Of a DNA stretch of 64,000 nt, positions 1 to 64,000 are shown in pieces. The notes beneath the pieces are model-generated. The model worked only from the letters and a program-made list of their open reading frames with translations, was not told where the DNA came from and searched no databases. A program made the translations under genes and the position numbers. The stretch is from Limnochorda pilosa (GTDB taxonomy: Bacteria; Bacillota; Limnochordia; Limnochordales; Limnochordaceae). The stretch is from NCBI RefSeq assembly GCF_001544015.1, contig NZ_AP014924.1, positions 2,542,001 to 2,606,000 on the forward strand, given 5' to 3'. Numbering within the stretch: the first letter of the stretch is position 1; every line of letters starts with the position of its first letter.

Positions 1-604
1 TCGGGTCCCTCCCGCGTGCCCGGTTCCCCGCGCGAGCCGGTGGACCTTGCCACCGGTACGCCCCGGGAACCGGTCCGTTCAACAGCTGCATCGCCCGCTC
101 GACGGTACGATCGATGAGGTCGTTCACGGACTCCGGCCGGGTGTAGAAGGCCGGTACGGGGGGAAGCAGGATCGCCCCGATCTCAGCCAGCCTCTCGAGG
201 ACCTGCAGGTGCCCGAGGTGCAGCGGGCTCTCCCGGACCACCAGGACCAGCGGGCGGCGCTCTTTCAGCGTAACGTCCGCGGCCCGCACCAGCAGGTTGT
301 CGTCCAGCGAGTGCGCGATGGCCGAGGCGCTGCGAATCGAGCACGGGATGACAGCCATCCCGTCCGTGGGGAACGACCCGCTTGCGAGCGGGGCCGTGAT
401 GTCCTGAATCCGATAGGACCTGGAGGCCAGCGCCTGAACCTGCCGGACCGTCCACTCGGTCTCGAGGGGAATCGTCTGCCGTCCCGGCCCGGTGATCACC
501 AGGTGTGTCTCATGGCCCAGCTGACGGGCCCGCTCCAGGAACCGGATCCCGTAGATCACCCCCGAAGCCCCCGAGATCCCGACCACCCAGCGCATGTCGC
601 CCAT
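1..604 (-). CDS. ubiX: UbiX family flavin prenyltransferase (3' end outside window)
   Basis: UbiX enzymes attach a dimethylallyl group to FMN to make the prenylated-FMN cofactor of UbiD-type decarboxylases. The N-terminus reads MGDMRWVVGISGASGVIYG, the family's flavin-binding start. Further on are PCS, then DNLLVRAADVTLKERRPLVL, then LPPVPAFYTRP, all in the expected order. The start at 604 has GGAGG eight bases upstream; a second ATG lies at 595. About 201 codons are visible and the frame is still open at base 1, so only a short C-terminal piece should be missing. It follows the GH88 gene by about 170 bases on the same strand. A UbiD partner would have to lie outside the window. The family call is strong; the pathway is not determined. 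Confidence 0.93.
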   Translation of the reverse strand, partial: MGDMRWVVGISGASGVIYGIRFLERARQLGHETHLVITGPGRQTIPLETEWTVRQVQALASRSYRIQDITAPLASGSFPTDGMAVIPCSIRSASAIAHSLDDNLLVRAADVTLKERRPLVLVVRESPLHLGHLQVLERLAEIGAILLPPVPAFYTRPESVNDLIDRTVERAMQLLNGPVPGAYRWQGPPARAGNRARGRDP

Positions 605-776
605 CCCCCCGGCCTCCGAGGATCGCCCCCGCTCGGCCAACCGATCGCCGGGGTTCTGCGCGGTCGGCCTTCCCCGAGGTCGTCTCTGATGGCTTCCGTA
701 TCCCCGGTCCACCTCCTCCCACCCCCGACGCGGTCATCACGCCTCGGGACGGTTGCGGGACACCGTGCGAGTCACG

Positions 777-2387
777 TCACTCGCCCGGTTCAGGACCGAA
801 GAAAGCATACTCGAACCGGCCCTCGAGCAGGCACCAGAGGTAGAGGGCCAGCTCGCGCGCGTGGTAGTCGCCCCACAGGGACGACTCGCCCGCCGGAATG
901 GCCGAGCCCGCCGGGAGATGGTCCCACCCGCGGGGGCGGTGGTAGATGGAGTGGAGGATGAGCCCCTGGTGGTCGTCGTCGCCGTTTAGGTAGGGCGGCT
1001 GGAACAAGGTGGCTGCGAGGGTCAGACCCGCCTGCCAGTACCGGTGCCCCGCCGAGCCGCGCTCCGGTTCCGTCTCGAACGACGCCTCCGGGCTGGTCTG
1101 GCCCGAATCACCCGCTGGACCTCCGGTCGCGGGGGCGGTGTCTACGCGCTTCTTGGGACCGCCGACACCGGCGAGGTACCGCCCCAGCCGGAGGAACCCC
1201 TGGGCGGCGATGGCCGCCGCCGAGCTGTCCACGGGCTCGTGGCCGTTCCATGGGTCCGAGGCTTCATGGGGGTAGGCAGCGATCCGCGGGACGTTCGGCG
1301 CGCCCGTATCCCAAAGGGGAATTCCATCGCCGAAGCTGTGCTGGAGGTAGTAGTCCGCCGTAACCCTCGCCGCCCGCTCCATCCAGCCGAGGACCGCTGC
1401 TCTGCCCCCGAACGGTGCCAGCCGTTCCTCAGGGAGCCGGGCCAGCCACTGGAGCTCTTCGGCGAAGCCCAGGATAGCCCAGGCCAACCCTCGGGTCCAG
1501 GTGGTGAAAGGCGAGTACCCCTGCTGGGTGGACGGTGCCCGGAAGCTGCCGTCCGCCACGCTGAAGACGGCCTCGTGGCAGACGCGTCCCGGCACGTCCC
1601 ACACGTCCCGCCCCTCGCCGTAGTAGACGTTGTAGCGGGCGGACGTCCAGGCGTGCTGGAGCAGGCGCCCCAGGAGGTCCACCACGCGGTCTCCCTCGTC
1701 GTGGAGTCTTTGCCCCAGAGCGTCGGCCACCGCGAGAGACCGAAGCGAGCGGATGGTGTCGATGAAGAGGGAGTGCGGGCCGTTGAAGGAGTGGATGTAC
1801 CCTGCCCCGCCCCGTTCGAGCCGGTCGTCCTCACCCGCGGGGAAGTCGGACCCGGCCCGGAGGCTCGCTCCCGGCTGTCCCCAACTCGCGGGCGCGTCCG
1901 CCGTCTCGACTGAGAGCGCTCCGGGACCGGGAAGCCGTGTCCAGCGCATGGCCTGCACGGCGCCCGACGCCCTCAGGGCCATCTCGCTTTCCCGCAGGAC
2001 GGCCTCGCGGTCCTCGCCGGCAGGCAGCCTGCCCGCCAACGCCAGCCGGTGGAGCGCTCCGTACGTGGAGATCACGTTGAACCCGTGATCGTGCACGCCC
2101 CGGTGGGTCACGTACGCGGGCATGGAGCGGCGGATGCCGTCGCGAGCCCGGTCGTAGAGGGCCCGTTCACCCGTCGCTTCGAAATGGAGGAGCATGCTCC
2201 CGTAGAGGAAGCCCCGGGTCCAGTCGGTCCAGGCCTTGGGGACGTACCGCCCGGCCACGGTGACCACCGGGCTCGGGCCCCCGTCGTCCCAGCCCGCCAG
2301 ATGGGCCAGGCTGCGGGCGGATCGGTCCCAGAACCGTTGGAGGTCGTCCTTCAGGTCCTGCGTCGACAGGTCCATGCGGATGTGCAC
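777..2387 (-). CDS. GH88-type unsaturated glycuronyl hydrolase-like protein
   Basis: GH88 enzymes hydrate the 4,5-unsaturated uronic acid left by polysaccharide lyases and so release the sugar behind it. Family landmarks are present: HDHGF with the expected catalytic Asp near residue 100, FIDTIRSL with the second Asp near 210, then QQGYSPFTTWTRGLAW, DSSAAAIAA and SLWGDY. The 536-residue length exceeds the usual 370-400 because of an insert near residues 140-195 and a low-complexity insert near 435-475. GTG at 2387 is chosen because AGGAGG lies seven bases upstream; an in-frame ATG lies at 2375. No signal peptide is seen, so it is probably cytoplasmic. It closes a run of SDR, cupin and Gfo/Idh genes. 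Exact substrate unknown. Confidence 0.8.
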   Translation of the reverse strand: MHIRMDLSTQDLKDDLQRFWDRSARSLAHLAGWDDGGPSPVVTVAGRYVPKAWTDWTRGFLYGSMLLHFEATGERALYDRARDGIRRSMPAYVTHRGVHDHGFNVISTYGALHRLALAGRLPAGEDREAVLRESEMALRASGAVQAMRWTRLPGPGALSVETADAPASWGQPGASLRAGSDFPAGEDDRLERGGAGYIHSFNGPHSLFIDTIRSLRSLAVADALGQRLHDEGDRVVDLLGRLLQHAWTSARYNVYYGEGRDVWDVPGRVCHEAVFSVADGSFRAPSTQQGYSPFTTWTRGLAWAILGFAEELQWLARLPEERLAPFGGRAAVLGWMERAARVTADYYLQHSFGDGIPLWDTGAPNVPRIAAYPHEASDPWNGHEPVDSSAAAIAAQGFLRLGRYLAGVGGPKKRVDTAPATGGPAGDSGQTSPEASFETEPERGSAGHRYWQAGLTLAATLFQPPYLNGDDDHQGLILHSIYHRPRGWDHLPAGSAIPAGESSLWGDYHARELALYLWCLLEGRFEYAFFGPEPGE

Positions 2388-2410
2388 GTCGGTCCCTCCT
2401 GGCCGAAACC

Positions 2411-3187
2411 TCACAGCTCGTGCAGGTGGAAGCCTCCGTCCACGTTGATGACCTCGCCCGTCGAGAAGGGGAGGCCTCCCTGGGCGATGGCGACCACGGC
2501 CCTGGCGACGTCGTCCGGTGTCCCCCACCGCCGCATGGGCACCCGGCCCGAGGCGATGATGGGCTCGTAGCGATCCCGCACGCCCTGGGTCATGTCAGTG
2601 GCGATGATGCCGGGTCGCACCTCGTAGACGCCGATCCCTTCCGCGGCCAGGCGCACGGCGTAAAGCCGGGTCATCATGCCCATGCCCGCCTTGCTGATGC
2701 AGTACTCGCCCCGGTTGACCGAGGCCGTGTAGGCCGACATGGACCCGATGTTGACGATGCGGTACGCCCGGTCCGGGTGCTCGGCCCGCTGCTGGAGCAT
2801 CACCCGGGCCACCGCCTGGGTGAGGAAGTACGGCCCCTTGAGATTGGTGGCCAAGACACGGTCGAAGCTCTCCTCAGTGGCCTCCAGGAGGTCGCGGCGC
2901 TGGACGGGTCCCATGCCGGCGTTGTTCACCAGGAGGTCGACGCGGCCGAACCCCTGGAGCACCTCGTCCAGGAACCGGGCCCGATCCTCTCTTAGGGCGA
3001 CATCAGCTTGAAAGGCCCGGACCCGGGCCCCCGCCGGCGCGGCCTCGCACACCTCCCGGGCGGCCGCTTCGTTCCGGGCGAAGCAGAAGGCCACGTCGAA
3101 CCCACGGGCCGCCAGAGCCAGGACGATGCTGCGCCCGATCCCCCGTCCCCCGCCGGTCACCATGGCCACAGGGCGAGATGCCTCCAC
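2411..3187 (-). CDS. SDR family NAD(P)-dependent oxidoreductase
   Basis: Classical short-chain dehydrogenase/reductase of 258 residues. It has the Rossmann glycine motif TGGGRGIG near residue 11, NNAG in the middle, Ser in IGSMSA, the YCISK catalytic Tyr-Lys pair, a PGII segment and a C-terminal INVDGG. It starts at GTG directly after the cupin stop codon and ends 24 bases before the GH88 start, so it is surely co-transcribed with both. Beside a GH88 enzyme a KduD-like role (oxidoreduction of 2-keto-3-deoxy sugar acids) is reasonable, but the family also contains ketoacyl reductases and general sugar dehydrogenases. Substrate is inference. Confidence 0.88.
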   Translation of the reverse strand: MEASRPVAMVTGGGRGIGRSIVLALAARGFDVAFCFARNEAAAREVCEAAPAGARVRAFQADVALREDRARFLDEVLQGFGRVDLLVNNAGMGPVQRRDLLEATEESFDRVLATNLKGPYFLTQAVARVMLQQRAEHPDRAYRIVNIGSMSAYTASVNRGEYCISKAGMGMMTRLYAVRLAAEGIGVYEVRPGIIATDMTQGVRDRYEPIIASGRVPMRRWGTPDDVARAVVAIAQGGLPFSTGEVINVDGGFHLHEL

Positions 3188-3190
3188 CGG

Positions 3191-3565
3191 CTAGAGCTCC
3201 CCCTCCCGCTCCTGGGCCCAGTGGGAGACCACGCCTTTGGGCGCGTAGACGAAGACCATGACCATCTCCGCCTCCCCGGTGTTTCTGAGCTCGTGCGGCT
3301 TCCCCGGCGGCAGGTAGATCGCGGTGACCCCCTCGACGGGCTCCACCTCGTCCCCCACCTGGATCTCGCCGCGCCCTGAGAGCACCAGGTAGACCTCCTC
3401 CTGCTCATGGTCGTGCAGGGGTACCTTGCCCCCCGGGTGGATGGAGACGTACCCTTCCACGAAGTGCTCCGCCTCCAGCGGCCCATTGGGCCCCACCAGG
3501 ACCCGGGTGCGCCGCCCGGCGGGGAACTCCTCGCCCGGTATCTCCTGCAACCGCACCAGGTGCAT
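3191..3565 (-). CDS. Small cupin-domain protein
   Basis: Single-domain cupin of 124 residues. Motif 1 is visible as PGGKVPLHDHEQEEVYLVLSG and motif 2 as LPPGKPHELRNTG, giving the metal ligands His, His, Glu and a second-motif His. Start ATG at 3565 has GAGGAGG eight bases upstream. The stop lies three bases before the SDR start, so translation is probably coupled. Such cupins act as sugar isomerases, small dioxygenases or ligand sensors. In this operon a role in sugar-acid conversion is plausible, but no specific reaction can be read from the sequence. Confidence 0.85.
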   Translation of the reverse strand: MHLVRLQEIPGEEFPAGRRTRVLVGPNGPLEAEHFVEGYVSIHPGGKVPLHDHEQEEVYLVLSGRGEIQVGDEVEPVEGVTAIYLPPGKPHELRNTGEAEMVMVFVYAPKGVVSHWAQEREGEL

Positions 3566-3592
3566 CGCTTGCGCCTCCTCCGTCGGCCGCCA

Positions 3593-4675
3593 TCACCCGA
3601 GGGTGCGGGCGTACGCCTCCTCGATCAGCTCCTGCGTTCGCACCGCGTCGTTCCAGTCGGGGCGGACGGGCTTGCGGGTGGCGATGCCCTCAAGGAACTG
3701 ACGCAGCTGCTCCTGGAAGGGGTTGACCCGCTCCAGGAGGAGCTCGGTCCAGCCCTGCTCGTTGTTCACCTGCTCGATGGTGGGGTCGAAGCGGAAGAGG
3801 GGCGTCTCTTCGGACTTCTGGATCCAGAGACGGTGGAAGTTGAAAAGGAGGCTCCCCTTCTCCCCGTCGATCTGGAAGGTGGGAACGGCCTCGTGCTTCC
3901 GGCGCACCCAGCTCGCGAAGACGTCGGCGATGGCGCCTCCCCGCAGCCGGGCCAGGACCGCCCCCGTGTCCTCCACCTCCACCGGGAATCGCTCGCCCCC
4001 CGGACCCGTCCGCTCGGGGAAGAAGGTGCCGGTGACGGCCGCGATCTGCTCCACGGGCGCGACCCAGTACTCCAGGAGGTCGAAGAAGTGCGCCATCATG
4101 TCGTGGACGATGCCGCCGCCGGCCTCTTCCTTCTGGTAGAACCAGGCCGGGCGGTTGGCCAGGTCGGGGGGGACGAAGTAGCCGAAGACGGCACGTACGT
4201 GGAAGATCCGCCCGAGCTCGCCCCTCTGCAGGATCTCCTTGGCCCGCGCCGGCCCGGCTTGGAAGCGCATGTTCTGGACGATGCCGTGGTGAACCCCGGC
4301 CTGCACCGCCTGGTCGCGCAGCCGCCTCGCCTCATCCAGATGCGCCGTGAGCGGCTTTTCGGTGTAGACGTGCTTGCCGGCCTCGATCGCCGCGCGAAGC
4401 GTGGGGTAGTGAAGGCTATTGACCAGGCAGTTGTCGACCACGTGGACGCCGGGGTCGTTCAGGATCGCATCGTAGTCCATCTGCACCTGCACGTCGGGGA
4501 AGGTGGCTGCGAGCGCCCGGGCCTTCTCCTCGTTCCGGCCGTGGACCACGAGCTTCCCCACCTGGAACGGAGCGTCCTCACGAAACCGGTTGGTCGTGCG
4601 GAGTGCGTCCAGGGCGGCCAGGTGGATCTGGGCCATCCGGCCCGTCGCCAGCACCGCCACGCCGATCTCAGGCAT
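3593..4675 (-). CDS. Gfo/Idh/MocA family oxidoreductase
   Basis: NAD(P)-dependent sugar or inositol dehydrogenase family, 360 residues. An N-terminal Rossmann part begins PEIGVAVLATGRMAQIHLAA. The family Lys motif is seen in YTEKPLTAHLDEARRL. A C-terminal alpha/beta domain follows, with GGGIVHDMMAHFFDLLEY carrying the conserved Asp and His region. ATG at 4675 is preceded by GAGGGG at seven bases. It is the first structural gene behind the divergence-free IclR gene and leads into cupin, SDR and GH88. The operon suggests oxidation or epimerisation of a sugar or uronic acid derivative; substrate not determinable. Confidence 0.9.
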   Translation of the reverse strand: MPEIGVAVLATGRMAQIHLAALDALRTTNRFREDAPFQVGKLVVHGRNEEKARALAATFPDVQVQMDYDAILNDPGVHVVDNCLVNSLHYPTLRAAIEAGKHVYTEKPLTAHLDEARRLRDQAVQAGVHHGIVQNMRFQAGPARAKEILQRGELGRIFHVRAVFGYFVPPDLANRPAWFYQKEEAGGGIVHDMMAHFFDLLEYWVAPVEQIAAVTGTFFPERTGPGGERFPVEVEDTGAVLARLRGGAIADVFASWVRRKHEAVPTFQIDGEKGSLLFNFHRLWIQKSEETPLFRFDPTIEQVNNEQGWTELLLERVNPFQEQLRQFLEGIATRKPVRPDWNDAVRTQELIEEAYARTLG

Positions 4676-4732
4676 GCCGTCACCCCTCGCGTTTATCGTC
4701 GTCCCAGGGTCTCGGCCCCGATGGGCCCCTGC

Positions 4733-5557
4733 TCAGCCCAGGGTGGTACCCTGCGCCTGCCGTGAGGGCTCCGCCAGGTCCGGCCGGTACCCGCACCGCT
4801 CGGAGATGCGGAGGGCGGTCTCCTTCACCCACGGGACCATCTGCTCCAGGTGCTCGGGCGAGGTCCGGAACACAGGCACCGTCACACTGATGGCCGCCTT
4901 CACCCGCCCCGAGAAGTCTCGCACCGGAGCGCCGATGCACGTGATGCCCTCTTCGTGCTCCTCCCGGTCAAAGGCGACCCCTTCCCGGCGCACCTCGTCC
5001 AGGGCCTGTTCCAGCAGCAGGTAGTCGGTCAACGTGTTTTTCGTGTAGGGCTTCATGCCCCAGCGGGCGATGATGCGCCGCCGCTCCGCTGCGGGAAGGT
5101 CGGCCAGGAGCACCTTCCCCACCGCCGTGCAGTGGAGCGGGACCCGCCGCCCGATGCGCGAGTAGAGCCGGATGGCCTGCGCGCCCTCGATCTTGTCCAC
5201 GTAGACAGCCTGCCCCTCGTCCAGGACGCACAGATGGACCGTCTCGTCCGTCCGTTGGGCGAGTTGCTCCAGCAGGGGGCGGGCCCGTACCGGGATCTGG
5301 AGCCGCTCCTGCACGGCGCTCCCCAGCTCCAGGAGCCGCAAGCCAAGGCGGTACCTCTGGGTTTCGGAATCCCGCTCCACCAACCTCAGGTCGGTGAGGG
5401 TCATGAGGATCCGCAGCGCCGTAGGCTTGGTGATCCCCAGCATCTCGGAGATCTCCTTGAGGGTCAGGTCCCGGTCCCCCGCGGCCGCGAGCAGATCCAC
5501 CACCTGGGCCGCCGTCCGCAGCGTGCCGATCCGTTGCGTTCCGCCTGCCTTCCGCAC
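4733..5557 (-). CDS. IclR family transcriptional regulator
   Basis: An N-terminal winged helix-turn-helix (RTAAQVVDLLAAAGDRDLTL, then EISEMLGITKPTALRILMTL) is followed by an IclR effector domain containing VYVDKIEGAQAIRLYSRIGRR, PLHCTAVGKVLLA and FDREEHEEGITCIGAPV. IclR regulators of the KdgR type repress hexuronate and pectin genes, which fits the adjacent GH88 operon. The start is uncertain: GTG at 5557 has AGGAGG 11 bases upstream and gives 274 residues, the usual length. An in-frame ATG at 5665 would add 36 residues with only a weak ribosome binding site. It lies 57 bases upstream of the Gfo/Idh gene on the same strand and probably regulates the whole run. Confidence 0.88.
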   Translation of the reverse strand: MRKAGGTQRIGTLRTAAQVVDLLAAAGDRDLTLKEISEMLGITKPTALRILMTLTDLRLVERDSETQRYRLGLRLLELGSAVQERLQIPVRARPLLEQLAQRTDETVHLCVLDEGQAVYVDKIEGAQAIRLYSRIGRRVPLHCTAVGKVLLADLPAAERRRIIARWGMKPYTKNTLTDYLLLEQALDEVRREGVAFDREEHEEGITCIGAPVRDFSGRVKAAISVTVPVFRTSPEHLEQMVPWVKETALRISERCGYRPDLAEPSRQAQGTTLG

Positions 5558-5946
5558 CGATGCGGTCGCCTCCTGCGTGCGCCATCTCGGGGGACTCTCG
5601 GACGCAAGCCGTTGCAGCAAGGGCTCCGCCCGCCCATCTGCCAGACTCACGTAACCTTGTTTCATCTTTCCACATTGTCTTTTCGCTGCTCGACGGCTGT
5701 TTCCTTCAAGGTCGTCCCGGGTGACGCGCCGCGGCGCCGCACGTCCGGATCCCTGTGGTTCCAGCAGCACGGGGCGCGCAGACCATGAACGTGAAATATC
5801 GTTGCGGGAAGGATGCGGGAGCCTGGTCTCAAGCGCGGTCCTGCCGGGCCTGGCGCAGGCGCCCCGGGCACCGGCACCCAGCCCGGCAGGATGAAAGGCA
5901 AGCGGTATGAAGCGTGGGCGGGTCGAGGCCTTGCCGGCGCCCAAGC
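5558..5946. other. Intergenic region upstream of the IclR gene
   Basis: It holds the leader and probable promoter of the IclR operon. The stretch near 5650-5720 is richer in A+T than its surroundings. The rest, up to the stop of the flavoprotein gene at 5947, shows no convincing gene. No clear -35/-10 pair could be assigned. Confidence 0.4.
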
Positions 5947-7032
5947 TCACCACATGGAACGAATCTCCTTGCGCCCCCGCAGCGAGCGCTCCACGGCCAG
6001 GGCGGCCATCACCCCATCGGCCGCGGCGAAGACGGCCTGGCGCACCCGGTGGCAGGTGAGGTCGCCCACCACGAAGACGCCCGGGATGGAGCTCTCCATC
6101 TCGTCGTTGACCCGCACGCACCCTTCGGGCGTCCGCTCGGGCCCCTGCCCTGCCTGGAAGAAGTCGAGGATCGGCTGGTTGCCCTGCAGGTAGACGAAGG
6201 CACCCTCGACGGGCAGCACATCTTCCCCACCGGGCCCCGCCAGGCGGAGCCCCGTCACCTTGCCGTCGCCCACGATCTCCCGGACCTTGACGCCCTCGCG
6301 CCAGATCACCTTGGGATGGCGGCGGAGCTCCTCCAGCTCCTCCTGGGGCGCCCGCACCCGGCGGCCCCTGGGAATGAAGTAGAGGGGGTCGGCGAAGCGG
6401 GTGAGGAACCGGGCTTCCTCCACCGCCTCCTCGTTGTCGCCGATGACCGCCACGGGCCGGCCCTGGAAGAAGGCGGCGTCGCAGGTGGCACAGTAGCTCA
6501 CGCCCTTGCCCAGGAACTGCTCCTCACCGGCGATGGAGGCCTTGCGGCCCATGGCTCCCGTGGCGACGATGAGCCTGCGAGCCCGGAGGCCCCGCTTGGT
6601 GGTGACCACGTCCATGGGCTCCATCGCCGGGTCCACGGTGAGCACCGTCTCCTGAAGCACCCGGGCGCCGAAGCCCTCGGCCTGCTTCCGCATGATCCCC
6701 AGGAGCTCCACGCCCGAGATGGGCCCCGGCACGCCGGGATAGTTCTCGATTCTTTCCGTGAGCCCCAGCGCGCCGGCGTAGGCCGACTTGTCGATCACCA
6801 CCGTGCGGAGGCCGGCCCGGGCGGTGTAGACGGCAGCCGAGAGACCGGCGGGGCCCCCTCCGATGATGGCCACGTCGACCGGCTCGCTCTCCTCGATGAG
6901 GCCGTCCCCGCCGTCGTCACCGGCCAGCGGGCCGAGGCCGAGGCCGAGATCGAGCGGGGCGACGCCCGCGGGGAGGCCGTCGGGCGCGACGGTCTCCTCC
7001 AACGTCCTGTCGAATCCGTTCTCCGTGCGCAT
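5947..7032 (-). CDS. Thioredoxin-reductase-like FAD/NAD(P) disulfide oxidoreductase
   Basis: Low-molecular-weight thioredoxin reductase fold. An FAD motif VAIIGGGPAGLSAAVYTARA lies near residue 54. A redox-active CATC is at residues 181-184. The NADPH-binding segment AVIGDNEEAVEEA and the C-terminal GVFVVGDL motif follow. At 361 residues it carries an unusual 50-residue acidic, Gly-rich N-terminal extension before the FAD motif. ATG at 7032 has GGAGG at nine bases. It lies 67 bases downstream of the glutaredoxin-like gene on the same strand, so that protein is its likely electron acceptor. A peroxiredoxin or alkyl hydroperoxide reductase role is possible, but the pair is the simplest reading. 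Confidence 0.87.
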   Translation of the reverse strand: MRTENGFDRTLEETVAPDGLPAGVAPLDLGLGLGPLAGDDGGDGLIEESEPVDVAIIGGGPAGLSAAVYTARAGLRTVVIDKSAYAGALGLTERIENYPGVPGPISGVELLGIMRKQAEGFGARVLQETVLTVDPAMEPMDVVTTKRGLRARRLIVATGAMGRKASIAGEEQFLGKGVSYCATCDAAFFQGRPVAVIGDNEEAVEEARFLTRFADPLYFIPRGRRVRAPQEELEELRRHPKVIWREGVKVREIVGDGKVTGLRLAGPGGEDVLPVEGAFVYLQGNQPILDFFQAGQGPERTPEGCVRVNDEMESSIPGVFVVGDLTCHRVRQAVFAAADGVMAALAVERSLRGRKEIRSMW

Positions 7033-7099
7033 GCGTGGCTCCCTCCAGACGGTTTCCGGCGCGCGCTCCAGTCCCCCGCGCCGGCCGGGGTGCCTGACG

Positions 7100-7780
7100 T
7101 CAGGCCTTCACGGCCGCGGCCCGCATGAGGGCGTCCACGAACATCTCCTCGGGGAGGGCGCCCTCGATCTCCTCCACGTCGTTGATCACCGTCTTGGGCA
7201 CGCCGTAGACGTTGTACTTGCCCGCCCAGTCGGGGAACTCGGTGGCTTCCACCATGTCGGCCCGCACCCTGGGGCTCTCGATGGCGAACTGGTGGGCCAG
7301 GCGGACGGCCTTGGGGCAGTAGGGGCACGTGGGCGTCACGAAGACCTGGAAGTGGGCATCGGCCGCCAGGGTCTGAAGGGTCTCCTTGGTCTTGGCCGAA
7401 AGACGCGTCTCACCCTTGGATACGTCCACCAGGTCGTCCATGAGCGAGCGGAACTCATACCCCGCCGGGATCCCGTAGAAGCGGATGCCGTAGTCGGTCT
7501 CCGCGGGGCCCAGCAGCACCGTGGCCGGGATCTCGTGGATACCGTAGGCCTCGAAGAGCTCGTCGTCGGTGCCCTGGCGGAGCACCCGCACCGAGAGCTT
7601 GTCGGAGAGACCGGCCACGGCCTCGATCAGCTCCAGCGTCTCTTTCAGGTAGGGATTCTTCCGCTCGGCCAGCTCGTCCCCCTCGGCCGCGGTGAAGAGG
7701 AGCATCTCCACCGGATTCTCGAGGTTCTCCTCGAAGAAGCTGCGGACGTACTGGGCGTCCTTCTCACTCAGCAGCGACAA
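7100..7780 (-). CDS. Protein disulfide oxidoreductase (tandem thioredoxin-fold, glutaredoxin-like)
   Basis: 226-residue two-domain thioredoxin-fold protein like the PDO proteins of thermophiles. The C-terminal unit has the active site TPTCPYCPKA (Cys152, Cys155) and the cis-Pro segment YGVPKTVIND. The N-terminal unit keeps a cis-Pro-like IPATVLL but has no CXXC where one is usual, so only one active site remains. The start is TTG at 7780, supported by a purine-rich AAGGGGG upstream. It is the first gene of a pair with the thioredoxin-reductase-like flavoprotein. A palindromic site about 110 bases upstream suggests regulation. Confidence 0.82.
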   Translation of the reverse strand: MSLLSEKDAQYVRSFFEENLENPVEMLLFTAAEGDELAERKNPYLKETLELIEAVAGLSDKLSVRVLRQGTDDELFEAYGIHEIPATVLLGPAETDYGIRFYGIPAGYEFRSLMDDLVDVSKGETRLSAKTKETLQTLAADAHFQVFVTPTCPYCPKAVRLAHQFAIESPRVRADMVEATEFPDWAGKYNVYGVPKTVINDVEEIEGALPEEMFVDALMRAAAVKA

Positions 7781-8078
7781 TCTCGCGTTCCCCCTTGGTC
7801 TCTGCGCCCGCCTCGGGCGCCTGCCGGATACGCTCGGGCGCCGGCGTGTGTTACCGATGTGTTACGGGGCGCTATCGATGTTCTACCCATACCCCTATTA
7901 GGTATATACACGTTGGGCGCGCCTTCGTCAAGGGGTAACCTGGCCGTCGGCCGGTTCGGGCATGCACCGGACCCGGTGCCGGACGGTGACCCGGGGGTAG
8001 GTGTGAGGGGCGATCCCCCGGGGCATGGCGCGCCGGGGGCGTGCCATGCGCGGCTCGGGATCGCGTTGCGGCCTGCGT
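7781..8078. other. Intergenic region upstream of the PDO/flavoprotein pair
   Basis: About 300 bases between the DsbA-like gene's stop and the PDO start. It contains an A+T-rich patch near 7850-7910 with a palindrome (listed separately) that probably marks the promoter of the PDO operon. No further gene is seen. Confidence 0.5.
7889..7905. promoter_or_regulatory. CsoR/CstR-like operator candidate
   Basis: The 17-base site ATACCCCTATTAGGTAT has arms ATACC and GGTAT. It resembles operators of the CsoR/CstR repressor family, of the form ATACCCCTATAGGGTAT, with 15 of 17 positions the same as that form. It lies in an A+T-rich patch upstream of the disulfide oxidoreductase gene. No CsoR-family gene is in the window. 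Confidence 0.45.
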
Positions 8079-8759
8079 TCAGGAACCGGTCTGTGCCAGC
8101 TTCCGGTCGATGAGGGCGAAGAAATCGGCGGCCTCGGGCACGCCTTCGAGCTTCTGGTCCCCCACGAGCACCGTGGGCGTCACCCGCACGCCGTCCTCCT
8201 CGATGGCCAGGCGCCGCACCCGGCCCAGGGTGTCACGGTAACGCCCGGCGGCCAGGCACGCGTCGACGGCCTCGGCGTTCGCGCCGATCTCGCGCGCCAT
8301 GGTGGCCAGGTTCTCGCGGGTGTACTGGGAGCCGGAGGTGTGCAGCTCCTCAAAGACACGACGCTGGAAGGGCCAGAAGAGAGCCGGGTCCTGGTCGCCC
8401 ACGCAGGCCCCGGCCTGGGCGGCGAGGATGGAGCCGGGGCCCAGGAAGGCCATGGGACGGTAGACGAGCCGCACCTTGCCCGTCTTCACGTAGCGCTCCA
8501 CCAGCTCGGGTTCTACCTCCAAGGCGAAGGTGCCGCAGTGGGGGCAGCTGAAGTCCACGTAGGTCACCACGGTGAGGGGGGCGTCGGGCGAGCCCAGAAC
8601 CTCCTCCACCGCCTCCCAGCCGGCCGCCTGCCCGGGGCGGGACACACTGAAGAGGAGGCCGGCCGCCGCCGCCACCAGCACGATCGCCGCGGCCCACCAG
8701 AAACGCCGAGAGGCAGGCCCCCCGCCCCGCCGGTTCTTCCTCCTGCTCACCTGGCTCAC
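8079..8759 (-). CDS. Membrane-anchored DsbA-like thiol oxidoreductase
   Basis: A basic N-terminus and one membrane segment (about residues 20-40) are followed by a thioredoxin_4/DsbA fold with DFSCPHCGTF (Cys72, Cys75). A second conserved part, RVTPTVLVGDQKLEG, carries the cis-Pro. This is the arrangement of BdbD-type extracytoplasmic thiol oxidases. GTG at 8759 sits eight bases behind GGGAGG; an ATG at 8765 has only two bases of spacing. It is transcribed in the same direction as the sirtuin upstream and the redox pair downstream. It likely forms disulfide bonds in exported proteins; no DsbB partner is seen here. Confidence 0.87.
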   Translation of the reverse strand: MSQVSRRKNRRGGGPASRRFWWAAAIVLVAAAAGLLFSVSRPGQAAGWEAVEEVLGSPDAPLTVVTYVDFSCPHCGTFALEVEPELVERYVKTGKVRLVYRPMAFLGPGSILAAQAGACVGDQDPALFWPFQRRVFEELHTSGSQYTRENLATMAREIGANAEAVDACLAAGRYRDTLGRVRRLAIEEDGVRVTPTVLVGDQKLEGVPEAADFFALIDRKLAQTGS

Positions 8760-8862
8760 GTCCATCGCCTCCCACGCCGGGTCCCGCTCCGGCCGGATGC
8801 CTTCCTTCGGCTGACGGGAATGGTTGTCCGCGTGGGTCCGCTTTTCCTGCCGAGGCGCGCCC

Positions 8863-9615
8863 TCATGCCAGGCCGAGACGTCGCGCCAGGCCGGTCAGGA
8901 CCTGGCCAGCCGGTTCCCTCAGGAGCCAGCGGGCCTGGTCGTCGTAGGGGGTGGGATCCAAGTTGACCACGGCCAGGGGCGCGCCGGCCAGGAGGGCCTG
9001 ACCGGGCAGGCTCGCGGCGGGCGCCACCTGGAGCGAGCTGCCCACCACCAGGAAGAGGCGGCAGCTCTCCGCGGCCCGGAAGGCCCTCTCGGCAGCCTCC
9101 TCGGGAAGGAGCTCGCCGAAAAGGACCACGTCGGGCCGCAGCGGGCCGCCGCAGTGGCGGCAGGCGGGCCGGTCGTGGAGCCCGTGGACCTCCTCCAGCA
9201 GCCGCTCCGGGCGGTCCTTGCGGCCGCACCGCTGGCAGCGGGTGTGGGCCATGGAGCCGTGGAGCTCGATCACGTCCTGGGCTCCGGCCGCCTGGTGGAG
9301 CCCGTCCACGTTCTGGGTGATGAGCGCCGCTAGCAGGCCCGCCTGCTGGAATCGGGCCAGGGCCAGGTGGGCCTGGTTCGGTCGTGCCTCCTGCAAGGCG
9401 CGCACCCGGGCCGCGTAGAAGGCGTAGAACTCCTCGGGCCACGCCTCCATGCCGTGGGGGGTGCCCAGCTCCTGCGGGTGGCGCTTCCAGAGTCCCTGCG
9501 ACGACCGGTAGTCGGGGATCCCCGATTCGGTGCTGCACCCGGCGCCCGTCAGGACCGCGACGCCACCTCTCCCCAGGGCCTCCGCCAGGGAGTCCAGGTC
9601 GTCCGGTGCTGCCAT
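8863..9615 (-). CDS. NAD-dependent protein deacylase (sirtuin)
   Basis: SIR2 family, 250 residues. It has GAGCSTESGIPDYRS near residue 24, TQNVDGLH, the catalytic His in ELHGSM, two Cys pairs for zinc (CQRCG and CRHCG), and GSSLQVAPAASLP near the C-terminus. It removes acyl groups from lysines using NAD and works in the cytoplasm. ATG at 9615 has GGAGG nine bases upstream. No acetyl-CoA synthetase or obvious substrate gene is adjacent, so its target is unknown. All residues expected for activity are present. Confidence 0.95.
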   Translation of the reverse strand: MAAPDDLDSLAEALGRGGVAVLTGAGCSTESGIPDYRSSQGLWKRHPQELGTPHGMEAWPEEFYAFYAARVRALQEARPNQAHLALARFQQAGLLAALITQNVDGLHQAAGAQDVIELHGSMAHTRCQRCGRKDRPERLLEEVHGLHDRPACRHCGGPLRPDVVLFGELLPEEAAERAFRAAESCRLFLVVGSSLQVAPAASLPGQALLAGAPLAVVNLDPTPYDDQARWLLREPAGQVLTGLARRLGLA

Positions 9616-9812
9616 CGTACGTCGCCTCCGAGCAGGTACGGGAGTTGGGGTCGGCGGGAAGGGGGCGGAACGAGCGTCGCACTCGGTGTCGGCCCGCGTC
9701 CTTCAAGGAGATGTTATCCTCCGGACCGGCCAGGTCCTGCCCCGGGCGCGGCGGGCGATCACCTTCCCGGCGGTGGGGGCGTACCCTGGGGAGGCCGGGA
9801 GGTGGAGGCAGC

Positions 9813-10121
9813 TTGGATCTGATCGAGCAGGCCGGCCTCGCGCAGCGGGGCCGGACGTTGAAGAGCCGCTGGGATCGGGTGGGGCGCGAGCTGGCATCTT
9901 TGGTGGCCGACCAGCGCCGGGTGGAGGAGCTGGGCCCCGGGGCCCGCCGGCTCCTTCAGGCGGGGCGGCGGGCCCTGGGGGAGCTGAGGGCGGGCGTCCG
10001 GGACGTGGAGCGGCGTGCTCCGGGCCCGGCTCGCGCCTCCCTCTCAGACCTGAGCGCCCTGCTGGAGGAGACGGAACGGCTCCTACAGGACGTGGAGGGG
10101 CGCCTGCCGCCGGAAGGCTGA
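9813..10121 (+). CDS. Small coiled-coil protein of unknown function
   Basis: 102-residue, highly charged helical protein rich in Leu, Arg and Glu. It contains stretches such as LLQAGRRALGELRAGVRDVE and LSALLEETERLLQDVE, consistent with an antiparallel coiled coil. It has no signal peptide and no recognisable domain. The TTG start at 9813 is preceded by GGAGGTGGAGG, which gives a usable ribosome binding site at four bases. The same frame extends further upstream without a good start. It stands alone on the plus strand between two minus-strand genes. I do not recognise it. Confidence 0.5.
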   Translation: MDLIEQAGLAQRGRTLKSRWDRVGRELASLVADQRRVEELGPGARRLLQAGRRALGELRAGVRDVERRAPGPARASLSDLSALLEETERLLQDVEGRLPPEG

Positions 10122-10221
10122 GGGCGGCAGGCACCCGCCGGCGGTTGCCGCCGCGGCCGGTGCGGTCGAGTTCACCGTCGATCGGGCGCGCCGACCACGG
10201 CCGGCTCCGGCACCCCGACCG

Positions 10222-10728
10222 CTACTTCTGGACTCCGAGCGCCTTCAGCACGTCGGGCGTCAGGTCCACGCCGCCCTGGATGACCACGTCCTTGCGCAGC
10301 ACGAGCTGAAGCCCCTGCTTCTGGGCCTGGTCCGCCACGATCTGCTGCACCTCGGCGATGTACTTGGCCTCCAGTTCCTTCAAGGCCGCGGTCTTCTCGT
10401 CCAGGCGCTGCTGGTACTGCTGGAAGAGCTCCTGCTTCTTGGCGTCGTCCATGCCCTTGCTCTTTTCGTCGAACTCCTTCTGGAGGTCGTCCTGCATCTG
10501 CTGCAGCTCGCCCACGGGCTCCTGGAGCTTGGGTTGCAGGTAGCCGGTCTGGACCTGCGCCCAATCCACGAAGCCCACGCCCGAGGTGTTCTGGGCCTCG
10601 CTCGCGGTGCCGCCGCGCAGGAAGAGGACCGCCGCCAGGGCCACGATCAGCACGAGTCCGACGCTCACCACCGTGGGGGGCCGCCGGGCCAGCCGGCGCA
10701 CCCGTGCCGGAAAAGACGTGGTGTTCAA
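10222..10728 (-). CDS. OmpH/Skp-like periplasmic chaperone family protein
   Basis: 168 residues. A basic N-terminus and one hydrophobic segment (PPTVVSVGLVLIVALAAVLF) act as signal or anchor. After it come GVGFVDWAQVQTGY, a long charged coiled coil, and a C-terminal part LQLVLRKDVVIQGGVDLTPDVLKAL, all as in OmpH. Skp/OmpH proteins hold unfolded outer-membrane proteins in the periplasm, and the family is also found in diderm Bacillota. TTG at 10728 is chosen because AGGAGG lies nine bases upstream; the frame stays open 28 codons further without a good site. It supports an outer membrane in this organism. Confidence 0.82.
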   Translation of the reverse strand: MNTTSFPARVRRLARRPPTVVSVGLVLIVALAAVLFLRGGTASEAQNTSGVGFVDWAQVQTGYLQPKLQEPVGELQQMQDDLQKEFDEKSKGMDDAKKQELFQQYQQRLDEKTAALKELEAKYIAEVQQIVADQAQKQGLQLVLRKDVVIQGGVDLTPDVLKALGVQK

Positions 10729-11113
10729 AGGAATCACCCTCCTATCGGGCTCACGAAGGGCATTATAACAGGCCGTCTCCTGGAAGCCAAATGCGCGCCC
10801 GAGGTCGGACATGCCGTCAGCATCGGCATTTCCGTGAACGCCAGAGGGTTTGCAAACAATTTACAGATGCCTTGCGGGAGATTGGAACGGCCCGGGAGTT
10901 CCAAAGGTGGGGATCAGCGGTCCGCGTGGAAGGAGGTGGCCCGACCTCGGAGGGAGGCCGACGCGCTCAGGCCGTCGCTCCGGCGGGCGGATACCGACGG
11001 GCGATCCGCCAGCACCCGCGACGAGGGCGCACCCGGAAGCCCCCTTGGAAGCACCCCCGGGGCCACCAGGATCAAGGAGATCAGGAGCCAGACGGGGGTG
11101 CGTGGTACGGCCT
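10729..11113. other. Intergenic region upstream of ompH-like gene
   Basis: About 385 bases between the PHP phosphatase stop and the OmpH start. The part nearest the OmpH gene contains an A+T-richer stretch around 10750-10870 and probably its promoter. No gene or clear hairpin is seen. Confidence 0.4.
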
Positions 11114-11935
11114 TTACCAAAGCATCCTGTGGCGCACCGCGTGCCCCCACCGCCGCAGCGTCCGACCCAGGCCTCGGCGGCGGGGCCGGGCCGGTCCCAC
11201 CGGGACCGTGGTTGGGAGCGGTTCCCCGGCCACGATGCGGGCCGGCGCCTCCTCGGTCATCCAGAGGGCGGCCTCGGGGCCGGCCAGCTCCACCACCCGG
11301 GCCCGGGCGGCCTTCATCACGGGGGGCCGCCTCTCCGGCGAGTGGCCGTCGCTCGCCATCAGGTGTGCCAGGCCCCGCAGCACGAAGGTCTCGGCGGTCA
11401 TGAGACTCGCCCGGCCGAACTGGCCCAGCAGGCTTCCGCCGGTGATCTGCAGCAACACCCCGCGATCGAGCAGGGGGTGGACCAGCGACGGATTCCGCTG
11501 GAAGGCGGGGTGCCGCTCGGGATGCGCCAGAATCGGATGATAGCCTTCCAGCTGCAGCTCGAAGAGACGCTCCTCGAAACCGTAGGGGATCTCGTCCCCG
11601 GCCAGCTCCACCAGCACGTAGGGGCCGTCCGCAAGCGGCAAGGCCTCGCGGCGCCGCAGCCTTTCCGGCACGTCCACGCTGAAGAGCACCTCGCTCCCCA
11701 GCAGCACCTGAAGCGGAATCCGCCGTTCGTCCAGGGCGACTCGCAGTTCGTTCAGCCGGTCGGTAAGCTGCTCCACGCTTGGACGGTAGGGGTAGCCGCC
11801 CGGCTGCATGTGCGGCGTGGTCACCACCACCCGCGTGCCGCTGGCCGCCGCCGTCTCGGCCATCCGGACTGCATCGTCCAGGGTGGCAGGACCGTCATCC
11901 ACACCGGGCAGCAGGTGCGCATGCAGGTCGATCAC
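11114..11935 (-). CDS. PHP-type protein-tyrosine phosphatase (CpsB/YwqE-like)
   Basis: 273-residue PHP-fold metal-dependent phosphatase. It has DLHAHLLPGVDDG at the N-terminus, TPHMQPG, LGSEVLF, LAHPERHPAF and LMASDGHSPERR, which hold the metal-binding His, Asp and Glu residues. CpsB enzymes dephosphorylate the BY-kinase CpsD and tune capsule or exopolysaccharide length. GTG at 11935 has GGAG about nine bases upstream; the longer open frame has no better start. It lies 83 bases downstream of the kinase and Wzz genes on the same strand, giving the usual three-part phospho-relay module. Confidence 0.9.
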   Translation of the reverse strand: MIDLHAHLLPGVDDGPATLDDAVRMAETAAASGTRVVVTTPHMQPGGYPYRPSVEQLTDRLNELRVALDERRIPLQVLLGSEVLFSVDVPERLRRREALPLADGPYVLVELAGDEIPYGFEERLFELQLEGYHPILAHPERHPAFQRNPSLVHPLLDRGVLLQITGGSLLGQFGRASLMTAETFVLRGLAHLMASDGHSPERRPPVMKAARARVVELAGPEAALWMTEEAPARIVAGEPLPTTVPVGPARPRRRGLGRTLRRWGHAVRHRMLW

Positions 11936-12018
11936 GGCTCTGTCTCCTCTCCCCCTGTTTCTCCCCCGTCCTCGTTCGGAGACACGGCTCTCCTTGCCAT
12001 ACTCGGCCGCCGTCTCTT

Positions 12019-12702
12019 TCAGGCGCGGCCGTAGTAGTACCCGTACCCGTAGCTGTGCCGGCGCTGGCGCACCCGATTGGCCACGCACCCTACCACCCGG
12101 GCCCGCACCTGCTCCAGCGCCCGTCGGGCGGCCTCCAGTGAGGGCCGCCGGTCGCGTCCCACCGAAGCCACCACCAGCGCCCCGTCCAGCCGGGCCGCCA
12201 GGATGGCCCCGTCGCTTGCCACCCCGAGAGGCGGTGTATCGTAGATCACGGCCTCGTAGCGATCGCGCAGCTCCAGCATCAACCGCTTCATAGCCTCCGA
12301 GCTCAGCAATCCGGCCGGGTTGGGCGGAAGGGGACCGGGTCCCAGGAAGGCGAGCCCGTCCACCGGGGTGGCCTGCAAGGCGTCGTCCAGGGAGACCTTG
12401 CCCATGAGCACGTTGGTCACCCCGGGGCTCACGCGTGCACCCAGGGGTCCGGCCAGGCTGGGATGGCGGAAGTCCCCGTCCACCAGGCAGGTGCGCGTCC
12501 CCGACTGGGCCAGGGTGGCCGCAAGGTTGAGGGCCACGGTGCTCTTGCCGGCCCCGGGCTCCGCGCTGACCACGGCAAGCTGGCGGGCCGGCCGGTCCAC
12601 CTGGGCGAATTCCAGGTTGGTCATGAGGGTCCGGTATGCCTCGGCGGCCGCCGAACCCCCCACCAGCGCCGCGAGGCGCGGTCCTCCTCGATCAGGACTC
12701 AC
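12019..12702 (-). CDS. Bacterial tyrosine kinase (CpsD/CapB/YwqD-like)
   Basis: 227-residue P-loop BY-kinase. It carries Walker A VSAEPGAGKST near residue 46, Walker A' VDGDFRHPSL and Walker B VIYDTPPLG. A Tyr cluster, HSYGYGYYYGRA, closes the C-terminus and is the usual site of autophosphorylation. GTG at 12702 has GGAGG at nine bases and overlaps the end of the Wzz gene by 11 bases, so translation is coupled. It acts at the membrane with the Wzz-type partner to control polysaccharide polymerisation and export, and is reset by the PHP phosphatase. No glycosyltransferases are nearby. Confidence 0.92.
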   Translation of the reverse strand: MSPDRGGPRLAALVGGSAAAEAYRTLMTNLEFAQVDRPARQLAVVSAEPGAGKSTVALNLAATLAQSGTRTCLVDGDFRHPSLAGPLGARVSPGVTNVLMGKVSLDDALQATPVDGLAFLGPGPLPPNPAGLLSSEAMKRLMLELRDRYEAVIYDTPPLGVASDGAILAARLDGALVVASVGRDRRPSLEAARRALEQVRARVVGCVANRVRQRRHSYGYGYYYGRA

Positions 12703-13822
12703 GGCCGCGTCCCTCCCCCGTGACCGCCCGCTGGCTCGACGGGAGCCCGTAGCCATCCGCGGGCTGCAAGGTACCCGCAGGCGCTCCCCGGCCGACCAGG
12801 CCCCGTTCAACCTGGGCTCCCCCGGCGGCCCCTTCACCCCAGGCCCGGGCCCTCCCCCCATGAGCGGCTCCCACACCCTCGGAGGCCGTCGGCTCGGAGA
12901 CCATCTCCTCGGGGACCTGGGCGAGCAGCGGCGCGCCCAGGATCTCCTCCAGCTCCCGCGGGCTCCTGAGGCGGACGTCGAAGAACTCCAGCGCGAAGGC
13001 CAGGGCCAGGCCCGCGAAGCCGGCCAGCACCACGGCGACGGCCAGGTTGAGACTCAGGCGGGGGCGCACGGGCGCCTGGGGCGGTACCGCCGCGTCGATG
13101 ACCTGCACGGGTGAGCTCTGCACGGCCAGGCGCATGCGGATCTCTTCCTGCTGCCGCAGGAGGTTCCCGTACAGGTCTTCCAGCACACGGCGCTCCCGCT
13201 GCATCTCCGCGTCGCCTCCGCGAGGCTCCTCGCCGGTGGCCGCCCGTGCCTCCAGCCCCGCCAGGTCCTGCCGGACCCGTTCCAGCTGCGCGGCGGTGAA
13301 GGCGCCGGCGGCCTTCAGGTCGTCCCGAGTGGCGCCCATCATCGCTTGCTCCAGCGCCCGCACCATGGCGTTGGCCAGGGCCGCGGCCGCCGCGGGCGAA
13401 ACCGCTTCCGCCTGGACCCGCAGCATGGGCGTATTCCCCACCCGGCGGGCGGAGACCCGGTCCTTCAGCCCGGCGTCGGTCCCCGCCGGCGCACCGGGCA
13501 GGTCGGAGGCGCCACCCGAGGCGGCCAGATCCTCGGCCGCCGCCTGCGCGAGCTGGCGCGACTGGAGCATTTCCAGGGCGGTTTCCACCGACAACACCGT
13601 GCCGGACTTCTGCAGGTTCATCACGGCCAGACCGGGCGAGTCGGCGCGGATCAGAACCGTGGCCTCGGCCTGGTACACGGGCTCCATGGACCGGGTGACC
13701 ACCAACGAGGCCACCGCCGCCAGGAGGACCAGGGTGATCACGACCCACTTGCGCCGCCAGAGGACCTCCAGGTAGGCGCGCAGGTCGATCTCGTCATCGT
13801 AGCGTTCGGCGTTATCGGGCAC
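12692..13822 (-). CDS. Wzz/CpsC-type polysaccharide chain-length regulator
   Basis: 376 residues. A cytoplasmic N-terminus DEIDLRAYLEVLWRRKW is followed by a first membrane helix near residues 31-45, an extracytoplasmic Ala-rich coiled-coil region, and a second helix near 267-290. Then come FFDVRLRSPRELEEILG and a long Gly-rich cytoplasmic tail. This is the topology of the Wzz/CpsC activator of a separate CpsD kinase. The gene starts with ATG at 13822 and overlaps the kinase start. It should control chain length of a surface polysaccharide whose synthesis genes are elsewhere. The low-complexity tail of about 70 residues is longer than usual. Confidence 0.88.
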   Translation of the reverse strand: MPDNAERYDDEIDLRAYLEVLWRRKWVVITLVLLAAVASLVVTRSMEPVYQAEATVLIRADSPGLAVMNLQKSGTVLSVETALEMLQSRQLAQAAAEDLAASGGASDLPGAPAGTDAGLKDRVSARRVGNTPMLRVQAEAVSPAAAAALANAMVRALEQAMMGATRDDLKAAGAFTAAQLERVRQDLAGLEARAATGEEPRGGDAEMQRERRVLEDLYGNLLRQQEEIRMRLAVQSSPVQVIDAAVPPQAPVRPRLSLNLAVAVVLAGFAGLALAFALEFFDVRLRSPRELEEILGAPLLAQVPEEMVSEPTASEGVGAAHGGRARAWGEGAAGGAQVERGLVGRGAPAGTLQPADGYGLPSSQRAVTGEGRGRES

Positions 13823-14400
13823 CGATGGGCCTCCTTCATCCAGATCGGCTCCGATCCCCGGAGGAGACGGTCAGGCAGAAAGGTCTTGAGAAGGGCGCGT
13901 ACCGTGACGACAAGGAAGAGGTAGAAGGTTTCTGCTGCATCGCCTGCCGACCCCGCGCCCGGGTCGAACGGATGCCCACCGCTCAGGCCCGTGGCGTAAC
14001 GACACGAAGCGCCGGTCGGGTGGAACCGCCCGAGACCGCCCAGCCGGGTCCACATCCGGTGCCCCACGACACCGACCCCCGGTTCAGGTCCCTTGACCGC
14101 CCAGCCACCGGCACGCTCATTCGCCAGCACCTTTCGCTCCTCCCGCTGGACGTTCCTTCCAGGTTCGCGTTCGCTTGCACGCTTTTTACGTCGCGGGGAA
14201 AACTGCGGGCCAATGGAAGGCCTCCTGATCCCCAGCCCCGGCACCCCCGTCGCTCCTCCCACGTTTGCCTCCGTACCTGGAAACGCCAGGGGAATGACTT
14301 TTCGCTGGCGAATAACAGTACACAAGTATGGACCTTTCGCGTCTCGCCCGTGGACGTCAAGGCCAAGCCCGCCGGCGGGAGGCGGCCGAGGGGGATGGCG
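13823..14400. other. Divergent intergenic region, Wzz gene and saccharopine-dehydrogenase-like gene
   Basis: About 580 bases with no convincing gene. Promoters for both flanking genes must lie here. A+T-richer patches occur near 13900-13940 and 14285-14335. No clear -35/-10 pair, riboswitch or RNA gene could be supported. Confidence 0.4.
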
Positions 14401-15558
14401 ATGCGCGTCCTGGTGCTGGGAGCCGCCGGCGACATGGGGAGCCGGGCCGTGCGAGAGCTGGCCCGGGAGGCTTCGGTGGACGAGATCGGCCTTGCGGATC
14501 GGAACGTGGCCGCCGCGCAGGCGCTTGCGGCCGAGCTTCCGTCCGGTAGGGCCCGTCCCATGCCGCTGGATGCCCGGGACGCCAGCGCCCTGCGCTCGGC
14601 CCTGGCGGGGTGGGACGTGGCGGCTTCGGCCCTGGGTCCTTTTTACCTCTTCGAGGCGCCGGCGGTACGGGCGGCCATCCAGGCCGGGGTCCCCTACGTG
14701 AGCCTCTGCGACGACCACGACGCGGCCCAGGCCGCCCTCGCTCTGCACCCCACGGCCCGCGAGCGGGGGGTCACGGTGGTGACGGGGATGGGCTGGACCC
14801 CCGGCCTCAGCAACCTTCTCGCCCGGCGGGCCGCCGGCCTGCTGGATCGCGCCCTTCGGGTCCGGATCGCCTGGGCGGGCGCTGCCAGCGACTCCAAGGG
14901 CTATGCGGTGATCCTGCACACCATGCACATGCTCACCGGCCAGGTCCCCACCTTCCGGGATCGGCGGTACGTACTGGTGCCGGCGGGCTCGGAGCCGGAG
15001 GTGCTCCCCTTTCCCGAGCCCCTGGGGCAGGTGAAGGTGGCCCACGTGGGCCATCCCGAGCCGGTCACCCTGCCCCGCTCCCTCCCCGGGGTGGAAGAGG
15101 TCTCCCTGCGGGGAGGGTTGAGCGAGGCCTTCCTCAACTGGCTCGCCACGGCCCTGGCCCGGGGGGGCCTCACCCGCTCCGCCCGGGGGAAGGCGCTCCT
15201 GGGATCCACCGTGAAGCCGCTCCTGCCCTTGTTGGAGCGGATCGGCCCCGCGGGCGCCTCCTTCTCGGGGCTTCACGTGGTGGTGGAAGGCGTCTTGCGG
15301 GAGAAGCCGACCCGCGTCACCGTGCGGGCCATCGGCCACATGGCGGACCTGACGGGGGTCCCCCTGGCGGTGGCCGCGCTCCTTCTGGGCTCGGGGGAAG
15401 CCCGCCTGCCGGGCGTCCACGCCCCCGAGGCCCCGGGCCTCTTCGACGCGGACGCCGTGCTCCGGAACTTGGCCGGCCGGGGCCTCTCCCTCGAGGAGCC
15501 GGTGATCGAGGCCCTACGGGACCGTGCGGGCGCCCCAGCGTCCCCGGCCCGGCGTTGA
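14401..15558 (+). CDS. Saccharopine dehydrogenase family NAD(P)-binding protein
   Basis: 385 residues. The N-terminal Rossmann motif reads VLVLGAAGDMGSRAVREL. It is followed by LADRNVAAAQALAAEL, the interior Rossmann segment WDVAASALGPFYLFE, and a catalytic-like domain with GMGWTPGLSNLLARRA. The family covers saccharopine, carboxynorspermidine and other amino-acid dehydrogenases as well as uncharacterised members, and this one cannot be narrowed further. ATG at 14401 is favoured because an AGGGGG stretch lies about six bases upstream; ATG at 14395 is the alternative. A strong hairpin terminator follows, so the gene is probably monocistronic. Confidence 0.8.
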   Translation: MRVLVLGAAGDMGSRAVRELAREASVDEIGLADRNVAAAQALAAELPSGRARPMPLDARDASALRSALAGWDVAASALGPFYLFEAPAVRAAIQAGVPYVSLCDDHDAAQAALALHPTARERGVTVVTGMGWTPGLSNLLARRAAGLLDRALRVRIAWAGAASDSKGYAVILHTMHMLTGQVPTFRDRRYVLVPAGSEPEVLPFPEPLGQVKVAHVGHPEPVTLPRSLPGVEEVSLRGGLSEAFLNWLATALARGGLTRSARGKALLGSTVKPLLPLLERIGPAGASFSGLHVVVEGVLREKPTRVTVRAIGHMADLTGVPLAVAALLLGSGEARLPGVHAPEAPGLFDADAVLRNLAGRGLSLEEPVIEALRDRAGAPASPARR

Positions 15559-15686
15559 CCGGCGCTGCGCCGAGCCCGTGCGGGGAACCCGCACCGGCTC
15601 CTCCTGGGAAACCCACTCGGCCCTGGGGCCCCGCATTGAGATCTGAGCACGGGCGGGGCCTTCCATCGGCGCCGTCCGGACCGCTG

Positions 15687-15724
15687 GGGGCCGGCCGGGC
15701 GGGAGACCTCCGCCGGCCCCTTTT
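15687..15724 (+). terminator. Rho-independent terminator
   Basis: Nine-base arms GGGGCCGGC (15687-15695) and GCCGGCCCC (15712-15720) are followed directly by TTTT. It sits about 130 bases beyond the stop of the saccharopine-dehydrogenase-like gene and in front of the HAD gene. Confidence 0.75.
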
Positions 15725-15826
15725 CGCGCGCCGGCCGGGCGGGGGCAGGAACGGCGGCCCCCGGCCGTGAACCATGGCCAGGTAGGCCGGCCGTGAGGCA
15801 TCCGGGCCGGCTGCGGGAGGCTTTCC

Positions 15827-16543
15827 ATGAAGCCCTACCTCTTCTTCGACGCCGGCGGTACCGTCATCTTCCCCGACTTCGCCCGGGTGGCCGGCGCCCT
15901 GGAGTCCGCCGGGCGGACGACGGACCCGGACGCCCTCTTCCGCGCCTTCGGCCGGGCGCTCTACGAGGCCGACCTTCCGCCCGAGGCGGCTCCTCCCGGC
16001 GGCTTCTACCCGCGGGGGTTCTACGCGGCCCTGCTGGAGCGGGTCGGGGTGCCTCCCGCAGAGGCGACCCGCCTGGGCGGCAGCCTGCGGGAGGATCCGG
16101 CCGAGCTGGGGTGGGCCGCCACCTTCCCCTGGGTGGAGGCCGCCCTGCACGAGCTGAGGGGGCAGGGGTACAGGATGTCGGTCATCTCCAACTCCGACGG
16201 GCGCGTGGCCGAGCGGCTGGCGCACGCGGGGCTGGACGGCTACTTCGACCGGATCTACGACTCGGCCCTGGTGGGATACGAGAAGCCGGATCCGCGCATC
16301 TTCCAGCAGGCTCTCGACGAGCTGGACCTGGCGCCCTCGGAGTGCCTGCACGTGGGCGACCTCTACCACTTCGACGTGCTGGGCGCGAATCGGGCCGGGG
16401 TCGCGGCGATCCTGCTGGATCCCTTCGGGCTCAGCAGCGGGCGGCCGGGCCTGCGGATCCCCACCGTGGCCGACTATCCCCGCTTCCTGGCCGGTATCGA
16501 CGGGCTCGCGGCGCCGGCCTTCCACCCCCTGGCCGGACGCTGA
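15827..16543 (+). CDS. HAD superfamily hydrolase
   Basis: 238-residue haloacid-dehalogenase-like phosphatase with a helical cap. Motif I is FFDAGGTVIFPD, motif II VISNSDGR, motif III the Lys of GYEKPDPRIF, and motif IV HVGDLYHFDVLGA. Motif I has Gly two residues after the nucleophile Asp (DAGGT), where phosphatases typically carry Asp. ATG at 15827 has GGGAGG six bases upstream. It stands alone between a terminator and the convergent lipase gene. Substrate unknown. Confidence 0.88.
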   Translation: MKPYLFFDAGGTVIFPDFARVAGALESAGRTTDPDALFRAFGRALYEADLPPEAAPPGGFYPRGFYAALLERVGVPPAEATRLGGSLREDPAELGWAATFPWVEAALHELRGQGYRMSVISNSDGRVAERLAHAGLDGYFDRIYDSALVGYEKPDPRIFQQALDELDLAPSECLHVGDLYHFDVLGANRAGVAAILLDPFGLSSGRPGLRIPTVADYPRFLAGIDGLAAPAFHPLAGR

Positions 16544-16592
16544 CGCCGGCTGATGCCTGCCGCGCCCGCTGCCCGCCGGCCGCAGCCTCGCG

Positions 16593-17753
16593 CTACCACC
16601 GCACGATGGCGGCCTCGTTCACCCGCCGCCCGTCGCTCCAGCGCCCCATGGACCGGACGGCCTCGTCGTTGCCCAGCACGTACTCGCACCAGCGCGCCTC
16701 GAAGGTGCAGGCCATGAGGGCGTCCACCAGCTTCCAGTAGCCGTGGTGATCCAGGGCGTCGACGCTCCCCTCCAAGACGTCGGAGAGGAGGGTGTCGGGC
16801 TCCTCCTGGGTTTGGGCCCAGCGGCCGCCGGGAGCCTGCGGCGCCGTGTGGTTGGCGCTGAGCCGGGGCGTGCCGTAGTCGTCGGAGACCAACCGCACCG
16901 CGTTGCGGCGGTCGTCGGGAATCTGGGCGAGCCGCTCCCAGAGAGCCCGGGCGTAGCGCTCGCCCGCCAGGATGTCTTGGTCGCCCACCACCAGCAGCAG
17001 GCGGGTGGAGGCGGGGATCGCCTCGTAGCTGGCGCGCATGAGCTTGCCGGGCAGGTCCAGGCCAGGCCAAGGGCTCACGTCCGCGGGGTTGAGCAGCGCC
17101 ATGGCGGCGGGCCGGGGCAGATCGCCCGCCTGGGCCTCGGCCGCGAGGTTGGCGGCCATCACCGCCCCCAGCGAGTGGCCCACGAAGACGACCCGGTCCA
17201 GGTCCGGCCGCACGTGGCCGGGACGGGCCAGCTCCTGAAGCGCCGCCTCCGTGGCCGCCGCGGCTGCGTCCATCATGGCCGACGGGGAAGACGTGAGGCT
17301 CTCCTGGTACCGGGGGTAGACGACCACGGCGCCCTTCCGCACCAGGTGCTCGATCCAGGCGCCGTAGGTGCGGGGGTCCACGTTGCGCCACCCGTGCAGG
17401 AAGAGCACCAGAGGGGCGGAGCGGGGCCGCGGGGCGTCGGGCTCGAAGAGCCAGAAGGCCTGGGCGCCTTCGCCGTGGCGGCTGGCCTCCACCCTTCCGT
17501 AGAGGTAGTCGGACCCGCCGGGCCCCCGGGACGGCTGCTCGGGCGGCCGGACCTGCCCGGCGGCCAGGGCGGTTCCCCATACGGTGGCCGCCAGGGCGAG
17601 GACGCCGAGGAGGGCAACCAGACGGGCAGTGAGGCGGGCGCGACCCCCGCCGGCGCGAGCCCGGAGGCCTGTGCGGCCGGCGAGCCTTCGGGGGCGGGCG
17701 CTGCGGGCGCGCCGCCGGTTGCGCGGGGATGGGCACGGGAGAACGGAGTCCAT
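16593..17753 (-). CDS. Secreted or membrane-anchored alpha/beta hydrolase
   Basis: 386 residues. A very basic N-terminus leads to a hydrophobic segment RLVALLGVLALAATVWGTAL near residues 41-60, acting as signal or anchor. The alpha/beta hydrolase core has the oxyanion segment LFLHGW and the nucleophile elbow VFVGHSLGAV. A plausible acid lies in VVGDQDILAGE and a His late in ALDHHGYWK. ATG at 17753 has AGGAGG nine bases upstream. Lipase, esterase and dienelactone-hydrolase-like activities are all possible; I see nothing that picks one. It converges with the HAD gene and is divergent from the VUT gene. Confidence 0.8.
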   Translation of the reverse strand: MDSVLPCPSPRNRRRARSARPRRLAGRTGLRARAGGGRARLTARLVALLGVLALAATVWGTALAAGQVRPPEQPSRGPGGSDYLYGRVEASRHGEGAQAFWLFEPDAPRPRSAPLVLFLHGWRNVDPRTYGAWIEHLVRKGAVVVYPRYQESLTSSPSAMMDAAAAATEAALQELARPGHVRPDLDRVVFVGHSLGAVMAANLAAEAQAGDLPRPAAMALLNPADVSPWPGLDLPGKLMRASYEAIPASTRLLLVVGDQDILAGERYARALWERLAQIPDDRRNAVRLVSDDYGTPRLSANHTAPQAPGGRWAQTQEEPDTLLSDVLEGSVDALDHHGYWKLVDALMACTFEARWCEYVLGNDEAVRSMGRWSDGRRVNEAAIVRW

Positions 17754-18081
17754 GGAGCAACGCCTCCTGCACGGCCGCCGGTTCGTGCCGGCGGGGTCGT
17801 CCTGCTCGGGCACCGCCTTCACTTCGGCGGCTCTCCCCCGGATCCCTGGGGAAGGACCGGCCAAGGCGGGTGGAACTCCCGGGTGGACCGCTCGGCAACA
17901 GGGGCGAAGCCGGGGTGTGGGTGGCCGGGGGCACAGCTGGGGGCGCAGCCGCGGGCCGTCACGGGGCTCGCCTGCGGCACGTCCGAGGGCGCGTCCCGGT
18001 GCTTGGCAGGAGGTCCCTGGGCGTGGGAGAATGGGAGCGAACGGGCGGTGCCGGGGCCCGCCCGGGTCGGGAGGGGTTCCC
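17754..18081. other. Divergent intergenic region, hydrolase and VUT transporter
   Basis: About 330 bases, G+C-rich throughout, which must contain promoters for both divergent genes. No distinct -10 element, repeat or small gene could be supported. Confidence 0.35.
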
Positions 18082-18801
18082 TTGGCCAACGTGCCCAACG
18101 AGGTCTTGTGGCTGCTTTTCGCCTCGGTCGACCTGTCCATCGTGCTGCTGCTCTACCGGTACTTCGGGCGGGCGGGGCTCTACGCGGCCATCGTCACCGG
18201 CACCATCGTCAGCAACGTGCAGGTGGTGAAGACCGTCACCCTCTTCGGCCTCCAGGCCACCTTGGGGAACATCACCTATGCCGGCCTCTTCTTCGCCACC
18301 GACGTGCTGAGCGAGCGATACGGCAAGCGGGAGGCGCTGCAGGGGGTGGCCCTGGGCTTCATCAGCCTGATCTCGTTCACAGCGGCCATGCAGTGGGCCC
18401 TGCTGCTGCGCCCCGCTCCCGGGGACTTTGCCCAGCCCGCCATGGCCACCCTCTTCGGCCTGCTGCCGCGGGTGGCCGCGGCGAGCCTGCTGGCCTACGC
18501 CGTCTCCCAGACCCTGGACGTCCACCTCTTCCACGCGATCCTGGAGCGCACGGGCAGGCGGCGCCTTTGGCTGCGGAACAACGGGTCCACCTGGACCTCC
18601 CAGGCGGTGGACTCCGTCCTCTTCGTGCTGGGCGCCTTCGCCGGCGTGATGCCCTGGACCACGCTGGCCCAGATCCTGCTCACCACCTACCTGCTCAAGG
18701 TGATCGTGGCCGCCCTGGACACCTTCTTCATCTACCTGGCGGTGCGGATCGGCCCCCACCCCGAGCCGCCCCCCGAGCTGCCCGGAGAGGGCGAAGCCTG
18801 A
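18082..18801 (+). CDS. VUT family (queuosine-precursor-type) transporter
   Basis: 239-residue integral membrane protein with about six hydrophobic segments. It has the family features VVKTVTLFGLQATLGNITYAG, FFATDVLSERYGKREA, AVSQTLDVHLFHAI and WLRNNGSTWTSQAVDSVLF. Members of this family (YhhQ/QPTR) import queuosine precursors such as preQ0 or preQ1. TTG at 18082 has GGAGG seven bases upstream; an ATG 51 bases earlier would add an unlikely Gly-rich tail. No queuosine biosynthesis gene or preQ1 riboswitch is adjacent, so the substrate is inferred from the family. Confidence 0.9.
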   Translation: MANVPNEVLWLLFASVDLSIVLLLYRYFGRAGLYAAIVTGTIVSNVQVVKTVTLFGLQATLGNITYAGLFFATDVLSERYGKREALQGVALGFISLISFTAAMQWALLLRPAPGDFAQPAMATLFGLLPRVAAASLLAYAVSQTLDVHLFHAILERTGRRRLWLRNNGSTWTSQAVDSVLFVLGAFAGVMPWTTLAQILLTTYLLKVIVAALDTFFIYLAVRIGPHPEPPPELPGEGEA

Positions 18802-18891
18802 GCGCGAGGGCCCCTCGATCCTACCGCTGTCTTCCTTGGAAGCGCATAGCCTGCCAGCGTAGGGATGAGGAGTTCTCGGGAGGGAGCCCCC

Positions 18892-19170
18892 GTGTCGAAC
18901 GCCTGGCCGCAGCTCCTGGAGCAGGCTTTGGTCCGGCAGGAACGGGCGGTCGATCGCTACCAGCGCTGGCGGCAGGCGGCCGCCACGCCCGAGCTGGGCC
19001 GGCTGCTCGATGAGATCGCCCGGCAGGAGGCCGAGCACTTGGAGTTCCTCCGCCACGTGGAGGCCGGCGACTGGCGCAGCTACCTCAACCGGCGTCCCGG
19101 CACCTTCCAGCCCGCCCCCGACCGCTCCCGGGAGCTCCTGGTCTGGACGTTCCCCGAGCCCGACGCCTAG
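18892..19170 (+). CDS. Small ferritin-like (diiron-type) protein A
   Basis: 92-residue helical protein. Glu-rich pairs such as QERAVDRYQRW and EIARQEAEHLEFLRHVE look like a ferritin-like half-bundle with an EXXH motif (EAEH). It is too short for a full four-helix ferritin and probably dimerises. GTG at 18892 has GGGAGG eight bases upstream; ATG at 18865 would add nine residues. It lies 31 bases upstream of a second protein of similar type, and the two are probably co-transcribed. Function unknown; iron, peroxide or spore-associated roles are possible. Confidence 0.65.
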   Translation: MSNAWPQLLEQALVRQERAVDRYQRWRQAAATPELGRLLDEIARQEAEHLEFLRHVEAGDWRSYLNRRPGTFQPAPDRSRELLVWTFPEPDA

Positions 19171-19201
19171 GCTCGGAACGTCCGGGAAGGAGGTGGACGC
19201 G

Positions 19202-19459
19202 GTGGAGTTCATGCAGTCGCCCCAGGACATCGCCGAGGCGATCCAGGACGAGCTCGGCGCGGTCTCCATGTACGCCCGCATGGCGTCGGAGGCCGGCGAT
19301 CCCGTGCTTCGGGCCATCCTTCTCAACATCGCCGGCGACGAGTACGGCCACGCCCGGGTCTTCATGACCATGCAGGAGATGATGCGCACCATGGGCGCCC
19401 CCGGGGGAGCGCCGGCGGCCGACCAGGGTACTCCCGCGGAGTGGGCGGCCGGGCGGTGA
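19202..19459 (+). CDS. Small ferritin-like (diiron-type) protein B
   Basis: 85 residues. The helices AIQDELGAVSMYARMASEAG and IAGDEYGHARVFMTMQEMM carry Glu at the first helix and a DEYGH set, the residues expected of a ferritin-like diiron site. GTG at 19202 has AAGGAGG eight bases upstream. It follows ferritin-like protein A by 31 bases, and the two may form a hetero-oligomer. The C-terminal 20 residues are Gly/Ala/Pro-rich. No peroxiredoxin or rubrerythrin gene is next to it. Confidence 0.7.
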   Translation: MEFMQSPQDIAEAIQDELGAVSMYARMASEAGDPVLRAILLNIAGDEYGHARVFMTMQEMMRTMGAPGGAPAADQGTPAEWAAGR

Positions 19460-19531
19460 CGGCGGTCGCCCCCGGACGGGGCCGCCCGCCGTTCAGCACC
19501 GTTCCGGCTCGCCCGCCCGAAGCGATCGGCC

Positions 19532-20836
19532 TCACCCGTCCCGCCCCGGACCCCGCCCAGCCGCCTGGCGCCCCGGCCAGCGGTCCAGGTGAGCGAAGGT
19601 GGCCCGCCAGAAGAGGAGGCTGAAGGTGGCCGCCGCCAGCACCAGCCCGCCGGCCACGAAGGCAGCCTCCAGGCCTGCGGCCTCTGCGACGGCCCCGAAG
19701 AGGACGGGACTGGTGAACTGGGCGAGCCGGTTCCCGGTCAGGCGCATGCCCAGGGCCAGTCCCCGCTCCTCCTCGGCCACGGTCTCGGCCACCGCCAGCA
19801 TGCTGAGGGGATGCACCAGCCCGATCCCGACGCCCAGGGCCACCGAGGCCAGGGCGAGGCCCAGGGGCTCCCGGGTCCAGGGGGTGATCCCCACCGCCGC
19901 AGCGCCCAGGAGCATGGAGCCGAAGACGGTCCGGAAGCGCCCGCCCGCCGCCGCCACGATCCGGACCATGAACGGGCGGACGGACATGGAGGCCAGCGCC
20001 CGCAAGGAGAGGAGCGAGCCCACCAGGGTGGCCGGGTACCCCAGGTTCTGCACGTAAAGCGGGTAGAAGCCCTGCCGTGCCCCCATGGCGAAGTTGATGC
20101 TGAAGCTGGCCACCACCGCCAGCCGCACGCCCCCGATTCCGGCGATGCGGCGGATCGCACTGCCCCTGGCCGCGCGCGGAGCGCTCCGGACCTCGCCGGG
20201 CGGCTCGGCCTCCGCGAGGCGCGCCTCTCCCCCAGGGGCGCCCGCCTCCGAACGGCGGGGGACGTCGTGCACGGCGAAACCCACCGCCAGGGGCAGGAGC
20301 CCGAGGAACGCGGCGATCCGGAAGCTGGGCCCGTAGCCCAGCGCGTCGGCCAGGACGCCACCCACCAGCGGGCCCACCAGCTGCCCCGCGGAGACCAGGG
20401 TGGTGTACCAGCCCAGCTGGGCCTCCCGCTCGACGCCGCGGGCCAGGGAGGTCGCGTACGTCTGCCCGGCCACGATCACCAGGAGCTGGGAAAGGCCCAC
20501 CCCCGCCTGGGTCACCACCAGCACCGGCAGGCTCGGCCAGGCCCCCACCGCCGCGAGCCCCACGGCGATCCCCAGGGAGCCCCAGAGGAAGATCCGCCGG
20601 GAGCCGACACGATCCACGAGCGCCCCTGCGGGCACCGCAAGCAAGAGCGGCACCAGGGCGTACGCGCCCACCACCGCGCCGACCTCGGCCGCACGCGCCC
20701 CCAGGTGGACCGCGAGCAAGGGCACCAGGGGACGGGTCAAGGTGATCACCACGAAGCTGAGCCCCGTGGCCAGCGACATGACGCGAAGGTGCGCCCAGCC
20801 GGCCCCCTCGGCCTGCGGCTGCTCGATCCGTCTCAA
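19532..20836 (-). CDS. MFS transporter
   Basis: 434-residue major facilitator with 12 predicted hydrophobic segments and a charged central loop near residues 190-225. The signature loop between helices 2 and 3 reads GALVDRVGSRRIFLWG, and helix 4 includes QLLVIVAGQTYATSLA. It could be a drug or metabolite efflux pump; no substrate can be read. TTG at 20836 begins six bases beyond the stop of the upstream alpha/beta hydrolase, so the two form an operon. An internal ATG near 20779 lacks a ribosome binding site. Confidence 0.85.
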   Translation of the reverse strand: MRRIEQPQAEGAGWAHLRVMSLATGLSFVVITLTRPLVPLLAVHLGARAAEVGAVVGAYALVPLLLAVPAGALVDRVGSRRIFLWGSLGIAVGLAAVGAWPSLPVLVVTQAGVGLSQLLVIVAGQTYATSLARGVEREAQLGWYTTLVSAGQLVGPLVGGVLADALGYGPSFRIAAFLGLLPLAVGFAVHDVPRRSEAGAPGGEARLAEAEPPGEVRSAPRAARGSAIRRIAGIGGVRLAVVASFSINFAMGARQGFYPLYVQNLGYPATLVGSLLSLRALASMSVRPFMVRIVAAAGGRFRTVFGSMLLGAAAVGITPWTREPLGLALASVALGVGIGLVHPLSMLAVAETVAEEERGLALGMRLTGNRLAQFTSPVLFGAVAEAAGLEAAFVAGGLVLAAATFSLLFWRATFAHLDRWPGRQAAGRGPGRDG

Positions 20837-20842
20837 CGGAGC

Positions 20843-22099
20843 CTACGCCCCCAGAGCGCTGCCGGCTGCCGGGGCGCCGGGACCGTCCTCGGCCGCTCCT
20901 CGGGGCTCGCCGGCGGCCGGCGCCTGCCTGAGGATCCACAGGGCGACGGCCTCGATGACCTCGGGCTGGACCTGCCGGGGCCACCGGTAGGTCGTGGAGG
21001 GCGAGGGATCCGGGCCCCACGCGAACCGGTGATTCAGCTCGGCGTACAGGCGAAGCTCGACGTCCCGGCGCCCCGCGAGCGCCTGGCGCCACCGGTCCAG
21101 CTCCGACGGGGGGACCTGCTCGTCCCTGCCGCCCTGCAGGATCAGCATGGGCTGCAGGTACTGCACCGCCTGGCGGAGGGGATTCCTTTGCCGCAGGTCC
21201 ACGAAGTAGCGCGAGGGCCCCAGGAAGGTCTGCGCCGGGTCGGTCTTGCCCTGGCGGAACTGCTCCACGGCGGCCCGGGCCCGCTCGAGCTGGGCGCTCT
21301 CCGTCAAGGTGAGGCGGCCGTCGGCGCTGAAGGAGGCTTCCAGCTGCTGCCGCACCAGCTCGTCCAAAGGTGTCGCGAAGGGTGCCAGCAGCACGGCGCC
21401 GGCGGCGCCGGCCCGCCGGGCGATCTCGGGGGCCAGGGTGGCGCCCAGGCCGTGCCCCAGGATGAAGACCGGCCCCACCCCCTCCTGCTCCCGAAGGAGG
21501 CTGGCGGCGGAGAGGGCGTCGGCGATGACCTCTTCCTCCACCGTGATGGCGTTGCCGTCCATCTTGGGGCCGTAGACGGCGGTCCGCTTGTCGAAGCGGA
21601 GGGAGGCGATGCCCCGCCGGCCCAGCCCCCGGGCCAGGTCGCGGAAGGGCCTGTCGGGGCCGGCCGTCTCGTCCCGGTCGTAGGGACCGAAGTCCGCCAC
21701 CAGCACCACGCCCGGGAAGGGCCCGGGCCTGTCGGGCAGGGTGAGGGTTCCCTCCAGAAGCCAGGGCTCCTCGCCCACCGTCACCGTCTCCTCGCGAAAG
21801 GAGACCTCTGCGGGTAGAGCGGGCGGCCCCGTCTCTTCGGGCCCTGGGGGACCAGGCTCGGCGGCTTCGGACGGTTCGGGCCCGGCGGAATCCGCAGCTT
21901 CGGGCTGGGCAGAACCCGGCAGTCCGGGCTCCACGGGGTCGGCTGGGTCAGGACCCGCAGGGTCGGCGGCCGCGTGCGCGTGCGGGGCCGGCGCGCCCGG
22001 CCAGAACCCCAGACCCCGCATCATGCCCGGCGGCATCGCCAGGAAGAGTACGACCACCAGGAACAGGCGCACCCAGGCCGTCCGGGTTCGAGGCAGCAT
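20843..22099 (-). CDS. Secreted alpha/beta hydrolase with missing nucleophile Ser
   Basis: About 418 residues. A signal peptide (VRLFLVVVLFLAMPPGMM) is followed by a Pro/Ala/Glu-rich linker to about residue 95. The alpha/beta hydrolase core then contains FDKRTAVYGPKMDG, an elbow GHGLGATLAPE, LILQGGRDEQVP (acid) and ELNHRFAW (His). The elbow is GHGLG instead of GHSLG, so the usual Ser nucleophile near residue 217 is Gly. ATG at 22099 has GGAGG seven bases upstream; ATG at 22105 lies only one base behind it. It is upstream of, and co-transcribed with, the MFS gene. Activity is doubtful. Confidence 0.82.
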   Translation of the reverse strand: MLPRTRTAWVRLFLVVVLFLAMPPGMMRGLGFWPGAPAPHAHAAADPAGPDPADPVEPGLPGSAQPEAADSAGPEPSEAAEPGPPGPEETGPPALPAEVSFREETVTVGEEPWLLEGTLTLPDRPGPFPGVVLVADFGPYDRDETAGPDRPFRDLARGLGRRGIASLRFDKRTAVYGPKMDGNAITVEEEVIADALSAASLLREQEGVGPVFILGHGLGATLAPEIARRAGAAGAVLLAPFATPLDELVRQQLEASFSADGRLTLTESAQLERARAAVEQFRQGKTDPAQTFLGPSRYFVDLRQRNPLRQAVQYLQPMLILQGGRDEQVPPSELDRWRQALAGRRDVELRLYAELNHRFAWGPDPSPSTTYRWPRQVQPEVIEAVALWILRQAPAAGEPRGAAEDGPGAPAAGSALGA

Positions 22100-22430
22100 C
22101 GGCATCCCTCCGACTCCCTTCGATTTCAGTTTCGAGATCCGCCGCCTGGCTCCTGGCCTTCGCCCCGGCTACATCCAGACTCGGGTCAGGCGGGCCCGCG
22201 GGCTCCAGGCCCCTACCTGGCCGCGGCCCCACACCTCGTTCCGCGACCGCGGGCAGGGATCGCCCGACACATGGTGAATTCGCTCTATTGCCACGACAAG
22301 GCTCCCGGGCTCGGCCGAGGGTTCCCGGCACGGCGGCGGCCCGCCGGTGGAACCCTTTCGAACCGACGCCGGGCCAGGATGGGCGAGGAGCCAGGACAGA
22401 CGCAGGGCCGGGACGGACGCGGAGGCAGCG
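22100..22430. other. Divergent intergenic region, hydrolase and ThDP enzyme
   Basis: About 330 bases separating divergent genes. A less G+C-rich patch lies at 22265-22300 (near the run GTGAATTCGCTCTATTGCC). No clear promoter or gene can be assigned. Confidence 0.35.
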
Positions 22431-24161
22431 ATGACCGGACACGGCGGGCGCCTGGTGGCGCGGGTCTTGCGAAACCACGGGGCGGAGGTCCTCTTCACCC
22501 TCTGCGGCGGCCACATCCAGGCCATCTACGACGGCTGCCTGGACGAGGGCATCCGGGTGGTGGACCTGCGGCACGAGCAGTCGGCGGTCTTCGCGGCCGA
22601 CGCCTGGAGCCGCCTCACGGGGCGGGTCGGCGCGGCCGCGGTCACCGCGGGCCCCGGGGTGACCAACGCGATCACCGCCGTGGCCAACGCCTGGCGGGCC
22701 CAGAGCCCGGTGGTGGTCCTGGGGGGCGCCGCGCCCCAGCCCCTGATGGGCAAGGGCGCCCTTCAGGAGGCGGACCTGGTGCCCGTCCTCGCGCCCATCA
22801 GCAAGGCAAGCTACCGCATCACCCGGGCCGATCGCCTGGCGGACCAGCTCGACGAAGCCTTCCGCCTGGCGGCCGAAGGGGTCCCCGGGCCCGTCTACGT
22901 CGAGGTGCCCGTCGACCTGCTCTTCGACTCCGCTCCCCTCCCCGACCCGCTCCCGCTGGCCCCCCGCACCCCTCTGGCATCTTTCGGTCCCGGCCGCCTG
23001 GCGGGCCACACCCCCCTGGCCCCAGACCCCGAGGCGGTCGCCCAAGCGGTGCACCTCCTCGAGGGTTCCCGAAGTCCCGTCGCCCTGGTGGGGAGCCAGC
23101 TCCGCTGGCACGGCGATCCGGACCTGCTGGCCCGCTGGGCCCAGCGCTTCCAGCTCCCCGTCTACCTGAACGGCATGGCCCGGGGCGCCCTGCCTCAGGA
23201 CAGCCCCCACCTCTTCGCCCGCACCCGCAAGGCGGCCCTGGCCGAAGCCGACGTGGCGGTGGTGGTGGGCACGCCCCTGGACTTCCGCCTGGGCTACGGC
23301 CAGTCTCCCGTCTGGGACGCCCGCACCCGCCTGATCCGTATCGACCTGGATCCGGCCCAGCTCCACCGCAACCGCCGGGCCGACGCCGCCCTGGCCGCCG
23401 ACGCGGGTGCGGCCCTGGCCGCCATGCTGGACGCGGCGGCCTCAACTGTTGGGGGCCCCTGCCCTTCCGCCCCGGCCCCGAGCGTTTCGGGCTCCGACAC
23501 GCCCCCGGCGGCAAGGGCCCGCTGGCTCGAGCGCCTGCGCCGGCAGGAGGAGGAGAAGGCGGCCGGCATGGAGTCCTCCCTCCGCTCCACCCGAACGCCC
23601 CTGGATCCCCTGCGGGTGGCGGCCGAGGTGGACGCGGCGCTGGAACCCGGCAGCGTGGTGGTGGGCGACGGGGGCGACTTCGTGGCCACGGCTGCGGCGG
23701 TGGTCCAGCCCCGGCGCTGGCCCGGCGGCTGGCTGGATCCGGGCCCCCTGGGGACCCTGGGCATCGGAACGGGCTTCGCGGTGGCGGCCCGCCTGGCCTT
23801 CCCCGAGAGCCCGGTGCTGGCCCTCTTCGGCGACGGGAGCGTGGGCTTCAACCTGGCGGACTTCGAGGCCGCCGCCCGTCAGGGCCTCCCCTTCGTGGCG
23901 GTAGTGGGGAACGACGGCGCCTGGACCCAGATCCGCCGGGGCCAGGTGCAGATGTACGGGGCCGAGCGGGCGGTGGCCACAGGGCTCACCCGGGCCCGCT
24001 ACGAGCGCGCGGTGGAGGCCCTGGGCGGCTGGGGCGCCTGGGTGGAGCGTCCCGACGAGCTCGCCCCTGCCCTGCGCCAGGCGCTGGCTTCGGGGCGGCC
24101 GGCCCTGGTCAACGTGGCCATCGCACCAGGCAGCTTCCGGGCCGGGGCCATCTCCATCTGA
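22431..24161 (+). CDS. Thiamine-diphosphate-dependent enzyme (acetolactate-synthase-like)
   Basis: 576 residues with the three domains of the acetohydroxyacid synthase/benzoylformate decarboxylase family. The N-terminal PYR domain has the catalytic Glu at 49 in [12 protein letters not shown] and [11 protein letters not shown] central domain ([10 protein letters not shown]) follows. The C-terminal PP domain has [20 protein letters not shown] and GNDGAW for metal and ThDP binding. ATG at 22431 has GGAGG five bases upstream. No acetolactate synthase small subunit or ilvC is adjacent, and the FAD-type segment is degenerate. A catabolic lyase, such as a 2-hydroxyacyl-CoA lyase or oxalyl-CoA-type enzyme, is as likely as true acetolactate synthase. 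Confidence 0.88.
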
Positions 24162-24192
24162 CGCAGCCAGAGCGGACGCGCCGAGCCCCGAG

Positions 24193-25245
24193 CTAGCGCA
24201 CCAGTTCCCGCAGCGCCGCCTCGAAGGGTGGGTGGACGATCCCCCGCTCGGTGATGATCCCCGTGATGAACCGGTGGGGCGTCACGTCGAAGGCCGGATT
24301 GTGCACCCGCACGCCCTCGGGGGCGATCCGCACGCCGCCCACCTCAGTGACCTCCCGGCCGTCCCGCTCTTCGATGGGGATCTCCTGGCCCGTGGCGAGT
24401 CCCAGGTCGATGGTGGAAAGGGGGCTGGCAACGTAGAAGGGGACGCCGTAGGCCTGCGCGGCCAGGGCCACCCCACTGGTGCCGACCTTGTTGGCCACGT
24501 CGCCGTTGGCGGCCACCCGGTCCGCCCCCACCAGGACCAGGTCGACCCCGCCCCGGGCCATGAGGCTGGCCGCTGCGCCGTCGCAGAGAAGGGTCACGGG
24601 GATGCCGGCCCGCTGCAGCTCCCAGGCGGTGAGCCGGGCCCCCTGCAGGAGCGGTCGGGTCTCGTCCGCGTAGACCTCCACGGCGATGCCCCGCTCGTGC
24701 GCCAGAAAGACGGGCGCCAGGGCGGTCCCGATCCCCACCGTGGCCAGCGCCCCCGTGTTGCAGTGGGTGAGGATCCGCATCCCGGGCGTGAGCAGTCGCA
24801 GCCCGTGCAGGCCGATCCGCTGGCAGACCTCCCGGTCTTCCTCCAGCATCCGGAGCGCCTCCTCCAGGAGCCCCTCCCGAACCTGGACAGGTTCCGCCGG
24901 ATCGGCCGCGGCCAGCTCCCGGGCCCGTCCCTTCATCCGATCCAGCGCCCAAAAGAGGTTGACGGCGGTGGGACGGGAGCGAGCCAGCATCCCCGCCACC
25001 TCGTCCACCTGGCGCAGCAGGTCCTCCATGGTGCCCCTGTGGTCCCGCACGCCCAGGTAGAGGCCGAACGCGGCCGCTACCCCGATGGCCGGCGCCCCCC
25101 TCACCCGCAGCCGCTGGATCGCCTCGAACATGGCCTCGGGCGAGGCGATCTCCAGGTAGCGCTCCTCGTGCGGCAGCCGCGTCTGGTCCAGGATGGTGGC
25201 GTGGTCTTCGTCCCAGCGGATGCTCTCGACGGGCAACCGGTTCAC
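24193..25245 (-). CDS. mtnA: S-methyl-5-thioribose-1-phosphate isomerase
   Basis: 350 residues of the MtnA/eIF2B-like family. It isomerises methylthioribose-1-phosphate to methylthioribulose-1-phosphate in the methionine salvage pathway. Signature parts are LRVRGAPAIGVAAAFGLYLG, the catalytic Cys in THCNTGALATVGIGTAL, and GADRVAANGDVANKVGT with the catalytic Asp. Start GTG at 25245 has only a weak ribosome binding site. It converges with the ThDP enzyme gene and is divergent from the SatD-like gene. No other mtn gene is in the window, and no SAM riboswitch was seen upstream. Confidence 0.95.
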   Translation of the reverse strand: MNRLPVESIRWDEDHATILDQTRLPHEERYLEIASPEAMFEAIQRLRVRGAPAIGVAAAFGLYLGVRDHRGTMEDLLRQVDEVAGMLARSRPTAVNLFWALDRMKGRARELAAADPAEPVQVREGLLEEALRMLEEDREVCQRIGLHGLRLLTPGMRILTHCNTGALATVGIGTALAPVFLAHERGIAVEVYADETRPLLQGARLTAWELQRAGIPVTLLCDGAAASLMARGGVDLVLVGADRVAANGDVANKVGTSGVALAAQAYGVPFYVASPLSTIDLGLATGQEIPIEERDGREVTEVGGVRIAPEGVRVHNPAFDVTPHRFITGIITERGIVHPPFEAALRELVR

Positions 25246-25611
25246 CCCCGTGACGATGGTGAAACTGGCAGCGGCTCCATTCTACCAGGCGCGGCGTCGG
25301 AGCGCACGGCGGGCGGGGACGTCGGGCGGAGGCGTCGGCAGGGGACATCGGGCGGGGATGTTGGGCAGAAGGACCTTCCGAGCACGTGTGGAATTAACGT
25401 TCCGCAGTTAACGGTTATCCGGTGCATTCGGCCATGTTCGCCAAATCGTTCGGTCGGCGGCGTGCAAGTCCCGATGCGGGTTTGGGCCACGTTGTTCTCT
25501 TCTTCACCATACGCCTACACGTTAACTGCATCGCCTTAATCTCACACACGCCTGGAAAGGCCCATGCTCGATGCCACGCGCCCCCCGACCGGCTCCAAAG
25601 GAGGCCGTCGC
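25246..25611. promoter_or_regulatory. Divergent regulatory region with paired GTTAAC sites
   Basis: About 365 bases between divergent genes, unusually rich in A+T after 25390. It contains the 10-base inverted repeat GCAGTTAACG (25404-25413) and CGTTAACTGC (25520-25529), plus a partial site TTAACG at 25394-25399. These look like paired operator half-sites. The identity of the regulator is unknown, and no firm -35/-10 pair was assigned. Confidence 0.5.
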
Positions 25612-26268
25612 ATGCTCGCCGTCTACCTCACCATCGACGCCACGAACCGGCAGCCTTCCTCGTTCCGGAAGGCGAGGCTGGCCAACGAGAAAGGCGCCGA
25701 GCTGGCCAGGATCCTGGGCGACCGCTTTCCTGAGGCGCATGTGCTCTTCAACGGCACCCGATTCGTCCGAGGGTGGGTCGAGGCCCGCCACGCCCCCGAG
25801 ACGCTGGTCGGCCTGCTGGAGTATCTGGTGGACGCTTGGGGGCTGGGACGCTTCGCGGTCGGGCTCGCGCTGGGACCGATTCCCTCCGTCCCCGACACCG
25901 GCACCTGGCTCCAGCGGCTGAGCGAACCGGCCCTCCAGAGCATGCGGGCGTGCGGGCTGGCCAGGGACGCCCGCGTGCCGCTGGAGACGGCCGAGTCCGG
26001 CACGGAGGCCGACCCGGGCGTCTCGGCCGGGCTGAACCTGCTTCTCTGGCTCCGTTCCCGGTGGCCCGCCGAGACGCGGACCGTGATCGAGCGGGCCGAG
26101 CGGGCGTCCACCCTGCGGGCCCTGGCGGAGGAACTGGGGATCTCGCCGCCGGCCCTCACCCAGCGGCTCGGGCGGGCGGGGTGGCGGCCCTACCGGCACG
26201 CGCGGCGGAGGCTCATCCAGCAGCTCGAGAGGGCCGTCCGGCGCAAGAGGTCCCGTGCCGGTCCGTGA
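25612..26268 (+). CDS. Putative SatD-like protein with C-terminal helix-turn-helix
   Basis: 218 residues. The N-terminal half (MLAVYLTIDATNRQPSSFRK, then a segment with FNGTRFVRGWVEA and FAVGLALGPI) resembles SatD-type proteins. The C-terminal part TLRALAEELGISPPALTQRL looks like a helix-turn-helix, followed by a very basic tail. This suggests DNA binding, perhaps a regulator. ATG at 25612 has GGAGG seven bases upstream; an ATG at 25564 is in frame but has no such site. It is divergent from mtnA and converges with menE. Family placement is tentative. Confidence 0.6.
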   Translation: MLAVYLTIDATNRQPSSFRKARLANEKGAELARILGDRFPEAHVLFNGTRFVRGWVEARHAPETLVGLLEYLVDAWGLGRFAVGLALGPIPSVPDTGTWLQRLSEPALQSMRACGLARDARVPLETAESGTEADPGVSAGLNLLLWLRSRWPAETRTVIERAERASTLRALAEELGISPPALTQRLGRAGWRPYRHARRRLIQQLERAVRRKRSRAGP

Positions 26269-26277
26269 AGGGGAGGG

Positions 26278-27801
26278 TCAGTCGGCCAGCCGCCGCCGGA
26301 GGAGCTTGCCGGCCGCGTTGCGGGGCAGGGCGTCCACGAAGCGCACGTGGGCCGGCACCTTGTAGCCCGCCAGCCGCTCGCGGCAGAAACCGCGGATCTC
26401 TTCCTCGGTGACTCGGGCGCCGGGGCGGAGACGGACGGCGGCCAGGACGGCCTGGCCCCAGCGGGGGTCCGGAACGCCCGTGACGCCCGCCTCGAGCACG
26501 GCAGGGTGGGCCAGGAGGGCCGCCTCCACCTCGGCCGGGTAGACGTTCTCCCCGCCTGAGACGATCAGGTCCTCGCGGCGGTCCAGGACGTAGAGGTAGC
26601 CCTCGGGATCCAGGTAGCCCAGGTCGCCGGTGTGGAGCCAGCCTCCAGCCAGGGCCCTGGCCGACTCTTCGGGCCGCCGGAAGTAGCCTGCCATCACCGT
26701 GGGTCCCCGCACCGCGATCTCGCCGGGCTCCCCCGGGGGCTGGGGGCGGTCGTCCTGCTCGATGCGGAGCTCCACGCCGAAGAGGGGCCGCCCCGATGAG
26801 CCCGGCCGGCGGGGCGCCTCGCCCGGGGCCAGGGTCGTCACCTGGGAGGAGGTCTCGGTGAGGCCGTAGGTGGGGACGACGGGCATCCCCAGGCGCGCTG
26901 CGGCATCCAGCAGAGGCTGCGGGGCGGGGCCGCCCCCCACCAGCACCGCCCGCAGGCTAGGCGGGTAGGGGCGCCCGCCTCGGACCTCCAGCATCCGGGC
27001 CAGCATGGCGCTCACCACCGAAAGGAGCGTGGCACCCTCGACGTCGATGGCCCGGTGGACGGCGTCGGGGTCGAAGCGGGGCTGGAGCAGGGTCGGGATG
27101 CCGTAGATCACGCTGCGAAAGAGGATGGCCAGGCCGCCCACGTGGAAGAGGGGCATGGGGGCGAGCCACCGGTCGTCTGGGGAGAGGCCCAGGTTGAGGG
27201 CTGAGACCAGGGCGCTCCAGCCGTGGTTGCCGTAGGTGAGCTGGGCCCCCTTGGGCCGGCCGGTGGTGCCCGAGGTGTAGACGATGGTGTGGACGGCGGC
27301 GGGGTCAAGCTGGAAGCGGAGAGGCACGTCGGCGGGAGCCACGGCGTCCAGGCGACCGCCCCGGATCGCGGCCAGGCCAGGCAGGCGGGCGGCGATCGCC
27401 TCGGCCTGGGGGGCGCTGACCTCGTCGTAGAGGAGGAGCCGGGCCTCCACGTCCTTTAGCTGCCACACGAGCTCGGGGGCGGCCAGGCGAGTGTTCAGGG
27501 GCACCAGGACGGCCCCCAGCCGGCCCACCGCGTGCACCGCCTGGACGAAGAGGGGCCCCGGGGAGAGGAGGACCGCCAGGCGGTCACCCTCCCCCACGCT
27601 CAGCACGGCCAGGCGCCGGGCCAGGAGCGAGACCTCGCGGTCCAGCTCGCCGAAACTCCACGAGCGGCCCTCGAAGCGGAGCACCTCCCGTTCGGGCGTA
27701 TGCTCGGCTCGCCAGCGAAGCCAGTCCACCTCGGGCCAGATGGAAGCAGTCGTCCCCCTCACCCTCCCTTGGGCGGCGTCGGGCCGCCAACCGCGGCGCA
27801 C
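26278..27801 (-). CDS. menE: 2-succinylbenzoate-CoA ligase
   Basis: AMP-forming acyl-CoA synthetase, 507 residues. It has the P-loop-like YTSGTTGRPKGAQLTYGNH, the A5 motif PTYGLTETSSQV, the A7/A8 region LHTGDLGYLDPEGYLYVLDR, and the A10 Lys in PRNAAGKLLRRRL. MenE activates o-succinylbenzoate with CoA for naphthoate ring closure by MenB. It is the last gene of the men operon, starting at GTG 27801 six bases behind the menA stop. A second GTG at 27762 follows GGGAGG directly. The assignment rests on family and operon together. Confidence 0.93.
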   Translation of the reverse strand: MRRGWRPDAAQGRVRGTTASIWPEVDWLRWRAEHTPEREVLRFEGRSWSFGELDREVSLLARRLAVLSVGEGDRLAVLLSPGPLFVQAVHAVGRLGAVLVPLNTRLAAPELVWQLKDVEARLLLYDEVSAPQAEAIAARLPGLAAIRGGRLDAVAPADVPLRFQLDPAAVHTIVYTSGTTGRPKGAQLTYGNHGWSALVSALNLGLSPDDRWLAPMPLFHVGGLAILFRSVIYGIPTLLQPRFDPDAVHRAIDVEGATLLSVVSAMLARMLEVRGGRPYPPSLRAVLVGGGPAPQPLLDAAARLGMPVVPTYGLTETSSQVTTLAPGEAPRRPGSSGRPLFGVELRIEQDDRPQPPGEPGEIAVRGPTVMAGYFRRPEESARALAGGWLHTGDLGYLDPEGYLYVLDRREDLIVSGGENVYPAEVEAALLAHPAVLEAGVTGVPDPRWGQAVLAAVRLRPGARVTEEEIRGFCRERLAGYKVPAHVRFVDALPRNAAGKLLRRRLAD

Positions 27802-27806
27802 CCGCC

Positions 27807-28856
27807 TCAGGGCCGCCAGACGAGGGCCAGCCCCAGCAGGATCGCGAAGAGCAGGTGGAGCTGCCCCGTCCCCTTCAGCACCCGGTTGAGGTCGGGTCCC
27901 TCGCTGCCACCCAGGACCGTTCGGCTCAGGCGGTAGGCCAGGGGCAGGCTGAGGAGCGGCAGCCAGAAGAGGGACCCCATCCGTCCTGTGAGGCCCAGCG
28001 CCAGCGGGACCGCGTACGCCCCGGCCAGGAAGAGGACGTACTGGATCCGGGTGGCCCGGGCGCCGATGCGCACCGCGACGGTGCGCTTGCCCGCGGCCCG
28101 GTCGGTGGCGATGTCCCGCAGGTTGTTCACCACCAGGATGTCGGTGACGATGAAGGCCACGGGCAGCGCCAGAGTGAAGGCGACGGCGCCGGCCTCGCCC
28201 GTGTGGAGGTAGTAGGTGGTCACCACGGCCACGAGCCCGAAGAAGATGAAGACGAAGAGGTCACCCAGGCCGTGGTAGCCCAGGGGCCAGGGCCCGCCCG
28301 TGTAGAGGATCGCGCCGGCGATGCTGGCCATCCCCACGGCCAGGATGGGCCATCCCCCCGCCCAGACCAGGTAGAGGCCCACCAGGAAGGCGAGGCCCAG
28401 AGTGACGGCGGTGCCCGCGGCCACCTCCCGCTCGCTCAGGAGGCCGGCCTGGGTGACCCGGACCGGCCCCGTCCGCTCCGTGGTGTCGGCGCCCCGCTTG
28501 AAGTCGAAGAGGTCGTTGGCCAGGTTGGCGCCGATCTGGATCAGCAGGGCGGCCACCAGGGCGGCCAGCAAGACGACCGGGCGGAAGCGGCCCTCGCCCA
28601 GGGCGGCGGCGCTGGCCACGATCACCGGCGCCACCGAGGCGGGCAGGGTCAGGGGACGGGCGGCGTGGATCCAGACGCCCAGCTTCGAGCCCGGGGCCGG
28701 GGCGGGGATGCCGGGCTCGGAGCCCGGTGGCGGGCCACCCGGCCGGCCGCCGGGCGCTGGGGGCCGGCTCGGGCTACGGACGATCGTGGCCGGGCGCACC
28801 CTACGGGAACCGGGGGAACTTGGAGAAATCGGGCTTCCGCTTCTCGAGGAAGGCAT
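27807..28856 (-). CDS. menA: 1,4-dihydroxy-2-naphthoate polyprenyltransferase
   Basis: UbiA-superfamily membrane prenyltransferase that joins a polyprenyl chain to dihydroxynaphthoate. It has eight to nine hydrophobic segments and the Asp-rich site [16 protein letters not shown] second site reads [17 protein letters not shown]. At 349 residues it is longer than usual, with a Pro/Gly/Ser-rich N-terminus of about 55 residues. ATG 28856 overlaps menB by 56 bases but has AAGGAGG six bases upstream inside menB. GTG at 28799 is an alternative with no such site. It lies between menB and menE. Confidence 0.9.
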
Positions 28857-29619
28857 TGCGACCCTCCTTTGCTTCTTCGGTCAGGTAGAAGAGGAGCGTG
28901 GCGTCGCCCGCCAGCTGCTGGAGCCCCGCCAGCCCGTCGGTGTCGGCGTTGAAGGCAGCCTTCAGGAAGCGGAGGGCCGTGGGGCTCTTCTGGAGGATCT
29001 CCTCCGCCCAGGCCACTGTCTCCTCCTCCAGCCGGTCCAGGGGGACCACGGCGTTCACCAGGCCCATCTCCAGCGCCTCCCGCGCCGAGTAGCGGCGGCA
29101 GAGGTACCAGATCTCCCGGGCCTTCTTCTGGCCGACGGTACGGGCCAGCAGCCCGGCGCCGTAGCCTGCGTCGAAGCTGCCCACCTGGGGGCCCGTCTGG
29201 CCGAAGACGGCGTTCTCTGCGGCGATGGTGAGGTCGCAGACCAGGTGGAGCACGTGGCCGCCCCCGATCGCGTACCCGGCCACCATGGCGATGACGGGCT
29301 TGGGCAGGGTGCGGATCTGCCGCTGCAGGTCAAGGACGTTCAGGCGGGGGATCTGATCGTCGCCCACGTAGCCGCCGTCGCCCCGCACCTTCTGGTCGCC
29401 GCCGGAGCAGAAGGCCTCCTTCCCTTGCCCCGTGAGGATGACCACGCCGATGGAGCGGTCGTCGCGGGCGGCGGCGAAGGCGTCCATCAGCTCCATGACG
29501 GTCTGGGGCCGGAAAGCGTTCCGCACCTCCGGGCGGTTGATGGTGATCTTGGCGATGCCGCCGTGGGTCTCGTACCTGATGTCGGTGTACGGCCGGGCCG
29601 GAGTCCAGGTGATGCTCAC
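28801..29619 (-). CDS. menB: 1,4-dihydroxy-2-naphthoyl-CoA synthase
   Basis: Crotonase-fold enzyme of 272 residues, the standard MenB length. It closes the second ring of the naphthoate. It has [61 protein letters not shown] and the C-terminal [15 protein letters not shown] typical of MenB rather than general enoyl-CoA hydratases. GTG at 29619 has GGAGG nine bases upstream. It lies 25 bases downstream of menH. The conserved C-terminal codons contain the ribosome binding site used for menA's upstream start. Confidence 0.96.
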
Positions 29620-29644
29620 CGGCTGCGTCCTCCTCTCGCGTCCT

Positions 29645-30601
29645 TCATCTCGTCGCGTCCTTCGTCTCGCGTCCCTCGTCCAGGAAGGCCCGCACATGCC
29701 GGGCGAAGATCCCTGGTTGCTCCAGGTGAACGGCGTGGCCTGCCTCGGGAACCACCTCCGCTCGGGCCCGGGGCAGACGGGCCGCCATGCGGGCCGCCAG
29801 GGCCGTGAACTTGGGGTCGAGCGCGCCCGCCAAGAGAAGCGTGGGAGCCTCCACCTCCGGCAGGCGGCTCCAGAGGGGCTCGTGCACGCCCGTCCCCATC
29901 CCCCGCAGCGAGGCGGCCAGGCCCTCGGCCCGGCAGGCCAGGCGCTGGCGGCGCTGGCGGCGCCAGACCTCGGGCGGCAGCCGCCGCTGGCTGGCGAAGA
30001 GCGGCTGGGCCTCCCAGCGTTCGACGAAGGCCCGGATCCCCGCCCTCTCGATGAAGGCGGCCCGTGCCTCGTCCTGGGCCCTGCGGGCGCTGCGCTCGCG
30101 GGGGTCTTCCAGCCCGGGCGAGGCACTCTCGAGCACCAGGGCGCTCACCCGCTCTGGATGGGCCACCGCCAGGTAGAGCGCCAGGCGACCGCCCATGGAG
30201 TAGCCCAGCACGTCGGCCCGGTCCACCCCCAGCCGATCCAGGACGGCCAGGAGGTCTGCAGCCTGGCGCTCGATCCGGTGGCGCTCGGCCGCCGGAGCCC
30301 GGGGGTCCACCACCCGGGAGGCGCCGTGCCCGAGCAGGTCTGGGGCGATGACCTCCCGCCCGGCGGCCAGCTCCGGCAGCAGGGGGCGCCAAACGGTGGC
30401 CCGCCCCGTGAAGCCGTGGAGGAGCAGCAGGGGCCGGGCGGGGTCCCGGAGCGAGTGCCGGGCGGGGCCGGAATCCAGCCTTTGGCCGGAACCCGGTGGG
30501 CTTCCACTCCCCTGGTGCTGCGAGGTCGGCGCCGGCGGGCCCGCCAGCTCCACGTGGATGCGGGCGCCTTCCCGGGTGAGGGTGCGATGGCGCACCGTCA
30601 T
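29645..30601 (-). CDS. menH: MenH-like alpha/beta hydrolase (SHCHC synthase)
   Basis: 318-residue alpha/beta hydrolase: oxyanion segment [14 protein letters not shown], nucleophile elbow [15 protein letters not shown], late acid in [11 protein letters not shown] and His in [13 protein letters not shown]. MenH eliminates pyruvate from the MenD product. ATG 30601 overlaps the menD stop as ATGA and has GGAGG ten bases upstream. An insert of Pro/Ser-rich residues (about 22-50) separates the first strands. Position between menD and menB supports MenH rather than a generic esterase. Confidence 0.88.
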
Positions 30602-32493
30602 GGACGGGCTACCTCCAGGATGGGCGCCACGGCCGCCTCCACCCGCCGCCAGGCCTCCCGGTGCAGGGCGGCGTTCCGTTTCCGCTCGCTGCGGACCTCC
30701 ACCACGGTGAGCGCTCTCTCCTCCAGGCCCGTCCGCACCGCCTCCCGGAAGGCCTCCCAACCCGCTGGTCGCAGGAGACGACCGCCGTACATCTCCACCG
30801 CGGGCCGGAAGTCCAGGCCCGTGGGCGTGGCGAAGAGGGGCTCGAAGGCGTCGCCCAGGGTCGCCTGGGGCAGGAAGGAGAAGATGCCGCCCCCGTCGTT
30901 GTGCAGGAGCACCACGGTGAGGGGGATCCGGTGGAGCCGGGCGGCCAGGAGCCCGTTCAGGTCGTGGTAGAGGGAGAGGTCGCCCAGCACCAGCACCGCC
31001 GGGCCGTCACCGCCTCCGGCCGCCGCCCCCAGGGCGCTGGAGACCACGCCGTCGATGCCGCTCGCGCCCCGGTTGGCCAGGACGCGCACCCCCGCCGCGC
31101 CCCGGTGGAAGGCGTCCAGGTCCCGGACGGGCATGCTGTTCCCCGCGAAGAGCAAGGAACCCTCGGGCAGGAGCGACGCGAGCTCGGCGAAGACCCGGCC
31201 CTCGAAGAGCTCCCCGGGCTCCGGCGCGTGCACGGCTTCGGCCAGGGCCCCGGCGCTCGCCTCCTCCAGCCGCCGCCACATCTCCAGCCAGGGCGTTTCC
31301 GCTCGGTCGGAAGCGCCGGTCCAAGGGCGCTCCGGCACTCCCAAGGGATCCAGGGCTCGGGCGGGGTCCGCCGCCCCTTCTCCGGCTGAGAGGGCGGCCG
31401 TCAGCTGCTCCGCCAGGCGCCGGGGCTCGGCCCAGACCATACGGGTGGCGGTCTGGGCCGGGTCTCGCCAAGCGGGCGCCTCGTCGACCACCCACTGGGG
31501 GACGCCGGCGTGGTGCTCCAGGAACTGGCCCAGCACCTTGGAGACGGGCGCCGCGCCCAGCCGGAGGACCCCACCGGGCGCAAGGCGCTCGAAGGCGCCC
31601 GGGACCCGGAGGAAGGCGTCGTACGTGGTGATGCGCGGGGCGGCCTCCTGCCCGCCACCCGCGGGGCCCTGGCGGAGCTGGCTCAGGGGGTCCGCCAGCA
31701 GGGGCCAGCCCAGGCGCTGGGCGAGCCGGGCCACCGGGCCGGCCAGGGACGGGTCGTCCTGGGGGCCCACCACCACCAGCCCGCGCCGGACTGCGAGGAG
31801 CTCTTCTGCCAGGGAGGCGATGGCTTCGGGCTCCAGGGAGCGCCGCCCCGCCTCCACCCGGATGCCTCCGAGGGTCGCGGCGGGGGCGTTCCGGGAGGCC
31901 AGGCCTTCCTCCCCCGGACCGGCCGCGGGCGGCCTCGGGATGAGGGGCTCCCGCAGCGGCAGGTTCAGGTGGACGGGGCCGGCGGGGGCCTCCCGGGCCA
32001 GGGCGGCCGCCCGGGCCCCGGTGGCCTGGGCATGGCGCACCATCCGGGGAGAGCCCTCGGGCAGGGGCAGCTCGAGGGACGCCTTGGCGTGGGGGCCGAA
32101 GAGGCCCACCTGGTCGATGGTCTGGGGTGCGCCCACCTCCCGCAGCTCGCGGGGGCGGTCGGCCGTCAGCAGCACCAGGGGGACGCGTCCGTAGCGGGCC
32201 TCCGCCACCGCGGGGTGGAGGTTGGCCGCGGCGGTGCCGGAGGTGACCAGCACGGCCACCGGCTCCCCCAGGGCCCGGGCCATCCCCAGGGCGAAGAAAC
32301 CGGCGGAACGCTCGTCCACGTGCTGCCAGAGCCGAAGGTTCGGGGTTCGATGGGCCGTGAGCAGGACCGGCGTCGAGCGGGAGCCCGGGCAGAAGACCAG
32401 GTGGTGCACGCCCGCTTGGACCAGCGCCTCCATCAGGGCGCTCAGGTAGACGTGGGCCGCCTCAGGAGTCCCGGCGGCTTCCCAGGCGTTCAC
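30598..32493 (-). CDS. menD: 2-succinyl-5-enolpyruvyl-6-hydroxy-3-cyclohexene-1-carboxylate synthase
   Basis: ThDP-dependent MenD, 631 residues. The N-terminal domain has FCPGSRSTPVLLTAHR, HVDERSAGFFALGMARA with the catalytic Glu, and TSGTAAANLHPAVAEA. The C-terminal domain has NRGASGIDGVVSSALGAA, VLGDLSLYHDLNGLLAA and LLHNDGGGIFSFLPQA. It joins isochorismate and 2-oxoglutarate. GTG 32493 overlaps the menF stop as GTGA and has GGAGG seven bases upstream. It is longer than typical MenD (about 550-580) owing to insertions in the central domain. All core motifs are intact. Confidence 0.97.
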   Translation of the reverse strand: MNAWEAAGTPEAAHVYLSALMEALVQAGVHHLVFCPGSRSTPVLLTAHRTPNLRLWQHVDERSAGFFALGMARALGEPVAVLVTSGTAAANLHPAVAEARYGRVPLVLLTADRPRELREVGAPQTIDQVGLFGPHAKASLELPLPEGSPRMVRHAQATGARAAALAREAPAGPVHLNLPLREPLIPRPPAAGPGEEGLASRNAPAATLGGIRVEAGRRSLEPEAIASLAEELLAVRRGLVVVGPQDDPSLAGPVARLAQRLGWPLLADPLSQLRQGPAGGGQEAAPRITTYDAFLRVPGAFERLAPGGVLRLGAAPVSKVLGQFLEHHAGVPQWVVDEAPAWRDPAQTATRMVWAEPRRLAEQLTAALSAGEGAADPARALDPLGVPERPWTGASDRAETPWLEMWRRLEEASAGALAEAVHAPEPGELFEGRVFAELASLLPEGSLLFAGNSMPVRDLDAFHRGAAGVRVLANRGASGIDGVVSSALGAAAGGGDGPAVLVLGDLSLYHDLNGLLAARLHRIPLTVVLLHNDGGGIFSFLPQATLGDAFEPLFATPTGLDFRPAVEMYGGRLLRPAGWEAFREAVRTGLEERALTVVEVRSERKRNAALHREAWRRVEAAVAPILEVARP

Positions 32494-34034
32494 TGGGCCG
32501 CCTCCTCGAGGGCGGTGAGGAAGGGGCGCAACTTGAGCCGCCACTCCCGGACCTCAGCCTCGGGCCGGGAACCGCCCACGATGCCGCAGCCGGCGAAGAG
32601 GTCGGCGCCGTCTTCCCGCAGGAGCCCCGAGCGGATGGCGACCGCGAAGGCGCCGTTCCCTGCCGGGTCGACCCAGCCGATGGGGCCCGCGTACCAGCCC
32701 CGGTTCCACCCCTCCAGCGCCCGCACCAGCCGGAGCGCTTCTTCCCGCGGCGAGCCGCCTACGGCAGGCGTGGGATGGAGCTTCTCCACCACGTCCAGGA
32801 GCCCCGTGCCCGGGGCAAGGCGCCCCCGGAGGGGCGTGTGCAGGTGCTGCACCGTGGGCAGGCGCAGCAGCCGGGGCTCCGGGCTCACCTCCAGGATCTC
32901 GGTCAGGGGAGAAAGACCCTCGCGCAGGGCGTCCACCACGGCCTGGTGCTCCTCTCGCTCCTTGACGCTCTCCAGGAGCCCCCGGCCCAGGCGGTCGTCC
33001 TCGGCCGGCGTCTCGCCCCGGGGTGCGGAACCGGCCAGGGCCATGCTCTCCACCCAGCCGTCCCGCACCCGCGCCAGGAGCTCGGGCGAGGCGCCGAGGA
33101 AGGTGGCTCCCCCCAGGTCCAGCGCGAAGTGGATGGCACGGGGGTTGGCGGCAGCCAGAGCCGCCAGGACCCGGGCGGGGTCGAAGCCGCCCGGCCGGTG
33201 TACCCGCACGGCTTGGGCCAGCACCACCTTCCGCACCCGGCCCCGGCGCACCGCCTCCGCGGCCGAGGCCACCGCGCGCATCCAGGGCTCGGGGGCGGGC
33301 TCGTGCACCGCCAGGGCGCCCGTGGTTGCGTGAGGCGCCCCGCTGGCGCCGGGGGGAACCGCCCGAGGGGCCACGAGGAGGTGCAGGGCCTTTCGGGCGA
33401 GGCGACGGGCGATCTCCTGCGGGTCGTCGCCGGGCTCGACCCAGGCGTTCAAGGTGAGCCAGCCCTCGTCCCCGCGGGAGGTGACCAGGGCCTCCGGCAG
33501 GATCAGGAGCCCACCGGGAAAGCCGTGCCACGGCTCCTCGTCCGGTGGGTCGAACGCGAATCCACCCAGGAAAAGGGGGCCGGTGCCGGGAACCGCGGGG
33601 CCCTCCGTCACCGCCCTTTCGGACAGACGCCTCCACCCTTTCCGCGTCGTGTGGAAGGCGCCGGCACCCTCCCCGCGCAGAGTCTGAACCGTCCCCGCGC
33701 CCACCAGGGTGAGCCGGGCGCCGCCCAGGCCCTCCGCGTGCAAGAGCTCGCTCCAGAAGAGGCGTACGCCGCCGGGTGTGGCGGAACGGGTCAAGAGGAC
33801 GAGGGGGTCCTGGGCGGGGATGGCCGAGACCCAGCTCGCGAGCAGGGGTTCCCCCCGCTGCCCGGCCTCCGCGATCGCCCGGCTCAGGAAGGCCTCCAGC
33901 CGGCCCACCTCGACGGGGGTGGCCGCCGGATGGACGCGGACCTGTCCGGTGCCAGCGTAGCTCCCGCCCGTGGGCTGCATCGGAACGGTTTCGCTGGCCG
34001 CCGGGGCCGTGGATCGGCCGCGGGACGCGATCAT
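32490..34034 (-). CDS. menF: Isochorismate synthase
   Basis: Chorismate-binding family enzyme, 514 residues, that converts chorismate to isochorismate and commits it to menaquinone. The C-terminal domain shows RVRKVVLAQAVRV, FLGASPELLARV, ALAGSAPRG, EREEHQAVVDALREG, HLHTPLRGRL, LHPTPAVGG and FAGCGIVGGSRPEAE, the usual order. ATG 34034 is preferred; a GGGAGG lies 12 bases upstream. A TTG at 34061 has no binding site. It is the first gene of the men operon, with a promoter and inverted repeat immediately upstream. Confidence 0.94.
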   Translation of the reverse strand: MIASRGRSTAPAASETVPMQPTGGSYAGTGQVRVHPAATPVEVGRLEAFLSRAIAEAGQRGEPLLASWVSAIPAQDPLVLLTRSATPGGVRLFWSELLHAEGLGGARLTLVGAGTVQTLRGEGAGAFHTTRKGWRRLSERAVTEGPAVPGTGPLFLGGFAFDPPDEEPWHGFPGGLLILPEALVTSRGDEGWLTLNAWVEPGDDPQEIARRLARKALHLLVAPRAVPPGASGAPHATTGALAVHEPAPEPWMRAVASAAEAVRRGRVRKVVLAQAVRVHRPGGFDPARVLAALAAANPRAIHFALDLGGATFLGASPELLARVRDGWVESMALAGSAPRGETPAEDDRLGRGLLESVKEREEHQAVVDALREGLSPLTEILEVSPEPRLLRLPTVQHLHTPLRGRLAPGTGLLDVVEKLHPTPAVGGSPREEALRLVRALEGWNRGWYAGPIGWVDPAGNGAFAVAIRSGLLREDGADLFAGCGIVGGSRPEAEVREWRLKLRPFLTALEEAAQ

Positions 34035-34090
34035 GGGCCCACCCCGCCTCCCTTTCCTCAAAAGACGCGCTGAATCGTCGCAACACTTTC

Positions 34091-34112
34091 ACAGACCGAC
34101 GGGTCGGTCTGT
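34091..34112. promoter_or_regulatory. Perfect inverted repeat (TetR-type operator candidate)
   Basis: Ten-base arms ACAGACCGAC and GTCGGTCTGT are separated by GG. The repeat begins eight bases downstream of the men -10 element, so it covers the start of transcription. The ACCGAC..GTCGGT core is typical of TetR-family operators. No tetR gene is seen nearby. Confidence 0.65.
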
Positions 34113-34120
34113 CGCGAAAC

Positions 34121-34149
34121 AGTATAGGCGCGCCCTTCCGCGCCGTCAA
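34121..34149 (-). promoter_or_regulatory. Sigma-A promoter of the men operon
   Basis: On the minus strand TTGACG (34149-34144) and TATACT (34126-34121) are separated by exactly 17 bases, near the vegetative consensus. It lies about 90 bases upstream of the menF start. Confidence 0.8.
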
Positions 34150-34299
34150 CGGATGCCCGCGCGGCACCCCGCGTGCCTGGCGTCGACCCCCACCGCTTCG
34201 GCGGCACTGCCGCGCCACCAGGCACCGCCTTGCCACCAGGGAAGGGCCCCGGGCGCGGTGAAGGGAGAAGGAGAGGTGGACGAGCGGGAGGTGGCGCAC

Positions 34300-35277
34300 G
34301 TGAGGCGGACGGGGAGCGCAGGTGGGCCGAGGGGACTCCGTCTCTTCTTGGCCCTGTGGCTCGCGGCGATCCTGATGGTGGCCCTGGGGGGTGCCGCTCG
34401 GGCCCAGGCGCCGGTGCCGGTGCAGCCCATCATCGATGCGGACAACGGCGTGCTCGGGGCGGAGCTCTTCGCCGGCGCCGGCCGCGCCGAGCTTTTCGGC
34501 GGTGGCGGGTACGGCCTCTTCACCGGGAGCTTCCACTACCGGGCCGGCGTCACCCTGGGCGCCCTGCGCCACCGCCTCACCATGGCGTACCAGGACTGGC
34601 CGGGCAGCCTCGTGCTGGGGCGGGAGGGCCAAACGGGCGCCTCTCTTCGCTGGACCCTGAACCCCACCTTCGGCGCCAGGGTCACGCTCACCGGCTTCCA
34701 GGGCCGTCTTTGGCCGCTGGAAGCCGAGGGGTCCCAGGGGCCGGAGGTGTGGCTGCTGAGCACCGAGGCCTCGTACCGCCTGCGCCTGGGCGGCCCCTGG
34801 CTCCTTACGCCCGGCCTCACCTCGGTGTGGGGCCGTACCCTGGACTCGGGGACCACCTTCACCAGCCACCTGGCCACGGCGAGGCTGCGGCGGGGCTGGA
34901 CCGGCCTGCAGGTGGCCGGCGGCACCGCCCGGAGCAACGGCTTCCCCGGCTGCTTCTGGCGCCTGGGCGGGGGCGGCAAGGTGCCGCTGCGGGGCTATCC
35001 GTCCGAGTATCGCACGGGCGAGTGGCTCCTGGCGCTGAGCCTCGAGCACCGGGTGCCCCTGCCCCTCGACCTGCGGTTGGCCCAGCTCCAGCTCGCCTTC
35101 TTCGCGGACGCGGGCGACGCCCTCGGGCCGGACCGCCGCTGGGAGGACCTGAACCTGGCCGTGGGCTACGGCACGGGCCTGGTGGTGGCCACGGCCCTGG
35201 GCGAGCTCCACGCGGACCTGGCCTGGAACACCCAGGGCGAGCTGACGCCGGCCGTCTGGCTGAGCGCCCCTTTCTAG
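34300..35277 (+). CDS. Omp85/BamA-like outer-membrane beta-barrel without POTRA domains
   Basis: 325 residues. A signal peptide (GLRLFLALWLAAILMVALGG, then AARAQA) is followed directly by alternating beta-strand sequence. The C-terminal half has VPLRGYPSEYRTGEWLLALS, LEHRVPLPLDLRLAQLQLAF, FADAGDA and a terminal LSAPF. This follows the end of Omp85 barrels: the RGY loop motif, the FADAGD strand and a final Phe. The usual N-terminal POTRA repeats are absent. GTG 34300 has GGGAGG eight bases upstream and begins the signal peptide directly; earlier starts lie in the same frame. It is divergent from the men operon and converges with the AmlC-like gene. An outer-membrane channel or assembly role is inferred. 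Confidence 0.72.
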   Translation: MRRTGSAGGPRGLRLFLALWLAAILMVALGGAARAQAPVPVQPIIDADNGVLGAELFAGAGRAELFGGGGYGLFTGSFHYRAGVTLGALRHRLTMAYQDWPGSLVLGREGQTGASLRWTLNPTFGARVTLTGFQGRLWPLEAEGSQGPEVWLLSTEASYRLRLGGPWLLTPGLTSVWGRTLDSGTTFTSHLATARLRRGWTGLQVAGGTARSNGFPGCFWRLGGGGKVPLRGYPSEYRTGEWLLALSLEHRVPLPLDLRLAQLQLAFFADAGDALGPDRRWEDLNLAVGYGTGLVVATALGELHADLAWNTQGELTPAVWLSAPF

Positions 35278-35361
35278 GCCGATCCCCGTACGCCCGGGAA
35301 GCCTCGACCGGTTCGGGGCAGACTTCGCCGCGCCCCGGGCGCTTCAGCGCGTCCCCGCCTT

Positions 35362-36477
35362 TCAGCCCGTTGCCGCCCCTCCGCCCACGGCCGCCGCGGC
35401 CACCGCATTGTGGAAGAGGGGCCGCAGGCGCAGGTGGGCCTGGTTGTCGCGGCTGGGGTGGACCCGGTTGGTGAGGAGCACGGCGAAGAGCTCCCGCTCG
35501 GGATCGATCCAGAGCGAGGTACCGGTGAAGCCCGTGTGCCCGAAGGAGGCCGGGCTGAAGAGGTCTCCTGCCGAGGAGAAGGGGCGGCCGCCGTGGATCT
35601 GCCAGCCCAGGCCCCGCTCTTCTTCCTTCCCCGGTGTGAGGCTGCGGGTGGCCAGCCGCACCACCGCGGGGCTCCAGAGGGCCGGTTCGCCCCGCAGGGC
35701 CTTCAGCACCTCGAGGGCGAAGGCGGCCAGGTCCCGGGCGGTGCCGAAGAGGCCTGCGTTTCCCGCCACCCCGCCCAGGAAGCGGGCGTTCTCGTCGTGG
35801 ACCACGCCCTGGAGGACCTCCCCCGTGTCGGGGGCGAGCTCGGTGGCCGCCGCCCGCTCCCTCAGGTCGGGGGCCGGAACGAAACCGGTCGCCTCCATGC
35901 CCAGCGGCTGGTAGAGCCGCTCCCGGGCGAGCTGGTCCAGAGGCGCCCCCGCCACGACCTCCAGGATCCACCCCAGTAGGATGTATCCCAGGCAGGAGTA
36001 GACCACCCGCTCGCCGGGCGGCTGGAGGAGCGGGTAGCGCAGGAGCTGCTGGAGCCGGTCGGCGGGGCTTCCGGGGTGTCGATAGAGGGGCTCCCAGCCC
36101 GAGATGCCCGAGGTGTGGGTGAGGAGGTGCCGGAGGGTGAGTTGCTCTTTCCACTCGCGGCTGGGCCCGCGATCGTGGGCGCCGTAGCCGGGGAGGAAGA
36201 GGCTCACCGGGTCGTCCAGGCGAATGCGCCCTTGGTCCAGCAGCTGCCAGGCCAGGGCGGCGGTCGCCACCACCTTGGTGAGGGAGGCGAGGTCGAAAAG
36301 GGTCTCCTCTTGCATGGGTCGGCGCATGGGCTGGAGGGAGGCCCAGCCGTACGCCCTGGGCCCGTGCACGTCCCGGGGGGTTCCCACCAGGATGACCGCT
36401 CCCGGGATGCTTCCCTCCTGCACGAAGTGCTCCACCACGCCGAAGGCCCGCTCCAAGCGGCCGCCGTCCAGCTCCAC
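35362..36477 (-). CDS. Serine hydrolase of beta-lactamase family (AmlC/YbbE-like)
   Basis: About 371 residues of penicillin-binding/beta-lactamase fold: SLTK in DLASLTKVVATAALAW (nucleophile Ser and Lys), YSCLGYILLGW in place of the usual YXN, and FGHTGFTGTSLW (HTG). No signal peptide is seen. In Bacillus the relative YbbE/AmlC lies in a MurNAc recycling cluster, and here anmK is just upstream. GTG 36477 has AAGGGG about nine bases upstream; GTG 36498 has no binding site. Possible roles are amide or ester hydrolysis on wall fragments; activity unproven. The YXN Asn is Cys here. Confidence 0.85.
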   Translation of the reverse strand: MELDGGRLERAFGVVEHFVQEGSIPGAVILVGTPRDVHGPRAYGWASLQPMRRPMQEETLFDLASLTKVVATAALAWQLLDQGRIRLDDPVSLFLPGYGAHDRGPSREWKEQLTLRHLLTHTSGISGWEPLYRHPGSPADRLQQLLRYPLLQPPGERVVYSCLGYILLGWILEVVAGAPLDQLARERLYQPLGMEATGFVPAPDLRERAAATELAPDTGEVLQGVVHDENARFLGGVAGNAGLFGTARDLAAFALEVLKALRGEPALWSPAVVRLATRSLTPGKEEERGLGWQIHGGRPFSSAGDLFSPASFGHTGFTGTSLWIDPERELFAVLLTNRVHPSRDNQAHLRLRPLFHNAVAAAAVGGGAATG

Positions 36478-36621
36478 CCTACCCCGCCCCTTTCCCACGT
36501 CGTAGCGAACCGCCCGCAGGCCACCGCCCTTGGGATCCCCCGCACGGCTGGGCCGCCACCCGGAGGCCAGCCCTGCACCCAGAGCCCTGCGCCGGGCCCG
36601 AGCCCGAAGCCGGCTTGCGCC

Positions 36622-37833
36622 TCACACGCGCCCTCGGGGTGGGGGCCAGCTCACCTGCCCCAGGCGGGCCGGGTGGCGGGCGCCCGTCACCGACGGGAGG
36701 TTCGCCGGAACCCCGTGCAGCCCCTCGTCGGCCAGGATGGCCCAGGTGATGGCCTCCCGCCCCTCGTCGGGGAGGCCGTGGTCCGCGTGGCTCTCCACCA
36801 CGGGCGCGGGTCGACCGGCGGCGGCCGCCTCCCGGGCCAGGGCGCGGGCGATCATCCCGCGCAGGGTGGGGTTCCGCACGCCCCCGCCGCCCAGGATCAC
36901 CCTGTGCATGGGCCCTCTGGGGAAGATGAAGCGGCCGTACGCCTGGGCGAGGCTCTCGGCCGTGAGGGCCGTGGCCGTGGCCACCAGGTCGTCCGGCCCC
37001 AGACCCCTGGCCGTGCCCCGGGCCACCAGGCGCCGGGCGTAGGGCAGCCCGAAGGCCTCCCGGCCGGTGGTCTTGGGCGGGGGGCGCCGGAAGTAGGGGT
37101 GGGCGAGGAGCTCCGCGAGCAGGGCCTCGTCCACCCGGCCCCGGGCGGCCCGGCGCCCGTCGCGGTCGAAGCACTCCCGCCCGCCGGTGACCAGGCTCAC
37201 CACCCCGTCGATCACCATGTTGGCGGGCCCCGTGTCGAAGGCCGTCACCTGGTGGGACTCGATGCCGGCGAAGAGGGGCGTGACGTTGGCAATCCCGCCC
37301 AGGTTCTGCACCGCCCGCCCCTCGTCGCGGTGCCGGAAGAGCAGGTAGTCCACGTAGGGGCTCAGGGGCGCGCCCTGGCCCCCCGCAGCCGCATCCGCCG
37401 CCCGGAGCCGGTTGACGGTGACCGCGCCGGTGGCCTCGGCGACCAGCGCCGGCTCACCCAGCTCCATCTGGCCGGCGCCCGGGTCGTGATAGAGGATGGG
37501 CCCCTGGAAGGCCACCAGGTGGAGCTGGCCTGGTTCGAGGCCGGCCTGCTCCATGAGCCGCCGGGCCGCCTCCCCCAGGAAGCGCCCCACCTCCAGATGG
37601 AGGGTCAGGAGGCGCCGGGCGCTGAAGCGGTGCGGCGGGTAGAGGCCGAAGATACCCTGCCGGAGACCCTCGGGAAAGGGCTCCTCGCCGACCCGCAGCA
37701 CCTGCGCGCTCCGCTCGGGCCCCAGGCCGTGGCTTTCCACCAGGCAGGCGCTCACCCCGTCGCAGGACGTGCCCACCATCATCCCCAGCAGGAGCCGGGG
37801 AGGTCCCTCCCCCGCCCGGCCGCCTCTCGTCAC
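36622..37833 (-). CDS. anmK: Anhydro-N-acetylmuramic acid kinase
   Basis: AnmK opens 1,6-anhydro-MurNAc and phosphorylates it to MurNAc-6-phosphate. The 403 residues show the phosphate-binding LGMMVGTSCDGVSACLVE, QNLGGIANVTPL, the catalytic FDTGPANMVIDGVV, FPRGPMHRVILGGGGVRNP and a late LPDEGREAITWAILADE. GTG 37833 has GAGGA seven bases upstream; TTG 37836 is also in frame. The second Asp of the usual GTSXDGID motif is Ser. It is transcribed with the AmlC-like gene downstream and the MFS gene upstream. The product would need MurQ, which is not in the window. Confidence 0.95.
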   Translation of the reverse strand: MTRGGRAGEGPPRLLLGMMVGTSCDGVSACLVESHGLGPERSAQVLRVGEEPFPEGLRQGIFGLYPPHRFSARRLLTLHLEVGRFLGEAARRLMEQAGLEPGQLHLVAFQGPILYHDPGAGQMELGEPALVAEATGAVTVNRLRAADAAAGGQGAPLSPYVDYLLFRHRDEGRAVQNLGGIANVTPLFAGIESHQVTAFDTGPANMVIDGVVSLVTGGRECFDRDGRRAARGRVDEALLAELLAHPYFRRPPPKTTGREAFGLPYARRLVARGTARGLGPDDLVATATALTAESLAQAYGRFIFPRGPMHRVILGGGGVRNPTLRGMIARALAREAAAAGRPAPVVESHADHGLPDEGREAITWAILADEGLHGVPANLPSVTGARHPARLGQVSWPPPRGRV

Positions 37834-37893
37834 CAAGCGTCCTCACTCCTTCGGAGCATCCCCGCCTTCCGGCTCCTTCACCGTCGATGCCCC

Positions 37894-39237
37894 CTATTCC
37901 CCGCCTTCGCCGTGCTTCCCGGCGCAGCCGCCGGCGGTCGCCGGCGCCGGGTTGCAGGGAACGTGCCTCTGGGTGCGACGCTCCACCAGGTTGGATCCCT
38001 GCATCAGGATCGTGGCCGCCAGCAGCGCGGCCGACGCCGAAAAGAAGACCGCCCGAAGGCCTGCAGCCTGGCCGATCAGGCCCGCCGTGAAGGGCGCCGC
38101 CACCCGTCCCAGGGCCTGGAAGGAGGCGAGGATCCCCACGGCCGTGCCCCGGGCCGCAAGCCCGATCCGCTCGGAGAGGTGGCTCACCGTGAGGATCTCC
38201 CCGGCCGAGAAGCTGAAAGCCTGCAGCGCCTGGACGGCCGCCAGGTGCGCGGGCGCCGCGAGAAAGGGGAGGATCGCCCAGCGGACCACGCCGCCCAGGT
38301 ACCCCACGGCCAGCGGCACCGCCGTGCCCCACCGGTCGCCCGAACGCCCGAAGCCCAGCATGAAGGGCACCTCGAACATGGCCGGGATGGCCTGGAGCAC
38401 GCCGAAGAGGACGTCGCTGACACCCAGGGTCTCCCGCAGGTAGATCGGCAGGTAGACGATGCCGGACATCTGGGCGAAGGTGAAGAGCCCGCCAGCCAGG
38501 TAGAACAGGCGAAGCTCGGGATGGCTGAGGATGCGCCTGGGGTCCGGCATCTCCTCCAGGGGCGGCCGGTCCCGGCCGGTTCGTGGGCCGCCTCCGGTGC
38601 CGCCGCCCCCTGCCGCCGGCACCGCTGCCTCCCGCGGGCGCGGGGCCGCGGCACGCCGCAGCCCCAGGACCAGGAGCAGGGTCACCAGGGCGTACACCCC
38701 GGCGGCGATCAGGTAGCTCCCCCGGATGCCACCCCAAGCCAGGAGCCATCCCAGGGAGAGGGTGGTGAGGCTCCAGCCGATGGAGCCACTGATGCGGTAG
38801 GTGGAGAAGGTGCGGCCGGCGGTGCCCGGGCGGCCCAGGGCGCTCACCGACGTGTAGAGCATGCTCACGTAGGTGGTCATGAGGAGGCCGTTGGCCGTCA
38901 CCGCCAGGGCCAGGAGGACCGGCGAGCGCAGGTGGGCCAGGGCCACCGTGACCGGTGCCGTGGCCGCCACGGCCAGGATCAGGTACCGGTGCCGGCTGGC
39001 CCGGCGGTCCGAGAGGGTGCCGATCCACCCCTGGGAGAGGAAGGCGGCCAGCCCCGCCAGCGCCTGCACCAGCCCGATGGCCGGAAGGCTCATGCCCGTC
39101 TCGAAGAGGTAGACGGGGAGGAGCGGCATGGTGAGCCCCCAGGCGCCGTCGATGAGGAAGGTGGCCAGCCAGTAGACCGCGAACTCCCGCTCGCGCCCCG
39201 GCAGGGGGCTGGCCAGACGGCGAACGACCCGCTCCAT
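37894..39237 (-). CDS. MFS transporter in a wall-recycling context
   Basis: 447-residue major facilitator with 12 hydrophobic segments and a Gly/Pro-rich central loop near residues 195-230. The motif between helices 2 and 3 is GWIGTLSDRRASRHR. The pattern GAWGLTMPLLPVYLFETG at helix 1 resembles sugar-type MFS proteins. ATG 39237 follows GGGGGTGG closely; the open frame begins at 39270. It ends 60 bases upstream of anmK on the same strand, so it is probably co-transcribed with anmK and the AmlC-like gene. Import of anhydro-muropeptide or amino sugar is inference; efflux is not excluded. Confidence 0.83.
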   Translation of the reverse strand: MERVVRRLASPLPGREREFAVYWLATFLIDGAWGLTMPLLPVYLFETGMSLPAIGLVQALAGLAAFLSQGWIGTLSDRRASRHRYLILAVAATAPVTVALAHLRSPVLLALAVTANGLLMTTYVSMLYTSVSALGRPGTAGRTFSTYRISGSIGWSLTTLSLGWLLAWGGIRGSYLIAAGVYALVTLLLVLGLRRAAAPRPREAAVPAAGGGGTGGGPRTGRDRPPLEEMPDPRRILSHPELRLFYLAGGLFTFAQMSGIVYLPIYLRETLGVSDVLFGVLQAIPAMFEVPFMLGFGRSGDRWGTAVPLAVGYLGGVVRWAILPFLAAPAHLAAVQALQAFSFSAGEILTVSHLSERIGLAARGTAVGILASFQALGRVAAPFTAGLIGQAAGLRAVFFSASAALLAATILMQGSNLVERRTQRHVPCNPAPATAGGCAGKHGEGGE

Positions 39238-39398
39238 TCCACCCCCGCTTGCCCATGACCCCAGTGACACGCGAACGAGAGACCCCTTCCCCGAAACCCG
39301 TGGCTGCGGTCACTTGCGCCGCCGTCTGGAACCCTTTAGAATGGCTTCCGGATCGTTCCAGATCCGGCTCCTGCGTGAGCCAAGGAGGGATTTCTCCC

Positions 39399-40211
39399 GT
39401 GATGCGTTTCCACCTGCACCGCTCCCTTGCCAGGCGCGTGCTGGGTATGGCGGTCCTCCCGGCCGCCCTCGTCCTCGTCGCCCTCGCGGCCGCGCCCGCG
39501 GCCGCCGACGACGGCGACCCCACCCCGCCCCGGTGGGAAGACAAGACCTACTCCTGGCACGACGACGAGATGCCCGTCGACTTCCCCGAAGGGGGCGGCG
39601 GCCCTGCCCTGAGCCTCGTCTTGATCGACGCGGAGAAGCTGAACGTCGCGGTCGCCGCGGCCCAAGGCGACAACTGGGACGTCCCCAGCTTCGAGGCTGG
39701 CCGGCCCATGCTCCTCTGGGGCGGCGGGGGAGGCGGCGGCTTCAACTCGCTGCGCTTCGGCGGCTTCGGCGCCGGCGGCGAGCTGACCGTCGACGATTCG
39801 GGCGGTACCTCCCAGTTCAGCCTCGGCTACGGCGGCGCCCGCTTCCAGTACGTGATCCGTCCCGGCGTGGGCCGGGGCGAGACGTACCCCGGCGGCCGGC
39901 TGCGCTTCACCCTGGGCGGCCTGGTGGGCGGCGGCGGGTACGAGCTGAAGCTGACGGACAAGAGGGCTGAGCCCACCAATGTGGGTCGCGACTACCCCAT
40001 CCACCGCTCGGCCTCCCAGGGCTTCGTGCTCCTGGCGCCGGAGGTGGGGATGGAGCTCTCGCTGACGCCCGTCAACCACCTGGTGGTCTCCGCCTCGTAC
40101 CTCTACCCCGTGACCCTTGGAAGCTCCAACGACGACCCCGGCATCCGTCCCGACCCGGCCGTGATCCAGAACCTGTCCGTCACCGTGGCCCTCATGTTCG
40201 GGCTCTTCTAG
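39399..40211 (+). CDS. Predicted outer-membrane beta-barrel protein, Phe-terminated
   Basis: 270 residues. The signal peptide MMRFHLHRSLARRVLGMAVL continues to a likely cleavage after AAPAAA. The mature protein is Gly-rich with alternating hydrophobic strands (LRFTLGGLVGGGGYELKL, LVVSASYLYPVTLG) and ends VALMFGLF. The terminal Phe is typical of outer-membrane barrels recognised by the BAM machinery. AAGGAGG lies ten bases before GTG 39399 and 13 before ATG 39402. It is divergent from the MFS gene and followed by a strong hairpin. I do not recognise a named family. Confidence 0.7.
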   Translation: MMRFHLHRSLARRVLGMAVLPAALVLVALAAAPAAADDGDPTPPRWEDKTYSWHDDEMPVDFPEGGGGPALSLVLIDAEKLNVAVAAAQGDNWDVPSFEAGRPMLLWGGGGGGGFNSLRFGGFGAGGELTVDDSGGTSQFSLGYGGARFQYVIRPGVGRGETYPGGRLRFTLGGLVGGGGYELKLTDKRAEPTNVGRDYPIHRSASQGFVLLAPEVGMELSLTPVNHLVVSASYLYPVTLGSSNDDPGIRPDPAVIQNLSVTVALMFGLF

Positions 40212-40256
40212 ACCGGCCCGTCCGGGATCCGGCTGCCAGGGCCACCGTCTTCCTGA

Positions 40257-40286
40257 GCCCGCCCCTCTCCGCTGGGAGGGGCGGGC
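40257..40286. terminator. Bidirectional G+C-rich terminator hairpin
   Basis: Eleven-base arms GCCCGCCCCTC and GAGGGGCGGGC with an eight-base loop. It lies between the convergent barrel and RpiR genes, so it can serve both. There is no T-tract, which makes termination less certain. Confidence 0.6.
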
Positions 40287-40390
40287 CCGCGTCCCGAGGC
40301 CGGTCCGAGCGGCCCCGACCCGCTCGGAAGGCCGTTCCCGCGGGCTGGATCGGGCGTTCCGCCCTCGAGATGCTGCCCGCGCCGCCTGAC

Positions 40391-41275
40391 CTAGGACGTC
40401 TTCCCGTGCCTGGGCTCCACGGCCCGGTGGCTCCGCTCGAGGCTCGCGAAGGACTCGTCGGGACGGCGCACGGCCACGGCGATGAAGAGGATGTCGACCA
40501 CGGCCAGCTGGCAGATGCGGGAGACCATGGCGCCGCTCCGGAAGGGGGACTCCACCGCTCCCGTCACCAGGGTGATGGCAGCGGCCCGGGCCAGAGGCGA
40601 TCCCATTTGGGCCGTGATGGCGACGGTGGTGGCGCCGGCCCGGCCCGCGGTCTGGATCGCCTCCAGGACGTCCAGGGTGTTGCCCGAGTAGGAGATGCCG
40701 ATGGCCACGTCGCCCTCCCGCAGGAGGCTCGCGAAGGCGGTGGCCTGGTGCGGGTCCACGTAGGCCCAGGCGGGCAGGCCGATGCGGGCGAACTTGTGCT
40801 GTGCGTCCAGGGCCACCATGCCGGAGGCGCCGACCCCGTAGAAGTGGATCCGGCGGGCGCCCAGGATCGCTTCCTGGGACCGGGCCAAGCTCTCCTCGTC
40901 CAGGAGCGGCAGCGTCTCTTGCAGGCCCTGCATCTCCGAGCGGATCAGCTTCTCCTTGATGTCGGCCAGGCTGTCGCCCACCCGGATCTCCCCGTAGATC
41001 CGGCCCTCCGCCGTCCGGGCGGAGCCCACCTCACCTGCCAGCACCATCTTGAGCTGCTGGTATCCCTTGTACCCCAACCGCTGGGCAAGCTTCACCACCG
41101 TGGACTCGCTGGTCTGGGCCCGGGCGGCCATCTCGGTCACCGAAAGGGCGGTAACCCGTTCGGGCTGCTTGAGTACGAAGTCGGCCACCCGGCGCTCCGA
41201 CGGGCGCAAACTCGAGTAGCTGGCACGGATCCGGGCCAGACACCCGGGCGGCGCCTGGTTCGTCGTCGGCTCCAA
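40391..41275 (-). CDS. RpiR/MurR family transcriptional regulator (HTH + SIS)
   Basis: 294 residues. The N-terminal RpiR helix-turn-helix domain reads LRPSERRVADFVLKQPERVT, then MAARAQTSESTVVKLAQRLG. The C-terminal SIS sugar-phosphate-binding domain has IHFYGVGASGMVALDAQHK, ISYSGNTLDVLEAIQTA and TAQMGSPLARAA. MurR-type members sense MurNAc-6-phosphate, the AnmK product, which makes this the likely local regulator. TTG 41275 is chosen because a GGAGG/GGGGAG stretch lies directly upstream and gives the usual length; the frame is open further upstream. An inverted repeat in its promoter region may be its own operator. Confidence 0.88.
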   Translation of the reverse strand: MEPTTNQAPPGCLARIRASYSSLRPSERRVADFVLKQPERVTALSVTEMAARAQTSESTVVKLAQRLGYKGYQQLKMVLAGEVGSARTAEGRIYGEIRVGDSLADIKEKLIRSEMQGLQETLPLLDEESLARSQEAILGARRIHFYGVGASGMVALDAQHKFARIGLPAWAYVDPHQATAFASLLREGDVAIGISYSGNTLDVLEAIQTAGRAGATTVAITAQMGSPLARAAAITLVTGAVESPFRSGAMVSRICQLAVVDILFIAVAVRRPDESFASLERSHRAVEPRHGKTS

Positions 41276-41618
41276 GAAACTCCCCTCCTCCGGCGCGGGC
41301 AGAAAGCCCAGCGCCTCGTTCGGCAAAAGTTTTCTTCGTCGCTTGCACAAAACTTTCCTTCCCGGGAGCCCGGCGAGGGGGGTCTGCATCGCAGCCCCCC
41401 GAGTAGCCCGCGCCGGAGCGGGCGGTGCGGTGCCTTCCATTCGGGGAAGACGATCCGTGAGGAGGGGGCGAGTCGCCAGCGGCTTCGCTCCGCTTACGCG
41501 AGCATCGTTCAGACCGCAGGGCGACATTCGATCCAGGCGGCTTGGCAGTCTTCTCAGCGCCCGTGCCCGAGAGGTGCAGCGTCGAAACGGACATGCAACC
41601 AGGGCGGAGAGCCCGTTC
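41276..41618. other. Intergenic region upstream of the RpiR gene
   Basis: About 340 bases between the DUF3303-like gene and the RpiR gene. It holds the RpiR promoter region with the inverted repeat listed at 41326-41356. Nothing else recognisable is seen. Confidence 0.4.
41326..41356. promoter_or_regulatory. Inverted repeat, candidate RpiR operator
   Basis: Eight-base arms AAAGTTTT (41326-41333) and AAAACTTT (41349-41356) are separated by 15 bases. The site lies 51-81 bases upstream of the RpiR start in an otherwise G+C-rich stretch. GAAA/TTTC-type dyads are common operators of this family, so autoregulation is likely. Confidence 0.55.
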
Positions 41619-41912
41619 TCAACCGCATCCCCCGCGTTCCACCACCGTTTCGCAAGCCGAGGCCGGCCAGACCTCGAGGCTGCCCGCCTGGGCGAAGGGC
41701 TGCATGAACTCGTTCACCCTGCCCTCACTCGGGGCGTCCAGGATGAGGTAAAGGGTGTGCTGGCCGTCGAGGACGCCGTCCCCGTGAATCCGGATGCCGA
41801 ACCGCTCGGCGTTCGCAGGCGACAAGTGATCAAGCAACATCGCCCCCATCCGGGGATCTCTGGCGGGGCACGTCTCTGCGGCGTGCTGGTGCCGGACGAC
41901 AAACAGGCTCAT
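41619..41912 (-). CDS. Small DUF3303-like protein
   Basis: 97 residues: MSLFVVRHQHAAETCPARDP, GAMLLDHLSPANAERFGI, LYLILDAPSEGRVNEFMQPF, then GSLEVWPASACETVVERGG. This resembles small one-domain proteins of the DUF3303 type, alpha/beta folds of unknown function found in actinobacteria and some Bacillota. ATG 41912 has GGAGG eight bases upstream, and a good promoter lies about 30 bases above that. It stands between the RpiR gene and the acetyltransferase. No reaction can be given. Confidence 0.7.
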   Translation of the reverse strand: MSLFVVRHQHAAETCPARDPRMGAMLLDHLSPANAERFGIRIHGDGVLDGQHTLYLILDAPSEGRVNEFMQPFAQAGSLEVWPASACETVVERGGCG

Positions 41913-42239
41913 GGCGAATCCCTCCTTTTCCGACTTGTGAACATGATATACGGACCGCGCCGATCCGGCAACGGGGATCCTTCGGCGAAGGTTTCTCACG
42001 CTGGTGGACACCGTTCTCCCCACCGCAAGGAAGAGGCAGCGCGGTCCCTCTCGACGCGTGTGAAGTCAACGGTCAGCCGTTAACGCGTCGCGTCCACCCT
42101 CGCTCAACGGGAATCCCACCGGTAGCCGCTTTCGTGCGCTAGCGCGCATCATCGGGTGCGCGATAACGTTAACGCTGGGACGTTCATTTCACACGCGCGC
42201 GAGCCGGCCCCGACCGCCTCCAACCGGCCCCCGCCCCGC
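41913..42239. other. Intergenic region with GTTAACG sites
   Basis: About 325 bases upstream of the DUF3303-like gene. It contains a promoter (listed separately), two GTTAACG sites at 42079-42085 and 42168-42174, and a short palindrome TGCGC-TAGC-GCGCA near 42135. The GTTAACG motif is shared with the mtnA upstream region. No small gene is supported. Confidence 0.45.
41943..41971 (-). promoter_or_regulatory. Promoter of the DUF3303-like gene
   Basis: On the minus strand TTGCCG (41971-41966) and TATCAT (41948-41943) are separated by 17 bases. The -10 element ends about 30 bases before the start codon at 41912. Confidence 0.65.
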
Positions 42240-43529
42240 CTAGACATAGTTCAACCCCTGCGGCCACGGAAGCCGGATGGGGAGCGCCCCGGCCAGCGGG
42301 TGGCCGGCCGGCACGAGGTCGCCGCCCGCCGCGACCCCCGCCCCGAAGAGCGCCCGCACCAGGGCCTCCTCGCCCTCCACCTCCCACGTCTCGCCGTCGG
42401 GCGTCTTGAGGCCGTAGCGCCGCGCCCGCTCCTCCACAGTGCCCTCCGCTCCGGCAGGGCCCCCGGCTTCGCCGCTCACGAAGGCCCGTGCCCGGGCCCA
42501 GCGGGCGGGCAGCCGTTCCTCCCGGTACGGCGCCAGGAGGCGCCAAAGCAGCGGCCAGTCGGTCACGACCACGGTGCCGGGCAGCGCCTCCACCGGGGCG
42601 TCCGGCACGACCCAGCCGGCGGCCGCCAGCGCGTGGACGAGGGGATCGCCCTCCAGCACGGGCACGTGGAGGCGCTCCGCCTCGGCCGCCCGGAAGAGGT
42701 GCGGCAGGCTCGCGGCCAGGGCCGGTCGGCTCCCGAAGAACTCCAGGGCCATCAGGTCCCCGGGCATGGATGGGCCGGACCCCGTCACCCAGCAGGCCGC
42801 GGGCTCTGTGCCCACCTCCACCAGCCAGATCTCCTGGCGAAGGAGGAGCACGGTGGCGAAGCCCGCGGCCTTCACCAGCGCCGGCCAATCGTCCAGGGCC
42901 CGGTGCCAGCGCACCGGCTCCTGCTGGTGGAGGGCGGCCAGGATGGGGACATCCGCGGGGATCCGGGTGGGCCGGAGGGTCACGGGCAGGCTCGCCGGGC
43001 CTGGCGGTACCGAGGACGAGCCGTCCGCGGGAGCGGTGCCGCCCGCCGGTACGTCCGCCGCGCTCAGGTGGAGGCGCCGGAAGCGGCCGGCCGGGTGGGC
43101 ACCGTTGCGGCGGTAGAGGCTTCGCGCACCGGAGATGAAGACCAGGGGCCGGCCCTCGGCGCGCGCCCGCTCCAGGCTGAGCTGCACCAGGCGGTCGGCC
43201 AGGCCCTGGGAGCGGGCCTCGGGCAGGGTACAGACCGAGCCCATGGAGGCCGTGGGCAGCCGGAGCCCGTGAACGTCCATGCCTCCCATCCAGAGCCCCA
43301 CGTGGGAGACGGGGCGCCCCCGGTCCGTGAAGACGAAGAGGTTGTCCGCGTTCTCGGGGGAAAAGAGTTGGGGGAACTGCTCGCCCATGGTGGGCGGACG
43401 GCCCGTGGCCACGCAGAAGACCTGGTTGACCAGCTCCACCACCGCGGGGAGCTCGTCGGGTCGCACGGTGCGGGGGCCCTCGAGGGCTGAGCCCGCCCGG
43501 GTGGTGTCCTGCTGGGTGGAATCGTTCAC
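42240..43529 (-). CDS. GNAT family N-acetyltransferase, large two-part protein
   Basis: 429 residues. The N-terminal half is a GNAT fold with PVSHVGLWMGGMDVHGLRLP, SMGSVCTLPEARSQGLADRL (acetyl-CoA pyrophosphate loop), then FISGARSLYRRNG. The C-terminal half has a degenerate, related pattern and ends with LPIRLPWPQGLNYV. The layout recalls Eis-like or MSHD-type multi-domain acetyltransferases. GTG 43529 has GGAGG seven bases upstream. It is divergent from the GH84 gene, so a role in amino-sugar or wall metabolism is possible but not shown. Substrate unknown. Confidence 0.8.
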   Translation of the reverse strand: MNDSTQQDTTRAGSALEGPRTVRPDELPAVVELVNQVFCVATGRPPTMGEQFPQLFSPENADNLFVFTDRGRPVSHVGLWMGGMDVHGLRLPTASMGSVCTLPEARSQGLADRLVQLSLERARAEGRPLVFISGARSLYRRNGAHPAGRFRRLHLSAADVPAGGTAPADGSSSVPPGPASLPVTLRPTRIPADVPILAALHQQEPVRWHRALDDWPALVKAAGFATVLLLRQEIWLVEVGTEPAACWVTGSGPSMPGDLMALEFFGSRPALAASLPHLFRAAEAERLHVPVLEGDPLVHALAAAGWVVPDAPVEALPGTVVVTDWPLLWRLLAPYREERLPARWARARAFVSGEAGGPAGAEGTVEERARRYGLKTPDGETWEVEGEEALVRALFGAGVAAGGDLVPAGHPLAGALPIRLPWPQGLNYV

Positions 43530-43633
43530 GATGGTGCCTCCTCCCGGCCGGCGGGGCAGGCTCGCATGGTTCCCTGCCCTGCCCGCCGGACCAGATACCC
43601 ACACGGCCTGCGCCGAGGAAGGGTGATCGTCCC

Positions 43634-45082
43634 ATGTCCACCGGCTTCGCCATCCGGGGCGTGATCGAGGGCTTCTACGGCCCGCCCTGGACCCACGCCC
43701 AACGCCTGTCGCTCCTGGACTTCCTGGCCGACCACGGCTACAACCTCTACGTTTACGCCCCCAAGGACGACCCCTACCATCGGGAGCGCTGGCGGGAGCC
43801 GTACCCGCCCGAGAAGCTGGCCGAGCTGCGGGAGCTGGTGGAGCGGGCCCGCTCGGCGGGGGTCGCGTTCTGCTTCGCCATCAGCCCCGGCCTCTCCCTG
43901 CGCCACGCCGACGGGGCCGAGGTGGACCTGCTCTGGCGGAAGGTCGAGCCGCTGGCGGCGGCGGGGGTGAGCCACTTCGGCCTCTTCTTCGACGACATCG
44001 CTCCCGGCCTCAGCCACCCCGAGGATCAGGCCCGCTTCGCCTCACCTGCCGACGCACAGGCCCACGTGACGGCCCGGCTGCTGGAGCGGATCCGGGCCGC
44101 GGTTCCGGCACCGGACGCCGGCTCGGGCTTGCCCGCCTCCCGCCTCCTCTTCTGCCCCACCCAGTACCACGGGGATCCCGACTCGCCGTACCTCCGCCGG
44201 CTGGGCGAGCTGCTGGACCCAGAGGTGGAGGTCTTCTGGACGGGTCCCCACGTCTGCTCGCGGGAGCTGACGGCCGGGCACACCCGGGCGGTGGGCGAGG
44301 TGCTCCGCCGCCGACCCCTCTACTGGGACAACTACCCCGTCAACGACGGGATGATGGCGCCCGAGCTCCACATCGGCCCCTACACGGGCCGGGACCCGGG
44401 CCTGGCCGAGGCGGCCTCGGGTGTGGTGCTCAACCCCATGCCCCAGTTCGAGGCGTCCCGCTGGGTCCTGGGGGCGATCGCCCCGTACCTCGCCCGCCCC
44501 TCCGAGTACGACGCCCGTGCCGCCTGGGAGCGGGCCTGGCGGTCCGTGGCCGAGAGCCTCTCCCGCGACCCCGAACCGCTGGCGGCCGCGCTCCTCCACT
44601 TCGCCGAGGCCAACCTGGAGAGCCCCCTTCACCCCGAGCCGCCGGAGGCGTACGCCGAGCCCATCGCCCGCTTCCTCCGGGCGCCCATGGAGGAGCGGAT
44701 GGCGCTGGCCTCGGAGGTGGAAGGGCTCTTCCGCCGTACCCTGCGGGAGCGGGAGCTGCTCCGATCCGCCCTGCCCGAAGCCGCCCGGCAGGAGCTCGAG
44801 CCATGGCTCGAGGAGTACGGTCGCTGGGCGGAGGCGGGGCTCCAGGCCCTGCGGCTGGTGGAGGCGGTGGTGCAGGCGATCTGGGCGCCGATCCTCCAGG
44901 GCGGAGGCGAGGAGGGGAGCCCGGCCGAACCGCCGGACCGCCTCGCGACCGCCCGCCGGGAACGGGAGCGGCTCCGGGGGATGCTGGAGGCGACCCTGGC
45001 CTTCCGCACCCGGGTGATGGGCGACGGGGTGCGGAACTTGGCCGTCCGGCTCCTTCAGGCCACCGGCGTCTACACGGGCTGA
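43634..45082 (+). CDS. GH84 family beta-N-acetylglucosaminidase
   Basis: 482 residues. The N-terminal catalytic barrel has IRGVIEGFYGPPWTHAQRLS, YVYAPKDDPYHRERWREPYP, FAISPGL and the catalytic pair Asp120-Asp121 in GLFFDDI. The conserved substrate Asn positions lie in YWDNYPVNDGMM. A helical C-terminal part follows. This is the O-GlcNAcase/NagJ fold using substrate-assisted catalysis to release GlcNAc. No signal peptide is visible, so it is cytoplasmic, unlike secreted toxin-type relatives. ATG 43634 is used. Its 3' end overlaps the sugar kinase gene on the other strand by 13 bases. A role in muropeptide or chito-oligosaccharide turnover is inferred. Confidence 0.93.
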   Translation: MSTGFAIRGVIEGFYGPPWTHAQRLSLLDFLADHGYNLYVYAPKDDPYHRERWREPYPPEKLAELRELVERARSAGVAFCFAISPGLSLRHADGAEVDLLWRKVEPLAAAGVSHFGLFFDDIAPGLSHPEDQARFASPADAQAHVTARLLERIRAAVPAPDAGSGLPASRLLFCPTQYHGDPDSPYLRRLGELLDPEVEVFWTGPHVCSRELTAGHTRAVGEVLRRRPLYWDNYPVNDGMMAPELHIGPYTGRDPGLAEAASGVVLNPMPQFEASRWVLGAIAPYLARPSEYDARAAWERAWRSVAESLSRDPEPLAAALLHFAEANLESPLHPEPPEAYAEPIARFLRAPMEERMALASEVEGLFRRTLRERELLRSALPEAARQELEPWLEEYGRWAEAGLQALRLVEAVVQAIWAPILQGGGEEGSPAEPPDRLATARRERERLRGMLEATLAFRTRVMGDGVRNLAVRLLQATGVYTG

Positions 45083-46248
45083 AGGAGCCCGCCGCCGGCC
45101 GGAGCCCGGCGCCCGCCCTGTCCACCCTGGCGGAGGGTGTGCAGGCGCTCGATCACCTCTTCCGGGAGCTCGCCGTGGAACCGCCGGAGGGCCAGGTAGG
45201 CGGCGCCCACCACGGGGTCCTGCACCCTCTCGGCCAGGCGGGCCCGGGGCGCCTCCCGGGCCAGGGCGCCCGCCACCCGCCGCCCCCACGACGGCCCCAG
45301 GCGGAAGAGCCCACCGGCGGCCACCACGGGCACGGTCTCCAGCGGGGCCAGGAAGGCGGCCCGCTCGAGCACCGCCCGCACCAGGAGCGCGAGCTCGCCC
45401 GCCGCGTCGTCCAGGATCCGTGCGGCCACCGTGTCCCCGGCATCCGCCGCCTCCACCACGGGGCGGGCCAGACGGGCGATCCATCCCCGGTCCCGCTCGC
45501 CCCGGTGGACCGGCCCCACCAATGCGGTCACGTCTTCTAGGCCGGCGGCCTCCCGAAGTACGGTTGTGAGCCCGGTGGCGGGGCCGCGTCCGTCGTGGGC
45601 CCGCAGGGCGGCCCGGATCGCCTCGCGCCCGATCCAGTAGCCACTTCCCTCGTCGCCCAGCAGGTAGCCCCAGCCGCCGGCGCGCACCTCCTGACCTTCA
45701 GGGCCCAGCGCCAGGGCCAGGGAGCCCGTGCCCGCGAGCAGGAGGAGGCCCGGCCCGCCCAGGGTGCCGGCCAGCAGGGCACCAACGCCGTCGTGCACCA
45801 GCTCCACGCTGGATCCGGGGAAGAGTCCCTCCACCCGGGCGCGCATCCGGCCCGCCTCGGGCTCCCGGTCCGCACCGGCCAGGGCCAGGGCGACCACCGC
45901 CACGGGTCCGTCGAGCCAACCGGTGCCTCCGCGGGCACCCGTCGTGCCCGGCGACGCCGGTCCCGCAGGCTCCAGGGATTCGCCCGGGCCGGCGGAACGG
46001 AGGCCTGCGCGCTCCGCCGCCTCGGTCACCGCCCGGGCAGCCACCTCCACCCCGGCCGCGGTCAGGTTGGAGGAGCCCGCCTCACCCCGGCCCAGGAGGC
46101 GGCCTTCCGGATCCAGCACCCAGAGCCGGGTGCGGCTGCCGCCCCCGTCCACCGCCACCACCAGGGGGCGGCGTGCCTCGCGCCCCGCCTCCCGGCCCCC
46201 CACCTCAGGCCGTCTCACCTCGGGCCGCTTCACCTCGAGCTGCTTCAC
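45070..46248 (-). CDS. BadF/BcrA-type N-acetylhexosamine kinase (GlcNAc/MurNAc kinase-like)
   Basis: 392 residues of ASKHA fold: phosphate-1 PLVVAVDGGGSRTRLWVLD near residue 28, LALAGADRE, adenosine region LLLLAGTGSLALALG, then GWGYLLGDEGSGYWIG and VVAAGGLFRLGP. This is the BadF/BadG family that includes GlcNAc kinase and MurK. Next to NagZ and NamZ it would phosphorylate the released GlcNAc and MurNAc. GTG 46248 overlaps the stop of the short AKR remnant as GTGA. The N-terminus holds a three-fold five-residue repeat (MKQLE, VKRPE, VRRPE). The start may therefore lie further in, but the overlap favours 46248. Confidence 0.88.
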   Translation of the reverse strand: MKQLEVKRPEVRRPEVGGREAGREARRPLVVAVDGGGSRTRLWVLDPEGRLLGRGEAGSSNLTAAGVEVAARAVTEAAERAGLRSAGPGESLEPAGPASPGTTGARGGTGWLDGPVAVVALALAGADREPEAGRMRARVEGLFPGSSVELVHDGVGALLAGTLGGPGLLLLAGTGSLALALGPEGQEVRAGGWGYLLGDEGSGYWIGREAIRAALRAHDGRGPATGLTTVLREAAGLEDVTALVGPVHRGERDRGWIARLARPVVEAADAGDTVAARILDDAAGELALLVRAVLERAAFLAPLETVPVVAAGGLFRLGPSWGRRVAGALAREAPRARLAERVQDPVVGAAYLALRRFHGELPEEVIERLHTLRQGGQGGRRAPAGGGLLQPV

Positions 46249-46454
46249 CTCACGCCTCGGCAGAGGAGATCGCCTCCACCGGAGACCCCGCGGCTGTCGA
46301 TGCTGGCCGTGTCGATGAAGAAGACGCCCCGGTCCACGGCGTGGTGGATGACAGCGGTGGCGGTCTCAGCGTCGGTCTCGGCGCCGAAGCGCCAGCATCC
46401 CAGACAGAGGGCCGAGATCCTCAGGCCCGTCCGCCCAAGGGTTCGCTCGCTCAA
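46245..46454 (-). pseudogene. Truncated aldo/keto reductase N-terminus
   Basis: 69 codons: LGRTGLRISALCLGCWRFG, then TAVIHHAVDRGVFFIDTAS. This matches only the first 50-60 residues of aldo/keto reductases, which usually have about 320. The remaining barrel is gone and the frame ends in unrelated residues. It still has a good start (TTG 46454 with GAGGAGG seven bases upstream). Its stop TGA overlaps the kinase GTG as GTGA. It is either a remnant or a short leader that couples kinase translation. The original catalytic Lys and His are missing. Confidence 0.72.
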
Positions 46455-46509
46455 GGGCTCGCCTCCTCAAGAGTTGAACTGCCGTACCGCCGTGCCGCCT
46501 GCCGCCGGC

Positions 46510-48135
46510 TCACACGGCGGTGAGCCGCACGGGAGGCCGGCCGGTGGCCTGCAGCCACCCGGCCAGCACCTGAGCCGCCGCCTCCACCGAGGCCGGCTGG
46601 TCCGAGTAGGTGGCCACCCACGTCTTCACCTGGGGGAAGAGGGGCACGTCGTAGGGGCTGAGGAGTGCCACCCCCACCAGGTTGGGCGCCGCGCCGGCGA
46701 GTTCCTGCACCAGACGCCGCTGGGGCTCGGAACGGACCGCGTTGCGGACCGCCACCACGACCTGGGCGGCCTCGCGGGCCCGAGCGGTCAGCTCAGGACA
46801 AGCCCCGTCGACCTCGGCGGGGGCCAGGCGGCGCGCCTCCACCCCCGGCAGGCGCCGGGCCAGGGCCTCAGCCAGGCTCGCCCGCGCGGGAACCGGATCC
46901 TCGGCGTTGCCTCTGGGCGCGTCGGAGACCTCCACCACCAGGGTGCGGGGCGCCAGGGCCGGGTCCAGGGGCAGGTGCTCTGCCCCACACACCACGGTGA
47001 CCGCCCGGCGGCCCGCCTCCTCGGCCACGCTCCGGGCCTCGGCCAGGCCCACCCGCTCCGGGTGCGGCTCGAGGCGCTCCGCCACCGGGGCCCCGCCGGA
47101 GAGGAGGCCAATCCGCTCCTTCAGGGCCAGCACACGGCCTGCCGCCTCCTCCACGCGCCGGCGGGGGATTCGCCCCCGCTCCACGGCGGTACGGAGGGCG
47201 TCCACCGCCGCCTGCTGCAGCTCCCAGGTGTGGCTCACCAGGATCAGGTCCGCCCCTGCGTCCAGGGCCTGCACCGCGCCCTCCACAGTCCCCACCCCGC
47301 CGGCGATGGCCTTCATCTCCAAGCAGTCGGTGATGAGGACGCCCTGGAAGCCCAGATCCTCCCGCAGGAGCCCCTGGAGGACCCGGCGGGAGAGGGTCGC
47401 CGGCCTCCCGGGCTCGGGCTCCACGGCCGGGAAGTGGACGTGGGCCGTCATCACCGAGAAGGCCCCGGCCTCCACCGCCCGGCGGAAGGGCCTCAGCTCC
47501 ACCGCCTCCAGGCGCACCCGGTCGTGGGGCACCACGGGCAGGGCCAGGTGCGAGTCAACGGCCGTGTCGCCGTGGCCGGGGAAGTGCTTGGCGCAGGCGG
47601 CCACCCCGGCAGACTGAAGCCCCCGCAGCCAAGCGGCGCCCAGCTCGGCCACCCGCTCGGGGTCCTCGCCGAAGGAGCGGACGCCGATGACGGGGTTGGC
47701 CGGGTTGTTGTTCACGTCCAGCACGGGGGCCAGGTCCAGGGTGATGCCCACCGCGGCCAGCTCCCGCCCCATGGCCCGGCCCACCCGGTAGGCCAGGTCC
47801 GGATCGGCTGCCGCCCCCAGGGCCATGTTTCCCGGGAAACGGGTGGCGCCGTGCCAGAGGCGGGTGACGCTGCCGCCCTCCTGGTCTGCGGCGATCAGGA
47901 GGGGCACCCGGTGCGGGCTGGCCAGGGCGGCCCCCTGCAGGGCGCCGTTGAGGGCCGCCAGCTCCTGGGGCGTCCCGATGTTTCGGGTGAAGAGGATGAC
48001 ATTCCCCATGCGGCCGGCGCGAAGGGCCTCCTCCAGGGCGGCGGGCACGGTGCGGCCGGGAAAGCCCACCATCACCACCTGCCCCACCAGCTCCTCCACG
48101 GTCCAGCGGGTCAGATCCGGCTCGACGCGACTCAC
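46510..48135 (-). CDS. nagZ: GH3 beta-N-acetylglucosaminidase
   Basis: 541 residues. The N-terminal GH3 barrel has the NagZ signature AKHFPGHGDTAVDSHLALP near 182-200, carrying the Asp-His dyad at about 194/196, and the nucleophile Asp270 in VLITDCLEMKAI. ADQEGGSVTRL and SFGEDP are also typical. The C-terminal alpha/beta domain is present, as in Bacillus NagZ. It releases GlcNAc from GlcNAc-MurNAc fragments. GTG 48135 overlaps the NamZ stop as GTGA with GGAGG seven bases upstream. No signal peptide is seen, so fragments must be imported first. Confidence 0.95.
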   Translation of the reverse strand: MSRVEPDLTRWTVEELVGQVVMVGFPGRTVPAALEEALRAGRMGNVILFTRNIGTPQELAALNGALQGAALASPHRVPLLIAADQEGGSVTRLWHGATRFPGNMALGAAADPDLAYRVGRAMGRELAAVGITLDLAPVLDVNNNPANPVIGVRSFGEDPERVAELGAAWLRGLQSAGVAACAKHFPGHGDTAVDSHLALPVVPHDRVRLEAVELRPFRRAVEAGAFSVMTAHVHFPAVEPEPGRPATLSRRVLQGLLREDLGFQGVLITDCLEMKAIAGGVGTVEGAVQALDAGADLILVSHTWELQQAAVDALRTAVERGRIPRRRVEEAAGRVLALKERIGLLSGGAPVAERLEPHPERVGLAEARSVAEEAGRRAVTVVCGAEHLPLDPALAPRTLVVEVSDAPRGNAEDPVPARASLAEALARRLPGVEARRLAPAEVDGACPELTARAREAAQVVVAVRNAVRSEPQRRLVQELAGAAPNLVGVALLSPYDVPLFPQVKTWVATYSDQPASVEAAAQVLAGWLQATGRPPVRLTAV

Positions 48136-49445
48136 GGGCCTTCCTCCTCCCCTGCCCCACCGGCCCGCGACCCGCCCCCGTCCCGCCCGGCGTCGGCGTA
48201 AAGCAGGAATGGTTCTGCGTCTCTGCGGAAGGCAGCGGCCTGGGACTCCCACGCGTCGGCCAGGGCGTCGGGGTCCCGGCCCTCCTCCACGTGGTGGCGG
48301 AGCGCCTCCCCCCCGGCCAGCAGGTCGATGAAGGGGCGCTCGCCCCCCACCCAGGCGAAGGCCTCGGGGCGCTGCCGCCGCAGCGCGTCCAGCAGGTGGA
48401 GGCCGGTGCGCACGGGCCTGAACGCTTCCGGATCCAGCACGTGGGGCTCCACCCCGGCGCAGAGGTGGCCTGCGTGCTTGGAGAAAGTGGGCTCGAAGAA
48501 GACGGGGCGGAAGCGAACACCGGGCAGGCCGCGGCCGTTCAGCTCCTGGGCCAGCCGGTCCGGGTCGATCCAGGGCGCCCCGATCCATCGGAAGGAGTGG
48601 GCCGTACCCCGCCCTTCGGAGAGGTTGGTCCCCTCCACCAGGCAGGTGCCCGGGTAGAGGAGGAGCGTCTCGGGGCTGGGGACGTTGGGCGACGGCGAGG
48701 CCCAGGGAAGCCCCGTCTCCCGCCAGCGCCAGGTCCGCCGCCATCCCTGCACCGGCACCACCTCCAGCGCACCGCGTCCCAGGCCCGCCGCCGCCCGCCA
48801 GGAGAGGATCTCGCCCAGGGTGAGGCCGTGCCGGATGGGCATGGGGTGGTACCCTACCAGCGAGCGGAACGCGGGGTCCAGTACGTTCCCCTCGACCTCG
48901 ACGCCGCCCACGGGGTTGGGCCGGTCCAGCAGGAGGAAGGGGATGCCCTGCTCGCCGCAGGCCTCCAGCGCCTCCGAGGCGGTCGCGATGAAGGTCCAGT
49001 AGCGGCTGCCGCCGTCGGGCAGGTCGCAGAGGAAGAGCTCCACGTCCTTCAGGGCCTCGGGGGTGGGACGGTGGGTCGCCCCGTAGAGGCTGTGGACGGG
49101 CACGCCCCAGCGGGGGTCTCGGGTGTCTCCCACCTTCACTCCGGCCTGGGCCTCGCCCCGAAGCCCGTGCTCGGGACCGAAGAGGGCCACCAGCCGGGCT
49201 CCGGCCTCCACCACCCGCTCCGCAACCCAGCGGGCCTGGCCGTCGATGGCGGCGCCGTTGGTTAGGAGGGCCACCCGACGCCCCTGAAGCCGCCCGGCCA
49301 GATCCTCCACCAGCACCTCGGCGCCCACGCGCACCCGGGGCGACGGGGGCCCGGCCTCGTGGGGGGCCCCGCCGCGGGAGGCATCCTCCCGCGCCGCGCC
49401 CCGGTGGCCGGCGTTCCCGGGTGTGGACCCCAGCTCGCGGCTCAC
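48132..49445 (-). CDS. namZ: Exo-beta-N-acetylmuramidase NamZ-like (DUF1343)
   Basis: 437 residues of DUF1343 (GH171) family. Core parts are RVALLTNGAAID, ALFGPEHGLRGEAQAGVKVG, GVPVHSLYG, FLCDLPDGGSRYWTFIATAS, LDRPNPVGG and the late RPVFFEPTFSKHAG. In Bacillus subtilis NamZ removes terminal MurNAc from wall glycan ends and is encoded with NagZ and AmlC, as here. An Arg/Gly-rich N-terminus of about 45 residues precedes the fold. GTG 49445 overlaps the upstream GNAT stop as GTGA, and the gene in turn overlaps nagZ. No signal peptide is evident, which is unlike the secreted Bacillus enzyme. Confidence 0.93.
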   Translation of the reverse strand: MSRELGSTPGNAGHRGAAREDASRGGAPHEAGPPSPRVRVGAEVLVEDLAGRLQGRRVALLTNGAAIDGQARWVAERVVEAGARLVALFGPEHGLRGEAQAGVKVGDTRDPRWGVPVHSLYGATHRPTPEALKDVELFLCDLPDGGSRYWTFIATASEALEACGEQGIPFLLLDRPNPVGGVEVEGNVLDPAFRSLVGYHPMPIRHGLTLGEILSWRAAAGLGRGALEVVPVQGWRRTWRWRETGLPWASPSPNVPSPETLLLYPGTCLVEGTNLSEGRGTAHSFRWIGAPWIDPDRLAQELNGRGLPGVRFRPVFFEPTFSKHAGHLCAGVEPHVLDPEAFRPVRTGLHLLDALRRQRPEAFAWVGGERPFIDLLAGGEALRHHVEEGRDPDALADAWESQAAAFRRDAEPFLLYADAGRDGGGSRAGGAGEEEGP

Positions 49446-50446
49446 GGGGCGTCCCCCGCTTCCCTCAGGTCGCAGCGCATCACGTCGAAGCGCCGGGTGA
49501 TGCGGTAGCCCGTTTCGATGTAGAGGTAGCCGGCGGGCGTGGTCTCGCCTGTCCAGAGGAACCAGGCGGTGTGGAGCCCCCGGGCCCGCATCTCGGCCAT
49601 GGTCAGGTGGAGGAGGATCTTGCCCAACCCCTTCCCCCGTTGGGACTCGTCCACCCCAAAGGGGCCGAAGCGCTCGTTCACGTGGTCGTAGGCGCCGAAC
49701 ATGGCGAAGCCCACCACCCGCCCCGAGGGGTCGGTGCTGATCAGCGTCTGGTCCATGGGCACGCCCTGGAGCAGGCTCTCCCGCAGCACCCGGCCCCAGT
49801 CGGGGTTGAAGTCCTCGTGCGCGAGCCACACCGTCTCCGCCAGGTGCGCCGGGTCCAGGGGGGAGAAGCGGTATCCCTCGGCCTCGCGCCGGGCCTGGAG
49901 GGCGCGCACCTCTTCCGGGACCTGGTAGCCCACCAGGCTCCGGTCCATGGCCACCGCCTGGTAGAGGGTCCGGAAGCCCAGGCGGTCCAGGAAGGCCGCC
50001 CCCGAGGGGTACGCCTCCCGGTCGATGCCGGGCAGGAAGTAGTTGGGCGCGTAGGGGGCGAAGGAGACGTACCGGCGCCCGCGGGCCCGGGCGAAGGCGG
50101 CCACCGCCTCCCAGAGCCGGCGGCCCACGCCCCGGCCCCTCCAGCCGCGATCGACGCCGAAGACGGTGACCCAGGCGTGGTCGGGTTCCAGGTCGTCCCC
50201 CCACATGGGGACCCGGCGCACCAAGGTGAGCATGAAGCCCACCAGCACCCGTCCGCCGGCCGGGTGCTCGGCCACGATCAGGCCCTCAGGGTCAAAGTTG
50301 GCGTCGCAGAGCACCCGGCGCGTGAAGAGCTGGAGGGTGATGGGATCCTGGGGCAGGCTCCGGTTCCAGAGGGCCACCAGGTCCTCCTCATCGCCGCCCC
50401 GATAGGCTCGGATCCGCACCTGCTCGTCCGCCACCTGCTCACGCAT
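49442..50446 (-). CDS. Tandem-GNAT N-acetyltransferase
   Basis: 334 residues with two GNAT domains. The first has WVTVFGVDRGWRGRGVGRRL, the acetyl-CoA loop, near residue 95. The second has FGPFGVDESQRGKGLGKILL near 270 and WFLWTGETTPAGYLY. Such twin GNAT proteins are common beside amino-sugar genes in Bacillota. ATG 50446 has GGAGG seven bases upstream. Its stop overlaps the NamZ start, so it belongs to the same transcription unit. Acetylation of an amino sugar or muropeptide is plausible; nothing proves it. Confidence 0.87.
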   Translation of the reverse strand: MREQVADEQVRIRAYRGGDEEDLVALWNRSLPQDPITLQLFTRRVLCDANFDPEGLIVAEHPAGGRVLVGFMLTLVRRVPMWGDDLEPDHAWVTVFGVDRGWRGRGVGRRLWEAVAAFARARGRRYVSFAPYAPNYFLPGIDREAYPSGAAFLDRLGFRTLYQAVAMDRSLVGYQVPEEVRALQARREAEGYRFSPLDPAHLAETVWLAHEDFNPDWGRVLRESLLQGVPMDQTLISTDPSGRVVGFAMFGAYDHVNERFGPFGVDESQRGKGLGKILLHLTMAEMRARGLHTAWFLWTGETTPAGYLYIETGYRITRRFDVMRCDLREAGDAP

Positions 50447-50508
50447 CTGTATGCCTCCTCGTCCACGGCCCGCCGTCGTCGGGTCCTCGGGGCCGGCCCG
50501 GCCCCGGG

Positions 50509-51228
50509 TCACACCGGAAAGCCGGGGAGCCCCGCCTTCTCCTTCCGCACGTTGGTCCCCCGCGGGCTCATGAGCCCCACGGCGTAGCGCGTGCCGGCCA
50601 GACACCCCCGCAGGGTGGCCAGCGCCTTATAGTAGTCCAGGTAGCGGAAGGAGGAGACCTTGCCGCCGAAGAGCTCGTAGCCCTGCACCGCGTCGACCCA
50701 GAGATCGAAGACGTCGCTCACGTCCACGTAGGTGTCGATCTCGAAGCCGTAGGGATCCTCCCAGTTCTCCGCGTACCAGAGTCCCCAAGCCCCGTGCGCG
50801 GGCAGGGCCCGCTGGATGGCGGGCAGCGCGGCGAAGAAGCGGGCGCCCTCGGTGATGAAGTGGGCCCGCTCGTGGTCCGGGTGGATGCTGCCCTGCCAGT
50901 GGGTGACGAGGATGTCGGGCCTCCGCTCGCGGATCACGTCGCAGAGGGCGACCTTCACCTCGTCGTTCAGGGGGAGCTCCGCGTCCTTGTAGGGCAGGAA
51001 GACGGTCTCCGCCCCCAGGCGGCGGTCCACCTCCACCGCCTCCCGCCGCTTCTGCTCCGCGTACGCCTCGGGCGCCAGGGTGGGGTGGCCCTTCTCGCCA
51101 GGGGTCAGGTGGACGAAGGTGGCCCGGTGGCCGGCCCGGGTGTACTTGGCCACCAGGAGTCCCGCCATGATCTCGCCGTCGCCAGCGTGGGCCCCCACCA
51201 CCATGATGTGACGCGTCCCGTCGGACAT
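50509..51228 (-). CDS. PIG-L/LmbE-like amidase with altered catalytic motif
   Basis: 239 residues of PIG-L fold. Zinc-site parts are VVGAHAGDGEIMAG (His14, Asp17) and THWQGSIHPDHERAH. The usual motif is AHPDDXE; here the residue before the zinc Asp, the general base in MshB-type enzymes, is Gly16. PIG-L enzymes remove N-acetyl groups from GlcNAc-containing compounds. ATG 51228 is placed after a short gap from the ABC permease. It lies 62 bases upstream of the GNAT gene on the same strand. A deacetylase for the imported sugar is plausible if the altered motif still works. Confidence 0.85.
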   Translation of the reverse strand: MSDGTRHIMVVGAHAGDGEIMAGLLVAKYTRAGHRATFVHLTPGEKGHPTLAPEAYAEQKRREAVEVDRRLGAETVFLPYKDAELPLNDEVKVALCDVIRERRPDILVTHWQGSIHPDHERAHFITEGARFFAALPAIQRALPAHGAWGLWYAENWEDPYGFEIDTYVDVSDVFDLWVDAVQGYELFGGKVSSFRYLDYYKALATLRGCLAGTRYAVGLMSPRGTNVRKEKAGLPGFPV

Positions 51229-51239
51229 GCTCTACCTCC

Positions 51240-52139
51240 TCAGCCTTTCAGGCCCGTCATTACCAGCCCTCGTACGTAGTGCCGCTGCAGGGAGAGGAAG
51301 AGGACCATGACGGGAAGGGTGCTCACCGCCAGGGCCGCCCGCCTCAGGGCGGCGTTGCGGGTGGGGTCGAAGGTGTCCCGCATGAGCTGGATGCCCACGG
51401 GGACCGTCTGCAGGTCGGGTGCGGCCCGGGTGACCGTCATGGTCCAGATGAACTCGTTCCAGGACATGAGGAAGACGAAGATCCCCAGCGTCGCCAGCGC
51501 TGGCCTCACCATGGGCAGGATGACCTGCCAGTAGATCCGCCACTCGGAGCAGCCGTCGATGCGGGCCGCGTCCATGAACTCGTCGGGCAGCCCCACCATG
51601 AACTGGCGCATCATGAAGATCCCCCACCAGTTGACCGCGAAGGGGAGGATGAGGGCGAAGTAGGTGCCGAGCAGCCCCGAGCCCCCCTGCCCGAAGAGGT
51701 CGTTGCCGCCCGCCAGGGGCCAGCGGGCCATGATGATGTAGTTGGGGATCAGGAAGAGGAAGAGCGGGAACATCTGGGCCACGAGCACGAAGCGGAAGAT
51801 CAGCTCCCGGCCCTTGAACCGGTACTTGGCCAGGGCCAGGCCGCCCAGGCTGCTGGTGAGGAGCACCAGAACGGTGATGGAGCCCGCCACGATCAAGCTG
51901 TTCAGGTACCAGCGGGCCATGGGCATCATGGACCAGATCTCCAGGAAGACGTTCCACTGGGGCGTCCGGGGGATCCAGACCGGCGGCCTCGCCAGGAGCT
52001 CCGCGGGCGTCTTCATGGCCCCCAGGAACATGTCGAGGAAGGGCACGGCCATGGTGACCGCCCCCGCGCCCAGCACCAGGTAGACCAGCACCCGGCTCCA
52101 GCGCCGCCGCCTGGGCCTCCCCCCGCTGCCCACCGCCAC
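51240..52139 (-). CDS. Carbohydrate ABC transporter permease (MalG-like)
   Basis: 299-residue inner-membrane permease with six predicted helices. The coupling (EAA) motif is EFMDAARIDGCSEWRIYWQV and the C-terminus QRHYVRGLVMTGLKG is typical of the MalG/CUT1 type. GTG 52139 has GGGAGG nine bases upstream. It is the third gene of a set with a MalF-like permease and a binding protein, just upstream of the PIG-L and wall-sugar genes. An oligosaccharide substrate is likely. No ATP-binding subunit is present; CUT1 systems often share one encoded elsewhere. Confidence 0.93.
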   Translation of the reverse strand: MAVGSGGRPRRRRWSRVLVYLVLGAGAVTMAVPFLDMFLGAMKTPAELLARPPVWIPRTPQWNVFLEIWSMMPMARWYLNSLIVAGSITVLVLLTSSLGGLALAKYRFKGRELIFRFVLVAQMFPLFLFLIPNYIIMARWPLAGGNDLFGQGGSGLLGTYFALILPFAVNWWGIFMMRQFMVGLPDEFMDAARIDGCSEWRIYWQVILPMVRPALATLGIFVFLMSWNEFIWTMTVTRAAPDLQTVPVGIQLMRDTFDPTRNAALRRAALAVSTLPVMVLFLSLQRHYVRGLVMTGLKG

Positions 52140-52198
52140 GTCGAGCCGCCTCCCTTCCCGGGCCGCCGCTCTCCGTCGAGCGGCAGCCGGAACCGATC

Positions 52199-53164
52199 TC
52201 AGTACGACTCCACCCCGCCCTTCCGGAAGATCCGGAGCTGGATCAGGGTGATGAGCAGGATGAAGCCGAAGAGAATGTACGCCATGGCCGCGGCCCGTCC
52301 CATCCGCAGGTTCTGAAAGGCCGTCTGGTACATGTAGTTGGCGGTGACGTTGGTGGCCTGCATGGGACCGCCGTTTGTCATCACCATGATGAGGGCGAAG
52401 TTGCTCAGCCCCCCGATGAAGCCCGTGACCAGCACGAAGAGCAGGGTGGGACGCAAAAGAGGCAACGTGATGTGAAGGAACTCATCCCAGGTGCTGGTGC
52501 CGTCCACCCGCGCCGCCTCGTAGAACTGGTCGTCGATGCCCTCCAGACCCGCCGAGAAGATGAGCATGTGGCCGCCCAGACCCGCCCACACCGCCACGAT
52601 GATCACCGAGAGCATGGCGATGCCCGGGTCCGAGAGCCAGTTGGGCCCGGGGATACCGAGCCATCGCAGCGCCGCGTTGATCGCCCCGTAGACGGGGTCG
52701 TAGAGGTAGACCCACATGTAGGAGATGGCGACCACGTTGGTCACCATGGGGAGCCAGTAGAAGGTGCGCCAGATGGACTTGCCCCGGCTGCGGGTGAAGA
52801 CGAAGGCGATCAGGAGCGCGACCGCGGTGCCCACCAGGACCGTCCCCAGGGCGAAGACGAAGGTGTTCCGGAGCGTGTGCCAGAAGTAGGGGTCCCGGGT
52901 GAGGATGTACTCGAAGTTCTTCAGCCCGACCCACCGCGGGGTGGAGAGCGGGTTCCAGCTTGTGAAGGTGAGGTAGAAGGAGAAGCCGGTGGGCAGCAGG
53001 AAGAAGACGGCGCCGAAGAGCAACGCCGGGCTCAGGAAGAGGTAGGGCGCCCAGCGCTTGCCACCCAGGGCCCGCCCGCGGGCCGCCGCCCGCACCCCCA
53101 CCCCGAGCCGGCCGCGCGCCGCCGCATCGGACTGCACGTCCTTCTGCACCGGTGCCGTGCTCAT
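52199..53164 (-). CDS. Carbohydrate ABC transporter permease (MalF-like)
   Basis: About 321 residues with six membrane segments after a basic N-terminal tail. The first helix is YLFLSPALLFGAVFFLLPTG and the EAA motif FYEAARVDGTSTWDEFLHIT. ATG 53164 sits six bases behind a GGGGGG stretch; ATG 53170 is also in frame. A strong hairpin lies between the upstream binding-protein gene and this start. It partners the MalG-like permease 59 bases downstream. Confidence 0.93.
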   Translation of the reverse strand: MSTAPVQKDVQSDAAARGRLGVGVRAAARGRALGGKRWAPYLFLSPALLFGAVFFLLPTGFSFYLTFTSWNPLSTPRWVGLKNFEYILTRDPYFWHTLRNTFVFALGTVLVGTAVALLIAFVFTRSRGKSIWRTFYWLPMVTNVVAISYMWVYLYDPVYGAINAALRWLGIPGPNWLSDPGIAMLSVIIVAVWAGLGGHMLIFSAGLEGIDDQFYEAARVDGTSTWDEFLHITLPLLRPTLLFVLVTGFIGGLSNFALIMVMTNGGPMQATNVTANYMYQTAFQNLRMGRAAAMAYILFGFILLITLIQLRIFRKGGVESY

Positions 53165-53191
53165 GCCCATCCCCCCTTGCGCGCCGCGCGT

Positions 53192-53225
53192 GACGCCCGC
53201 CCACCCGGACGGACGGGCGGGCGTC
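53192..53225. promoter_or_regulatory. Intergenic hairpin between binding protein and permease
   Basis: Perfect 11-base arms GACGCCCGCCC and GGGCGGGCGTC with a 12-base loop lie five bases after the binding-protein stop codon. It probably protects or attenuates the mRNA so that the binding protein is made in excess. Similar hairpins occur at the same place in the other two ABC sets of this window. Confidence 0.7.
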
Positions 53226-53230
53226 CTGGC

Positions 53231-54496
53231 TCAGTAGTACTCGAACAGGATGTCGTCCACCTCACGGGCAGCCGCATCCAGGGCCTGCTTGGGCGTCATC
53301 TCGCCGTAGTACGCCTTCAGGATGTAGTTCATGAGCACCATTTTGATCTCCTGACCCTGCACCACGTTGGGCTCGGCCACCGAGTAGGCGAGTGCGTCCA
53401 CGAAGGGCCTGGTGTAGGTGTCGTCCAGGTCGTCGGGGTGAGCCGCGATGTCGGCCTGGTTGGCCGGGATGGCGCCGAGGGTGATGAGCATCTGGCCCAT
53501 GCGGGAGCCCTGGCCGTCCCGGGCCGCGTTGAGCCAGCGGAGGAACTCCCACGCCTCCTTCTTCACCCGGCTCTTGCTGTCCACCGCCCAGTAGAAAGTG
53601 TACTGCACCGACCGCAGGCCCGCCGGCCCGGGCGGGATGGGTGCCACGGCGATCTCCTGGTAGCGCTCGCCCATGGTGGACTTGAGCGCGTTCTCATACC
53701 AGGGGGCCATGATGGTCATGGCGATGGTCCCCGTGGGGAAGTCCCAGACGGAGACGTTGGGGTCCGTGAGGCCCTGCTCGAAGGTGGCCACCAGCTTCTC
53801 CAGGGCCCGCACGCCCTCGGGCGAGTTGAAGGTCGCCTGGCTGAAGTCGTCGCTGAAGAGCTGGCCGCCCTCGGAGTAGAGGAGTGCCATCCATGGGTGG
53901 ACCACGATGGAGTCCCAGCCCCGCTCGATCGCGAAGCCGGCCCGGGTGATCTTCCCCTCGGCGTTCTTCTGGGTGACGGCCTTGCCCACCTTCAGCAGCT
54001 CCTCCCAGGTCCCGGGCGGCTCGCTGTACCCCGCCTCGGCCAGGAGGCGCCGGTTGTAGACGAGCATGTAGTTGTTGATCTCGGTGGGGATGCCCCAGAC
54101 GGTGCCGTCGATGGTGACCGAGTCCACCGCGGAGGGGACGTAGGTCTCCCGGACGAGCTTCTGCACGTCGGCCGGGGGCTGGTCCAGTACGCCGTTCTGC
54201 TGCATCTGAACGCCCCACAGGGAGTACAGGTGGTAGACGTCGGGGGCCTGCCCGGCCATGCGGGCGGTCAGGACAGTCTGGAGGTAGTCGGCGAAGGTCA
54301 GCTCCTGATAGACCAGCTCCACGTCGGGATGGAGCTTCATGTACTCGTCGAAGTAGGGCAGGAGGAAGTCCTTCTGCCCCTGCCCGTAGTGGGCTGCGAC
54401 CACGATCCGCGTCTTGGCCTCTGCAAGCACCCCGAAGCTCCCCGCCAGCCATGCCGCGGCCAGAGCGACGGCGACCCACCTACCCAAGCGTCTCAC
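53231..54496 (-). CDS. Extracellular sugar-binding protein of ABC transporter
   Basis: 421-residue CUT1-type solute-binding protein. The signal peptide is LGRWVAVALAAAWLAGSFGV followed by LAEAKT. The mature part has IVVAAHYGQGQKDFLLPYFD, AGQAPDVYHLYSLW, a GIPTEINNYMLVYNRRLL hinge and late WEFLRWLNAARDGQGS. No lipobox Cys is visible, so it is free in the periplasm. GTG 54496 has GGAGG eight bases upstream. It is the first gene of its transport set, which continues into the wall-sugar genes, so amino-sugar oligomers are candidate ligands. Confidence 0.92.
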   Translation of the reverse strand: MRRLGRWVAVALAAAWLAGSFGVLAEAKTRIVVAAHYGQGQKDFLLPYFDEYMKLHPDVELVYQELTFADYLQTVLTARMAGQAPDVYHLYSLWGVQMQQNGVLDQPPADVQKLVRETYVPSAVDSVTIDGTVWGIPTEINNYMLVYNRRLLAEAGYSEPPGTWEELLKVGKAVTQKNAEGKITRAGFAIERGWDSIVVHPWMALLYSEGGQLFSDDFSQATFNSPEGVRALEKLVATFEQGLTDPNVSVWDFPTGTIAMTIMAPWYENALKSTMGERYQEIAVAPIPPGPAGLRSVQYTFYWAVDSKSRVKKEAWEFLRWLNAARDGQGSRMGQMLITLGAIPANQADIAAHPDDLDDTYTRPFVDALAYSVAEPNVVQGQEIKMVLMNYILKAYYGEMTPKQALDAAAREVDDILFEYY

Positions 54497-54703
54497 CGCG
54501 TTCTCCTCCTTTCAGACGGGCCCCGGATCCTCGAGAGACAGTCGTCCGCGCCGGTCGGGCACACCTGCGCCGGAACCCCTGCTTGATCCTTCCACGACAA
54601 GCAAGAATATACCTCCCTGTCCGCTACGGTTACAGCAAGATTTCTTTTCTGGGACTCCGGAGACTCCTTCCCGTCCCTGGCGATCGAGGAGACCCAACCT
54701 CTC

Positions 54704-54733
54704 TTGCCGCGCGAATGTGTGACCTGGTACAAT
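54704..54733 (+). promoter_or_regulatory. Promoter of the toxin-antitoxin pair
   Basis: TTGCCG (54704-54709) and TACAAT (54728-54733) are separated by 18 bases. The -10 overlaps an in-frame ATG at 54732, which shows that the antitoxin must start further downstream, at GTG 54765. Confidence 0.7.
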
Positions 54734-54764
54734 GACCATGGTTCTCGCCGGGGAGGTGACGCGC

Positions 54765-54998
54765 GTGGAGCCAAGCATCCCCAAGTCCAAGTTCAAGGCG
54801 CGTGCGCTGGAGTACTTTCGGAAGGTGCAGGAGACCGGCCAACCCATCATCGTCACCGAGCGCGGCAAGCCGGTCCTGCGCGTCGTTCCATACGTCCCCA
54901 GCAGCGATGAGGTCCTTCGGATCCTGCGCGGATCCGTCCTTGCGTACAACCGGCCGACCGAGCCCGTGGACGTCGACGCGTGGGAGTCCCTCGAGTGA
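54765..54998 (+). CDS. Phd/YefM-type antitoxin
   Basis: 77 residues. The N-terminal DNA-binding part (EPSIPKSKFKARALEYFRKV, then GQPIIVTERGKPVLRVVPY) is typical of Phd/YefM antitoxins. The C-terminal tail binds the toxin. GTG 54765 has GGGGAGG eight bases upstream. Its stop overlaps the toxin's GTG as GTGA, so the two are translated together. It binds its promoter, likely repressing the pair. Base composition is less G+C-rich than nearby genes, which suggests lateral gain. Confidence 0.88.
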   Translation: MEPSIPKSKFKARALEYFRKVQETGQPIIVTERGKPVLRVVPYVPSSDEVLRILRGSVLAYNRPTEPVDVDAWESLE

Positions 54999-55390
54999 TC
55001 CTCCTCGACACGCATGCATGGGTCTGGTGGCTCGGTGAGCCAGAATGCCTCTCGTCGGAAGCTCGTGAGCGCATCGAGCACGCCGCCTCGCAGAACGAGG
55101 TCTACGTCTCTTCCATCAGCGTCTGGGAGGTCGCGATGCTGGTGGAGCGAGGGCGGCTCAAGCTCGCCCTGGACGTGGGCGATTGGATCCAACACGCCGA
55201 GAGCCTGCCTTTCATCCACTACGTTCCGGTGGACAACCGGATCGCGTTTCGGTCTGTCACGCTGCCGGAGCCCTTTCATCGGGATCCCGCAGACCGCATC
55301 ATCGTCGCCACTGCGCTCATTCTCGGGGCCGATCTCACGTCCAAGGACGAGCGCATCCAAGCCTACCCATTCGTAAAGGCCGTGTGGTGA
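54995..55390 (+). CDS. PIN-domain toxin (VapC-like)
   Basis: 131-residue PIN-domain ribonuclease toxin. The acidic residues of the active site are in LLDTHAWVWWLGEP (Asp5), SSISVWEVAMLVERG (Glu), and HRDPADRIIVATALILGADL (Asp), followed by a late TSKDERIQAYP. GTG 54995 overlaps the antitoxin stop and has GGGAG eight bases upstream. It forms a stable complex with the upstream Phd-type antitoxin. It ends next to a decayed glycosidase gene. All expected acidic residues seem present, so it is probably active. Confidence 0.9.
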   Translation: MILLDTHAWVWWLGEPECLSSEARERIEHAASQNEVYVSSISVWEVAMLVERGRLKLALDVGDWIQHAESLPFIHYVPVDNRIAFRSVTLPEPFHRDPADRIIVATALILGADLTSKDERIQAYPFVKAVW

Positions 55391-55436
55391 CGTGTCCGAG
55401 GGCACGGATGATCCTACCGCCGCGACCCGGCCTCCG

Positions 55437-56920
55437 CTAGCGGAGGTACACCCCCACCTCCCAGAGGGAGAACGCCTTGGGGGTCCAGGTCGATGTTCCG
55501 GCCGCTTCTCCCGACGTCTGGGGCCTCTGGGTCATCTGGATCCGCACGTACCGGGCTTCCACCGGCGCCGGCAGCAAGATGCGGTCCACCGGCTGGGGCG
55601 GCTCTTTCGCCCGCTCGGCCTGCTGGTGACCGGCCACCTCGCGCCAGCGCTCCCCGTCGTTGGAGACCTCCACGCTGTAGCGGGTCGCCCAGTACTCCCA
55701 GTGGAGCTCGATCTGGCCGAAGGCGAGCACCTGGCCCAGGTCCACCTGGAACCACTCGGCGGCGTCGCTGAAGATGCGGGAGGCCCAGCGGGTGGTGGGG
55801 TCGCCGTCGACGGCCCGATCGGGGAGGAAGTCGCTGGTCGCGTCGTACCGCGGGGCCTCGTGCAGGGCTGAAGAGGCCGAAGTCGCCCTGGCCCGGCGGG
55901 TAGGGGTTGAGGAGGGCCCAGTAGGCGGCCGCCTCCACCTGCAGCTCCGCCAGGGTGCCCAGGACGTCGGCCACCCAGAGGGCATCGGGGAGCGCGTTCA
56001 CCGTCCAGCCCTCGGGGCCCCACCAGACGGGCGTGAAGGAGCCCACGTGGTACTTCACCTCCCGCCTCGGGGCTAGCTCCCTCACCCAGCCCTTCAAGGT
56101 GGCCAGCTGCTCGCGCAGCCTGGGCGTGGAGGCAAGCAGGTCCCGGGAGAAGGCCTCCGGCTTCTCCCGCTCGTAGGGCGAGCTGGACGAGACGGCCTTC
56201 GACGGCGGCAGCGGGAAGAAGTGGAAGGAGTAGACGTCGATCAGGTCCCCCGCCTCCCGGACGACGGTGCGGGTGAAGTCGGCCCTGTCCACGCTGACGT
56301 TGGCGATGATCTTGATGGAGGGGTCCGCGGCCTTCATGGCCGGCACGAAGCGGCGGGCCTTCTCCACGAACTCGGACCCGCTCAGGCTGAAGTAGAGCTC
56401 GTCGCCCAGCTCCCAGTAGCGGACCCCTGCCCCCTTCTCGCCGTTCACGTAGCGGATCCAGCGGTCGGCCAGCTCGGGCTCGGCATTCAGGTTGACGCTG
56501 ATCTTGGGCGTGGCGCCCAGCCGGTCGACGAGCTCGAGGAAGCGGTCCGTGTCGAGCTCGGTGGGCACGTTGGGCCGGTCCCACCGGTAGCTGGTCCCGT
56601 AGTTTCCCCCCGGGTAGACCAGGAAGCCGAAGCCGGCCACGTGCATGCGCCGCAGGAGCCCCGGATCGGGGGCGCCGTTCTTTAAGAGGGTCTCGTACAG
56701 GCGGCCACATGGACCCCCAGGAGCTCCGGGCGCAGGGGGCCGATCTCCCGGTCCGAGTGGGCCGCGACCGTCACGGTCTCCGCCGCCTGCGGGCGGTCAC
56801 CGGAGCACCGGCCGCACCCGCCCGCGCCTCCCCGGGGAAGTGTGCCGCTCCTGCTACCGCCAGGGTCACCGCCATCACCCGCGCGTAGAGGCTTGCCTTC
56901 AAACCGGTTGTGCGCTCCAT
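55437..56920 (-). pseudogene. Decayed secreted glycoside hydrolase with CBM32/discoidin domain
   Basis: Three frames on the minus strand must be joined. A signal peptide (MERTTGLKASLYARVMAVTL) starts at 56920. It shifts frame near 56800 into TVTVAAHSDREIGPLRPELL. It shifts again near 56705 into a glycosidase body with FLVYPGGNYGTSYRWDRPNV and YWELGDELYF. A third shift near 55867 leads to a discoidin-like CBM32: FLPDRAVDGDPTTRWASRIF, then FQVDLGQ. The body recalls arabinofuranosidase-like clan A enzymes with a Glu in the ELGDE acid/base region. Three separate shifts make real decay more likely than sequencing error. It probably hydrolysed the substrate of the lost transporter upstream. Confidence 0.75.
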
Positions 56921-56925
56921 ACCAC

Positions 56926-57110
56926 TCACGCCTTGACCGCGCCCGCGGTGGTCCCGGTGATGAACTGACGTTGAAAGATGCCGCACACGATCATCGCGGG
57001 CACGACACTCATAGTCACCATGCCCGCGTGGATGGCGCCCCGGTCGGTTCCGTAGCGCTGCACCAGCGTTCCTCCCGACGCCGCACGAAACCGCAGAATC
57101 CATCATCCTG
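56926..57110 (-). pseudogene. Remnant C-terminus of a lost MalG-like permease
   Basis: About 50 codons read SGGTLVQRYGTDRGAIHAGM, then VTMSVVPAMIVCGIFQRQFI and GTTAGAVKA, with a proper stop. That is the last 50 residues of a CUT1 MalG-type permease, with the final GAVK motif. The rest of the protein is missing. It is G+C-rich, unlike the intact permease that begins 16 bases beyond it. Its stop sits just in front of the decayed glycosidase start, as in a former operon. Confidence 0.78.
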
Positions 57111-57125
57111 ACCAAGCGCGCCAAG

Positions 57126-57965
57126 TCAGCCCTTCACGCCGCCAATCGTCAATCCCTTGATGAAATACCGCTGCAAGGAGAAAAACAAGATCATCATGGG
57201 CAATGCAGCGAGTGCAGCCCCAGCCATTTGGAGTCCGTAATCAACCGTATTCTCCTGCTGGATTGTGGTGATCCCCACCGGCAGCGTCAGTTTAAGCGGA
57301 TCATTCAGCGCGATAAGCGGCCACAAGAAGTTGTTCCAGCTCCCTATGAAGGTGAAGATTGCGAGCACCGCCAGCGCCGGCGCAGCAAGTGGAACGATTA
57401 TCCGGGCATAGATGGTGAACGCTCCCGCACCGTCTATACGTGCTGCATCCTCCAGTTCCGAAGGGATGGTTTTGATAAACTGTCGCATCAGAAAGACGCC
57501 GAAGACATCAGCCATGGCAGGCAGAATAACGGCCGGTAGTGTGTCGATCAGGTTAACCCTGCTCATAATGACAAAGATGGGAACCAGCGTAACCTGCCCA
57601 GGAATGATCATCATGGAGATGATCACCCAGAAGAGCGGTTCCCGCCCCGGGAAACGCTTCTTCGCAAACGCATACCCCGCCATAGAATCAAATAGGACTA
57701 CTGATGTCGTGACGACGATCGCAACAACTGTGCTGTTGAGCATCCACCGCCAGATTGGGCTTGCCTGCATTAAGCGAACGAAGTTGTCCATTGTGGGAGG
57801 ATTGGGGTATAGCGAGGGCGGAAAGCGCAGGATGGACTCTTGGGAGACAAACGACGTGGAAAAGAGCCAGTACAGCGGTATGACCGCCACGATCGCCCAC
57901 AAGGTCAATATGATCAACACGATAGTCCTTCCCAAGTAGAACCGCAATCGACCAATCGCTGTCAC
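57126..57965 (-). CDS. Carbohydrate ABC transporter permease (MalG-like), low-GC set
   Basis: 279 residues with six helices. The EAA motif is ELEDAARIDGAGAFTIYARI and the C-terminus QRYFIKGLTIGGVKG. It is the third gene of a set with a MalF-like permease and binding protein. Base composition is plainly poorer in G+C than neighbouring genes. GTG 57965 has GAGG about 12 bases upstream, a weak site. It abuts the remnant of a different permease, so it may have replaced it. Substrate unknown. Confidence 0.93.
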   Translation of the reverse strand: MTAIGRLRFYLGRTIVLIILTLWAIVAVIPLYWLFSTSFVSQESILRFPPSLYPNPPTMDNFVRLMQASPIWRWMLNSTVVAIVVTTSVVLFDSMAGYAFAKKRFPGREPLFWVIISMMIIPGQVTLVPIFVIMSRVNLIDTLPAVILPAMADVFGVFLMRQFIKTIPSELEDAARIDGAGAFTIYARIIVPLAAPALAVLAIFTFIGSWNNFLWPLIALNDPLKLTLPVGITTIQQENTVDYGLQMAGAALAALPMMILFFSLQRYFIKGLTIGGVKG

Positions 57966-58020
57966 GGCTCAACACCGCCTCGACCAGGATCTTGGTCAAC
58001 TACCATGTCATGTTTGATAT

Positions 58021-58962
58021 CTAATACTCGATATCTTTAGAGAGCCATCGAAACTGTAGCACTGCCAAAGCCGCCACGATCAAGAAAAGGAGAACAGCTT
58101 CAGCGCTGGCTTTCCCGAAGTTGAAGAACCGAAATGCACTATTGTAGATCTCCGTTACAATTGTTGTAGTAGCGTTTCCGGGTCCGCCACCGGTCATCAC
58201 ATATACGCTCGTGAAGACCTGAAACGATCCGATGGTACTCATAACCACGATGTATAGCGTGGTTGGCATAACGAGTGGCACTGTAAGGCGCCACCACTGC
58301 TGTAAACCTGTTGCTCCGTCGATGTCAGCCGCCTCGTAGAGTTCACGGGGAATCCCGTTCATTGCAGCAAGATACAGGATCACACCCGAACCGGGGGGCG
58401 AGAGAAGCGCCATCAAGATGATGCTCCACAAGGCAACACTCGGTAGGATAAGCCACTCTACCCTAGACAGACCCAGCAGCGAGAGAGCATAGTTAAAGAG
58501 CCCATAGTCCGAATCGAATAACCACTTCCACGCCATCGCAAGAACCACGGCAGAAGCCACCGCCGGCAAATAGTAAGCGGCCCGGAAGAATGTTTGCAGG
58601 CGGTTGCCCAGCGGTTGAATGAGGCTCGCTAGCACAAGTGCAAGCATCACATTGCCAGGTACGGTTACCAGGGTATAGACAGCAGTATTGCGTAGCGCCC
58701 GCCAGAAGATTGCGTCACTCAGGATTTCCCGGAAGTTGTCGAATCCCACCCAGCTCGACTCAAGAGGCCCGACATTCTGGAAGGCCATACGCACGCCCAT
58801 GACCACGGGGGCGACAAGGAAGGCCGCAAAGAGTAGCATCTTCGGAAGGACGAACAGGTATCCTTCAAGCGCTTCACGCGTGGCATTCCGTTTCCATCGC
58901 GGGGCGGTCTGTGTTCCCGGCGTCGGCGGCGCAACTGAAACGGTGTTGTTCCCCATGGCCAC
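58021..58962 (-). CDS. Carbohydrate ABC transporter permease (MalF-like), low-GC set
   Basis: 313 residues with six membrane segments: GYLFVLPKMLLFAAFLVAPV at the start, EAA motif LYEAADIDGATGLQQWWRLT, and C-terminus RWLSKDIEY. It is the second gene of the low-G+C set. GTG 58962 has AAGGGA about ten bases upstream; ATG 58956 is also in frame. A hairpin lies between the binding-protein gene and this start. Codon use clearly favours A or T in third positions, which supports recent transfer. Confidence 0.92.
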   Translation of the reverse strand: MAMGNNTVSVAPPTPGTQTAPRWKRNATREALEGYLFVLPKMLLFAAFLVAPVVMGVRMAFQNVGPLESSWVGFDNFREILSDAIFWRALRNTAVYTLVTVPGNVMLALVLASLIQPLGNRLQTFFRAAYYLPAVASAVVLAMAWKWLFDSDYGLFNYALSLLGLSRVEWLILPSVALWSIILMALLSPPGSGVILYLAAMNGIPRELYEAADIDGATGLQQWWRLTVPLVMPTTLYIVVMSTIGSFQVFTSVYVMTGGGPGNATTTIVTEIYNSAFRFFNFGKASAEAVLLFLIVAALAVLQFRWLSKDIEY

Positions 58963-58995
58963 GTGGGATCGTTCCCTTCACGCAAAGGCCAAGGG

Positions 58996-59030
58996 CGTTG
59001 GGCTGTGGTCGCTACGACCCCAGCCCAGCG
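58996..59030. promoter_or_regulatory. Intergenic hairpin between binding protein and permease (low-GC set)
   Basis: The arms CGTTGGGCTG and CAGCCCAGCG pair outside, with GGTCG and CGACC inside. One T/C mismatch and a CTA loop complete a stem of 15 pairs, one of them a G-T. It lies between the binding-protein stop and the MalF-like start. Confidence 0.65.
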
Positions 59031-59075
59031 TCGTAGGCCTATGTTCGCTGAGCTTGTGCTCCTACTTCAACCTGC

Positions 59076-60383
59076 TTACTTGCCCAGAATCCGGTTTGCG
59101 GCAGTCTCAGCGTCCCTCATTGCCTGCTCGGCAGGGGCATTGCCGAGAATGGCTAGCTGGAAGAATGGAACGATAGCCCGGTCGGCCTCCAGCCAACTCG
59201 GCGCCACCGGTGGTATTACCAAGGTGGGCACCGCTTCACGCTGCGCCCAAGCAAGGTACTCGTCGTTTGGATAGATGTTCCCTACGGACTTTCGGCTTGG
59301 GAACACACCGTAGTTGCTCAGTGCTTTCTGGTTCTCAGGGCTCGTGATGAACCGGGCGAACTCCATGACTGCATCACGCTTTTCGGAGTTGGTCTGTTTG
59401 AAAACCACGAAGCCACCCACACCCTCATGCAGTGAAACGGGCCTACCCAGTTGGCCAATTGGGTAGTTTGCGATACCGAAGTTGAACCCGTTCCCCTCCT
59501 GAAGCGCCTTCTCGAGTGAGCGAATCAAGAACGTCCCCTGTGCCAGCATCGCGAGATGACCATCAGTGAACATCTTGGTCATATCGGCATCCGTTACGGA
59601 GCCCATCGCCAGGGGCGAGACCTTGTATCTCTGCACAAGGTCGACGAGCTTCCCCAGGCCGGACACACCCTCAGGTGTGTTCAGCATGAACCGCTTACCG
59701 TCTTCACTGACGAGTCTACCACCGTCGGAAAGCAGAATACCGAACGACTGGTAGTACCAGGGCTGCATGATTGCGCCGAACCCATACACTTGCTGCCCGT
59801 CTTCTCCCTTGAAGGTCAGCTGCCTGGCCTTTTCCACAAACTCATCCCAGGTCCAGTTGCCGTTCACAGGCGGTTGAACGCCACGTTCCTTGAAGATGTC
59901 GAGATTCAGGTAGATTACGTACGTTGTTGTGAACCAAGGCCATCCGTAAATACTCCCATTCACAGTGTACTTCTGTAACGCGGCGGGGTAGTAGTCGGCT
60001 TGGTCTGCATCGGAAAGATACGGGTCGACAGGTTCAAGAATGCCTTGGAGAGCCCACGTTGCTGGTTGCCCGCCTGAAACTAAATCGGGGAATCGACGAG
60101 CCATGATCGCCGTATTCAGCTTCGTCGTTGCATCCGCCCAACTCAGCTGCGTCAGGTCCACCTCTACGTCTGGGTGAGAAGCCTCGAACTCAGCAATCAT
60201 CTGCTTCTGCCATCCATAAACATCGCCATCCACGCTCCATGCCGGCGTAGACCACCAGTTGATGCTGATCCTTGCTGCCTCGGCCCTCGCCCCTGTGACA
60301 TTAACGGCGGAGATGAGCAACACGGCTGAAATCAGGGTCCTAAGGAGAGCAGACGGGTGCGAAGAAATATTCAACGCAGACAT
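59076..60383 (-). CDS. Extracellular sugar-binding protein, low-GC set
   Basis: 435 residues. A signal peptide (LLRTLISAVLLISAVNVTGA, then RAEA) precedes a CUT1 binding-protein fold: INWWSTPAWSVDGDVYGWQK, DLVSGGQPATWALQG, GWPWFTTTYVIYLNLDIFKE, SLEKALQEGNGFNFGIANYP, and late FARFITSPENQKALSNYG. It has no lipobox. ATG 60383 has GAAAGG directly upstream, while TTG 60374 has it nine bases upstream and may be the true start. It is the first gene of the low-G+C set. Ligand unknown; the YGWQK region does not identify one. Confidence 0.9.
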   Translation of the reverse strand: MSALNISSHPSALLRTLISAVLLISAVNVTGARAEAARISINWWSTPAWSVDGDVYGWQKQMIAEFEASHPDVEVDLTQLSWADATTKLNTAIMARRFPDLVSGGQPATWALQGILEPVDPYLSDADQADYYPAALQKYTVNGSIYGWPWFTTTYVIYLNLDIFKERGVQPPVNGNWTWDEFVEKARQLTFKGEDGQQVYGFGAIMQPWYYQSFGILLSDGGRLVSEDGKRFMLNTPEGVSGLGKLVDLVQRYKVSPLAMGSVTDADMTKMFTDGHLAMLAQGTFLIRSLEKALQEGNGFNFGIANYPIGQLGRPVSLHEGVGGFVVFKQTNSEKRDAVMEFARFITSPENQKALSNYGVFPSRKSVGNIYPNDEYLAWAQREAVPTLVIPPVAPSWLEADRAIVPFFQLAILGNAPAEQAMRDAETAANRILGK

Positions 60384-60632
60384 CCTTTCATTGTGTAGGT
60401 TTTCCCCACCAGGTGTATTCTCTAGCTTCGCGGGCTTTCCTGCAACTCTCCTCGTCGCCCGTCGCTTGTCGGTTGACCGCTAGCGCGTTCCGCCTCGCTC
60501 GTAGGTGTTTCGTCCTCTCGCAGGACCGCAGCCTGCGCCGCTGCGTTGTCCGCACGTCCCGCCGCGCAGGCAGAGAGTCAATGCCCAAGGACCAGCACGT
60601 CTCAGCACCCGAGGACGTCTATTCCATTTCGT
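60384..60632. other. Intergenic region upstream of the low-GC binding-protein gene
   Basis: About 250 bases of intermediate composition. It should hold the promoter of the low-G+C set, and it marks the right edge of that island. No direct repeats or integrase remains were seen. Confidence 0.35.
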
Positions 60633-61526
60633 TCACCCCTTCACCGCGCCCGCCGTGAGGCCGGCGATGAACTGCCGGGACATGACCAGGTAAACGACCA
60701 GGAGCGGGAGGCTCGCGATGAGCATCCCGGCGAACAGGAGCCCCCAGTCGGTCATGTACTGGCCGAAGAAGACAGTCATCCCCAGCGGGATCGTCTTCAG
60801 GTGGTCGGACTGGATGAAGAGCAGCGGGAAGAAGAAGTCGTTCCACCAGGGCACGAAGTTGACGATGGTCACGGTAGCGAGCCCCGGGCGGACCAGGGGC
60901 AGCATCACCCGATAGAAGGTCTGGAACTCGGTGCAGCCGTCGATGCGGGCGGCGTACTCGAGCTCCTTGGGGAGCGTGCGGAAGAAGCCCGCCAGCAGGA
61001 AGACGGACATGGGCATGCCGCTGGCCGCGTAGGTGAGCACCAGCGACGCGTGGGTGTTGAGCAGGTGCAGGTCCCGCATGAGCAGGAAGAGGGGCAGCAC
61101 CCCCAGCCGGATGGGGATCATGATCCCCGCCAGGAAGAAAAGGTAGAGCATGCCGTTGAACCGGAAGCGGTAGCGGGCCAGGGCATAGGCGGAGAGGGAC
61201 GAGCAGGCCAGCACCACCACCGTCGAGAGCGAGGTGACCAGGACCGAGTTCCGGAAGTAGACGCTGAAGCGGGCCCGCCCCCAGACGTCCAGGAAGGGCT
61301 TCAGGCTCCAGCCCGAGGGCAGGCCGAAGGGGTCCATGAAGATCTCCCGGGTGGACTTGAAGGCGGTGAAGACCATGAGCACCAGCGGGTAGAGGAACAC
61401 GGCCGCCAGAGCCGCCAGGCCCAGGTAGACCAGCGCCCGCACCAGTGCCGCCCGGCTCCGGGCCGTTCCCGGTGCCAGCGCCCTCCAACCGTGCCGCTCC
61501 ACGCGTGCCTCTCCCAGCGCCCGCAT
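60633..61526 (-). CDS. Carbohydrate ABC transporter permease (MalG-like), third set
   Basis: 297 residues with six helices. It has GYLFYPLVLMVFTAFKS-like early segments, EAA motif ELEYAARIDGCTEFQTFYRV, and C-terminus SRQFIAGLTAGAVKG. ATG 61526 shares a base with the stop of the MalF-like gene (TGATG), so translation is coupled. It is the third gene of a G+C-rich set, distinct from the low-G+C set downstream. No ATP-binding subunit is seen. Confidence 0.93.
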   Translation of the reverse strand: MRALGEARVERHGWRALAPGTARSRAALVRALVYLGLAALAAVFLYPLVLMVFTAFKSTREIFMDPFGLPSGWSLKPFLDVWGRARFSVYFRNSVLVTSLSTVVVLACSSLSAYALARYRFRFNGMLYLFFLAGIMIPIRLGVLPLFLLMRDLHLLNTHASLVLTYAASGMPMSVFLLAGFFRTLPKELEYAARIDGCTEFQTFYRVMLPLVRPGLATVTIVNFVPWWNDFFFPLLFIQSDHLKTIPLGMTVFFGQYMTDWGLLFAGMLIASLPLLVVYLVMSRQFIAGLTAGAVKG

Positions 61527-62446
61527 CAGTACTCCACCTGCCGCTTCTGCATCTGCCGCACGCCCAGGTACGAGACCGCCCCGATCAGGAGGAGCATGAG
61601 GACCGCGATGGCGGAAGCGATCCCGATCTGCCCGGGCTCGCCGCCGGTGGTGGAGTCGCCGAAGGCGGTGCGGTAGAACAAGGTTCCCAGCAGATCCGTC
61701 GCGTAGTAGGGGTTGCCGCTGGAGCCCTGCATGACGAAGACCAGCTCGAAGGCGTTGAAGTCCCAGATGAAGGTGAGGATGGTCATCATCCCCAGCACCG
61801 GCGCCAGGAGCGGCAGGGTCACGTGGCGGAAAGCCTGCCAGCCCGTGGCGCCGTCAACGGTGGCCGCCTCGTGGAACTCGTCGGGGATGCCCTGGAGCCC
61901 CGCCAGGAAGACCAGTACCGGGAATCCGAGCCACCGCCAGGCGTTCACCAGGATGATGGTGGGCAGCGCGGTCTCGGTCTGGCCCAGCCACGGCTGCACC
62001 CAGCCGCCCAGCCCCACCGCCCGCAGCGCCTGGTTGAAGGCGCCCCAGGTGGGATTGAGGAGCATGAGCCAGAGGAAGCCCACCACCACCATGGAGAGGG
62101 TGTAGGGGACGAAGTAGACCGTCTGGAAGAAGCCGAAGCCCCGCCACTTCTTCCGGAAGAGGGCGGCCAGGGCGAGCCCCACCGTGCTCTGGATGGCCAG
62201 GGTGCTCACGAAGAAGAGGGCGTTGTGGCCCAGCGCACCCCAGAAACGCTCCTGGTAGGGCGAGCGGGTGAGCACCGCCCTGAAGTTCTCCAGCCCCGCG
62301 AACGAGCCCCGCACCAGCCCGTCCCAGTGGAAGAAGCTGTACCCCAACGAGGAGCCCAGCGGGTAGACCATGAAAAGCCCGTAGAGCACCAGCCCCGGCA
62401 CCAGGAAGAGGACGTACGCGTGGCGCTCGAGCCAGCTCCGGTTCAC
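61526..62446 (-). CDS. Carbohydrate ABC transporter permease (MalF-like), third set
   Basis: 306 residues: first helix AYVLFLVPGLVLYGLFMVYP, EAA motif FHEAATVDGATGWQAFRHVT, C-terminus RQMQKRQVEY. GTG 62446 has GGAGG seven bases upstream; the open frame extends 13 codons further without such a site. A strong hairpin lies between it and the upstream binding-protein gene. It forms a heterodimeric channel with the MalG-like permease whose start overlaps its stop. Confidence 0.93.
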   Translation of the reverse strand: MNRSWLERHAYVLFLVPGLVLYGLFMVYPLGSSLGYSFFHWDGLVRGSFAGLENFRAVLTRSPYQERFWGALGHNALFFVSTLAIQSTVGLALAALFRKKWRGFGFFQTVYFVPYTLSMVVVGFLWLMLLNPTWGAFNQALRAVGLGGWVQPWLGQTETALPTIILVNAWRWLGFPVLVFLAGLQGIPDEFHEAATVDGATGWQAFRHVTLPLLAPVLGMMTILTFIWDFNAFELVFVMQGSSGNPYYATDLLGTLFYRTAFGDSTTGGEPGQIGIASAIAVLMLLLIGAVSYLGVRQMQKRQVEY

Positions 62447-62545
62447 GGCTTCACCTCCCCCACGCACCCACGCAGGGCGTCCCATGCGGCCGCGCGGGAC
62501 CTCTGCGGTTGCTGATTCCCGCGCGGCCCCGATCCGGGGTGCGGA

Positions 62546-62570
62546 GGGCAGGCCGGCGTCCGGCCTGCCC
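62546..62570. promoter_or_regulatory. Intergenic hairpin between binding protein and permease (third set)
   Basis: Perfect 11-base arms GGGCAGGCCGG and CCGGCCTGCCC with a CGT loop. It lies between the binding-protein stop (62636) and the permease start (62446). It probably raises binding-protein mRNA over permease mRNA. A run of C and T follows on the plus strand only. Confidence 0.7.
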
Positions 62571-62635
62571 CCTTCCCTTCCTTCGCCGTCTGGGGCCCCT
62601 CGCTTGCCGGGGAGTCCCTTCCAGGCGATGGCTCT

Positions 62636-63892
62636 TTACTGGAAGGGCTCGTACCAGCTCGCGAGGCCCTTCTGGATGTTGCGGGCCGCCTGTTCCACGC
62701 TCAGCTTGCCGGCGAAGACGCCCTGAAGCTCGTTCTGCAGCAGGGTGGAGCCGCTCGGCTGTCCGTAGCGGAAGGCGGTGAGCATCAGGTACGGGGTACC
62801 GTGGGCCTCCATGAGCTGAACGAGCTCGGCCAGGACGGGGTCCTGGGGCTGGGTGCCGGGCACGGCCGAGATCTGCTTGAGCGTGTCGGCGAACATCTGG
62901 CCGTACTCCCTGGAGGCCAGGAAGCGGATGAACTCCAGTGCCGCCTCGGGATGCTTGGTCGCCGCGTTAACCCCATAGGAGCCGTCCACGTACATCGTCA
63001 TCGCGGCGGGCTCTCCAGCCCGTTCCGGCGGGATCGGGAAGACGCCCACCTGCAGGTTCGGGTTCATCTGGGCGAAAGTGCCCAACTCGTAGGAGCCGGC
63101 CAGCATCATCCCCGCCAGCTCCTGGGCGAACATCACCTGCATGTCGGTGTAGCCCACGCCCATGTAGCTCTCGGGCAGGTAGGGGCGCAGCTCCAGCATC
63201 TTCTCCACCGCGGCCTTGAACCGCGGATCCTCGAAGGTGGTCTCGCCGGCTACGACCTCCGAGTAGAACTCCGGGCCGTAGAAGCTGGGTCCCACCGCAC
63301 CGAAGAAGGTTTCGAGCGTCCAGCCCTCCTTGGCGCCGTTGGCGAAGGGGATGTAGCCCGCCTTCTTCAGCGCGGCCGCCACCTGGAGCAGCTCATCCCA
63401 GGTCTGGGGCTCCTTCAGCCCCAGCTCCTGGAAGACCCGGACGTTGTAGAGCACCTGGACGGTCTGGAGCGCGAAGGGCACGCCGTAGACCTTTCCGTCC
63501 TTCCGGTTGGTGGCCCCCCGCAGCACGTCGGGGTTGAAGGCCTTGAGCGCCTCCACCTGGTCGTCCATGGGCATCAGGTAGCCGGCGTCGGCCAGCGGCT
63601 CCAAGCCGCCGTACGCCCGCAGGTGGATGATGTCCGGTCCCGAGCCGGCCTGGAGCGCCGTGGCCACGATGGTGTTGTACTCGGTGTTCTTGTAGGGCAC
63701 GAATCGGACGTGGATGCCAGGGTTCTCAGCCTCGAAGGCCTGGATGAACTGGTCGTAGGCGGCCTGGTCTTCGGTGCGCCAGCTCCAGAAGGTGAGGTTG
63801 ACCTCCTGAGCGCTCACCGGGACCGCCGGGGCCAGGATGAGTCCTGCCAGGAGCAGGAGGACCAGGCTTACCGTGATGCGCGGTGCGTGCAC
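62636..63892 (-). CDS. Extracellular sugar-binding protein, third set
   Basis: 418-residue CUT1 binding protein. The signal peptide is ITVSLVLLLLAGLILAPAVP followed by VSAQE. The mature part has NLTFWSWRTEDQAAYDQFIQ, AGSGPDIIHLRAYGGLEPLA, GKVYGVPFALQTVQVLYNVR and AALEFIRFLASREYGQMFA. No lipobox Cys is visible. GTG 63892 has GGGAGG seven bases upstream. It is the first gene of its set and probably follows the gene cut by the right edge in the same operon. Ligand unknown. Confidence 0.92.
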   Translation of the reverse strand: MHAPRITVSLVLLLLAGLILAPAVPVSAQEVNLTFWSWRTEDQAAYDQFIQAFEAENPGIHVRFVPYKNTEYNTIVATALQAGSGPDIIHLRAYGGLEPLADAGYLMPMDDQVEALKAFNPDVLRGATNRKDGKVYGVPFALQTVQVLYNVRVFQELGLKEPQTWDELLQVAAALKKAGYIPFANGAKEGWTLETFFGAVGPSFYGPEFYSEVVAGETTFEDPRFKAAVEKMLELRPYLPESYMGVGYTDMQVMFAQELAGMMLAGSYELGTFAQMNPNLQVGVFPIPPERAGEPAAMTMYVDGSYGVNAATKHPEAALEFIRFLASREYGQMFADTLKQISAVPGTQPQDPVLAELVQLMEAHGTPYLMLTAFRYGQPSGSTLLQNELQGVFAGKLSVEQAARNIQKGLASWYEPFQ

Positions 63893-63928
63893 ATCGTTCC
63901 CTCCCTTTGAAGAAGTCCAGCCTTCCGC

Positions 63929-64000
63929 CTATCGGTCTTGGTAAATCAGATACCGGTCACGGATCTGCTTGAACGCCTCCAGGTCGCGCTGCCACGCGGC
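63929..64000 (-). CDS. Unidentified gene, C-terminus only
   Basis: The last 23 codons read AAWQRDLEAFKQIRDRYLIY, then QDR and a stop, entering from the right edge. The Trp/Arg/Tyr-rich helical end recalls the ends of some glycoside hydrolases, but the piece is too short to place. It lies 37 bases upstream of the third binding-protein gene on the same strand and is probably part of its operon. No function is claimed. Confidence 0.55.
   Translation of the reverse strand, partial: AAWQRDLEAFKQIRDRYLIYQDR

Follow-up and report, generated by a model that had tools for sequence, protein, structure and literature searches.

Results

Conservation of the palindrome at the men promoter

A stretch of Limnochorda pilosa DNA (NCBI RefSeq assembly GCF_001544015.1, contig NZ_AP014924.1, positions 2,542,001 to 2,606,000; 64,000 nucleotides, hereafter the window) contains a near-consensus promoter accompanied by a perfect inverted repeat in front of the menaquinone (vitamin K2) genes, and the question raised by this locus is whether the repeat is the operator of a TetR-type repressor, as the initial annotation proposed, and, if so, of which one. 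The features of the locus are as follows:

34144..34149, - strand, -35 hexamer TTGACG
34121..34126, - strand, -10 hexamer TATACT
34091..34112, no strand assigned, predicted operator, a perfect 10+2+10 inverted repeat with the conserved core AGACCGACnnGTCGGTCT at 34093-34110
32490..34034, - strand, menF, isochorismate synthase (ATG at 34034, start chosen by eye; TIGR00543, 326.5 bits; Pfam Chorismate_bind)
30598..32493, - strand, menD (start chosen by eye; TIGR00173, 449 bits)
29645..30760, - strand, menH (longest frame, start uncertain; TIGR03695, 249.6 bits)
28801..29610, - strand, menB (TIGR01929, 442 bits)
27807..28856, - strand, menA (TIGR00751 and NF004751)
26278..27801, - strand, menE (TIGR01923, 379 bits)

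All NCBIfam matches listed are above cut-off, and the six genes together form a classical men operon in the order menF-menD-menH-menB-menA-menE. The two hexamers, separated by 17 nt, match the consensus at 10 of 12 positions and constitute the only promoter-like hit on either strand between 25000 and 40000 (1 found, shuffle mean 0.1), while terminator-like hits in the same analysis were no more frequent than expected (4 found, 3.5 expected). The palindrome ACAGACCGAC-GG-GTCGGTCTGT is the only match to its pattern in the window at up to 3 mismatches (expected 0.00). The observation of the initial annotation was thus confirmed, with one small correction: the repeat had been described as covering the expected start of transcription, but 8 nt separate it from the -10 hexamer, so that it runs from about +2 or +3 onward and the expected start lies at its edge.

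The length of the repeat alone means nothing in this 71% GC DNA, as perfect repeats with arms of 10 or more and loops of 0-6 occur twice in the window against a mean of 1.75 in 20 shuffles; what counts is its place at the promoter, since only 3 of 3000 shuffles of the 131-base promoter stretch hold such a repeat, and its conservation. The longest repeat of this kind in the window is a perfect 11+3+11 inverted repeat between genes at 62546-62570. An Omp85-like gene (34238-35277, start uncertain) is divergent from menF, and a gene occupies the same divergent place in the related genome G001 (locus L069, 6012-7028, - strand); whether the operator also affects it is not known. Elsewhere in the window, three genes at 57126-60383 that look by eye like an ABC sugar transporter have a third-position GC of 0.63-0.68 against about 0.9 in most other genes, and were probably acquired recently, and a small gene pair at 54732-55390 looks by eye like a toxin-antitoxin pair with a PIN-domain toxin.

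In the window genome as a whole (G000, contig C1), the core GACCGACnnGTCGGTC occurs twice, once at the men promoter and once (C1:653076) inside a coding frame. Four of its five one-mismatch places also lie inside coding frames, whereas the fifth (C1:2716636) lies outside the frames that we called. At 2 mismatches this short pattern gave about as many hits as its reversed control (87 against 83), and loose scans were therefore dropped. The longer operator pattern, AGACYGACnnGTCRGTCT, occurs at 1 mismatch or fewer only once in this genome, at the men promoter.

A TetR protein linked to the proposed operator in the class

To investigate whether the repeat is conserved upstream of men genes in relatives, the absence of which had been put forward in advance as grounds for rejecting the TetR reading, 60 genomes of the class (the window genome included) were examined. 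Thirteen have a MenF match at E below 1e-70; weaker matches were taken for paralogs such as anthranilate synthase, a cut of our own that was not tested. Twelve of these 13 carry one particular TetR protein (E 1e-30 or better), and all 12 have the operator before menF or before tetR-menF: nine exact, G012 with 1 mismatch (on a contig with only the first half of menF), and G003 and G009 with 2. The thirteenth, G024, has only a distant TetR (31%) and no operator. In G002, G005, G008, G013, G015 and G020 the tetR gene directly precedes menF and the operator precedes tetR, its 18-base core lying 6-11 nt after the -10 of a TTGACn-17-TATnnT promoter. Fifteen of the 60 genomes have a site at 1 mismatch or fewer, and in three of these, the other relatives G016, G023 and G029, it lies before exporter-like genes (named by eye), so that the site is not unique to this family; one more site in G020 was not examined. 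The repeat is thus conserved where it was expected, and the interpretation of the initial annotation, a TetR-type repressor acting on the men genes, is supported.

The window genome has ten TetR_N matches, nine of them over the cut-off. The menF-adjacent TetR of G005 finds the protein at G000:C1:3108744-3109355 at 48% identity and the next TetR of this genome at 29%; this ortholog is 44-49% identical to the six menF-adjacent proteins and carries an N-terminal TetR_N domain (PF00440, G000:C1:3109158-3109298, 64 bits over a cut-off of 24). It lies 0.5 Mb away from the window, directly downstream of a menG-type methyltransferase gene, and the earlier statement that the regulator gene is not nearby is therefore right for this genome. 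A TetR gene with the same site in its own promoter had also been named as something to look for. None is found in the window genome, where no site with 3 or fewer mismatches occurs in the 18 kb around the ortholog (locus L068), so that the regulator is probably not controlled by the same site here; such genes are found, however, in the six tetR-menF relatives, and in G003 and G009, which have a further one-mismatch site before tetR itself.

The regulator family on two menaquinone pathways

A pattern-based scan of 84,980 species genomes with the TetR alignment found 274 relatives, of which the best 80 loci were kept. Forty-seven of these share 42% identity or more with the query, while the next has 34%; six of the 47 were judged to lie in genomes already counted (L124, L127, L133, L134 and L137 in G013, G015, G008, G002 and G020; L111 in G001). 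Loci L023, L024 and L215-L222 were not analysed. The 47 family loci, from several bacterial phyla, comprise 17 on the men pathway (L113 shows menD and menB, but menF was not found there); 17 on the unrelated futalosine pathway (mqnE-mqnC with mqnD, or mqnL with or without mqnP-ubiX, or an mqnA-like gene, or, in L149, mqnD alone); six beside an ABC transporter; the four loci L153-L156 (three with another ABC transporter, L155 too short to tell); L111 beside menG; L146 with a menG-like gene 3 kb away; and L128, which is unclear. Representative proteins pass the NCBIfam cut-offs for MqnL, MqnE, MqnC and the MenG/UbiE and UbiX subfamilies, and Pfam for the MqnA/MqnD family (L147). The MqnP-like protein passes only the general UbiA-like model and the protein that we call MqnD in L126 gave no NCBIfam hit, and the remaining genes were assigned by tblastn likeness to these or by eye.

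Of the 47 loci, 38 have the site: 21 exact, 9 with 1 mismatch, 4 with 2 and 4 with 3. Twenty scrambled palindromes gave 1 hit in total at 1 mismatch or fewer over the same 548,082 bases, against 30 real, and 33 control loci of other TetR proteins (414,930 bases) contained one site at 1 mismatch (L175). Nine loci (L111, L146, L148, L149, L150, L153-L156) show no site at 3 mismatches or fewer, although L111 and L150 have one elsewhere in their genome, before menF and mqnE.

The operator alone was then searched in the whole genomes of 25 of the 47 loci. Twenty-four have a match at 1 mismatch or fewer, 29 sites in all, whereas the reversed control pattern gives 17. All 19 exact sites lie at a family tetR, men or mqn promoter, as do 25 of the 29; of these, 20 were already known to us (one of them in G084, probably the same genome as G001) and five are second sites that only this search revealed. 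Four of the five precede mqnE-like and mqnA-like genes with an MqnC match close by (G061, G062, G065, G079; the MqnC of G079 is just below cut-off), and one precedes mqnD- and mqnE-like genes (G066). Of the remaining four sites, one, on G066 C1, was not examined, two lie in what reads by eye as a coding frame (G081, G082) and one in a terminator-like hairpin (G076).

Forty-nine sites were compared (11 from the class, 33 from the family loci without the five duplicates, and the five second sites). Eight of 16 arm positions are invariant, which is partly circular as the sites were picked at 3 mismatches or fewer. By a lenient rule, promoter-like sequences lie within 60 nt upstream in 41 of 49 (mean 5.0 and maximum 11 in 200 shuffles), and the -10 ends 1-13 nt before the site in 35 of those 41 and 15-24 nt before it in six, so that a block of transcription initiation is the natural reading.

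In a quick tree of 76 TetR proteins, from which four TetR rows of the window genome were left out, the 59 family rows form one side of a branch (SH-aLRT 91), a result not to be trusted too far given the long outgroup branches. Men and mqn labels require at least 5 changes, or 7 with the transporter type, rows outside these three types not being counted. In one group of five, supported at 99, L141 and L145 (men) stand with L139, L144 and L147 (mqn).

An ABC transporter where the ring pathways were not found

In L120, tetR is followed by an NMT1-type binding protein, an ATPase and a permease, with a MenA gene on the other strand (Pfam and NCBIfam). L125 and L135 look the same, L123 has tetR and a binding protein before the contig ends, L121 likewise, and L162 has the binding protein upstream (by eye and, except for L123, by sequence likeness). 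Genomes G067, G070, G073 and G083 (L120, L125, L135 and L162) have MenA over the cut-off but no MqnC/MqnE (E 1e-40), MqnA/MqnD (E 1e-3) or MenD (E 1e-20) match and no MenB over its cut-off, though weaker MenB-like matches occur in three of the four; in these bins of unknown completeness, no ring-making enzyme among those searched was thus found over cut-off. G068 (L121) is the same except that its MenA match is below the cut-off. L112 (G060, 1.4 Mb) combines tetR-mqnL-mqnP-ubiX with the same kind of transporter, and it too lacks these early genes over cut-off, and MenA. The binding proteins of L112, L120, L125, L135 and L162 are 32-71% identical.

The different NMT1-type transporters beside the more distant family TetR genes of L153, L154 and L156 were set apart, because the genomes of L153 and L156 (G081, G082) have mqn genes and the L154 binding protein is only 22-26% identical to the others, apart from a 29-residue piece at 31%; they are unexplained. 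However, the binding protein of L121, which we keep in the transporter type, is also only 25-29% identical to the rest.

Predicted structure of the regulator

A model of the L111 protein, which is 85% identical to the ortholog of the window genome, is a confident all-helical TetR fold with HTH and ligand-binding core (pLDDT 90.7, nine helices), and the best PDB hits are TetR-type regulators. The closest solved relatives by sequence and fold are Bacillus FadR proteins, which bind acyl-CoA (rank 1 TM-scores 0.86 and 0.89, 22% identity). The three family members scanned nevertheless fall below every NCBIfam cut-off shown, including those of Bacillus FadR (NF053878; 85.4 bits for L111, 75.1 for L126 and 60.5 for L112, cut-off 200) and of the ScbR-type autoregulator receptor (NF041196; 89.8, 73.7 and 68.4 bits, cut-off 150).

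Discussion

With high confidence, we propose that the palindrome is the operator of a TetR-family repressor dimer encoded in trans next to menG (G000:C1:3108744-3109355), which, bound just downstream of the -10, would block transcription of menFDHBAE. In this view the regulator belongs to a distinct TetR clade found in several phyla whose targets are menaquinone supply: the men operon, the futalosine (mqn) genes, or an ABC transporter. While the site, the promoter geometry, its conservation and co-occurrence with the TetR protein, the clade and the neighbouring genes rest on sequence, binding, repression and the signal are inferred, as neither DNA binding nor expression nor the ligand was measured. 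The two pathways share only chorismate, the prenyl donor, and demethylmenaquinone or menaquinone, so that CoA-bound men intermediates are unlikely signals; the likeliest signal is the end product or its redox state, keeping the repressor on DNA when the pool is full.

Among alternative explanations, chance in GC-rich DNA, where about two palindromes of this length are expected per window, is ruled out by conservation before men and mqn genes in several phyla. It is also unlikely that the repeat works as an RNA hairpin at the 5' end of the men mRNA, as a stabiliser or attenuator. A 9-bp stem does form in the leader, and among the 49 sites, read on the sense strand, departures from perfect pairing are mostly wobbles at three arm pairs, 5/14 (17 T-G against 4 C-A), 2/17 (13 G-T against 2 A-C and 1 G-A) and 7/12 (5 G-T, none broken), although the reverse holds at 1/18 (1 G-T against 7 A-C and 1 A-A). 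A symmetric DNA site gives no reason for this bias, and since only 8 of the 17 and 6 of the 13 come from one Chloroflexota clade (men-type, within L116-L143), shared descent explains it in part only. However, the leader folds no better than shuffles (z -0.9; 37 of 200 shuffles at least as stable), no Rfam family matches, the eight invariant arm positions are conserved in letters and not only in pairing (partly circular, the sites having been chosen by similarity), and in 13 of 41 sites the repeat begins 1-3 nt after the -10-like hexamer, so that part of the left arm would not be transcribed; moreover, the site tracks a TetR gene.

The site could alternatively belong to another TetR regulator of the window genome, for example L060 or L056, both of which have related GACC/GGTC motifs near their starts. 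L060 (1385-1460, C1:about 2453100) has a near-consensus promoter with the palindrome TCGGTCG-TT-CGACCGA and is followed by a membrane protein that looks by eye like an RND-type exporter. That the site belongs to one of these is improbable, as the motifs (TCGGTCG-TT-CGACCGA; ACCGACCGTTTGGTAGGT) have, by eye, another layout and the menG-linked TetR is the ortholog of those found beside the site in relatives. Finally, the repressor may be right but sense a long-chain acyl-CoA as FadR does, tying quinone supply to lipid state rather than to menaquinone. The FadR-like fold would be consistent with this, but we consider it doubtful given the scores below the FadR cut-off and because no fatty acid gene was recognised among the targets, by likeness and by eye; the recognised neighbours are men, mqn and transporter genes, but not every neighbour was classified, which leaves control of fatty acid degradation genes undecided.

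More tentatively, a single TetR family might be a transcriptional sensor of the menaquinone pool that stayed in place while the machinery beneath it was exchanged: men operon, futalosine genes or, where both pathways are absent, an NMT1-type ABC importer bringing in the naphthoate ring precursor (DHNA where MenA is kept, the 6-naphthoate where MqnP and MqnL are kept). This would amount to a menaquinone sensor and an importer for a menaquinone precursor found by regulon logic. Import of a ring precursor is our inference, the genomes seen here are metagenome bins of unknown completeness, and NMT1-type proteins carry many substrates; the quinone uptake pathways of a quinone auxotroph have been called yet to be identified (PMC10746273), and the loci described here point to a candidate.

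Few dedicated transcriptional regulators of menaquinone level are known to us. A regulator and operator conserved on two unrelated pathways narrows the signal to a few shared molecules and lets the operator be used as a probe for further menaquinone genes. Described controls of menaquinone synthesis, which likewise keep quinone supply in check, include feedback of DHNA on the enzyme MenD and global regulators, Crp or CcpA, at men promoters (PMC12421875); our incomplete searches of open-licence papers showed no dedicated TetR regulator of men or futalosine genes. Bacillus FadR (PDB 3whb, 3whc, 5gp9) is, like the proposed regulator, a TetR repressor of a metabolic regulon, but is only 21-24% identical in the fold search, and its TGAATGA-type operators and fatty acid targets differ. 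The operators of the TetR-family proteins QacR, LmrA and PfmR, which were not tested here, have GACC/GGTC-type palindromes near promoters, but these proteins control efflux or phenylacetate/fatty acid genes and the layout differs. The target genes themselves are ordinary members of the classical men and futalosine pathways, and what is new is one regulator family and operator serving both.
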